From: Polynucleobacter sp.
GTDB lineage: Bacteria > Pseudomonadota > Gammaproteobacteria > Burkholderiales > Burkholderiaceae
NCBI GenBank assembly: GCA_023254115.1
Contig: JALQYK010000108.1
Location: 1-33,547, forward strand
Direction: 5' to 3'
DNA: 33,547 nt
The notes below the pieces were generated by a model. It was not told the origin of the DNA and ran no database searches. It saw nothing but the letters and a program-made list of their open reading frames with translations. Position numbers and translations under genes: made by a program. Shown one piece after another: positions 1-33,547 of this stretch. Each line of letters starts with the position of its first letter. Within the stretch, counting starts at the first letter, position 1.

Positions 1-283
1 GTGTTGATAAAAGTGCTCTTGTATATCTAGCATCAGGCCCCGGATCCACCAATAAAAAACTCGATTCATCAACTATTGCTAAAGAGCGCACCCCAATCTC
101 TTGCCCCAATTTTTGTAAATAGCCCCTTGTTTCTTGAAGAACATAGACTCTGCGCTCGCCAGAATTATTTGGGTGTTGATATTGTCCAACACGTTCTACA
201 TGAAAGTTGGCAGATTCATTTGCTGTTGCATATGTAAGAGACGTGCTGATGCTTAGTATTAAAAATAGCAAAAATGCATACAT
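1..283 (-). CDS. Partial secreted metallo-beta-lactamase-fold protein (N-terminal part only)
   Basis: The minus strand is open from an ATG at 283 to the window edge, giving about 94 residues: a hydrophobic signal-like segment (MYAFLLFLILSISTSLTYA), then a section reading SLAIVDESSFLLVDPGPDARYTRALLST. A hydrophobic strand followed by DPGPD/RY and a helix is how the first beta strands of secreted metallo-beta-lactamase-fold proteins look, including those linked to quinoprotein dehydrogenases. The metal-binding motifs would lie beyond the edge, so the family is inferred. The start is uncertain. ATG 361 is in frame and adds a basic stretch (KVTFKK) that would suit a signal peptide, whereas the ATG at 283 gives a signal with no positive charge. 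It lies downstream of the histidine kinase in the same direction and may be cotranscribed with it. Confidence 0.5.
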   Translation of the reverse strand, partial: MYAFLLFLILSISTSLTYATANESANFHVERVGQYQHPNNSGERRVYVLQETRGYLQKLGQEIGVRSLAIVDESSFLLVDPGPDARYTRALLST

Positions 284-289
284 GAACAG

Positions 290-314
290 CTTCTTAAAAG
301 TTACTTTTAAGAAG
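290..314. repeat. Perfect 11-bp inverted repeat between kinase and partial MBL gene
   Basis: CTTCTTAAAAG, three bases, then CTTTTAAGAAG: a perfect AT-rich inverted repeat. In minus-strand RNA the hairpin would contain the only SD-like AAGAAG in front of ATG 283. It could hide that ribosome site, act as a weak terminator, or be coding if ATG 361 is the true start. Confidence 0.45.
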
Positions 315-383
315 CTGCAAATCTTTAGAAAGCTAAATAAATCACACCAAATTGCAAACATCATTTATCTTCGCACAATTTGG

Positions 384-1760
384 TTAATTGGCGTTAGTAA
401 GCGGAATTTTTGCAGACAAGCTAAAACCACCATGTTCAACTTGTGGCGTTATGGTTAACTCGCCACCAATTGACCATAGACGCTCTTGTAAACCAGCTAG
501 ACCATTGCCACGCTGTTGCGTGCTTTGGCTCCAGTCGGGTATGCCTACACCATTATCGGTAACAGACCAGTAAATGTATGCAGTATCAACATGTATATCA
601 ATAGTTACATCGTTGGCATTGGCGTGTTTGGCGATGTTGGTGAGTGCCTCTTGTGTGATTCTAAAAACTGTTAAAGCAATGTTTTGCGAAAAATTAATAT
701 CACCTAACTCAATTGAATAATTGAATTGGCAATGTTTACCAGTTGTTGATTGCCAACCATTGATTAAATTGAGTAGTAAATTTCTTAAAGAACTGTTATC
801 AATATTTAACAAATGTTCTTGAGGTCTAAGCTCTTTTAATATTTTTTTTAATTCTTGATCAATGTCTTTTGTAGCTAAAGCGATGTCATTGATAGCTTGG
901 TTACCATTCTCAGTATTGGTGTCGCTTAGCGTTTTTTGTAGGTAACTCGTGTTGTAACGAATAACAGCAATTTTTTGACCTAATTCGTCATGTAGGTCTC
1001 GAGAGATTCTTGCCCTCTCATCTTCTTGAGAGCTGATTAACTTGGCACTCAGCATTTGCCTAGAGTTCTCGAGATCTATGAGTGATTGAGATAGCTCATT
1101 AATTGCATCATTGACAGCTTTTACTTCAGAAATATCGGATTCTTTTAAAACGCCATCATACTTATTGTGAGCCAAGTCCTGTAATTGGTTCAAAGCTGCT
1201 CTTAGTGGATTTAGGGCGCGCTGCAAAGTCAACTTAACGCCTATATAAAGTGCAGCCGTTAAAGTAATCAACATTAAAAATGAGCCAAATAATGCAGTGG
1301 CAGCTTCGTTTTGCTCGCTGGCTGTATCTGGGCTGATGTATACAGTAATAGTTCTATCTGGGCCTTTAATGACCCATGATGCGGAAACTAGTTCATCTGT
1401 TGGGGCCTCATGAAAAACTCCAATCAATCGACCTAGCAAATTACCTGCAATAGTGATGTATTTATCAGGATTGCTTTGAGCAATAATTTGTCCTTTAGCA
1501 TCTTTAAAAGTAATCTTGATGTGCCTAAATTCATCTGATTGACTAAGAGTAATTAACTGATTGAGTTGAGGCGTAAAGTCATTGAGTCCAGCTTGTTTTA
1601 AGTGGTCTAATTCTTGAGAGAGTAGTAGTAACTGCTCTGTACCTTTTCTCTCTCGCTGAATGCTAATTATTGCTTGCACTAGTGCAATGAATAAAAAAAT
1701 ACTCAACAAGGAAAGGGCTAAACCAGCTAAGCGTTTTCTGATGTATTGGTTTAGCCTCAT
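384..1760 (-). CDS. Membrane sensor histidine kinase, NarL/UhpB (HisKA_3) type
   Basis: This 458-residue protein has a transmembrane helix at about 12-33, a periplasmic sensor region of about 125 residues, a second helix at about 158-177, a HAMP-like linker, a HisKA_3 dimerisation domain with phospho-acceptor His257 in ISRDLHDELGQK, and a HATPase_c domain with N and G boxes (TDNGVGIP, GNGLAGLQERL). It should autophosphorylate and pass phosphate to the response regulator encoded 6 bp upstream. The pair faces away from the TonB receptor and quinoprotein genes. Kinases of this class control PQQ alcohol dehydrogenases in pseudomonads (the ExaDE and PedS2/PedR2 type), so a role in alcohol or metal sensing is reasonable but inferred. 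The periplasmic domain shows no motif I recognise. Confidence 0.88.
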   Translation of the reverse strand: MRLNQYIRKRLAGLALSLLSIFLFIALVQAIISIQRERKGTEQLLLLSQELDHLKQAGLNDFTPQLNQLITLSQSDEFRHIKITFKDAKGQIIAQSNPDKYITIAGNLLGRLIGVFHEAPTDELVSASWVIKGPDRTITVYISPDTASEQNEAATALFGSFLMLITLTAALYIGVKLTLQRALNPLRAALNQLQDLAHNKYDGVLKESDISEVKAVNDAINELSQSLIDLENSRQMLSAKLISSQEDERARISRDLHDELGQKIAVIRYNTSYLQKTLSDTNTENGNQAINDIALATKDIDQELKKILKELRPQEHLLNIDNSSLRNLLLNLINGWQSTTGKHCQFNYSIELGDINFSQNIALTVFRITQEALTNIAKHANANDVTIDIHVDTAYIYWSVTDNGVGIPDWSQSTQQRGNGLAGLQERLWSIGGELTITPQVEHGGFSLSAKIPLTNAN

Positions 1761-1766
1761 GATGAA

Positions 1767-2393
1767 TTAATTACTCTTTAGTAACTTGTTTTGTATAGCG
1801 TACTGAGTAAGTTGTGCGCCATTCTCAATATTTAACTTTTTGTAAATTTGAGTTTGGTAGTTGTACACAGTTTTGGGGCTTAAATGAAACTGGGCTGCAA
1901 TATCTTTGGCGCTCACACCTTCAGCTAACTTTAGAAGAATGCCGAATTCTCGCGCACTCAATTGCTCATGTGGGGCGCCATCATTTGCTGCAAGTAAACC
2001 CTGTAAATCTTTGCTGATGACAACTTCATCATTCATGACATAGCTGATGGCATTGATTAGTTCATCAGGCTCGCTACTTTTACTCAAAAAACCATTGGCA
2101 CCAAAATCTAAGGCTTGTTGAATCAAGGTTGCGTTGTCGTGCATAGACAACATAATGATTTTTGTATTAATTTTTTTTGCGCGGAGGCGTTTGAGAGTCT
2201 CTAGTCCGCCTACGCCAGGCATTGAGATATCCATAATCAAAACATCAGCCACGTGACCCTGAAACCAGTTATAGGTATCCTCGCCATTATCAAACTCGGC
2301 AATTACCTCAATGTCGCTTTCTAGGGACAGTAAGCGCTTGTATCCAGAGCGAACCACGGGGTGATCATCAGTAATTACCACTAGCAAGGACAT
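1767..2393 (-). CDS. NarL/FixJ-family response regulator
   Basis: The protein has a receiver domain (acidic pair Asp9-Asp10, phospho-acceptor Asp55 in VLIMDISMPG) and a C-terminal LuxR-type helix-turn-helix (LSAREFGILLKLAEGVSAKDIAAQFHLS region). I chose ATG 2393 over the in-frame TTG at 2429. AGGAAA lies about 10 nt upstream of 2393, and the receiver fold starts immediately after it. The length, 208 residues, is normal for the family. It is the partner of the downstream histidine kinase and is divergent from the TonB receptor across 81 bp. Candidate targets are the palindromes before the small barrel gene, the SoxYZ-like gene and the PQQ dehydrogenase; this link is inferred from position. Confidence 0.88.
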   Translation of the reverse strand: MSLLVVITDDHPVVRSGYKRLLSLESDIEVIAEFDNGEDTYNWFQGHVADVLIMDISMPGVGGLETLKRLRAKKINTKIIMLSMHDNATLIQQALDFGANGFLSKSSEPDELINAISYVMNDEVVISKDLQGLLAANDGAPHEQLSAREFGILLKLAEGVSAKDIAAQFHLSPKTVYNYQTQIYKKLNIENGAQLTQYAIQNKLLKSN

Positions 2394-2474
2394 TTTGGGA
2401 ACTTTTCCTATTTCTTTGTATTTACTCAAGAATTATCGTTCAAGCTTATTAAATTTGTCACATTTAGAAGAATC

Positions 2475-4835
2475 ATGCAAACCCTAAAAAGAAATAAAAA
2501 AATAGCTTATTTATTAACTCCAATTGCATTGGCTAGCGCTCAACTCATCATGACCACAGCTCATGCGGATGATGTGGTTGGCACATTACCAACTGTTGAG
2601 GTGGTTGGCGTATCGCCCGTGGCAAGTTTCAATATTCCTTTGAATCAATATCCAGGCAATATTCAGGTTTTAAGAGAAAACGATATTGAGTCACAAAAAT
2701 CTAGCTCATTCTCAGAATTGCTAGGCAGAAGCGCCACTAGCGTTACATTGAATGAAATCCAAGGCAATCCATTTCAGTTAGACCTTAACTACCGTGGTCA
2801 GCGTTTGTCATCAGTGCTTGGATCTGCACAAGGTATTTCTGCTTATTTAGATGGTGTGCGCATTAATGAAGCCTTTGGTGATGTAATTAGTTGGGATATG
2901 TTGCCAGAGTCAGCTATTTCAACAATCACGATGATTCCTGGTTCAAACCCAATGTACGGTATGAACACCTTATCTGGTGCTCTAGTGATGACCACAAAAA
3001 ATGGTCTAACGCACGAAGGTAACGAAGTTGAATTAACAGCAGGTAGCTTTGGTAGACAAAGAGCTGACGTGGGCGTAGGTAGAAATCTAGGTAATGGTTA
3101 CCATGCCTATGCGGCAGCAACCACTTTCAAAGAAGATGGTTGGAGAGAAAAGTCAGATAGTAAGTTAACCAATGCATTTATTAAGTTTGGTCGCGACACA
3201 GAAAAAACAAGCTGGAACGTTTCAGTAATGGGTGGCACCAGTGACCTAAAGGGTAACGGTTTAGCGCCGCACGATATGTACACAACTAACTATCGTCAGG
3301 GCTACACTTTCTACGACATTACAGAAAACAAGTCACAACAAGTTAGCTTTTCAGGTACGCACAAACTAAGTAATGAAGAAAAACTAAGCCTCACAACTTG
3401 GTACCGTCATGCAAAACGTCAAGGCAATAACGGTGATGTGAATGAAGGCTATCGTGAGTATTTAGATTGCACTGAGAATTTGAATTTCTATGATTCAACA
3501 TGTGTAACTAAATTTGGCGGCACTGCTGCGAGTGGGGGCATTCCTGGGGTGGCAGGCATCCAGCCAGAAAATGCACTAATTAACAAAAATACCAGCAAAC
3601 AAGAGACCTATGGCATTACATTTCAATGGGATAAGCAGTTTGGCGCTCATAAGCTTTTATCTGGGGTGACTTTGCAGCAGTCTAAAACTCGTTATCAACA
3701 GTGGGCGGCAGATGCTCAGTTTGATAATTCTAGAGTTGCAATACTTGAAGGAGCTTTTCAAAATCAGGCGGATCACAAGGGTCAAAATAACCAGTACGCC
3801 TTATTTATTGGTGATGTATTTACGCTAGCATCAGGCACACTATTAATGGGTGCGTTACGTTATGACTATGCTCGTGTAAAAAATGATTTAGTTAGTTGGG
3901 ATGAGGGTGGTGATGATCATGCAACAAAAGAATCATTTACCTATAGGAAATTAAATCCTTCTTTTGGTTTTTCGCAAGCGCTAAATAAACAAGCAGCTTT
4001 ATTTGGTAACTGGTCACAAGGTATGCGTGTGCCAACAGCATTTGAGTTAGGCTGTTCCAATCCTGATTACCCATGCCGTGTACCAACAGGGTTGCAAGAC
4101 GATCCATACTTGAAGCCAATTATTTCTCAAACGGCAGAGATTGGTTTGAGGTTATTTCCAACAGACAAAACCAGAGTGACAGTTGCGGCATTTGGCAACA
4201 TTAATAAAGATGATGTGACATTTGTTCGTGCGCCGAATAATACCGTGGGAAATCAAGGTATCTTCCAAAATATTGGCAAAACACAACGTGATGGTATTGA
4301 ATTGACAGCCCGCCATCGCGAATCTCGTTGGGAAACGGGAGCTTCTTATACGTATCTCAGAGCGAGATATAAATCTCATTTAGAGTTACCTTCGCTTGAA
4401 GGCAATATTAATGTTACGCCAGGCAGTCGTATTGCTGGTTTACCCGAGCATTTTTTTAAGTTTGCAGCTATGTACCGTGTTACCTCTCAAATTCGTATTG
4501 GTGGCGATATCCAGTTATACGGTAGTCAAGTTGTTGCTGGTAATGAAACTAAAAATACAACAGCAGACAATAATCAGGCTGTTGGCAAAAACAAGCTAGC
4601 GGGCTATTCAATCTTGAATCTGAATGCTAATTATGAGTATGTCAAAGGCTTAAATTTCTTTGCCCGTGTTAATAATGTATTTGATAAAAAATATGCCTCA
4701 TATGCAAGCCTGGGTTACAACATGGTTGACAATGGGCAAATTGCAACAGACGCTGACCAAGTTAGAGGGTCAGTTTTCTACGCTCCGGGTGCACCACGTG
4801 CAGTATTCGGCGGCGTAAGATTCGAATGGAAGTAA
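2475..4835 (+). CDS. TonB-dependent outer-membrane receptor of the quinoprotein cluster
   Basis: The 786-residue protein has a signal peptide ending near AHA, a TonB-box-like TVEVVG segment, a plug domain (about 55-170, with the typical DGVRINEAFGD and IPGSNPMYGMNTLSGAL segments) and a beta-barrel ending in an aromatic-rich strand (VFGGVRFEWK). It should import a substrate across the outer membrane using TonB energy. Its neighbours are a two-component system and a set of PQQ dehydrogenase genes, so PQQ, a lanthanide chelate or a related cofactor is more likely than a siderophore. E. coli PqqU/YncD and the methylotroph LanA/LutH receptors are the known parallels. The substrate cannot be read from the sequence. 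It ends at a hairpin terminator. Confidence 0.85.
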   Translation: MQTLKRNKKIAYLLTPIALASAQLIMTTAHADDVVGTLPTVEVVGVSPVASFNIPLNQYPGNIQVLRENDIESQKSSSFSELLGRSATSVTLNEIQGNPFQLDLNYRGQRLSSVLGSAQGISAYLDGVRINEAFGDVISWDMLPESAISTITMIPGSNPMYGMNTLSGALVMTTKNGLTHEGNEVELTAGSFGRQRADVGVGRNLGNGYHAYAAATTFKEDGWREKSDSKLTNAFIKFGRDTEKTSWNVSVMGGTSDLKGNGLAPHDMYTTNYRQGYTFYDITENKSQQVSFSGTHKLSNEEKLSLTTWYRHAKRQGNNGDVNEGYREYLDCTENLNFYDSTCVTKFGGTAASGGIPGVAGIQPENALINKNTSKQETYGITFQWDKQFGAHKLLSGVTLQQSKTRYQQWAADAQFDNSRVAILEGAFQNQADHKGQNNQYALFIGDVFTLASGTLLMGALRYDYARVKNDLVSWDEGGDDHATKESFTYRKLNPSFGFSQALNKQAALFGNWSQGMRVPTAFELGCSNPDYPCRVPTGLQDDPYLKPIISQTAEIGLRLFPTDKTRVTVAAFGNINKDDVTFVRAPNNTVGNQGIFQNIGKTQRDGIELTARHRESRWETGASYTYLRARYKSHLELPSLEGNINVTPGSRIAGLPEHFFKFAAMYRVTSQIRIGGDIQLYGSQVVAGNETKNTTADNNQAVGKNKLAGYSILNLNANYEYVKGLNFFARVNNVFDKKYASYASLGYNMVDNGQIATDADQVRGSVFYAPGAPRAVFGGVRFEWK

Positions 4836-4873
4836 TAGTCACTTGATTCTTAGGTTCGTTAGTAATTGCTAGT

Positions 4874-4907
4874 ATTTAAAGGCTGCAATGCGGCCTTTAA
4901 ATCTTTT
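4874..4907 (+). terminator. Hairpin terminator after TonB receptor
   Basis: ATTTAAAGGC (4874-4883) pairs perfectly with GCCTTTAAAT (4893-4902) and is followed by CTTTTG. It lies 38 bp after the receptor stop. The T-tract is short, so termination may be partial. Confidence 0.7.
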
Positions 4908-4950
4908 GAAAAATTTATTTATCAATCTTCTGTTATAAAAAAGTTCATAA

Positions 4951-4967
4951 TTAGGAAAAATTCCTAA
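4951..4967. promoter_or_regulatory. Palindrome GGAAAAATTCC, candidate response-regulator operator (copy 1)
   Basis: TTAGGAAAAATTCCTAA is an inverted repeat with a 3-bp centre, lying just upstream of the GTG at 4979. The same GGAAAAATTCCT core recurs before the PQQ dehydrogenase at 7605-7616. Two-copy sharing within the module suggests a common regulator, most simply the neighbouring NarL-type protein. Confidence 0.45.
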
Positions 4968-4978
4968 ATTGAGTTTTT

Positions 4979-5521
4979 GTGAATAAACTATTTTTCTCTT
5001 TTTTTGCTGTTTTATTTCTTTGTGTTTCTGCCTTAGCCGAAACCTCTATGGAGATTGAGGTTGGACCGGGATATGGTTTAAATGGCAATCCTAATTCAAT
5101 GCGTTATGAGTTTCAGTTAGAGACGGATGTCTCTGAGGATTGGGAAGTCGATGTATTTCAGAGAGTGGCCAAACCTGTTGGTTACGCTAAGTGGGATCAA
5201 AAAACAGAATTTGGCATAAAGCGTTCTTGGGAGATGCCATTTTTTAGATTGGCATTTGGGCGTAATAGTGAACTAGATAAGTCATATAACTATTACAACT
5301 TAATGCCTGGAGTTGCTTTTAAGTTATCTCCTGATTGGACCATGAAGTTAGCCTATCGCTATATCCATAGTGTACCTAACGAATCAGAAACTACTATTTC
5401 AAGAACCTATAGAACTGCATTTGAATACCGCCTAGACAAAAAGAACAAGCTAAAGTTCAAATGGGATCACGAACGTCGTGAGATGAACGAATTTGCATTT
5501 GGCTGGGCTTACTCTTTTTAA
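4979..5521 (+). CDS. Small outer-membrane beta-barrel-like protein, function unknown
   Basis: The 180-residue product starts at GTG with a signal peptide (cleavage near ALA-ET) and is then dominated by alternating amphipathic strands rich in aromatic and charged residues. It ends in Phe (FAFGWAYSF), as expected for an outer-membrane barrel recognised by BAM. Its size fits an 8- to 12-strand barrel, with a loose resemblance to KdgM-like oligomer porins. I do not recognise a specific family. It lies between the TonB receptor and the SoxYZ-like carrier, with the GGAAAAATTCC palindrome directly in front, and may therefore be co-regulated with the PQQ dehydrogenase. No clear Shine-Dalgarno sequence precedes the GTG. 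Confidence 0.7.
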   Translation: MNKLFFSFFAVLFLCVSALAETSMEIEVGPGYGLNGNPNSMRYEFQLETDVSEDWEVDVFQRVAKPVGYAKWDQKTEFGIKRSWEMPFFRLAFGRNSELDKSYNYYNLMPGVAFKLSPDWTMKLAYRYIHSVPNESETTISRTYRTAFEYRLDKKNKLKFKWDHERREMNEFAFGWAYSF

Positions 5522-5567
5522 TTTATTACTTCTCTCGTCCCTAACAAATTGATTTAAATTAGTTTTT

Positions 5568-5680
5568 AAGCACTTGCCTAATGAATACTTAATAAAAGTC
5601 GCTAACTAATTAAGTGCTAACTTAAAGATTGCTTGCCGCTAAGCAAGACAGTTAGCGTATTTCGCACTAATATAGTGCTA
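5568..5680. promoter_or_regulatory. Cluster of AAGTGCT/AGCACTT half-sites upstream of SoxYZ-like gene
   Basis: Four related half-sites occur in the 190-bp gap: AAGCACTT (5568-5575), AAGTGCTA (5612-5619), and a perfect inverted repeat GCACTA-ATA-TAGTGC (5664-5678). AAGCACTTAG occurs again at 7574-7583 before the PQQ dehydrogenase. The spacing suggests an operator array. A further hairpin (TTGCTT...AAGCAA) lies around 5628-5645. Confidence 0.45.
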
Positions 5681-5711
5681 ATAGTTCTGCGCTCAAGATA
5701 AGAGGTTTACT

Positions 5712-6518
5712 TTGATTAAGTTTGTTAAACATTTAATTGCAGTTTTGGTGATTACCTTAGGGACATCGCATGTTGCTACCGCTGCATCTGATTTAGCCAA
5801 GTTATCTGATGGCGATAAATATGAGTCTTTGGCTTGGCCGCAACTCAAAAAAGATTATTTAAAAGGCGGCAAGGTTGAGTTTGATAAACGCATCATAGTT
5901 ACTGGCCCTGATTTTGCTGAAGATGCCATGAACGTACCTGTGCAATTTGATGCCACCAAATTAGAAAAAGTCGGTGGTGGTATTGAGCAAATAGTTGTTT
6001 TAGTTGATCGCAATCCGATTAAAAAAGTATTGGTATTTGAGCCAAATAAAGTCAAAGCGATTTTGTCATTTCGATTTAAGTTAGAGCAATCTTCACCCGT
6101 TCGTGTTGCTGTACAAACAAAAGATAAAATATGGCATGTGGGGCACACATGGATAGAAGCGTCAGGTGGTGGCTGTACCGTTAACGGCGCCAGTCGTAAT
6201 GATGGCTCTTGGTCAAAAACATTAAATGAAGTGAGTACACGATATTTCATGAGTAAGAACGGTGACAACATTCGTTTGCGTACACGTGTGATGCATCCTA
6301 TGGATACGGGTTTGGTGGCGGGTGTGCCAGCATTCCATTTGGAAGATTTGGTGTTGTTGGACGGCCAAGATAAAACTTGGATGCGCCTACAAACATTTGA
6401 ACCTGTTTCAGAAAACCCTTTGTTCTCATTTGACTTGCCGAGCAATGCTCCTGTTGAGCGTTTACGTTTAGTCGGTAGAGATAACAACGGTAATAAGTTG
6501 AACTCAGCAGTTCGCTAA
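5712..6518 (+). CDS. Quinoprotein dehydrogenase-associated SoxYZ-like carrier protein
   Basis: The 268-residue secreted protein starts at TTG 5712 with AGAGG seven bases upstream. A signal peptide ends near VATAA. The N-terminal half is SoxY-like and carries a Cys in a Gly-rich turn (ASGGGCTVNG, around residue 156). The C-terminal half is SoxZ-like (MHPMDTG, ending in a beta sandwich). Fused SoxYZ-like carriers of this size are known next to PQQ dehydrogenases, together with a metallo-beta-lactamase-fold partner, as here. The role is thought to be a periplasmic relay, but the carried group is unknown. Unlike true SoxY the Cys is internal and not on a C-terminal GGCGG arm. Confidence 0.82.
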   Translation: MIKFVKHLIAVLVITLGTSHVATAASDLAKLSDGDKYESLAWPQLKKDYLKGGKVEFDKRIIVTGPDFAEDAMNVPVQFDATKLEKVGGGIEQIVVLVDRNPIKKVLVFEPNKVKAILSFRFKLEQSSPVRVAVQTKDKIWHVGHTWIEASGGGCTVNGASRNDGSWSKTLNEVSTRYFMSKNGDNIRLRTRVMHPMDTGLVAGVPAFHLEDLVLLDGQDKTWMRLQTFEPVSENPLFSFDLPSNAPVERLRLVGRDNNGNKLNSAVR

Positions 6519-6586
6519 TTAAAAAATGACGAATTTGACGCTGAGCTTCAAGGCTTATTACAAATACAAATATTGATTGGTTTTTG

Positions 6587-7558
6587 ATGCTACATAACAA
6601 GACATCTAAAAAAATAATTAAAACTGCAGTCGTAGTTTTTTCTTCATTCGTTTTTACACAGTTATCTTTTGCCACCAACCTAGATTACAAATTAGAAGCA
6701 AAACAAATAGCAAAAAATACCTATGTGTTTGAGGGTGCTAATGATGACTTTTCTAAATTCAATGGCTGCAACATCATTAATACGGGGTTCATTGTCACCA
6801 ATGATGGTGTTGTGGTTATCAATACAGGTGTATCAAAGTTGTATGGTGAACAACAGCGTCAAGCGATTGCAAAAGTAACCAATCAAAAAATTAAATTAGT
6901 TTTAAACCTTAACTTACACCCAGATTATTTCTTGGGTAATCAAGCTTATGCTGATGTACCTATTGCTGCATTGCCGGCATCTATTCAGGGTATGAAAGAA
7001 GAGGGTGCCTCGTATACGGATAACTTGTATCGCATTTGTGGTGATTGGATGACTGCAACTGAGTCAAAGCCTGCCACACAGGTTATTCAGCCAGGCCCGA
7101 TGAGTCTCTCTGATGCCAATCATCAGTTGGAGCTGATTCAATTCAATGGCCATACGGCTGCAGATCTTGTTTTATGGGATAAAACAACTGGGGTTGTATT
7201 TGCTGGCGGTCTTGTATTTGCTGATCGTGTACCAACAACCCCGCATGCCAATATTTCAGAATGGTTGAAGAGTTTAGAGACTGTCTCAAAATGGAACACA
7301 TCTAAGCAAATCAAGGCTCTAGTGCCTAGTCATGGCCCTTATAACAAGGGCTTAGAGGGTATTGAACAGACCAAAGAATACCTCACCTGGGTTGATCAAA
7401 GTTTTAAAAATGCTGCGCTGCAAGGAATGGATGTTAGTGAGGTATTACGGCTGCCAATCCCTTATAAATTCAGGGGTTTCGCAGCATTGAAGCCAGAGTA
7501 TCTACGCAACGTTACGCACCTGTACCCAAGCTACGAAAAACAAATATTCCAAAAATAA
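6587..7558 (+). CDS. Quinoprotein relay metallo-beta-lactamase-fold protein with altered metal site
   Basis: This 323-residue secreted protein starts at ATG 6587; TTG 6584 is also in frame. It matches the layout of the SoxH-related quinoprotein relay hydrolases: a VFEG start strand, the metal loop, GHTAADLVLWD (His189), AGGLVFADRVPTTPHAN, and VPSHGP (His249). The usual HxHxDH metal motif reads N109-L-H111-P-D113-Y114, so the first and last ligands are lost. The place normally held by the bridging Asp is Gly208. It may bind one metal or none and act as a scaffold, or use another chemistry. It follows the SoxYZ-like gene and precedes the PQQ dehydrogenase. Confidence 0.82.
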   Translation: MLHNKTSKKIIKTAVVVFSSFVFTQLSFATNLDYKLEAKQIAKNTYVFEGANDDFSKFNGCNIINTGFIVTNDGVVVINTGVSKLYGEQQRQAIAKVTNQKIKLVLNLNLHPDYFLGNQAYADVPIAALPASIQGMKEEGASYTDNLYRICGDWMTATESKPATQVIQPGPMSLSDANHQLELIQFNGHTAADLVLWDKTTGVVFAGGLVFADRVPTTPHANISEWLKSLETVSKWNTSKQIKALVPSHGPYNKGLEGIEQTKEYLTWVDQSFKNAALQGMDVSEVLRLPIPYKFRGFAALKPEYLRNVTHLYPSYEKQIFQK

Positions 7559-7603
7559 TCAAAAGACTAGGGAAAGCACTTAGTTTGTTCAACTAGTTAT
7601 TTT

Positions 7604-7617
7604 GGGAAAAATTCCTC
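7604..7617. promoter_or_regulatory. Palindrome GGAAAAATTCC, candidate response-regulator operator (copy 2)
   Basis: GGGAAAAATTCCTC shares the GGAAAAATTCCT core with the site at 4951-4967. It lies about 60 bp before the PQQ dehydrogenase start and 20 bp after an AAGCACTTAG half-site at 7574-7583. Confidence 0.45.
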
Positions 7618-7629
7618 ACAATTCTTTCG

Positions 7630-7648
7630 AGTCATGATTTTCATGACT
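7630..7648. repeat. Perfect inverted repeat AGTCATGA-TTT-TCATGACT in PQQ dehydrogenase leader
   Basis: Eight-base arms match perfectly around a TTT centre, ending 26 bp before the ATG. It may be an operator, or a 5' UTR hairpin that stabilises a highly expressed mRNA. Confidence 0.45.
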
Positions 7649-7674
7649 AGGATTTCTTTACTTAGGAGAGAAAA

Positions 7675-9408
7675 ATGCGTAAATCGCTATTATCAGTATT
7701 GGTGCTAGCAGCTATTGGTTCAGGTGCAGCTAGTGCAAATGTTACTGATGCAATGTTAGAAGGTAAGGACACGAAGAGTGTTTTGAATTGGGGTATGACA
7801 CGTGATGGTCAACGTTTCTCAACTCTAAATAAAATCAACGATAAAAACGTTAATAAGTTGGTTCCAGCTTGGTCTATGTCGTTCGGTGGTGAGAAGCAAC
7901 GTGGTCAAGAATCTCAGCCATTGATTCACAATGGCAAGATGTTCGTGACAGCTTCTTACTCACGTATCTTTGCTGTTGATTCAAAGACAGGTCAAAAATT
8001 ATGGAAGTATGAGCACCGTTTACCAGACGGCATCATGCCTTGCTGTGACGTTATCAACCGCGGCGCAGCTCTTTATGACAACCTAGTTATTTTCGGTACA
8101 TTGGATGCACAAATCGTTGCTCTTGACCAAAATACAGGTAAGGTAGTTTGGAAAGAAACAGTTGACGATTTCAAAGCTGGTTACTCAATGTCAGCAGCCC
8201 CATTGATTGCTAACGGTTTGGTAATCACTGGTGTATCTGGTGGTGAATTCGGTATTATCGGTCGCGTTGAAGCTCGTGATGCTAAGACAGGTAAGTTAGT
8301 TTGGATTCGTCCAACAGTTGAAGGTCACATGGGTTACAAATATGATGCAGCTGGTAAAGCTGTTGAAAATGGCGTTTCAGGCACAACTGGTGCTACATGG
8401 CCAGGCGAAATGTGGAAATCAGGTGGCGCAGCTACATGGTTGGGTGGTACATACGACTCTAAGACTGGTTTAGTGTATTTTGGTACAGGTAACCCAGGCC
8501 CATGGAACAGTGCTGTTCGTCCAGGCGACAACCTATTCTCATGCTCTACAGTAGCTATCGATCCTAAGACAGGTAAGATTGTTTGGCACTATCAAACAAC
8601 TCCACATGATGGTTGGGACTTTGACGGTGTTAACGAGCTAGTTACATTCGACATGAACGGTAAGCGCATGGGTGCTAAGGCTGACCGTAACGGCTTCTTC
8701 TACGTTCTTGACGCTAAATCAGGTAAGTTAGAAAACGCTACACCGTTCGTTAAAAAGATTACTTGGGCTACAAGCATTGACTTGAAGACAGGTCGTCCTA
8801 ACTACGTGGCTGATAACCGTCCTGGTGATCCTGCTAAGAGCGCTGATGGTAAAAAAGGTAAGTCAGTATTTGCTGTACCTTCATTCCTAGGCGGTAAGAA
8901 CCAAATGCCTATGGCTTATAGCCAACAAACAGGTTTGTTCTACGTACCAGCTAACGAATGGGGTATGGAGATCTGGAACGAGCCAGTTAGCTACAAAAAA
9001 GGTGCTGCTTACTTAGGCGCTGGTTTCACAATCAAGACTTTGAATGACGGCCCAATCGGTGCATTGCGCGCTATTGATCCTAAGACAGGTAAGATTGCTT
9101 GGGAAGTACCTAACAATGCTCCATTATGGGGTGGTGTTATGACTACAGCTGGTAACTTAGTATTCTGGGGTACTCCAGAAGGTTACTTGAAGGCAGCTGA
9201 CGCTAAGACTGGTAAAGAATTGTGGAAATTCCAAACTGGTTCAGGCATCGTAGCTCCTCCGATCACTTGGGAACAAGATGGTGAGCAATATGTTTCTGTA
9301 GTGTCTGGTTGGGGTGGTGCGGTTCCATTGTGGGGCGGTGACGTTGCCAAGAAAGTTTCTTTCTTAGAACAGGGCGGCTCTGTTTGGACATTCAAACTAG
9401 CTAAGTAA
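7675..9408 (+). CDS. PQQ-dependent alcohol dehydrogenase with lanthanide-type active site
   Basis: A 577-residue periplasmic quinoprotein with a signal peptide (cleavage near ASA-NV) and an eight-bladed propeller with repeated DxKTGKxxW tryptophan-docking motifs. Visible active-site parts are the adjacent disulfide Cys123-Cys124, metal ligand Glu191 in GGEFG, Asn273 in GTGNPGPWN and catalytic Asp315 in WDFDG. Asp317, two residues on, is the extra acidic residue that marks XoxF and ExaF/PedH lanthanide enzymes; calcium enzymes have Ala or Ser there. It should oxidise an alcohol or aldehyde and pass electrons to a cytochrome. The RBS is strong (TTAGGAGAG). Codon choice is richer in TTC, AAC and GAC than in neighbouring genes, implying high expression. 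The substrate is not determined. Confidence 0.92.
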
Positions 9409-9429
9409 TTAGAGGCAATTTGTAATAAA

Positions 9430-9463
9430 AACAAGGATTAAGGGTAACCCCTTAATCCTTGTT
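9430..9463. terminator. Perfect 15-bp hairpin after PQQ dehydrogenase
   Basis: AACAAGGATTAAGGG (9430-9444) pairs perfectly with CCCTTAATCCTTGTT (9449-9463). On the plus strand it is followed by GCAAATAAGC, not a T-tract, so it is better placed as a 3' mRNA stabiliser or attenuator. On the minus strand it is followed by a T-rich run and could terminate antisense transcription. Confidence 0.6.
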
Positions 9464-9573
9464 GCAAATAAGCAACAGTTACTAAAAATACTACTTATTA
9501 ACTTAGCCTTTTTAGTAAAAGTTACTTAAGATTCACAATGCAGTAAAAATTTTCACACTTGGAGAAAGAAACA

Positions 9574-10698
9574 ATGAAAAAACATTTATTAGCAATCGCA
9601 GCTTTGGCAGTAGTTTCTGGCACAGTTGCAGCGCAAAACGTAACAGTATACGGCACGATGGATGCTGGTATTCAATCATCTACTAAAGCTAATGCTACGG
9701 GTGATAATCAAACTAAAATGTTGACTGGTGGTTTATATGCAACAGTTTGGGGTTTGAAGGGTACTGAAGATTTAGGTGGCGGCATGAAAGCCAACTTCAA
9801 CTTAGAAGGCTATTTCACAAACAATGATGGTGCTGGTCAGATTTTCGGTGGCTTGTTTGGTCGTGCTGCAAACGTTAGCTTGGCTGGTAGCGCAGGTGAG
9901 ATTAAGTTGGGTAAACAATTGGACCCACATTTTCTAGTTGGTTTTGCTGCTACAGATCCACGTGGCGCTAAAGAAACTAATTCAGGTTTGATTACTTGGT
10001 TAACTGGTAACCATGTGAACGTTGCAGCCCCAACTTCTGCAACGCAGGCAGCAGGTTCTGGTTCAGCTACTACATCTGGAAATAACACAACAAGCTTATC
10101 TAATATTTTCTTGGGTAATGCAGTTGCTTATTATGGTAGCTTTAATGGCTTGAATGTTGGTGCTGCATACGCTCTTGGTGGTGTTGCTGGTGCAAACTCT
10201 CAAAATAGCACGATTTCTGTTGGTGCAAATTACTCTGTTGCAGGTTTGACAATTGCTGGTGGTTATTCAGATGACAAGGGTAACGTCGACAGTGATACAG
10301 GTAAACGTCAAGCAAAGCGTTGGAGCATTGGTGCTGGCTATCAAGTGACTAGCGACATCAAGCTTAAGGCTAACTACATGGAAGCTAAGCAAAATAATGC
10401 TTCTGGCGTAGAATACATTAAGAACGAAGTATTTGGTGGTGGTATTGAATACAAGCCAAATGCTAATAACTTAGTAACAGTTGCTTACTACGATGGTAAA
10501 AATAAGCTTGGTACTAATGATACTTCTAAGACTTGGTTAGTAAGTGAAGAATACTCATTGTCTAAGAGAACAACTCTTTATGGTTTGGTGGCAAACAATA
10601 AAGGTGGTTCAGGATTTACATATGCATCAAGTATGACAAATACAGTTGCTAACGCAACTAACACTGTATTCCAGTTAGGCGTTGCACACCGTTTCTAA
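9574..10698 (+). CDS. Burkholderiales-type general porin (OmpC-like)
   Basis: A 374-residue Gram-negative porin. It has the canonical signal peptide MKKHLLAIAALAVVSGTVAA and first strand NVTVYGTMDAGIQ. A loop follows with WGLKGTEDLGGGMKANFNLEGYF and LFGRAANVSLAGSAGEIKLGKQ, and the C-terminal strand VFQLGVAHRF ends in Phe. It forms trimeric diffusion channels in the outer membrane. I chose ATG 9574 over the in-frame TTG 9559 because GGAGA lies about 8 nt upstream and the signal peptide starts there. Codon use is biased as in the PQQ dehydrogenase, as expected for an abundant protein. It is separated from that gene by a hairpin and probably has its own promoter. Confidence 0.93.
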   Translation: MKKHLLAIAALAVVSGTVAAQNVTVYGTMDAGIQSSTKANATGDNQTKMLTGGLYATVWGLKGTEDLGGGMKANFNLEGYFTNNDGAGQIFGGLFGRAANVSLAGSAGEIKLGKQLDPHFLVGFAATDPRGAKETNSGLITWLTGNHVNVAAPTSATQAAGSGSATTSGNNTTSLSNIFLGNAVAYYGSFNGLNVGAAYALGGVAGANSQNSTISVGANYSVAGLTIAGGYSDDKGNVDSDTGKRQAKRWSIGAGYQVTSDIKLKANYMEAKQNNASGVEYIKNEVFGGGIEYKPNANNLVTVAYYDGKNKLGTNDTSKTWLVSEEYSLSKRTTLYGLVANNKGGSGFTYASSMTNTVANATNTVFQLGVAHRF

Positions 10699-10716
10699 TT
10701 TTTAGAACGTTGTAAT

Positions 10717-10744
10717 AAAAAAGCCACCTTCGGGTGGCTTTTTT
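10717..10744 (+). terminator. Rho-independent terminator after porin
   Basis: AAAAAAGCCACC, a TTCG tetraloop, then GGTGGCTTTTTT. A textbook terminator 19 bp after the stop, also usable in the opposite direction. Confidence 0.92.
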
Positions 10745-10899
10745 AATGATATTAAACTTCCAAACTGCACAATTGACACACAATTGATGCAACTGTAGCG
10801 CAATAATTTGGTTATTTTATTTTTGCCATTACTTTTATTGAAAGGTAAAAAAATTAAATAAATCATAGGGATAGCGCTAAAAAATCTAGTGCGCATGAT

Positions 10900-10917
10900 T
10901 GGGCATGATTATTGCAT
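10900..10917 (+). promoter_or_regulatory. Sigma-54 promoter (candidate) upstream of small ORF and acoR
   Basis: TGGGCATGATTATTGCAT has GG (10902-10903), ten bases, then GC (10914-10915), with a predicted start near 10927. It lies 43 bp after that start's -12 element from GTG 10958 and about 375 bp before acoR. A direct repeat of CACAATTGA lies near 10768-10785, about 120 bp upstream, where an activator could bind. Confidence 0.55.
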
Positions 10918-10957
10918 TGCTTATAATAACTCAACAAAAATAGCAAAAAAATAATCT

Positions 10958-11170
10958 GTGCATTTAAATATTGGCCATACTCAAGACATGGGTACTTCAA
11001 ATAATCAACACAATAATGACCTTCTATTTAAGGGTAGATCTGGGTATAAATTGTTAAATTTTGATGAGATTATGGAGCTAGATTATGACGAAATAGAGGA
11101 GCTTTTTGAGTATTTGCTGATGTTAAAGTTGCAAAATTCAAGGGCTAACTTAATAGAAGAGAAAAAATAA
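10958..11170 (+). CDS. Small acidic hypothetical protein
   Basis: Up to 70 residues from GTG 10958, or 60 from ATG 10988; neither start has a convincing RBS. The body is strongly acidic and helical (NFDEIMELDYDEIEELFEYLLMLKLQNS) with a charged C-terminus (NLIEEKK). I recognise no family. It lies directly after a sigma-54-like promoter and about 120 bp before acoR. Its composition is unlike random sequence and fits a small helical adaptor or regulator, but it could also be a non-coding leader. Confidence 0.4.
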   Translation: MHLNIGHTQDMGTSNNQHNNDLLFKGRSGYKLLNFDEIMELDYDEIEELFEYLLMLKLQNSRANLIEEKK

Positions 11171-11292
11171 TCCATTTGAACTCCGGTAATCCGAAATACA
11201 CAATGCTAGAGGCCTTAGGGTAATTGCTAGGATTCACAACTTATATTCTTCTATAGTATAGAAAAACAAAAAAATATCTTTTAGGAGATGTG

Positions 11293-13251
11293 GTGCTCCA
11301 TACTGTAACGAATCATATTAGCGAAGTTGTTAGCTTTGCTGAGAGAGGTGTCGAAGCTGCTAAATTACCTAGCAGTCGAGATGAAATCATACGTTCATCT
11401 TGGGCGAGATGTGTTCATGAACACCACCTTGATCCTGCTAGGATGCAAGAGGCAATTATTTTGCCGAGCAACCAACTCCGTGAGCATCAAGATAGGATGG
11501 GAGATTTTTTACATATTGCCAGATATGGTTTGGAAACTTTGTATCAACAGGTAATGGGCATGGGGTATTGTGTTTTATTAACAGATGCCAAAGGAATTAC
11601 CGTAGATTTTATTGGAGACATTCAATTAGATTCTAGTTTACGTAAAGCCGGGCTATATTTAGGATCTGACTGGAGCGAAAAAAGTGCTGGTACATGCGGT
11701 GTTGGCACATGTATACAAACTGGACATGCGTTGACGGTTCACTTGGATGATCATTTTGATTCAACGCACATACCTTTGAGCTGTACTTCAGCGCCAGTGT
11801 TTGATAATTATGGAAACTTAAATGCAGTATTAGATGTTTCTCAATTAAGCACTGTACTGCCTAAGGAAAGTCAAAAGTTGGCAATGCAACTTGTTACCTT
11901 GTATGCAAGTTACATAGAAAATGCTAATTTTATGCATCAATTTCGTAAAGAAATTATCTTGAAGTTAGGGAATGCACCACAGTTTTTAGATGTTAATCCT
12001 GAGTACTTAATCGCTGTAGACACAACTGGGCGAGTAATCGGTCATAACAGATCCTCGCAAACCTTATTTGATCTTTTCCATCGTGGTGTTAAATTGCTTG
12101 GTATGCATTTTGAAGACATCTTTGATGCAGCCTTTGAGCGGGTGGGTGCTTATGCGCCAACAAACCCACCAGATAAAAGAGCAATAAGGCTTAAGGCTAA
12201 CGATCACTTGTTGTTTATGTCAGCACTGATTGCTTCTTCAGTATCAGACAGTAAGTTTAAAGTAAATGTAGATCAAGCAAGCTCATTACCGCTAAATAAA
12301 TTATGTGGCGATGACTCTGTCTTTAGAAGAGAGATTGATAGGGTTAAAAAACTAGTAAACACGCCCATCAGTATTTTGTTACAAGGCGAGACTGGAACTG
12401 GAAAAGAGTATTTTGCTAAAGCGGTTCATCAGTCTAGCGAAAGAAAGCATAAACCTTTTGTTGCGGTTAACTGTGCTGCAATACCAGAGACTTTGATTGA
12501 AAGTGAGTTATTTGGTTACACAGCGGGTAGTTTTTCTGGAGCAAAAACTAAAGGAAAGTTAGGTCTAATACAAGAGGCAGATGGGGGAACATTATTTCTA
12601 GATGAAATTGGCGATATGCCTATTGGTTTGCAAGCAAGGCTGCTACGCGTGCTGTCCGAGCGAGAGATTTTACCAATTGGTGCAACAAGGCCCCTACCTG
12701 TGAATATTCGTGTGATTGCTGCTAGCCATCGTGATCTAGAAGATTTAATTCGCTTGGGCGAGTTTAGGGATGATTTGTATTACAGATTAAATGGGGCGCA
12801 AGTAAGTTTGCCGCCGTTGCGTGAACGCAAGGACAAGCAATGGATAACGGAAAAAGTATTGCATGAGATTTGTAATCTAAATCACATTGAAATTCCCAAA
12901 ATTGATTCTGAAGTTATTGACTGGATGGAAAATTATCGTTGGCCAGGTAATTTAAGAGAATTAAAAAACATACTTGAATTTGCAGCTTCTGTGTGCCAGG
13001 AAAGTTTAATAACATTGGCTGATTTGCCGGATAAAGTTTTAAAAATGCCGGTTAAATTAATTAATGAAAATAAAGTAGCAGGTATAGGCGGTGGTGACAC
13101 AGCAGATGCTGCCTTATTGAAGCAATATTTAAGAGCTGCTAATTGGAATGTTAGTTATGTTGCTAGACAGCTTGATATTTCTAGGTCTACTTTGTATAGA
13201 AGGATGGAAAAATTTAATATTGAGCCGCCAAACGGTTTTAAATTTAACTAG
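11293..13251 (+). CDS. acoR: Sigma-54-dependent transcriptional activator AcoR
   Basis: About 652 residues with an N-terminal GAF domain (about 75-190; GVGTCIQTGHAL, CTSAPVFD), a PAS-like linker (about 232-285), an AAA+ sigma-54 domain and a C-terminal Fis-type helix-turn-helix (SYVARQLDISRSTLYRRM). Walker A GETGTGKE lies at about 365-372, Walker B GGTLFLDEIG at about 431-440, and the arginine finger in FRDDLYYR. The sigma-54-contact loop reads GSFSGA rather than GAFTGA. AcoR activates acetoin catabolic operons. The aco genes downstream have a sigma-54 promoter, so this is the expected activator. Two GTG codons compete. AGGAG at 11283-11287 favours 11293 (5-nt spacing) over 11290 (2 nt). Confidence 0.92.
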   Translation: MLHTVTNHISEVVSFAERGVEAAKLPSSRDEIIRSSWARCVHEHHLDPARMQEAIILPSNQLREHQDRMGDFLHIARYGLETLYQQVMGMGYCVLLTDAKGITVDFIGDIQLDSSLRKAGLYLGSDWSEKSAGTCGVGTCIQTGHALTVHLDDHFDSTHIPLSCTSAPVFDNYGNLNAVLDVSQLSTVLPKESQKLAMQLVTLYASYIENANFMHQFRKEIILKLGNAPQFLDVNPEYLIAVDTTGRVIGHNRSSQTLFDLFHRGVKLLGMHFEDIFDAAFERVGAYAPTNPPDKRAIRLKANDHLLFMSALIASSVSDSKFKVNVDQASSLPLNKLCGDDSVFRREIDRVKKLVNTPISILLQGETGTGKEYFAKAVHQSSERKHKPFVAVNCAAIPETLIESELFGYTAGSFSGAKTKGKLGLIQEADGGTLFLDEIGDMPIGLQARLLRVLSEREILPIGATRPLPVNIRVIAASHRDLEDLIRLGEFRDDLYYRLNGAQVSLPPLRERKDKQWITEKVLHEICNLNHIEIPKIDSEVIDWMENYRWPGNLRELKNILEFAASVCQESLITLADLPDKVLKMPVKLINENKVAGIGGGDTADAALLKQYLRAANWNVSYVARQLDISRSTLYRRMEKFNIEPPNGFKFN

Positions 13252-13255
13252 TATT

Positions 13256-13293
13256 TGTATCGGTGATGGCAGTACAGTTGTTTCATTGATACA
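13256..13293 (+). promoter_or_regulatory. Candidate activator-binding region for PQQ dehydrogenase 2
   Basis: It contains TTGTATCG, then an ACA-GT-TGTTTCA element (13270-13285) and TGATACA (13287-13293), about 110 bp upstream of the sigma-54 promoter. Related half-sites occur before the small RNA, acoX and DUF1097 promoters, which suggests AcoR or a close relative binds here. Confidence 0.5.
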
Positions 13294-13394
13294 GTTAAAA
13301 AATCACTAAGAGTTTTATAAAGGAATTTAATAAATTAATCATAATGAAATCAATGGATTAGACAATTTTTTTTAAATAAGTTTTTTTCAATGAA

Positions 13395-13411
13395 TTGGCA
13401 TGTATTTTGCA
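13395..13411 (+). promoter_or_regulatory. Sigma-54 promoter of PQQ dehydrogenase 2
   Basis: TTGGCATGTATTTTGCA has GG at 13397-13398, ten bases, and GC at 13409-13410, close to the TGGCAC-N5-TTGC consensus. The predicted start is near 13422, leaving a leader of about 60 nt. Confidence 0.8.
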
Positions 13412-13482
13412 AATAAGTAAACGCAATATCAAATTTTATTTTGTTGCTATGCACAATGGAAGTAAATTTAAAGGAGAAGTAA

Positions 13483-15189
13483 ATGAAACGAGTAATTTCT
13501 TTTGCCAAATCAGGTTCAAAAATGAAATCGTTGGCATCGATTGCAATTGCTGCAAGCATGATAGTGTTGGCTAGTCCAACAGTTAATGCTGTGGCACCAC
13601 CAGCTGCCGGCGCAGATAACCCTAATAATTGGCCAGAATATCATCGAACGTTTAATGCTTGGCGTTATAGCCCATTGGAACAAATTAACAAGGCTAACGT
13701 TAAAAAGCTAAAGTTATCTTGGATTCATCAACCGGGTACTATTACACACGGTTTACAGGCTACGCCAATTGTGATTGATGGCGTTATGTATAGCATCGGA
13801 CCAGATAATAATGTGTTTGCGCTAAACGCTGCCACAGGTAAAATCTTGTGGAGATACACGGCAAAGTTAGATCCAATTGTTAAAGAGGTTTTTTATGGTT
13901 CAGCTAGTCGTGGGGTTACAGTCGGTCGTGGCAAGGTCTATGTTGGTAGTTTAGATGGCCGCTTTATTGCTTTGGATCAAAAAACTGGTAAAGAACTCTG
14001 GTCGACACAATTGACCAACTTGAAAGCTGAGTATGGTGCACTATTCTCATCCCCACCTCAACTTGCAGGTAATGTGTTGTACGGTGGCACAACTGGTGGT
14101 GACCAACCTATCATTGGTAAGATTTTCGCTGTAAATGCTGACACAGGTGAGCGTGTTTGGACATTTGAGATTCCTAAAGATGATAAGAATAGTTGGCCTG
14201 GTGATAGCCGTAAAGTGGGTGGTGGTTCTGCATGGTTGCCTGGAACATATGATGCACGTACTGACACAATTTATATCGGTACAAGTAATGCTGCACCTGA
14301 CTTTAATAATGATAACCGTAGAGGTGACAATCTATATACGGCGACATTGTTAGCGTTGGATCCTAAAACAGGTAAAGTTAAGTGGCATCGTCAAGAAGTT
14401 CCAATGGATACATGGGACTTTGATGCTGTATATGAGTCACTTCTTGTACCAGACGGTAAGGGTGGCGAATCTTTAGTTCATTTAAACAAAAATGGTTTTG
14501 TTTATGTGATGAACAAAGACACGGGCGCAATCAAAAATGCTTGGCAATTTACAGAGAACATGAACTGGGCTAAGGGTGTAGATCCTAAGACTGGTCTTCC
14601 AATTGATCCTGTATACCCTGAAACAGGCAAGCAAAAATTACATTGCCCTAATTTGTTGGGTGCACGTAGCTGGAATCATGGCGCATACAATCCTAAGACA
14701 AAATTATGGTATTCACACGCTATGGAGTTATGTAACACTGTAACTAGTGCTAAGGGGGATGATATTCCTAAAGGTATTTCAGCATTGTATCTAGGTCTAT
14801 CCGAAATTACTCTTACTAACCCTCCAGGTAAAAAAGGTGATGGTTGGTTGGGAGCGTTTGATCCACTAACAGGTAAGCAAGCATGGAAGATTCGTTTTGA
14901 GTTACCTCCATTGAGCTCAGTACTAGCTACTGCTGGTGGTTTGGTCTTCACAGGCGACATGGTTGGTAACTTATATGCATTTGATGCTGATAATGGTAAA
15001 GAATTATGGAAATTCAATGCCGGTTCAGGTGCTCGAGGTGGTCCAATTAGTTATGCTGTGAATGGCAAGCAATATATTGCTATTCCAACTGGTTTGGGTT
15101 CACATGCCCCAGGTTTTATGGCTGGCGCATTCCCACAGATCAAAGATTTGCCAGGTGGTGCAGCATTGTTAGTATTCTCTCTTGAGTAA
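13483..15189 (+). CDS. Atypical PQQ-dependent dehydrogenase (no Cys-Cys, GGD ligand)
   Basis: A 568-residue secreted quinoprotein with AAGGAGA seven bases before ATG 13483 and a signal peptide ending near VNA. Propeller tryptophan motifs are clear (NAATGKILWRY, DQKTGKELW, DADNGKELWKF). The active-site layout differs from the first PQQ enzyme. The adjacent Cys pair is absent (FYGSASRG at the equivalent place). The Glu ligand is replaced by Asp207 in TGGDQPI. Asn269 is kept. WDFDA gives catalytic Asp312 plus Asp314 at the lanthanide position. The substrate may be 2,3-butanediol or another alcohol feeding the acetoin pathway, given the AcoR and aco neighbours and its sigma-54 promoter; this is inference. 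A terminator and a cytochrome c gene follow. Confidence 0.9.
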   Translation: MKRVISFAKSGSKMKSLASIAIAASMIVLASPTVNAVAPPAAGADNPNNWPEYHRTFNAWRYSPLEQINKANVKKLKLSWIHQPGTITHGLQATPIVIDGVMYSIGPDNNVFALNAATGKILWRYTAKLDPIVKEVFYGSASRGVTVGRGKVYVGSLDGRFIALDQKTGKELWSTQLTNLKAEYGALFSSPPQLAGNVLYGGTTGGDQPIIGKIFAVNADTGERVWTFEIPKDDKNSWPGDSRKVGGGSAWLPGTYDARTDTIYIGTSNAAPDFNNDNRRGDNLYTATLLALDPKTGKVKWHRQEVPMDTWDFDAVYESLLVPDGKGGESLVHLNKNGFVYVMNKDTGAIKNAWQFTENMNWAKGVDPKTGLPIDPVYPETGKQKLHCPNLLGARSWNHGAYNPKTKLWYSHAMELCNTVTSAKGDDIPKGISALYLGLSEITLTNPPGKKGDGWLGAFDPLTGKQAWKIRFELPPLSSVLATAGGLVFTGDMVGNLYAFDADNGKELWKFNAGSGARGGPISYAVNGKQYIAIPTGLGSHAPGFMAGAFPQIKDLPGGAALLVFSLE

Positions 15190-15202
15190 TACGTGTAAGT
15201 AA

Positions 15203-15235
15203 AAAAAGAGGATGTCGAGAGGCATCCTCTTTTTC
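15203..15235 (+). terminator. Rho-independent terminator between PQQ dehydrogenase 2 and cytochrome c
   Basis: AAAAGAGGATG and CATCCTCTTTTT form a stem with an 8-base loop and a T-tract. Sitting between two functionally linked genes, it may lower cytochrome expression relative to the dehydrogenase instead of ending the operon. Confidence 0.85.
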
Positions 15236-15249
15236 AATTTTGAAAAACT

Positions 15250-15642
15250 ATGAGAATCACAATTAAATTAATTATATCTAGCCTTGTTTTTTTGTTCTCG
15301 CTATCAGCAAATGCAGAAGCTTTACTAGCTATTGATGATCCACAAGGGGCAATCAAACCAAAATTTGATCTTTCCGATACATCAAGAATTGATATTGGTA
15401 AAAAAAGGTTCAACAGTACTTGTGCAGCCTACTGTCATGGTGCAGAGGGAGATGGTGGCAAAATTACTGCATTCAAGGGTAATACACAATTAACCCCAGA
15501 AAGCATATATAAAACAATTTTAGAGGGTAGAAGGGGCTCAGATATCATGCCACCTTGGGGAAGAACTTTTACATCAGAGGAAATTTGGGAGTTGACGGCT
15601 TATATTAACTATTTAACTAAACAGCCACCTAAAGTTAAATGA
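15250..15642 (+). CDS. Periplasmic cytochrome c with CX3CH haem motif
   Basis: A 130-residue secreted protein with a signal peptide (cleavage near ANA-EA) and a class I cytochrome c fold. The haem site reads Cys58-Ala-Ala-Tyr-Cys62-His63, three residues between the cysteines in place of two. The later Met100 in DIMPPWG is the probable sixth ligand, followed by the usual C-terminal helix (TSEEIWELTAYINYL). It should be the electron acceptor of the upstream PQQ dehydrogenase. No Shine-Dalgarno sequence is visible before the ATG, and a terminator separates it from the dehydrogenase. The codons in the haem region read cleanly, so this is not an obvious frameshift. Confidence 0.85.
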   Translation: MRITIKLIISSLVFLFSLSANAEALLAIDDPQGAIKPKFDLSDTSRIDIGKKRFNSTCAAYCHGAEGDGGKITAFKGNTQLTPESIYKTILEGRRGSDIMPPWGRTFTSEEIWELTAYINYLTKQPPKVK

Positions 15643-15646
15643 GTGT

Positions 15647-16078
15647 ATGTTGGATGTTGCAAAAATTATTAAATCTAAAATTTTAAAACTACTTTATGTA
15701 ATAAAATTTCAGTTATTAACACTTTGGTATGCGTTTAAAGATCCAGAGTGTCCGATTTATCTAAGAGCTACAACATTCATAGTTATTTGTTATGGGTTTA
15801 GTCCAATAGACTTAATCCCTGATTTCATACCTGTTATCGGCTATGTTGACGAATTGATAATTTTGCCTATATTTATCAAAATAGTTGAGGTACTAATGCC
15901 TGGAAACGTTAGCACAAGAGCAAAAGCTAAGGCATCTAGTCATCTAGAGAATAAAAAACCCAAACCTAAAGTTTGGGTTGGTATTGTGATGATACTAGGT
16001 ATTTGGCTGCTTGTTGTTACTTCGCTGGCCCACCTTTTAGCGCCCAAGCTGCTAGATTACGTAAATCTGCATCACTAA
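15647..16078 (+). CDS. YkvA-family (DUF1232) membrane protein
   Basis: A 143-residue protein with the DUF1232 signature SPIDLIPDFIPVIGYVDE (about residues 50-67) and a hydrophobic helix near the C-terminus (about 110-130). It starts 4 bp after the cytochrome c stop, so the two are probably cotranscribed. DUF1232 proteins are widespread and their function is not established. The last 62 bp overlap the convergent cytochrome gene on the other strand. Confidence 0.85.
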   Translation: MLDVAKIIKSKILKLLYVIKFQLLTLWYAFKDPECPIYLRATTFIVICYGFSPIDLIPDFIPVIGYVDELIILPIFIKIVEVLMPGNVSTRAKAKASSHLENKKPKPKVWVGIVMILGIWLLVVTSLAHLLAPKLLDYVNLHH

Positions 16079-16334
16079 TTTGAGGGTGAGCAGGCATAGG
16101 TACTGGCCCCCAAACGCCTTTGCCTCCAGTTTTAATCTTTTGAGCCATCTTGTCTATAGCGCTTGTATCACCAGAATATTTTTTAGCTATATCTTGAAAT
16201 GCTGGGCCGATAATTTTTTTATCACTAGCATGACATGCAGTGCAACCATTTTTAGTTGCTAAGGATTGGTCCGCAAATGCTGGAGAAATACTTGTAATAA
16301 ATAAAAGAACGCCCAAAATTTTTTTGTAGTTCAT
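16017..16334 (-). CDS. Class I cytochrome c (c551/c552-like)
   Basis: A 105-residue secreted cytochrome. A signal peptide ends near AFA-DQ, followed by the haem motif Cys31-Thr-Ala-Cys34-His35 and the Met80 ligand in GPVPMPAHP, then a C-terminal helix LRNLAAWALKGG. It is a small soluble electron carrier, possibly between the quinoproteins and a terminal oxidase. I chose ATG 16334, with AAAGG upstream and a clean signal peptide, over the in-frame TTG at 16370. Its 3' end overlaps the DUF1232 gene by 62 bp, tail to tail. Confidence 0.9.
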   Translation of the reverse strand: MNYKKILGVLLFITSISPAFADQSLATKNGCTACHASDKKIIGPAFQDIAKKYSGDTSAIDKMAQKIKTGGKGVWGPVPMPAHPQISDADLRNLAAWALKGGPAK

Positions 16335-16412
16335 TCTGTTAGCCTTTCTGTGCTTAAGTTTGAGATTCAATGATAATAAAAAAGATGTTAATTTGTAACT
16401 AGAATTTACGCA

Positions 16413-16440
16413 TTGTATCGGTACATCTGTTGCGATACAA
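16413..16440 (+). promoter_or_regulatory. Inverted repeat, candidate activator site for the small RNA promoter
   Basis: TTGTATCG, twelve bases, CGATACAA: a perfect 8-bp inverted repeat. Its centre also holds a TACA-TC-TGTTGCG element like the other sites. It ends 80 bp before the GG of the sigma-54 promoter, a usual enhancer distance. Confidence 0.6.
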
Positions 16441-16517
16441 CAATGGTGTAATTCTTTATTATGTTTATAGAATCGAAAAAATTAAAAGATAATCATGTAG
16501 TTACAAAACTCTCATTG

Positions 16518-16534
16518 TTGGCATAATACTTGCG
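16518..16534 (+). promoter_or_regulatory. Sigma-54 promoter of predicted small RNA
   Basis: TTGGCATAATACTTGCG has GG at 16520-16521, ten bases, and GC at 16532-16533. The predicted start is near 16545, exactly where the 5' hairpin of the small RNA begins. Confidence 0.75.
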
Positions 16535-16544
16535 TATTGAATAG

Positions 16545-16626
16545 GCGCACACTTTTTTAGCGATTTGTTGTGCGTGCATAAATCTCCTCCTGCCGCCTAA
16601 CTACTGCAGTTAGGCGGCTTTTTTTT
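16545..16626 (+). ncRNA. Predicted sigma-54-dependent small RNA, ~82 nt, with CUCCUCC linker
   Basis: No ORF explains this segment. From the predicted start it folds as three parts. First is a 7-bp 5' hairpin (GCGCACA at 16545-16551 with TGTGCGT at 16569-16575). Next is an unpaired linker with CTCCTCCT (16584-16591). Last is a terminator with a perfect 11-bp stem (16592-16602 with 16608-16618) and eight T. This is the layout of Hfq-type trans-acting RNAs. The CU-rich linker is complementary to Shine-Dalgarno sequences: 8 nt of the thiamin-linked TonB receptor RBS (24830-24837), 7 nt of acoR (11283-11289) and 6 nt of acoA (17871-17876). An alternative is a leader that terminates before acoX, but acoX has its own promoter downstream. 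Expression is not shown by sequence. Confidence 0.7.
16592..16626 (+). terminator. Strong rho-independent terminator of the small RNA
   Basis: GCCGCCTAACT, loop ACTGC, AGTTAGGCGGC, then T8. A perfect GC-rich stem that stands out in AT-rich sequence. Confidence 0.93.
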
Positions 16627-16641
16627 GATACATATGTTTCA
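16626..16641 (+). promoter_or_regulatory. Candidate activator site for acoX promoter
   Basis: TGATACA-TA-TGTTTCA is a near-perfect palindrome 115 bp before the sigma-54 GG. It matches the DUF1097 upstream site (TGAGACA-AG-TGTTTCA) at 13 of 16 positions. It begins at the last T of the small RNA terminator. Confidence 0.6.
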
Positions 16642-16754
16642 AAAAAAGAACAATGCTGTCGCATGGCAACATATAGCTACAGTCTGTGCAAAAAAAATAT
16701 GTTTTTTATTCATAAAAAACAATAGGTTGAGGAAATCTATGGTTGGTTGGTTAA

Positions 16755-16771
16755 TTGGCATGCAATTTGCA
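16755..16771 (+). promoter_or_regulatory. Sigma-54 promoter of the aco operon
   Basis: TTGGCATGCAATTTGCA has GG at 16757-16758, ten bases, and GC at 16769-16770. The predicted start is near 16782, 25 nt before acoX. Confidence 0.85.
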
Positions 16772-16806
16772 ACTAGTGAGATGGAAAAAATATATTAGAA
16801 ATAGAT

Positions 16807-17868
16807 ATGTCTAAAAACACAGTTGGAATAATTGCAAATCCGGTATCCGCTAGAGATATCCGGAGAATTATTTCCAATGCGAGCAACTTGCAGACCTCTG
16901 AAAGAGTCAATATCGTAATGAGGTTATTGTCGACTCTATTTTCTTGCGGTGTTAGTGATGCATACATGATGCCAGACAAGGCCGGTTTAACAGCAATGTT
17001 GTTGAGGTCAATTAAAAAAGAGCATGCCCAAACTGAAGGGGTCAAGTTATATCCGGATTTACATTTTGTAGACTTGAGTGTTACGTCTACAGTTGATGAT
17101 ACCTACAAAGCCGCTAATTTAATGGTTGATGCAGGTGTAAAAGTGATATTTGTCTTGGGTGGTGATGGAACGCATAGAGCTGTTGTTAAAGAGCTAATGA
17201 AGTTGAAGGATGCTGGTAAGAGTATTCCAGCAATCTGTGGGATATCTACAGGCACAAATAATGCATTTCCTCAAATGCTAGAGCCTACTGTTGCCGCTTT
17301 AGCGGTGGCTCACTATGTTAATGAAAAAATTCCAGCCGATAAAGCATTGATTAAAAATAAAGTTATTGAAGTTTGTCTTGATGATAAGGTTGCTGATATA
17401 GCGATTGTTGATGCTGTAATTAGTAAAGATATGTATGTTGGATCGAGAGCAATTTGGGAGGCAAGTAAATTGTCGGAACTTTATTTGACATATGCAGATC
17501 CTATGGTGATAGGTTTTTCAGCTATTGGTGGGCTGTTGCAACCAGTAGAGAGGTTCAGTAATGATGGTTTGGCTGTGTATATGTCAGATGATTCAAGTAA
17601 AACATCCATAGTTATTAAAGCACCCATAGCACCTGGTATGTTGAGAGATGTGCCTATTGAAAATCATCAAAAAATGGTTGCGGATGTTTCTTATCCAATT
17701 CGCATAGAAAAAGGTATTGTCGCATTAGATGGGGAGAGAGAATTTTCATTTAAGACTGGTCAAAAAGTTTCTATACGTCTTCGTAAGAATGTTTTTTCAA
17801 CGGTGAATGTCAGTAGCTGTATGCATGAAATTGCAGACAAGGGATTGCTTTGCCATACTTTGGTTTAA
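16807..17868 (+). CDS. acoX: Acetoin catabolism protein AcoX (NAD-kinase-like)
   Basis: A 353-residue cytoplasmic protein of the ATP-NAD/AcoX kinase family. It has a nucleotide-binding GGDGTHR motif (118-124) followed by CGISTGTNNAFP, the second conserved Gly-rich/Asn element. AcoX is encoded first in the aco operons of Ralstonia and relatives. Its exact reaction is not settled, and it is not strictly needed for acetoin cleavage. It is the first gene after the sigma-54 promoter, with 13 bp to acoA, so it belongs to that operon. Length and gene order are as expected. Confidence 0.9.
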   Translation: MSKNTVGIIANPVSARDIRRIISNASNLQTSERVNIVMRLLSTLFSCGVSDAYMMPDKAGLTAMLLRSIKKEHAQTEGVKLYPDLHFVDLSVTSTVDDTYKAANLMVDAGVKVIFVLGGDGTHRAVVKELMKLKDAGKSIPAICGISTGTNNAFPQMLEPTVAALAVAHYVNEKIPADKALIKNKVIEVCLDDKVADIAIVDAVISKDMYVGSRAIWEASKLSELYLTYADPMVIGFSAIGGLLQPVERFSNDGLAVYMSDDSSKTSIVIKAPIAPGMLRDVPIENHQKMVADVSYPIRIEKGIVALDGEREFSFKTGQKVSIRLRKNVFSTVNVSSCMHEIADKGLLCHTLV

Positions 17869-17881
17869 TAAGGAGGTCTAT

Positions 17882-18862
17882 ATGACAGTTAGTACAGATT
17901 TATCAAAAGATTCTATGTTAAAAGCATACCGAATCATGAAAACAATTAGAGAATTTGAAGAGCGATTACATATCGACTTTGGACGTGGAGATATACCAGG
18001 TTTCGTTCATTTATACGCTGGTGAGGAAGCGTCAGCTGCGGGCATCATGATGCACCTAAATGATAATGACAAAATTGCAAGTACGCATCGTGGCCATGGA
18101 CACTGTATTGCAAAGGGTGTTGATGTTATAGGCATGATGAAAGAGATTTATGGCAAAAAAGGCGGATCATGCGAGGGCAAAGGCGGGTCGATGCATATTG
18201 CCGACATTGATAAAGGCATGATGGGTGCTAATGGTATTTTGGGGGCTGGTGCACCATTGATTTGTGGAGCTGCGCTAGCATCAAAATTCCAAAATAAAGG
18301 TGGTGTTGGAGTTTGTTTTGTGGGTGATGGGGCATCTAATCAGGGAACATTTTTAGAGAGCCTAAACCTTGCAGCTATTTGGAATTTGCCAGCAATTTTT
18401 GTTGTTGAGAATAACGGATATGCAGAGTCAACATCGAGAGATTATGCAACGGCGGTGGATAGCTTTGTTGATCGTGCAGCAGGTTTTGGCTTGCCTGGCA
18501 TTACAGTAGATGGTACAGATTTTTTTGCTGTTTATGAGGCAGCTGGAGAGATTATTAAGCGTGCAAGAAACGGTGGTGGCCCTGCCTTGCTAGAGTGCAA
18601 AATGGTTCGTTTCTTTGGGCACTTTGAGGGGGACGCTCAAACTTATCGTGGTGCAGGTGAAGTCGATGATATTAGAGAAAACTCTGATTGTATTAAGAAA
18701 ATTAGAAAAGCAGTGACATCTAATAACTTGCTTTCTGAGGCTGACCTTAATTCAATTGATAAAGAAGTAATCGCATTAATTGAGAAAGCTGTTGCGGAGG
18801 CAAAAGCTGCGCCTTTGCCAACATCAGCTGACTTATTAACTGATGTTTACGTCAAATATTAA
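17882..18862 (+). CDS. acoA: Acetoin dehydrogenase E1 alpha subunit
   Basis: A 326-residue TPP-dependent E1 alpha subunit. The TPP/Mg motif is GDGASNQG (148-155) closing with ENN (176-178), and an E1-type STHRGHGHCIAKG loop lies at about 67-79. With AcoB it cleaves acetoin, transferring the acetyl group to the lipoyl arm of AcoC and releasing acetaldehyde. ATG 17882 is set by a perfect AAGGAGG RBS; upstream in-frame sequence overlaps acoX and is a reading-frame extension. The RBS contains AGGAGG, which the CUCCUCC linker of the predicted small RNA could pair with. Confidence 0.95.
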   Translation: MTVSTDLSKDSMLKAYRIMKTIREFEERLHIDFGRGDIPGFVHLYAGEEASAAGIMMHLNDNDKIASTHRGHGHCIAKGVDVIGMMKEIYGKKGGSCEGKGGSMHIADIDKGMMGANGILGAGAPLICGAALASKFQNKGGVGVCFVGDGASNQGTFLESLNLAAIWNLPAIFVVENNGYAESTSRDYATAVDSFVDRAAGFGLPGITVDGTDFFAVYEAAGEIIKRARNGGGPALLECKMVRFFGHFEGDAQTYRGAGEVDDIRENSDCIKKIRKAVTSNNLLSEADLNSIDKEVIALIEKAVAEAKAAPLPTSADLLTDVYVKY

Positions 18863-18892
18863 TGAATTACTTATTTAATTTAGGAGTTAAAA

Positions 18893-19906
18893 ATGGCTAG
18901 AAAAATTAGTGTTAAACAGGCAATTAATGAAGCCCTTGATCTAGAAATGTCTGCAGATCCAACGGTAATTTGCTTGGGTGAAGATATTGTTGGTGGCGCT
19001 GGTGCAGATGGTGAGAGAGATGCTTGGGGTGGCGTGCTTGGGGTAACTAAAGGTTTATACGCAAAGCATGGCGATCGTTTAATGGATACACCATTGTCAG
19101 AGAGCGCATATGTTGGTGCCGCTATTGGAGCTGCGAACTGCGGTATGCGTCCTGTGGCTGAGTTGATGTTCTTGGATTTTATGGGTGTATGTTTTGACCA
19201 GATGTTTAACCAAGCGGCCAAGTTTAAATATATGTTTGGGGGCAAGGCTCAAACACCAGTGGTTATTCGTGGCATGGTTGGTGCGGGATTTAGAGCGGCC
19301 GCACAACATAGCCAGATGTTAACGCCACTATTTACGCATATTCCTGGTTTAAAAGTGGTTTGTCCAAGTACGCCATATGACACTAAGGGTCTTTTAATTC
19401 AATCAATTCGTGACAATGACCCAGTAATTTTCTGTGAGCATAAAAACTTATATGGCTTTGAAGGGGAAGTGCCAGAAGGTTCATACACGATTCCTCTAGG
19501 TGAAGCTAATATTGTTAGGGATGGCAAAGATTGTTCAATCATTACCTATGGCCTAATGGTGCATCGTTCGTTAGAAGCCGCAGCTATTCTTGCTAAAGAA
19601 GGTATTGAGGTTGAAGTTCTTGATCTTAGAACTCTATCACCGCTAGACGTTGATAGTATTTTAGAAACTGTGGAAAAAACAGGAAGATTGGTTTGTGTTG
19701 ATGAAGCTAATCCACGTTGTAGTATTGCGTCAGATGTTTCTTCAATTGTGGCTATGCATGCATTTGGCGCTTTAAAAGGCCCAATTCAAATGGTTACTGC
19801 ACCACATACACCTGTTCCATTCTCACCTACATTAGAGGATTTATATATCCCTAGTGCAGCGCAAATAGTTGAAGCTGTAAAGCGAGCGACCGGAGGTAAG
19901 AAATAA
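18893..19906 (+). CDS. acoB: Acetoin dehydrogenase E1 beta subunit
   Basis: A 337-residue transketolase-like beta subunit. It starts with the typical ARKISVKQAINEALDLEM, carries the E1 beta segment GEDIVGGAGADGERDAWGGVLGVTKGL, and has a C-terminal transketolase domain (ITYGLMVHRSLEAA, DLRTLSPLD, DEANPRC). It forms the alpha2-beta2 E1 heterotetramer with AcoA. TTAGGAG lies just upstream of the ATG. It abuts acoC without any gap. Confidence 0.95.
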   Translation: MARKISVKQAINEALDLEMSADPTVICLGEDIVGGAGADGERDAWGGVLGVTKGLYAKHGDRLMDTPLSESAYVGAAIGAANCGMRPVAELMFLDFMGVCFDQMFNQAAKFKYMFGGKAQTPVVIRGMVGAGFRAAAQHSQMLTPLFTHIPGLKVVCPSTPYDTKGLLIQSIRDNDPVIFCEHKNLYGFEGEVPEGSYTIPLGEANIVRDGKDCSIITYGLMVHRSLEAAAILAKEGIEVEVLDLRTLSPLDVDSILETVEKTGRLVCVDEANPRCSIASDVSSIVAMHAFGALKGPIQMVTAPHTPVPFSPTLEDLYIPSAAQIVEAVKRATGGKK

Positions 19907-21016
19907 ATGTCTAATATCACTCCAATTGTTATGCCTAAATGGGGCTTATCAATGCAAGAGGGAACAGTTACTTCATGGTTGGTCGAGGTAGGTACTCAAA
20001 TTGAAGTTGGTATGCCAATCCTTGAGGTAGAGACAGATAAGATTGCTAATGCAGTTGAGGCTCCTGATCCAGGTTTATTAAGACGGAAAGTGGCATCAGA
20101 TGGCGAGTTATTGCCTGTCAAGGCTTTACTCGGAGTGATGGCTGATAGTGATGTGACGGATGCTGAAATTGATGAATACATAGCATCTTATGTAACTCCA
20201 TCATCAGATGATGATGGAGTTGAGGAAGTTTCTGCTAATTTATTCGTTGATGTAAACGGAATCAATGTTCGCTATGTTAAGCGTGGAGCAGACAGTGGTG
20301 TACCAGTTATTTTTATTCATGGATTTGGTGGTGATTTAGATAATTGGTTATTTAATATTGATTCAATTGCAGATAAGCATCCTGTAATTGCACTAGATTT
20401 ACCTGGGCATGGTCAGTCGGCAATTAAATTACCTGGCGCAAGTATTACTGCCTTAGGTAATTTCGTTATTGATTTTATGAAGGCTATCAATGTTGATAAG
20501 GCTCACTTAGTTGGTCACTCAATGGGTGGTGCAGTAGCAGCTAAAGTTGCATTATTAGACTCTAATAGGGTTGATACGCTAAATCTGATATGTACTGCAG
20601 GTATGGGTGAAGATATTAATTCATCATATACACATGGTTTTGCAAGTTCTGAGTCTAAGCGTGAATTAAAACCGTTCTTAGAGTTGTTGTTTGCCGATAG
20701 TTCGTTAGTTGGCAGACAAATGATTGATGACGTTTTGAAATATAAACGTTTAGATGGTGTAACTAACTTGCTACTTGAGTTGGGGGGGGCATTATTTGGT
20801 AATGGCAAGCAATGCGAACAGCCTGTGAAAGAGTTGTCAGGTAACCATAAAGTTTTGATTATTGTTGGTGAAAAAGATCAAATCATTCCTTCGCAGCATG
20901 TTAAAAATGCACCAAGTCACGCCAAGGTTCAAGTATTTTCAGATGCCGGACATATGACGCAAATGGAAAAAGCTAATGAAGTAAATAAGTTAATCATCGA
21001 TCATATAAGTGGTTAG
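19907..21016 (+). CDS. acoC: Acetoin dehydrogenase E2: lipoyl domain fused to alpha/beta hydrolase
   Basis: A 369-residue protein with an N-terminal lipoyl domain (1-80, Lys45 in VETDKIANAV) and a C-terminal alpha/beta-hydrolase domain (HGFGGD at 138-143, nucleophile Ser205 in GHSMGG, and a late DAGHMTQ His). This layout is the AcoC form known from Ralstonia-type acetoin systems, where the hydrolase-like domain replaces the usual CoA acetyltransferase domain. It should accept the acetyl group from E1 and pass it to CoA. The start ATG directly follows the acoB stop. A run of eight G at 20782-20789 lies inside the gene. No E3 (dihydrolipoamide dehydrogenase) gene is in the operon, so that enzyme is supplied from elsewhere. 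Confidence 0.94.
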   Translation: MSNITPIVMPKWGLSMQEGTVTSWLVEVGTQIEVGMPILEVETDKIANAVEAPDPGLLRRKVASDGELLPVKALLGVMADSDVTDAEIDEYIASYVTPSSDDDGVEEVSANLFVDVNGINVRYVKRGADSGVPVIFIHGFGGDLDNWLFNIDSIADKHPVIALDLPGHGQSAIKLPGASITALGNFVIDFMKAINVDKAHLVGHSMGGAVAAKVALLDSNRVDTLNLICTAGMGEDINSSYTHGFASSESKRELKPFLELLFADSSLVGRQMIDDVLKYKRLDGVTNLLLELGGALFGNGKQCEQPVKELSGNHKVLIIVGEKDQIIPSQHVKNAPSHAKVQVFSDAGHMTQMEKANEVNKLIIDHISG

Positions 21017-21785
21017 CACTTTGGCTGGTTTGCAAGAGCTTAATAACCGTATTGATTATGAATCAATACGGTTATTAACTATTGACGAGCCAGTATCTGG
21101 AGAAATAGAGGCTGAATGGTCAAATAGAATTGGGCTCGGCGAGCTCGATGCAATCGGAATTATTTGGTCGGGTCGCAATGAACTTGTTCAGCCACTATCA
21201 TATAAAAAATACTCTAAATTAGATGACGCAGAAGCGTTAGCATCTAGTTACGGGTTTGCGACAAGATTTAGGCAGTCTGGTGGAGGCTTAGTTCCACAGG
21301 GTGATGGAATTTTAAATCTAAGCCTTATCTGGAAAACAAAATCAAATATTTCAGAAATATCTAATGATATATATCTGCATTTGGGCTCGATAATAAAAAA
21401 AACATTTAGTCAGTTTGGAGTTGAAACCTTTTATCAAGAAGTGCCAAGAGCATTTTGTGACGGTAGATTTAATTTGGCAGCAATACATAATGACCAAGTT
21501 AAAAAGATAGTTGGTACAGCGCAGTACTGGAAAAAATATAACGAAATATACGTTGTTCTTGCGCATGCATTAATTTTGATAAACGTTAACAATAACAAAC
21601 TATGTGATTTACTAAATAAATATGAGGAAAAATTAGGTAGTGATAAATCCTACAGCCCTGATGCGATTGTGGATTTTTGTACACTATTTAGTTCTGAAAA
21701 TGAAGATTTTTTAAGTAAAAACGTAATTAAAGAATTATTCATAAAAGAGTTGGCTAACCAAATTATTAAGATTGGAGAAGATTAA
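21009..21785 (+). CDS. Lipoate-protein ligase A-like protein
   Basis: A 258-residue protein of the lipoate/biotin ligase (LplA) fold. RFRQSGGGLVPQGDGILNLSL (from about residue 86) corresponds to the RRxSGGGAVxHDxGNLNxS core of LplA, and VKKIVGTAQYWKK resembles the ligase KIAGSAQ segment with its Lys. It starts at GTG 21009 overlapping acoC by 8 bp, which implies translational coupling. The obvious job is attaching lipoate or octanoate to Lys45 of AcoC. The sequence diverges from housekeeping LplA, so a dedicated or altered ligase is likely. Confidence 0.82.
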   Translation: MVSTLAGLQELNNRIDYESIRLLTIDEPVSGEIEAEWSNRIGLGELDAIGIIWSGRNELVQPLSYKKYSKLDDAEALASSYGFATRFRQSGGGLVPQGDGILNLSLIWKTKSNISEISNDIYLHLGSIIKKTFSQFGVETFYQEVPRAFCDGRFNLAAIHNDQVKKIVGTAQYWKKYNEIYVVLAHALILINVNNNKLCDLLNKYEEKLGSDKSYSPDAIVDFCTLFSSENEDFLSKNVIKELFIKELANQIIKIGED

Positions 21786-22094
21786 ATGGTCTTATTGGAA
21801 TTTTCTATTGCGCCTTTTGATAAAGGATCTAGTGTAAGTGAATATGTTGCTAAAGCATTGAGAGTAATTGATGATAGTGGGCTCGATTATCAGTTGACTC
21901 CAATGGGTACCATTATTGAAGGAGACTGGTTAAAAGTAATGGGTTTGGTTGACGAGTGCTTCAAGGTAATGTCAAAAGAATCTGACAGAGTTGTTATGCA
22001 GATTAAAGTAGATTATCGTAAAGACAGGGTTGGTAGAATAAAAGGAAAAGTTCAAAGTGTTGAAAAAATCATAGGCAAAAAATTGTCTAAGTAA
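21786..22094 (+). CDS. MTH1187-family thiamine-binding protein
   Basis: A 102-residue cytoplasmic protein of the MTH1187/YkoF-like thiamine-binding family (PF01910). It begins LEFSIAPFDKGSSVSEYVAKALRVIDDSGLDYQLTPMGTIIEGDW, the hallmark N-terminal segment, and continues with a ferredoxin-like fold. It starts on the base after the ligase stop. Family members bind thiamine or derivatives. Placed within the operon of a TPP-dependent dehydrogenase, it may buffer or deliver the cofactor to AcoAB; that role is inferred. Confidence 0.85.
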   Translation: MVLLEFSIAPFDKGSSVSEYVAKALRVIDDSGLDYQLTPMGTIIEGDWLKVMGLVDECFKVMSKESDRVVMQIKVDYRKDRVGRIKGKVQSVEKIIGKKLSK

Positions 22095-22122
22095 TTCATT
22101 TAAAAATTAATAGAGGTTATCA

Positions 22123-22593
22123 ATGAAAAAGTTAGTCGTTGCGAGTTTTTTAATTTTAAATATTCCGACTGTATTTGCGATTGGGTATCAACCTGTATTG
22201 TCTTTATCAATGGCAAAAAAAATGGCGGAATCATGTGAAAGACTAGCTATAAAAGAAGGCTGGAAAATGAATATTGCAATTGTTGATAATGGAGCAAATT
22301 TAAAATTTTTTATTCGTCAAGATGATTCTTTTTTAAAAAGTGTTGAGTTGGCTCAGCAAAAAGCAATAACATCTGCAGGACTTCCGTTCTCAACTAAGGC
22401 GATCGCTGAGATAGCAACCAAGCTCCCTGGTGTTGCTCTAATTCCAGGGGTGTCTATCATTGAGGGGGGGCTGCCAATCTTGACTGCAAAAGGCCAGTTA
22501 ATTGGAGCTATTGGTGTATCTGGTGCAACTGCAGAGCAAGACGGCATATGTGCGCAAGCAGCCCTTGATGCAATTAAGAATGATCTAAACTAA
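22123..22593 (+). CDS. Secreted GlcG/HbpS-family (DUF336) protein
   Basis: A 156-residue protein with a signal peptide (cleavage near VFA-IG) and the GlcG/HbpS fold: SLSMAKKMAESCERLAIKEGW, NIAIVDNGANLKFFIRQDD, KAITSAGLPFSTKA, and IIEGGLPILTAKGQLIGAIGVSG ATAEQD. The family includes haem-binding and corrinoid-related proteins and often accompanies alcohol and glycolate oxidation genes. Its ligand here is unknown. It closes the aco operon, 28 bp after the thiamine-binding gene and before a strong hairpin. A run of seven G at about 22464-22470 lies in the gene. Confidence 0.85.
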   Translation: MKKLVVASFLILNIPTVFAIGYQPVLSLSMAKKMAESCERLAIKEGWKMNIAIVDNGANLKFFIRQDDSFLKSVELAQQKAITSAGLPFSTKAIAEIATKLPGVALIPGVSIIEGGLPILTAKGQLIGAIGVSGATAEQDGICAQAALDAIKNDLN

Positions 22594-22609
22594 ACACATC
22601 TTTTCTGAT

Positions 22610-22637
22610 GGGGCATTTCTATCTCATGAAATGCCCC
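22610..22637. terminator. Bidirectional hairpin between aco operon and TonB receptor
   Basis: GGGGCATTTC (22610-22619) pairs perfectly with GAAATGCCCC (22628-22637). It lies between two convergent genes and probably ends both transcripts. The flanking T-tracts are imperfect. Confidence 0.75.
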
Positions 22638-22650
22638 TATACAATAATAT

Positions 22651-24825
22651 TTAAAAATCGAATGTTGCTGTTGCTCTAAATAATCTTGGTGCGCCTGGGT
22701 ATAAAGTATTCGATCCAAATGATTGACTTACATCGCGCCAGTAGAACTTGTTAAGAATATTTTCCACGTATAGTCTATAAGTTGATTGGGTGCCCCCCAC
22801 TTTAGCAACATATTTAATTCCGGCATCAAATTTGCTGTAGCCTGGAGCTTTAATACTATTATCTAAGGTAATGCCTTTACTGGATGTGTAAGTCCAGCCC
22901 CCTTGAATACTCATATTTTCAATATCGGGTAGCAAATAATCAGCATATGCCGTTGTGTGAATTTTGGGGATGCCAATTGCCTGCGCACCATTTTGAAGTG
23001 AATCTGATGCCCCAGACTGTTTGGCTTGTACATACATCATGCTAGCTAAAATATTCAAACGTTTAGTGATTTTTTGGGAGAGAGATGCTTCAAATCCAGT
23101 GTTCTTGATGTGACCCTCTTGAACATAATCATATTTAAAATCGCTGCCATAGTTAGTTGCGAATTCATTTGGCCTTTTTGCCTGAAATGCTGCGAATGTT
23201 AATAATGAATCGGGGTTAATAGCGAATTTGCTACCAATTTCAATTTGTTTTGTTTTCTTGGGATCTAAAACTCTAGAGTTTCTGAAGCTATCAGGAAGAG
23301 CAATAGTTCCTGGCTCTACGCCTTCGCTATAGCTAATATAGGTTGTTAATTGATTGGTGATTTTATAACTTGTGCCAATTTGCGGTAATAACCAATTTTT
23401 ATTTAAGCTTGCTTGTTCTGTGCCTGTGTACACATCATATGCAGTTTGTCGCATATTCATGGCCCTTAGACCGAGGAATAGTTTTATCCTTTCCGTTAGG
23501 TTAATTTGATCGTGACCAAAAAGGCTGGTTTGAGAATGATCAAGAATTCTAAATATGGGGCCGGTAGAGTAGGTGGATGGTGAAATATTGCTATTTAGGC
23601 TATAAATATTATCGTAGCCATTGCGTGCTAGGCTATTGGGGTCGCTTCCGTAAACAGAAGAACCTTTTTCTACTATACGCTTAAGTTCTGAAATTCCAAG
23701 CGTCCAATTATGTTTTAGATTATTAATAATGTTAGAACCATTAAAACCTAACTGAAGTTGATCGTTACGTCGTAATTCACCATCACTTCTGAAGTCGTAC
23801 ACATCAAAATCACCGTTAGATCCAAATGTATAGCCATTGCCATTGTCGCTGCCATATGGGTAGGCAATTCGATCGTTAATTTTTGCTTGGCTACGACTTA
23901 AGTTTACAAACATCTTTAAATCGTTATTAATTTCATGATTAACTCTGATTGCAGTATTTAAAGATTTGATTTCTGTCGGCAAAACCCAAGGGTAATGGGA
24001 TAGCATTATGTCTGCTTTTACATTTGGTAACGCTGTGTCACCCAAAAGCATTAAACCAGGTACGGCAAGTTGCTTTTTCTTTTGGTATTCAATGTCAAAT
24101 TGAATATTTGTTTTATTATCAATTTTTGCATCAGCAGCTAAGCTGAAAAAATTTCTCTCCCCTTTTGCATTTTTTACATAGGGTTGATAGTCCTCAGTTG
24201 CCGCATTAATTCTAAATCCTAAAGATTTCGATTCCCCCAAATAGTTACCATAGTCTACGGCGGCATAGCGAGTACCGCGTTCACTTAATCCAACTGTTGC
24301 AGAGCTTACTTCTTTTGGCCTTTTGGTGACAAAATTAACCAATCCCCCGGGAGAGGCTGCACCAGCTTGCATGGCACCGACGCCTTTAAGTATTTCGAGC
24401 CGTTCTTTATTTTCAAACGCAATATTTTGTTCGCCAGTAGCTGACATACCGTTGATGCGATAGCTAGTTGCCAGGTCTAATGGAAACCCCCTAATATATA
24501 AATTTTCATAGTACCCAACAGGAGCGTAATAATCGCCAACAGATGCATCTGAACGTACCGCATCTGACATCGTTCTAGCATGTTTATCATCTAAGAAATC
24601 TTTTGTAATTACAGTTACTGATGTGGGTATATCTTTTAATTGAGTTTCCTGTGTACCACCAGGACCAGCGATCATTGCAGATTTGGCAACATAACCAGTA
24701 CCTTTTTCCCCAGTAATAACCACTGGTGATAATACGGTATCGCTTTCTGCTGAAACGTAAGGGTTGATACAAAAAATTAGTGCAGAAGCAACTGCAATAT
24801 TGCTTAGTTTAGGCGTATAAGCCAT
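22651..24825 (-). CDS. TonB-dependent receptor controlled by TPP riboswitch, probable thiamin-related uptake
   Basis: A 724-residue outer-membrane receptor with a signal peptide (ending near VSA), plug (DIPTSVTVITKDFLDDK, NERL/EILKGVGAMQAGAASPGGLVNFVTKRP) and a barrel ending TATFDF. By sequence it looks like the ferrichrome/siderophore receptor superfamily. A TPP riboswitch in its leader argues instead for thiamin, TPP or a precursor as substrate, as seen for TonB receptors under THI elements in other proteobacteria. The RBS GAGGAGAT (complement of 24830-24837) has 8-nt complementarity to the predicted small RNA linker. Its neighbour operon encodes TPP-dependent AcoAB and a thiamine-binding protein, which fits. 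Confidence 0.87.
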   Translation of the reverse strand: MAYTPKLSNIAVASALIFCINPYVSAESDTVLSPVVITGEKGTGYVAKSAMIAGPGGTQETQLKDIPTSVTVITKDFLDDKHARTMSDAVRSDASVGDYYAPVGYYENLYIRGFPLDLATSYRINGMSATGEQNIAFENKERLEILKGVGAMQAGAASPGGLVNFVTKRPKEVSSATVGLSERGTRYAAVDYGNYLGESKSLGFRINAATEDYQPYVKNAKGERNFFSLAADAKIDNKTNIQFDIEYQKKKQLAVPGLMLLGDTALPNVKADIMLSHYPWVLPTEIKSLNTAIRVNHEINNDLKMFVNLSRSQAKINDRIAYPYGSDNGNGYTFGSNGDFDVYDFRSDGELRRNDQLQLGFNGSNIINNLKHNWTLGISELKRIVEKGSSVYGSDPNSLARNGYDNIYSLNSNISPSTYSTGPIFRILDHSQTSLFGHDQINLTERIKLFLGLRAMNMRQTAYDVYTGTEQASLNKNWLLPQIGTSYKITNQLTTYISYSEGVEPGTIALPDSFRNSRVLDPKKTKQIEIGSKFAINPDSLLTFAAFQAKRPNEFATNYGSDFKYDYVQEGHIKNTGFEASLSQKITKRLNILASMMYVQAKQSGASDSLQNGAQAIGIPKIHTTAYADYLLPDIENMSIQGGWTYTSSKGITLDNSIKAPGYSKFDAGIKYVAKVGGTQSTYRLYVENILNKFYWRDVSQSFGSNTLYPGAPRLFRATATFDF

Positions 24826-24872
24826 CGTTATCTCCTCAAGGTTATACGATGGCGAGTTAGGGGATGCGATTT

Positions 24873-24960
24873 CGGACGCTTCCCTGCGCTCGCATTATCG
24901 AGATCAGGTTCAACGGGTTTTTCTCACCTATTTTGCTTACGCAAAACGGGACCCCGAGCT
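24873..24960 (-). promoter_or_regulatory. TPP (THI-box) riboswitch
   Basis: Read on the minus strand the segment holds, in order, CTCGGGGTCCCG, a small variable stem, GGTGAGA, ACCCGTTGAACCTGATCT, CGATAATGCGAGCGCAGGGAAGCG. These are the conserved TPP-aptamer elements (compare E. coli thiM), with only a G for C change in the CTGAGA box. It ends about 50 nt before the receptor start, leaving room for a translational expression platform near the GAGGAG RBS. TPP binding should lower receptor expression. Confidence 0.95.
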
Positions 24961-25060
24961 TTTATCTAAAAAAATAGATAACTTAGTGTACTCTAAAAGA
25001 CAACTTTTGTACTTTTTTTATGTGAATTTTTAAAATTATTCCCATAAATATTTGAATAAT

Positions 25061-25300
25061 TTAACGAGAAAAGATCCAATTTTTTTGGCACTCTTTATCT
25101 CGCGATATTCTGAGGTATTTAACACCTTCGCTAGTGTTGTAGCTGCATACTTTGCTGCCTACACTACCAGTGGACTCTTGTACTAAATAACCATTTAATT
25201 CATGAGAGTCATTTGGGGATGGTGCTGGTTTGGTTGTGGGGACGCCATTTCCTTGCGCTAACACGGCAATAAATATAATTAATAAGGGGTAGATATACAT
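25061..25300 (-). CDS. Small secreted hypothetical protein
   Basis: A 79-residue product with a signal-peptide-like N-terminus (MYIYPLLIIFIAVLAQG), then a Pro/Ser-rich stretch and a short body with two Cys (Cys52, Cys71) that could pair. No family is recognised and the RBS is not clear. It lies 23 bp after the SDR gene in the same direction and may be cotranscribed. Its 3' end faces the TPP riboswitch region across about 100 bp. Confidence 0.5.
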   Translation of the reverse strand: MYIYPLLIIFIAVLAQGNGVPTTKPAPSPNDSHELNGYLVQESTGSVGSKVCSYNTSEGVKYLRISRDKECQKNWIFSR

Positions 25301-25323
25301 GTTTGGTTTTTTGAGTACTCGGG

Positions 25324-26064
25324 CTAAATTTGGCCCAGTCCCCCGTCAACGACAATTTCTGCGCCAGTCATGAAGGCAGAATCGCTACAACCTAGAAATA
25401 GTACGGCGTTAGCTATGTCTTCAGTTGTGCCAAAACGTTTTAATGGTATGCCAGACATAATATGATCAGCGACATTCTTTAATTCATCATCTGGCAAACC
25501 CAAGCGGCCAAAAATAGGTGTAAAAGTTGGTCCAGGGCTAACTGCATTCACCCTAATTTTTTTATCTAATAAATCTGCGGCAAAGCTTCTTGCCAATGAT
25601 CTAACTGCTGCTTTTGTAGCAGAGTAAATGCTGTTGCCAGCCCAGGCTTTATGGTTTAAGACGGAGCTTGTTAGAACAATCGCTGCATCAGAATTCATGT
25701 GGGGAATGGATTTTTGCACTGTAAAAAATAATCCCTTAATGTTGGTGTCTACGATTTCATCGTACAACGCTTCAGTAGTCTCAAGTAGTGGAATTGATTT
25801 ATAGATTCCAGCATTCGCGAACAGTAAATCAATTTTCCCTAGTGAGCTAGCAACTTCTCTGTAGAAGTTGTCAATATCCAATAAATTTGAAACATCCACT
25901 TTAATTGCTAAAAATCCATATTGATCTGCAACCTGATTTAGGGTTTTTAAGTCTCTGCCACAAATTGCAACTTTTGCGCCCTCTGTGCTAAGTTTTTTTG
26001 CTGTTTCTAACCCAATTCCACTATTGCCACCAGTAATGACAGCAACTTTATTTTTATAGCGCAT
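25324..26064 (-). CDS. Short-chain dehydrogenase/reductase
   Basis: A 246-residue classical SDR. It has the cofactor motif TGGNSGIG (11-18), the NAG motif (84-86), a Ser in LTSS, Tyr147-x3-Lys151 in YSATK, and a C-terminal MTGAEIVVDGGLGQI. It should reduce or oxidise a small carbonyl/alcohol with NAD(P)H. I chose ATG 26064, because GGGGGAA lies just upstream, over the ATG at 26076. It follows ohr by 37 bp and is probably in the same operon. Substrate unknown. Confidence 0.9.
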   Translation of the reverse strand: MRYKNKVAVITGGNSGIGLETAKKLSTEGAKVAICGRDLKTLNQVADQYGFLAIKVDVSNLLDIDNFYREVASSLGKIDLLFANAGIYKSIPLLETTEALYDEIVDTNIKGLFFTVQKSIPHMNSDAAIVLTSSVLNHKAWAGNSIYSATKAAVRSLARSFAADLLDKKIRVNAVSPGPTFTPIFGRLGLPDDELKNVADHIMSGIPLKRFGTTEDIANAVLFLGCSDSAFMTGAEIVVDGGLGQI

Positions 26065-26101
26065 AAATTCCCCCATTTTTTGCTCACAAATTAGATAGAA
26101 C

Positions 26102-26530
26102 TTATTTGATAGAAATGTCTACCAAAATATTTCCTCTTGTTGCGTTTGAGTATGGACAAACTTGATGTGCTGCATCCACTATTTCTTTGGAGATGGTCTT
26201 GTCCAGTCCTGGTAAGTCAATGACTAATCTAACTGCAATACCAAAACCTTGTGCGATTGGGCCAATATCGACTTGCGCATCAATTGCAACATTATTCGGC
26301 ACAGTAATCTTTTTTTGTTCAGCAACAAATTTAATTGCACCAATGAAGCAAGCTGAGTAACCAGCAGCAAATAGTTGTTCAGGATTTGTAGCGCCACCAA
26401 AACCACCCATTTCTTTAGGCGGAGTCATGTTGATTTCTAAAACTTTATCGCTACTCACTGATTTTCCATCCCTGCCACCGGTTGTATGTGTTTTAGCAGT
26501 GTATAAAACCGTATCTAAAGTTATTGTCAT
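26102..26530 (-). CDS. ohr: Organic hydroperoxide resistance protein Ohr (OsmC family)
   Basis: A 142-residue Ohr: N-terminal LYTAKTHTTGGRDG, the peroxidatic Cys61 in GYSACFIGAI, the resolving Cys125 in HQVCPYSNATRGN, and Arg20/Glu51 in their usual places. It detoxifies organic hydroperoxides using a Cys-Cys thiol mechanism. AAGGA lies ahead of the ATG. A palindrome 30 bp upstream is a likely repressor site. Confidence 0.93.
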   Translation of the reverse strand: MTITLDTVLYTAKTHTTGGRDGKSVSSDKVLEINMTPPKEMGGFGGATNPEQLFAAGYSACFIGAIKFVAEQKKITVPNNVAIDAQVDIGPIAQGFGIAVRLVIDLPGLDKTISKEIVDAAHQVCPYSNATRGNILVDISIK

Positions 26531-26560
26531 GTGCTTATCCTTGTAGTTAATTTATTAAAG

Positions 26561-26578
26561 ACCATTCAATAGAATGGT
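26561..26578. promoter_or_regulatory. Palindromic operator candidate upstream of ohr
   Basis: ACCATTC-AATA-GAATGGT is a perfect 7-bp inverted repeat, 30 bp before the ohr start. It is typical in size for a MarR/OhrR- or TetR-type repressor. No regulator gene is seen nearby. Confidence 0.55.
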
Positions 26579-26665
26579 ACAGTGATAATGTAAAGTTTGC
26601 TTATGTAGTGATGAGTACGTCAATTCTTTGTGTTATCTCATTTGGCACCCTTTGAGGACTTATTT

Positions 26666-27076
26666 ATGTTCACTCGCACACTAAAGTTATTGCTAAAGCA
26701 GATAATATTGCTTACGTTGATATTGCCAAAATTTGCCATGGGTGATGAAGATATGACGACGTATAAAGTTCTTAACTATGTGGGCGAAAGTTCTTGTGTA
26801 TTTCGAACCCTTAAAGATCGTGTGGCTGTAAGTCAGCCCAGAATTATGGGATACACGCCATATATATGGAAAGATAAATTTGATGATATTCCATCTATAG
26901 GCACTATAGATGGAATGCTTCCTGATGGTAAAAAAATAATGACATTTATTGTTTCTTCAACAAATTCAAAAGCTTCAAAAATACAAGTGACATTACAAGA
27001 CCTATCTAAAAGCAATATTGACATCATAGATAGTATCTTCAGGACATTTGATCCAAACTCCTGTGCGCCAAAATAA
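26666..27076 (+). CDS. Secreted hypothetical protein
   Basis: A 136-residue protein from ATG 26666, chosen because GAGGA lies seven bases upstream; an in-frame GTG at 26630 gives a poor leader. A signal peptide (TLKLLLKQIILLTLILPKFAMG) precedes a mainly beta body with Cys in SSCVFR and near the end in NSCAPK, likely a disulfide. No family is recognised. Confidence 0.65.
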   Translation: MFTRTLKLLLKQIILLTLILPKFAMGDEDMTTYKVLNYVGESSCVFRTLKDRVAVSQPRIMGYTPYIWKDKFDDIPSIGTIDGMLPDGKKIMTFIVSSTNSKASKIQVTLQDLSKSNIDIIDSIFRTFDPNSCAPK

Positions 27077-27093
27077 AAGTTTGAGGCATTAAA

Positions 27094-27459
27094 TTAGCTA
27101 CATACCTTTTTCTTTAGCTCAAACTCTAATGTTCCAGGCAGAATAAAAAAAACTTTAGAAGCTTTTTGACTTGATTTAACCATTTGACCTGTAGCCATTT
27201 TTTTTGAAAATGCCTGCCAAGATAGTACTTCTATAGTGCCTAGGCGACAGTCAATCTGAACTGTAGATAAGGTAGATATCACACCCTCTTCGGGCTCGCT
27301 TGCGTTATTCAACACATTTACTTTTCTATCAAATCCGTGAATTTCTATAGCAGATGAGTCGTAGTAATTGGTACCTGCCTCATCATCAAAAATGACCCAG
27401 TTATTAGCATATGCAATCTTTGTGAAAAAGATCAAAAAAACTAGTATGTACTTTTTCAT
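27094..27459 (-). CDS. Secreted protein resembling surface-adhesin protein E family
   Basis: A 121-residue protein starting at ATG 27459; the in-frame TTG at 27471 is less likely. A signal peptide (MKKYILVFLIFFTKIAYA) precedes a small beta domain with NWVIFDDEAGTNYYDSSAI, a VNVLNN strand, and paired Cys (VQIDCRLG and the terminal CS). This pattern fits the small surface-adhesin E-like proteins (PF16747), which are common and mostly uncharacterised. Its start lies 17 bp after the next upstream gene, so they are probably cotranscribed. Confidence 0.6.
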   Translation of the reverse strand: MKKYILVFLIFFTKIAYANNWVIFDDEAGTNYYDSSAIEIHGFDRKVNVLNNASEPEEGVISTLSTVQIDCRLGTIEVLSWQAFSKKMATGQMVKSSQKASKVFFILPGTLEFELKKKVCS

Positions 27460-27475
27460 TTGGAAGACCAAAAAA

Positions 27476-27871
27476 CTATTTTATTAACTTGCACAATGTT
27501 GTGGTTTGAGTTTTTTTATCAAAGAATTTTGTATTGAAATCTACTTCTTGATCGTTATCTTTTTTGAGAATAATTTCATTCTCCTTTTCTTTGTCTAACC
27601 AAGTTAGCTTTTGAGTTCTACTTTCAAACTTGGCTTGGTAACTATCAATAATTTTTGCATGAGCAGGTTGACCAGTAAATTCAAATACCCAAGGCCCTTT
27701 TCTTACGATGTTATTGATGCCAATTTGTAATCCATTGGTACATTGAAATAATAAACTTGTTTTGACTAGGTCTGCATCCGGGTCATTTCTAGCCTCTACG
27801 GATGTAAGGTTTGTTCCCCATAACATTAAAAGTAATATGAAACTTCTTAAAGAAATAAGCTTAAGTAGCAT
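27476..27871 (-). CDS. Secreted hypothetical protein
   Basis: A 131-residue protein with a signal peptide (MLLKLISLRSFILLLMLWGTNLTSVEA) and a small beta-rich body with two Cys (FQCTNG, TLCKLIK) suited to a disulfide. No family is recognised. It shares a likely transcript with the next gene. Confidence 0.65.
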   Translation of the reverse strand: MLLKLISLRSFILLLMLWGTNLTSVEARNDPDADLVKTSLLFQCTNGLQIGINNIVRKGPWVFEFTGQPAHAKIIDSYQAKFESRTQKLTWLDKEKENEIILKKDNDQEVDFNTKFFDKKTQTTTLCKLIK

Positions 27872-28010
27872 GATTAATTAGTTGCTCCAAAGTTAAGTTA
27901 TATGTCAATTGTTAAACATTGCTTGGTTCTTAGCCTGTCACCTTAACATAAGAAACCGCAAAACAATAACCCGTTGAACTTGTCAGGCTTTAGAGGTAAA
28001 TCTGCGTTTG

Positions 28011-28026
28011 TGAGACAAGTGTTTCA
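28011..28026 (+). promoter_or_regulatory. Candidate activator site for DUF1097 promoter
   Basis: TGAGACA-AG-TGTTTCA has the same 7-2-7 architecture as the acoX site (TGATACA-TA-TGTTTCA). It ends 97 bp before the sigma-54 GG. Confidence 0.6.
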
Positions 28027-28121
28027 TTTGTACTGATAAATTGAATCGCTACATAAGGTAAATAATATTTTCAATATATGCAAATATTCATATAAATCAA
28101 TTGATTAAAACTTGTTAAGTT

Positions 28122-28139
28122 TAGGCACATAAATTGCAC
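28122..28139 (+). promoter_or_regulatory. Sigma-54 promoter of DUF1097 gene
   Basis: TAGGCACATAAATTGCAC has GG at 28124-28125, ten bases, and GC at 28136-28137. It is the closest to consensus of the set (GGCAC and TTGCA). Predicted start near 28149. Confidence 0.82.
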
Positions 28140-28161
28140 ATAGTTTTTTAATGGTTAGGTG

Positions 28162-28186
28162 AATCGGTCTTATAACCCGATTTTTC
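28162..28186 (+). other. Leader hairpin before DUF1097 gene
   Basis: AATCGG (28162-28167) pairs with CCGATT (28177-28182), followed by TTT. It sits between the predicted start and the ATG and could attenuate transcription. With six pairs it is weak. Confidence 0.35.
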
Positions 28187-28211
28187 AATTTAAATGACGC
28201 TTGGAGAGAAA

Positions 28212-28685
28212 ATGAAACTACTACATGCATTAGCTGTAAGTATTGCCTTACTTGTTGGCTTATGGGTATACATTAGTATTGGTTTGCCAGATTTGAAATT
28301 TTATCCATGGATAGGCTTTGTAGCTTGGGCTGCATTTTTTGCTGGCGGGGGTGGTACGGTAGGTTTTATTAAACCTTTAGGGGCAAGTTTGGCTGGCATT
28401 TTATTAACAGCTTTAACAATGTATGGGGTTGGCGTAGCGGGTGGCAGTCTGATATCCCTTATTATCTTAGTATCAATTCTTGCTTTGATTTTGGTGTTAA
28501 TTGCTGACATCAGTTATTTTTCATACACACCAGCTGCATTTTTGGGAGCAGCAACATTTTTTGGGTCAGGCGGAAAACCGGACGAGAGTATCATTTATGT
28601 AATTTTGTCTTGGCTAGCCGGTTTAACTCTAGGTTATCTATCAGAAGTTTTGGGAAAAAAGATGGCAAAAAAAGAAATTGCATAA
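28212..28685 (+). CDS. DUF1097-family membrane protein
   Basis: A 157-residue integral membrane protein with about five hydrophobic helices and Gly-rich turns (FFAGGGGTVGFIKPLGASLAG, FLGAATFFGSGGKPDES). This matches the DUF1097 family, whose function is not established. I chose ATG 28212 because GGAGAG lies five bases upstream; ATG 28194 has no RBS. It has its own sigma-54 promoter and upstream site like those of the aco genes, so it may belong to the same regulon, perhaps as a transporter or channel. It ends at a bidirectional terminator. Confidence 0.85.
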   Translation: MKLLHALAVSIALLVGLWVYISIGLPDLKFYPWIGFVAWAAFFAGGGGTVGFIKPLGASLAGILLTALTMYGVGVAGGSLISLIILVSILALILVLIADISYFSYTPAAFLGAATFFGSGGKPDESIIYVILSWLAGLTLGYLSEVLGKKMAKKEIA

Positions 28686-28713
28686 TTGAACTCGAGATGA
28701 CCTTGTCTAAATA

Positions 28714-28747
28714 AATTATGGGCTCTCCAAAAGAGCCCATAATTTTA
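28714..28747. terminator. Bidirectional terminator between DUF1097 gene and HExxH gene
   Basis: AATTATGGGCTC (28714-28725) pairs perfectly with GAGCCCATAATT (28733-28744), followed by TTT. It lies between two convergent genes. Confidence 0.88.
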
Positions 28748-28759
28748 AATTTGTATTAG

Positions 28760-29239
28760 TCACTTCACTAGGATTGGCTCAATCTTGATATTGCCTTGTT
28801 TAGCATCTTGCACGTCAGAGCAAGTCATATACGCTAAGCTGTCACCAAAACGATCAAATAAGCCATTGTTCAATAAAAACTTATTCTGGACCGCATAAGC
28901 AAGTTTTTCTGATCTAACTGTATTGTCGCAATCACTAAAGATGGTGTCGCCAAACTTTTTGTATTGCAGTACATGAACCATTTCATGAAGAAGAAATGAT
29001 AAATCTCTAGTTGAATCTAAATCCAAGGTATTTTTTAAGAAAATAGTATTTTTAGGAATGTCATAAAAAGCCACCATGCCAGAGCATTCATCTGGCTCGG
29101 TAGGGCATTGCATGGTGACAATTTCTTCTTGAGAGATGCTTTTAACAGCAGCCATTTGCTCAGCAGGAATAGCTGGCAAACCAGATAAACGCGATGCTGC
29201 AATCATCAAGCTAACCATCACTGATTCAGTGATCATCAT
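28760..29239 (-). CDS. HExxH zinc-peptidase-like hypothetical protein
   Basis: A 159-residue protein with FLLHEMVHVLQ, an HExxH zinc motif, near residue 83 and four Cys that could form disulfides (QCPTEPDEC, DCDNT, TCSD). The N-terminus is hydrophobic enough for export (SVMVSLMIAASRLSGLPAIPA). Families with this pattern (such as DUF6647) are uncharacterised. AAAGAGG precedes two consecutive ATG codons. It is last in the minus-strand cluster, after the lipoprotein. Confidence 0.7.
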   Translation of the reverse strand: MMITESVMVSLMIAASRLSGLPAIPAEQMAAVKSISQEEIVTMQCPTEPDECSGMVAFYDIPKNTIFLKNTLDLDSTRDLSFLLHEMVHVLQYKKFGDTIFSDCDNTVRSEKLAYAVQNKFLLNNGLFDRFGDSLAYMTCSDVQDAKQGNIKIEPILVK

Positions 29240-29343
29240 TGCCTCTTTATAAGAATGGTTTTATTAACTTCGATTACCTTGTAACGATTCTATGGCGAAA
29301 CTAAATTCTTTGCAGACGACCTAATTAAATCAATTGAACTAGC

Positions 29344-30063
29344 TTATTTAACGCTGATTAAGTTGTAGCTAAGCTTGCCACCGGTCATGGCGTAGCCGGG
29401 TACGGTTTCTTCACGGTCAAACTTAACCAGGCCAACACCTTTGCAATAGTACTCATTGCTGACCAATGGCACATCACTGAAGCCATTCACTGGGTCTGTA
29501 AAGATTTTGATTGAGGCAGTGCCTTGTACATGAATACAGTCTGTGAACTTTCCAAAAGGCACCTCAACCTCTTGATTCAGGGCCTCGACGCGATAAGTCA
29601 TGATGGCTTTGTGAGAGTTTTTCAGATGGTAGGGGAACTCATTGGGGTGTCTCACTAAATACGGCACTGTTAGAGCGTCCCATGTTGTGCCAACCTGTAT
29701 AGGATTCTTCAGAATGTATCGTTTCTCGGGATCCAAGATGGCTTGTTCTTGATTATCCAAACGACTGGCCACCCTATAGATACCTGTGTCATCCTTTCGG
29801 AGATAGTACTCAACACCATCAGCGCTACGACGTACCCAGGTAGTCTCTCTATCAAAGGTAATCTTTCTGTCAGTGGATAGAGTAATTGTTGGGTGTATCT
29901 CAGGATCTTTCATCTCTGTTTCTACCTCATAAACCCAAACCTTGCCAGGATTCAATGGGAAATAGTCGGAAGAATCAATTTCTGATTTGCTACAAGATAG
30001 TAGCGACATAGCTGTTGCTAACAGCAGTGCCTTGGGTGAGTATTGTTTGATTAAATTAATCAT
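29344..30063 (-). CDS. Lipoprotein, hypothetical
   Basis: A 239-residue protein with a lipoprotein signal (LLATAMSLLSC, lipobox LLSC with Cys24). The mature part is beta-rich: YFPLNPGKVWVYEVETE, repeated strands, and GTTWDALTVPY. The YFPLNxGxxWxYE opening is common in secreted beta-sandwich lipoproteins of unknown function. Export to the outer membrane is expected because Ser-Lys follow the Cys. GAGG lies seven bases before ATG 30063. It lies 42 bp after the two-helix protein gene in the ExbB-like cluster. Confidence 0.75.
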   Translation of the reverse strand: MINLIKQYSPKALLLATAMSLLSCSKSEIDSSDYFPLNPGKVWVYEVETEMKDPEIHPTITLSTDRKITFDRETTWVRRSADGVEYYLRKDDTGIYRVASRLDNQEQAILDPEKRYILKNPIQVGTTWDALTVPYLVRHPNEFPYHLKNSHKAIMTYRVEALNQEVEVPFGKFTDCIHVQGTASIKIFTDPVNGFSDVPLVSNEYYCKGVGLVKFDREETVPGYAMTGGKLSYNLISVK

Positions 30064-30105
30064 TATGTGGCCTCATGAGTTGGTATGTTGAGATACAACT
30101 CGGGG

Positions 30106-30618
30106 TTATTTTTCTGGAAGTTGCGGTGCTGGTAAGTCGCCTAATCTCACTTTAGGTGGTTCGTCACCGCCAGATCTCAACCAGTTATTGCTTTTAGGTC
30201 CACGTAATGGCTCTAAGCTACCAATTTGAGAATTACCATTACGAGTCTTCTTCATACCATCTTCAAATAAGCTATGAAGACCTTTCTCATAGGGGAATCT
30301 AAATGCCCTAGGCTCACCTTGTGGCTTGTTATCAACCAACTCTTGTAACCAAACAAAGATTTCACCTTTGGTTTTATCTTTTACAGGTTCTTCAATCACG
30401 GCTGCTAGTAAAACAAATTTAGGCGGAATAGAGTCAGCAGTCGCCCAGCCTTGCGTCATCTTTAAAGCATCAAAGCTAATAAAGTATGCGGCGCTTGTAA
30501 AGATTACAAGCAGCAATTTTGCTTTTTTATTGATGGTGCTAAACAAACAAATACAGAGCAACAAAAAGCCCAGTACTGCAAAACCAATGGATAAAGTCAG
30601 AATGACGTTGGCGTTCAT
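30106..30618 (-). CDS. Two-helix membrane protein of the ExbB-like cluster
   Basis: A 170-residue protein with two N-terminal membrane helices (about 5-28 and 33-50) followed by a soluble tail of about 120 residues with KFVLLAAVIEEPVKDKTKGEIFVWLQEL and a C-terminal Pro-rich end. No family is recognised. Its ATG overlaps the stop of the ExbD-like gene (ATGA, 30615-30618), so translation is coupled and the two products may form one complex. Confidence 0.7.
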   Translation of the reverse strand: MNANVILTLSIGFAVLGFLLLCICLFSTINKKAKLLLVIFTSAAYFISFDALKMTQGWATADSIPPKFVLLAAVIEEPVKDKTKGEIFVWLQELVDNKPQGEPRAFRFPYEKGLHSLFEDGMKKTRNGNSQIGSLEPLRGPKSNNWLRSGGDEPPKVRLGDLPAPQLPEK

Positions 30619-31229
30619 TTGGAGTTCCTTTCAACAATTGTTTTTGGCAACGTGCTGGTGCCTAATACTTGACCTGTGCCATTGAGCGTAAATCTCACGG
30701 CTGTTCTCTCATCACCTTTTTTGGGTAAGGTGACGTTGCCGTAATAAATCACTTCTGCACGGGGATTAACCTTTACAACAGAAACGTTAGCTTCTACCGG
30801 CTTTTGATTCTTGCTGTCGTAATAATGGATATTGACTGTGTACTCGCCGGCAGCAAAGCCACGAATAGTCACTACTTCTTGGTTAAGTGGATTAACAACT
30901 AATTTATTGTTAACAACAATGGTGTCATTCGTTAGACCGCGATCATCGCGATCTAAATGCATAAGACCGGCATCTCGATTTCTAAACCAAACCACGTTGC
31001 CTGCTGGATCTTGTACCCATGTATCTAAGTCATTGGGATCCATATCTGGCCATGTGATAGAAATAATAAATTCTGCATGAGCAGGGATATCGCCACTTTT
31101 CCCAGATTTTGGATTGAACGCCAAGATAGCAATCACAAAGCAAAAAACAAACGCAATCAACATGTTGAACAACATGTCGTAGAACGGATCTGTTTCAGTC
31201 TCGCGAGGAGTTTTTCTAGAAATGCCCAT
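30615..31229 (-). CDS. ExbD/MotB-like stator protein with beta-rich periplasmic domain
   Basis: A 204-residue protein with a short basic N-terminus, then DPFYDMLFNMLIAFVFCFVIAILAF (about 14-38). Asp18 sits at the membrane entry as in ExbD/MotB proton-binding helices. The periplasmic part resembles a beta-sandwich of the DUF2135/YfaP type (DLDTWVQDPAGNVVWFRNRDAGLMHLDRDD) and ends with further strands. It has no peptidoglycan-binding OmpA domain and no TonB-interacting ExbD tail, so its mechanical target is unknown. It starts 4 bp after the channel gene and overlaps the next gene by 4 bp. Confidence 0.65.
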   Translation of the reverse strand: MGISRKTPRETETDPFYDMLFNMLIAFVFCFVIAILAFNPKSGKSGDIPAHAEFIISITWPDMDPNDLDTWVQDPAGNVVWFRNRDAGLMHLDRDDRGLTNDTIVVNNKLVVNPLNQEVVTIRGFAAGEYTVNIHYYDSKNQKPVEANVSVVKVNPRAEVIYYGNVTLPKKGDERTAVRFTLNGTGQVLGTSTLPKTIVERNSK

Positions 31230-31233
31230 TAAC

Positions 31234-31980
31234 TTAAGCCAAGCTTCTTTCTAGATCTTGTTCAACAGTTTCAATCGCGTAAGCGGTTAAGTAATCAGCG
31301 AATCGATCTAAGCGCATCAACTGTAACCCTAAAAGCATATTAGCTGCTAAACCAGTCATAGTGGTAAGTAAAGCGATGCCCAAGCCGCCTGTGAGTGTTT
31401 TAAGAATGGTTGATGTTTGGCTAGCATCAAAGCTATCCAATGAACCTAGCTGCAGAGCCATGATTGAAAAACCAATCACCTTACCTAATAAACCTAGTTT
31501 GAGCAGCACACCGTTAATCCACCAAGTCATTTCATGAGCAGATGAGGCTTTTTCGCCAAACAGTGCCACTAGTTGAGAGTTATTACGCCAGTCACTTTTT
31601 TTATTAACTAAACCAGTAAATAAATCTTTGATCCAAGAAGTTTCTTCTTGCAAGAGTGTTTCTTTTGAAGATTGATTAGTAATTAATTTTCTAAATCTGC
31701 AAACTTGCTCATATTGCCAAGCTAAATGGTGTGCTCTGAAGCCAACCCAAATTGTTGAGCCAATGAACAAAACAATAATTAATGCTGTTAAGTAGGTTGG
31801 GTCTGCGGCTAATAGTGATGCCCAAACACCTTTGACGTACAAAAGATAAAAAGAAAAAATTAAAAGACCAGAATAAGCCGCCCACAGATGAAAAATGGGT
31901 TCTGCTTTAAAGCTTGTGTCTGTTGTTGCTATAGGAGGACGTTTGAATCCAGGGAAGTAAATGAATTGGCTTAATTTCAC
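31234..31980 (-). CDS. MotA/TolQ/ExbB-like proton channel protein
   Basis: A 248-residue inner-membrane protein starting at GTG with AAAAGG upstream. Helices lie at about 32-50 and 64-80, then come a cytoplasmic loop of about 70 residues and long C-terminal helices at about 152-178 and 194-220. LLKLGLLGKVIGFSIMALQL and LTGGLGIALLTTMTGLAAN match the conserved pore segments of the ExbB/TolQ/MotA family. It should form a proton- or sodium-driven ring with the ExbD-like protein. It is first in a five-gene minus-strand cluster. No TonB- or flagellum-related gene is nearby, so this appears to be a separate system. Confidence 0.78.
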   Translation of the reverse strand: MKLSQFIYFPGFKRPPIATTDTSFKAEPIFHLWAAYSGLLIFSFYLLYVKGVWASLLAADPTYLTALIIVLFIGSTIWVGFRAHHLAWQYEQVCRFRKLITNQSSKETLLQEETSWIKDLFTGLVNKKSDWRNNSQLVALFGEKASSAHEMTWWINGVLLKLGLLGKVIGFSIMALQLGSLDSFDASQTSTILKTLTGGLGIALLTTMTGLAANMLLGLQLMRLDRFADYLTAYAIETVEQDLERSLA

Positions 31981-32280
31981 GGTCCGCCTTTTAAAAGGAT
32001 CTAATTACGAATAACTAACAACTGAGAACTAAAAACTATCAAATATCTGTAAATCAAAAATATACCTGAATTACCAATATCTTGTTGGCGCTGCACAAAA
32101 ATCACTTGGTAAATTAATGACATTGCATTGCAGCATCAGATTTCATCTTAGATATCGCTTTGTATCATTCGTGTAATGATGCGGGGTGGATTCATAACCA
32201 AAGCCATTTTTTATGATTTAATCAGTTTAGTTGAGTCAATAATTAAATACCTATTCAAATATGGGTGAACGAGGAGAGGT
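31981..32280. other. Divergent intergenic region with one inverted repeat
   Basis: 300 bp between the ExbB-like operon and cytochrome b561. It holds ATCATT-CGTGT-AATGAT (32164-32180), a 6-bp inverted repeat that could be an operator. I saw no sigma-54 element, RNA or small ORF here. Confidence 0.5.
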
Positions 32281-32841
32281 ATGACAGATAGTTTGCGTAA
32301 CGATCGATATACAACAGTAGCGATTATTCTTCACTGGTTAATTGGCTTATGCATCATTGCTGAGTTGGCCTTGGGTTTATGGATGGTCGAATTACCCAAG
32401 TCTCCACCGGGTATCCGTGCCGAATACTTCAATTTACATAAATCTATTGGGTTGGTTCTCATTGCGCTGATTGCTATTCGTATTTACTGGCGCGCAACGC
32501 ATCGTCCACCTGAACTCCCAGCAACAATTCTTGCTTGGCAAGCTAAGCTTTCTAAAGCAGTGCACCACTTGCTTTATGTATTAATGGTTCTAGTCCCTGT
32601 AACAGGTGTTTTGGGGTCCATTTATTCAAAATACCCAATCAAATTTTTTGGGACGCCGCTCCCAAGGATGGCTGAGCCAGATGCGGTACTCAAAGAGTTG
32701 TTCAGTGATACCCATGTTTTTTTAACAAAAATCATGATTGCCATTGTTGTTTTACATATAGCGGCGGCATTGAAGCATCGATTCATTGATAAGGATGGGA
32801 TATTGCAAAGAATGTCACCGTGCTCCAAGTGTTCAAAATAA
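32281..32841 (+). CDS. Cytochrome b561 family protein
   Basis: A 186-residue inner-membrane protein with four helices and haem-ligand His residues at the expected sites (ILHWLIGL, NLHKSIGLVL, VHHLLYVLMVLVPVTG, HIAAALKHRFIDKDG). It is a two-haem b561 (CybB/YodB type) that transfers electrons between quinone and a periplasmic or membrane partner. GAGGAGAGG directly precedes the ATG. The C-terminal tail carries an unusual SPCSKCSK pair of Cys. It is a single gene closed by a terminator. Confidence 0.9.
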   Translation: MTDSLRNDRYTTVAIILHWLIGLCIIAELALGLWMVELPKSPPGIRAEYFNLHKSIGLVLIALIAIRIYWRATHRPPELPATILAWQAKLSKAVHHLLYVLMVLVPVTGVLGSIYSKYPIKFFGTPLPRMAEPDAVLKELFSDTHVFLTKIMIAIVVLHIAAALKHRFIDKDGILQRMSPCSKCSK

Positions 32842-32870
32842 ATATTAATTTTAAAAATTAGCAGCATCTT

Positions 32871-32900
32871 AAAAGCCAGTTTAAAAAAACTGGCTTTTTT
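32871..32900 (+). terminator. Rho-independent terminator after cytochrome b561
   Basis: AAAAGCCAGTTT and AAACTGGCTTTTTT form a 12-bp stem with a short AAAA loop and a T-tract. Confidence 0.9.
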
Positions 32901-33023
32901 ATTCGCGAGCCATAAATTTGCTCTAGACAAATCTCTCAATCCTTTCTCATAAGGGTTTTGGAGCTGATATTTATTGGGTTTTTTATAGTTTTTTCAGAAT
33001 GAAAAGTTTTATCATTGCCGTAT

Positions 33024-33547
33024 ATGAAACAACTGACCATACGAGATATCCGCAAAAGTTGGCTCCAAAATGGTGTTTTACCAACACCAGAGCAAAAGGA
33101 TCTTTTGTCGTCTGCTATTTATCGTTCTTGGCAGCGGTGTATCAGTTTGGGTTTATCTTCGCAACATAACGTTGGTTTGAGTCAAATTATTGAAGGCTCA
33201 TTACTTCAAGCAAAAATTGAAAAAAATGAAGATTTCATAAGACTAGCTGGTCCAACCATGAACTATCTCTATGGTTTGATTGCTGGATTGGGTGGAGTTG
33301 TTTTGTTAGCTGATCACAAGGGCACCATCATTAAATCAATGGGAGACCCTGAGTTTGTCGATAAAGCTGATCGAGTTTTATTAAAGACTGGGGCATCATG
33401 GTTGGAGTGTGATCGAGGTACCAATGCGATTGGCACTGCGCTAGCGGAGGCATCTGCAGTCTTTGTGAATGGTACAGAGCACTTTTTTGACGTTAATAGC
33501 TTTTTAAGTTGTGCAGCTGCTCCGATTTTTATGCCTGATGGATCCGT
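33024..33547 (+). CDS. Partial AcoR-like transcriptional activator (N-terminal GAF part)
   Basis: An open frame runs from ATG 33024 to the window end, about 174 residues. SAIYRSWQRCISLGL resembles the AcoR N-terminal segment SSWARC. A GAF domain follows (GGVVLLADHKGTIIKSMGD, RGTNAIGTALAEASAVFVNGTEHF, FLSCAAAPIFMPDGS), typical of AcoR-type sigma-54 activators or related Fis-family regulators. The AAA+ and Fis domains would lie outside the window. It is a second candidate activator for the sigma-54 promoters here. Confidence 0.8.
   Translation, partial: MKQLTIRDIRKSWLQNGVLPTPEQKDLLSSAIYRSWQRCISLGLSSQHNVGLSQIIEGSLLQAKIEKNEDFIRLAGPTMNYLYGLIAGLGGVVLLADHKGTIIKSMGDPEFVDKADRVLLKTGASWLECDRGTNAIGTALAEASAVFVNGTEHFFDVNSFLSCAAAPIFMPDGS

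Follow-up and report, generated by a model that had tools for sequence, protein, structure and literature searches.

A predicted sigma-54-dependent small RNA with an anti-Shine-Dalgarno-like linker ahead of acoX in a Polynucleobacter acetoin locus

The acetoin operon in the window, by which we mean the whole 33,547-nucleotide stretch of DNA analysed, begins with acoX (16807-17868, + strand), continues with acoA, acoB and acoC to 21016, and is separated by a 470-bp gap from a minus-strand cytochrome c gene (ATG at 16334). What would a sigma-54 promoter produce that stands in this gap with a terminator closely behind it and a second sigma-54 promoter beyond? The first promoter, P1 (TGGCATAATACTTGCG, 16519-16534, + strand), has an exact TGGCA-N6-TTGC core at 16519-16533, with its GG at 16520-16521, its GC at 16532-16533 and a predicted +1 near 16545. 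The second, P2 (TGGCATGCAATTTGCA, 16756-16771, + strand), is the predicted promoter of the acoX operon; its core, also exact, begins 51 nt upstream of the acoX ATG, and its predicted +1 is 16782. The intrinsic terminator (16592-16626, + strand) sets in 59 nt past the P1 core and consists of an 11-bp stem (16592-16618, 7 GC) with a 5-nt loop, followed by eight T; in the terminator scan, the stem at 16592 scored on the + strand only. Between P1 and the terminator runs an AT-rich stretch with the anti-Shine-Dalgarno-like linker CTCCTCCT (16584-16591, + strand). Upstream, an imperfect 28-bp palindrome (TTGTATCGGTACATCTGTTGCGATACAA, 16413-16440; 11 of 14 pairs, 13-nt arms 85% complementary) is centred about 93 bp before the -24 GG of P1, a usual enhancer distance, and is a candidate AcoR operator for this promoter. 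Together, P1 and the terminator delimit the predicted small RNA, which is about 82 nt long (16545-16626, + strand). A preliminary description of this DNA had named the inverted repeat, the GG-N10-GC promoter, the terminator and an enclosed segment of about 82 nt lacking an open reading frame; we found the first three at the coordinates given there, and the segment holds no credible reading frame.

This arrangement of promoter, palindrome and terminator is real and lies beyond chance. Counting both strands, the 1,618,106-base genome has 69 copies of the TGGCA-N6-TTGC core; at this density the + strand of the 470-bp gap should contain about 0.01, and two are observed. The window contains three exact cores only (at 13396, 16519 and 16756), all on the + strand, and all three lie outside every stop-to-stop frame of at least 450 nt, versus three of the 30 distinct cores, from the genome's 69, that were fetched as loci for this frame test. 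Terminators of comparable grade are rare, numbering 33 in 483,708 strand-bases. One result tells against P1: by a rough, approximate sigma-54 weight matrix it receives 13.1, the seventh-highest score in the window, with the 13396 and 16756 cores (16.8 each) and four sites without an exact core ahead of it. A further pair of cores, on contig C59 and also 237 bp apart, sits in an ORF with a fliD-like appearance and was set aside as coincidence.

A regulator suited to these promoters is encoded nearby. The product of acoR (11290-13251, + strand) is a sigma-54 activator with an AAA+ domain and a Fis-type helix-turn-helix; the genome has one other strong activator match, on contig C11, and a weak third. 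Gene names were taken from Pfam and NCBIfam; those of acoX, acoA and acoR were assigned by family and genomic context, AcoR being so called for the gene's position beside acoX-acoC, with no NCBIfam model at its cut-off. In an NCBIfam scan of ten proteins, only AcoC lay above the cut-off for an acetoin name; the PQQ dehydrogenase scored 461 bits, just under the 480 bits that its subfamily requires. RpoN (domain E 6.3e-66) and Hfq (E 1.6e-29) are both encoded in the genome. The third exact core of the window belongs to the promoter of this PQQ-dependent dehydrogenase (TGGCATGTATTTTGCA, 13396-13411, + strand; gene at 13483-15189), upstream of which lie the candidate AcoR half-sites TGTATC, TGTTTC and GATACA (13255-13294). 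TGTATC, which comes from the palindrome at 16413-16440, also occurs at 13256 and 13288 before the 13396 core and at 16627 before the 16756 core; measured against all window positions, this hexamer alone gives fractions of 0.006 and 0.10 for the two cores, respectively. If TGTTTC is counted as well, there are two or three half-sites at each promoter, a level reached by 0 of 2000 dinucleotide shuffles, the wider motif having been picked after inspection and part of the operator argument having been assembled post hoc.

Two further elements lie before P2. The half-sites GATACATATGTTTC (16627-16640), a possible part of the P2 enhancer, fall within a second 28-bp palindrome, and CTGTCGCATGGCAACATATAGCTACAG (16656-16682) is a candidate AcoR operator for P2. 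The second palindrome (TTTTTTTGATACATATGTTTCAAAAAAA, 16620-16647; 13 of 14 pairs) is among the two best of its length in the window, begins inside the T run of the terminator and carries AcoR-like half-sites. At L050, the locus of the order-level relative with the top-scoring AcoX (54% identity), CTGTATTGCAACATATTTTTTCGATACAG precedes the acoX promoter and resembles CTGTCGCATGGCAACATATAGCTACAG when compared by eye, and CTGTATTG..CGATACAG stands immediately ahead of the acoX sigma-54 promoter. According to the excerpt of the source article, the AcoR operator of Bacillales is palindromic, spans about 30 bp and comprises two homologous pairs of sites (PMC10018347); by analogy, the 28-bp palindrome at 16413-16440 fits a candidate AcoR operator. 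P1, P2 and the 13396 promoter are best read as a putative three-promoter AcoR regulon in which P1 and the terminator form a separate short unit. Because the third core and its P1-like half-sites stand ahead of a PQQ-dependent dehydrogenase and a cytochrome c, the sequence suggests that AcoR may also control an alcohol or diol oxidation step. The preliminary description had put the RNA under sigma-54; of this, the + strand core, a fitting palindrome and genes for RpoN, Hfq and an AcoR-type activator are in place, whereas AcoR binding and transcription are steps that we infer.

Folding separates the predicted RNA into a strong and a weak part. The whole RNA (16545-16626) has a minimum free energy (MFE) of -28.9 kcal/mol and a z-score of -4.77; without the terminator, the remaining 5' hairpin has a z-score of -1.25, with 22 of 200 shuffles folding equally well, and a 5' part that starts at 16534 has a z-score of +0.39. 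By itself, then, the 5' hairpin falls short of significance, and the z-score of the whole is chiefly due to the terminator. The terminator is a real structure; the 5' hairpin, which the earlier account had placed at the predicted start, folds no better than shuffled sequence and is not established. That account was right about the linker, which is unpaired in the MFE structure, with CUCCUCCU single-stranded. The eight-T terminator tail and the Hfq gene in the genome are Hfq-type features, and the RNA may use Hfq. No Rfam family reached its threshold over the RNA stretch, and in the window only the TPP riboswitch family reached its gathering score. The segment 16546-16629 shares a layout of small 5' hairpin, linker and terminator with the Rfam trpB motif, and a likeness to that motif was scored at 29.7 bits (E 0.028 for 411 bases); this identity was rejected, being below the threshold of 59 bits, as was NrrF, which matched on the opposite strand with 20.9 of the 60 bits required.

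A short transcript from P1 is the natural reading of the gap because P2 lies near acoX, the terminator scores on the + strand only and an opposing cytochrome gene lies upstream; by the ORF list, the nearest + strand ORF of at least 100 aa upstream of the terminator stops at 16078, with the cytochrome gene in between. Nor is the terminator obviously part of the acoX mRNA, since acoX has its own, better-scoring P2 downstream. We tentatively favour, at a little below an even chance, an AcoR- and sigma-54-driven RNA of about 82 nt that is separate from the acoX operon and acts in trans by anti-Shine-Dalgarno pairing. AcoR, on sensing acetoin, would activate the sigma-54-dependent P1 and yield a free-standing RNA ending at the terminator; this RNA would be separate from the P2-driven acoX operon and induced together with it and with the PQQ dehydrogenase operon. 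The single-stranded AUCUCCUCCU linker would then pair in trans with strong Shine-Dalgarno sequences and lower translation; the mRNA of a TonB-dependent receptor, which has the longest linker match in the sampled set, and that of acoR, among the next, would be putative targets, and the outcome would be negative feedback or a trimming loop.

Such anti-Shine-Dalgarno action is plausible from the sequence, and the pairing can be put in numbers. The longest match of the linker uses 16582-16589 (ATCTCCTC) and covers 8 nt at the ribosome-binding site of the TonB receptor, the sole 8-nt match among 179 starts. The acoR site is matched over 7 nt (six of the 179 starts reach at least 7 nt), the acoA and PQQ dehydrogenase sites over 6 nt each (25 reach at least 6 nt) and the acoX site over 4 nt, while in a second gene set outside the locus four of 198 starts reach at least 7 nt. 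Both sets of starts come from a rough caller run over the window and 20 stretches (208,307 bases), and some of them are wrong; the caller put the acoX start at 16996, and the starts of the locus genes were set by hand for a comparison of GGAG-bearing starts. A match of at least 7 nt was found at two of seven such starts in the locus versus four of 43 outside, which is no clear enrichment. By duplex energy, the TonB receptor, acoR, PQQ dehydrogenase and acoA rank 28, 43, 56 and 103 among the 179 starts. Complementarity to the acoA, acoR and TonB-receptor sites, as claimed in the preliminary description, is thus correct at 6, 7 and 8 nt, but the target specificity that it implied does not exceed what strong Shine-Dalgarno sequences give. 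Much of the linker pairing arises because the Shine-Dalgarno sequences of the putative targets are strong, and the target signal is at most suggestive.

A TPP riboswitch (24864-24966, minus strand; 66.7 bits, gathering score 54.3) lies directly ahead of the TonB-dependent receptor gene, and since it does, the receptor probably takes part in thiamine uptake. The same locus encodes the TPP-dependent acetoin dehydrogenase, a thiamine-binding protein (21786-22094) and a lipoate-ligase-like protein (21009-21785). One could go further and suppose that AcoR makes its own anti-Shine-Dalgarno RNA, which down-tunes both acoR and the TPP-riboswitch-linked TonB receptor and so joins carbon sensing, activator level and cofactor uptake in one loop; we regard this as rather unlikely to hold in full.

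Of the other explanations, the one that survives best gives the RNA no function in trans. P1 would either serve acoX as an auxiliary promoter or be a weak by-product, and the terminator would be a leader attenuator or an insulator; as an insulator, it would stop transcription from P1 or from upstream before the AcoR sites of P2 (16627-16682). We consider this doubtful, yet a serious possibility. It is consistent with the end of the terminator adjoining the first P2 half-sites at 16627, with the placement of two cores 237 bp apart ahead of one operon, with the presence of more than one sigma-54-like site before acoX at L059 as well, and with an RNA body that has no significant structure beyond the terminator. 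However, the single RNA fold made shows no alternative antiterminator structure, and P2 has the higher core score, with its core 51 nt from acoX. The comparison with ten order-level acoX loci (L050-L057, L059 and L060) also argues against it: six have a sigma-54-like site within 150 nt before acoX (L050, L051, L052, L056, L059 and L060) and four have none, and in none of the ten does a terminator stand between such a site and acoX. At L052, a terminator precedes the core; L055 has a terminator without any core, and L060 a core at -78 with no terminator in the 425 bases upstream. The tandem sites of L059, at about -113 and -69 relative to acoX, are not separated by a terminator. The promoter-linker-terminator layout is present in none of these ten loci, which are distant (38-55% AcoX identity). 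We also scanned 18 actinobacterial acoX loci, which are too distant for promoter comparison.

Alternatively, transcription could start constitutively, and independently of acetoin, from a sigma-70 promoter, GTTACA-16-CATAAT with an extended TG (16500-16527), at about 16534, with the GG-N10-GC match a coincidence. This site, which overlaps P1, matches 9 of 12 consensus positions and has TG before its -10 element, but sigma-70-like sites are not clearly enriched (seven found against a shuffle mean of 4.5, sd 1.5), and a sigma-70 start leaves unexplained the palindrome and the half-sites common to three cores. We judge it improbable.

Equally improbable, in our estimate, is that nothing is transcribed, with P1 a core that arose by chance or has decayed and the terminator a relic. 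In its favour, 27 of the 30 genome cores checked lie inside long frames and are hence probably chance occurrences, and the RNA is not conserved in 186 genomes of the genus. Against it, a core and a strong terminator in one orientation, together with a suitably spaced palindrome, are unlikely to coincide within 215 bp. The record on conservation is as follows. acoX and acoA are each present in one of the 186 genus genomes, namely the window's own; acoX was found in nine of 399 sampled genomes of the order (the window's included), in three of 32 genomes of the family of genome G472 and, at E 1e-50, in one of 369 sampled genomes of the class, again the window's own. A covariance search of related genomes, proposed in the preliminary description, yielded no credible homologue of the RNA in the 186 genus genomes under stricter filters, the best match outside its own genome having an E of 0.018. 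There is accordingly no covariation to draw on, which tells against the favoured RNA as well. Matches at an E of at most 1 occurred in 21 of the 186, its own genome included; among the 14 that we read of the 20 in other genomes, none contained CTCCTCC within the match, and the 60 nt upstream held no TGGCA-N6-TTGC core, although four had a loose GG-N10-GC there. Run over 22 sources (the window, the ten order-level acoX loci, four of the 18 actinobacterial loci and seven of the 20 stretches of the window's genome), the model hit no acoX locus at an E of at most 10; its matches were the window itself (twice) and five weak ones in the window's genome. Searched with blastn against 61 genomes (60 of them relatives), 16400-16640 gave, beyond the window, weak matches only (E 6.9e-4 or worse); eight of these loci, including the two best (in G054 and G012), were read in part by eye and show no promoter-linker-terminator layout. 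The blastn searches of plasmids and phages returned nothing below E 0.08 and 0.3, respectively, and the exact pattern had no occurrence in viral contigs.

The contig that forms the window (C95 of genome G000) has a GC content of 0.389, compared with 0.41-0.46 in ten other stretches of the assembly, and a tetranucleotide correlation of 0.918, compared with 0.95-0.98 in nine other stretches and 0.88 in one. As it is AT-richer and less typical in its tetranucleotides, it may conceivably be an acquired island or a binning error.

Finally, the transcript might encode an 11-residue peptide from the TTG at 16565, but the frames of at least 8 codons listed for the RNA are nested TTG or GTG frames of at most 11 codons, and with a non-ATG start and no upstream Shine-Dalgarno sequence this reading was rejected as highly improbable.

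The RNA from P1 that we favour is a well-formed prediction from one genome. If it is made, acetoin catabolism would become one of the few pathways in which a small RNA is under direct control of the sigma-54 activator, and the RNA would be a further anti-Shine-Dalgarno RNA, with the activator's own mRNA as a possible target. CrcZ, NrsZ, GlmY and Qrr are, like the candidate here, short RNAs from sigma-54 promoters under enhancer-binding proteins; their activators are CbrB, NtrC, GlrR and LuxO, respectively, and their modes of action differ. To our knowledge, no sigma-54-driven small RNA under AcoR is on record; our searches of open-licence papers showed none, and they gave no match for Polynucleobacter together with acetoin. 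The CcsR or cuckoo RNAs of Rhodobacter resemble the candidate in having CU-rich motifs between hairpins. Unlike it, they are processed from the 3' end of an operon, occur in repeated copies and depend on stress sigma factors, with no part for AcoR or sigma-54.

Two other systems have anti-Shine-Dalgarno regions. The Neisseria NmsR RNAs act via single-stranded, UC-rich regions, of which one separates stem-loops, and in N. meningitidis NmsRA and NmsRB are described, in the excerpt of the article, as pairing with the Shine-Dalgarno sequences of central-carbon mRNAs (PMC5362039). They differ from the candidate in being a pair of siblings whose putative -35/-10 promoters are stringently controlled and in having two anti-Shine-Dalgarno regions and three stem-loops, and the same excerpt holds no link to acetoin (PMC5362039). 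NfeR1/alpha-r14 of the Rhizobiales shares with the candidate an unpaired anti-Shine-Dalgarno motif, CCUCCUCCC, and exerts feedback on the ntrBC mRNA, which encodes a sigma-54 activator system; it differs in having three hairpins with the motif in each, in being Hfq-independent, and in being activated by LsrB and repressed by NtrC from a promoter that, as far as the excerpt goes, bears no sigma-54 signature (PMC10746234). By analogy, the candidate RNA would combine two known kinds, the sigma-54-driven RNAs and the anti-Shine-Dalgarno RNAs represented, in the excerpts of these two articles, by NmsR (PMC5362039) and NfeR1 (PMC10746234).
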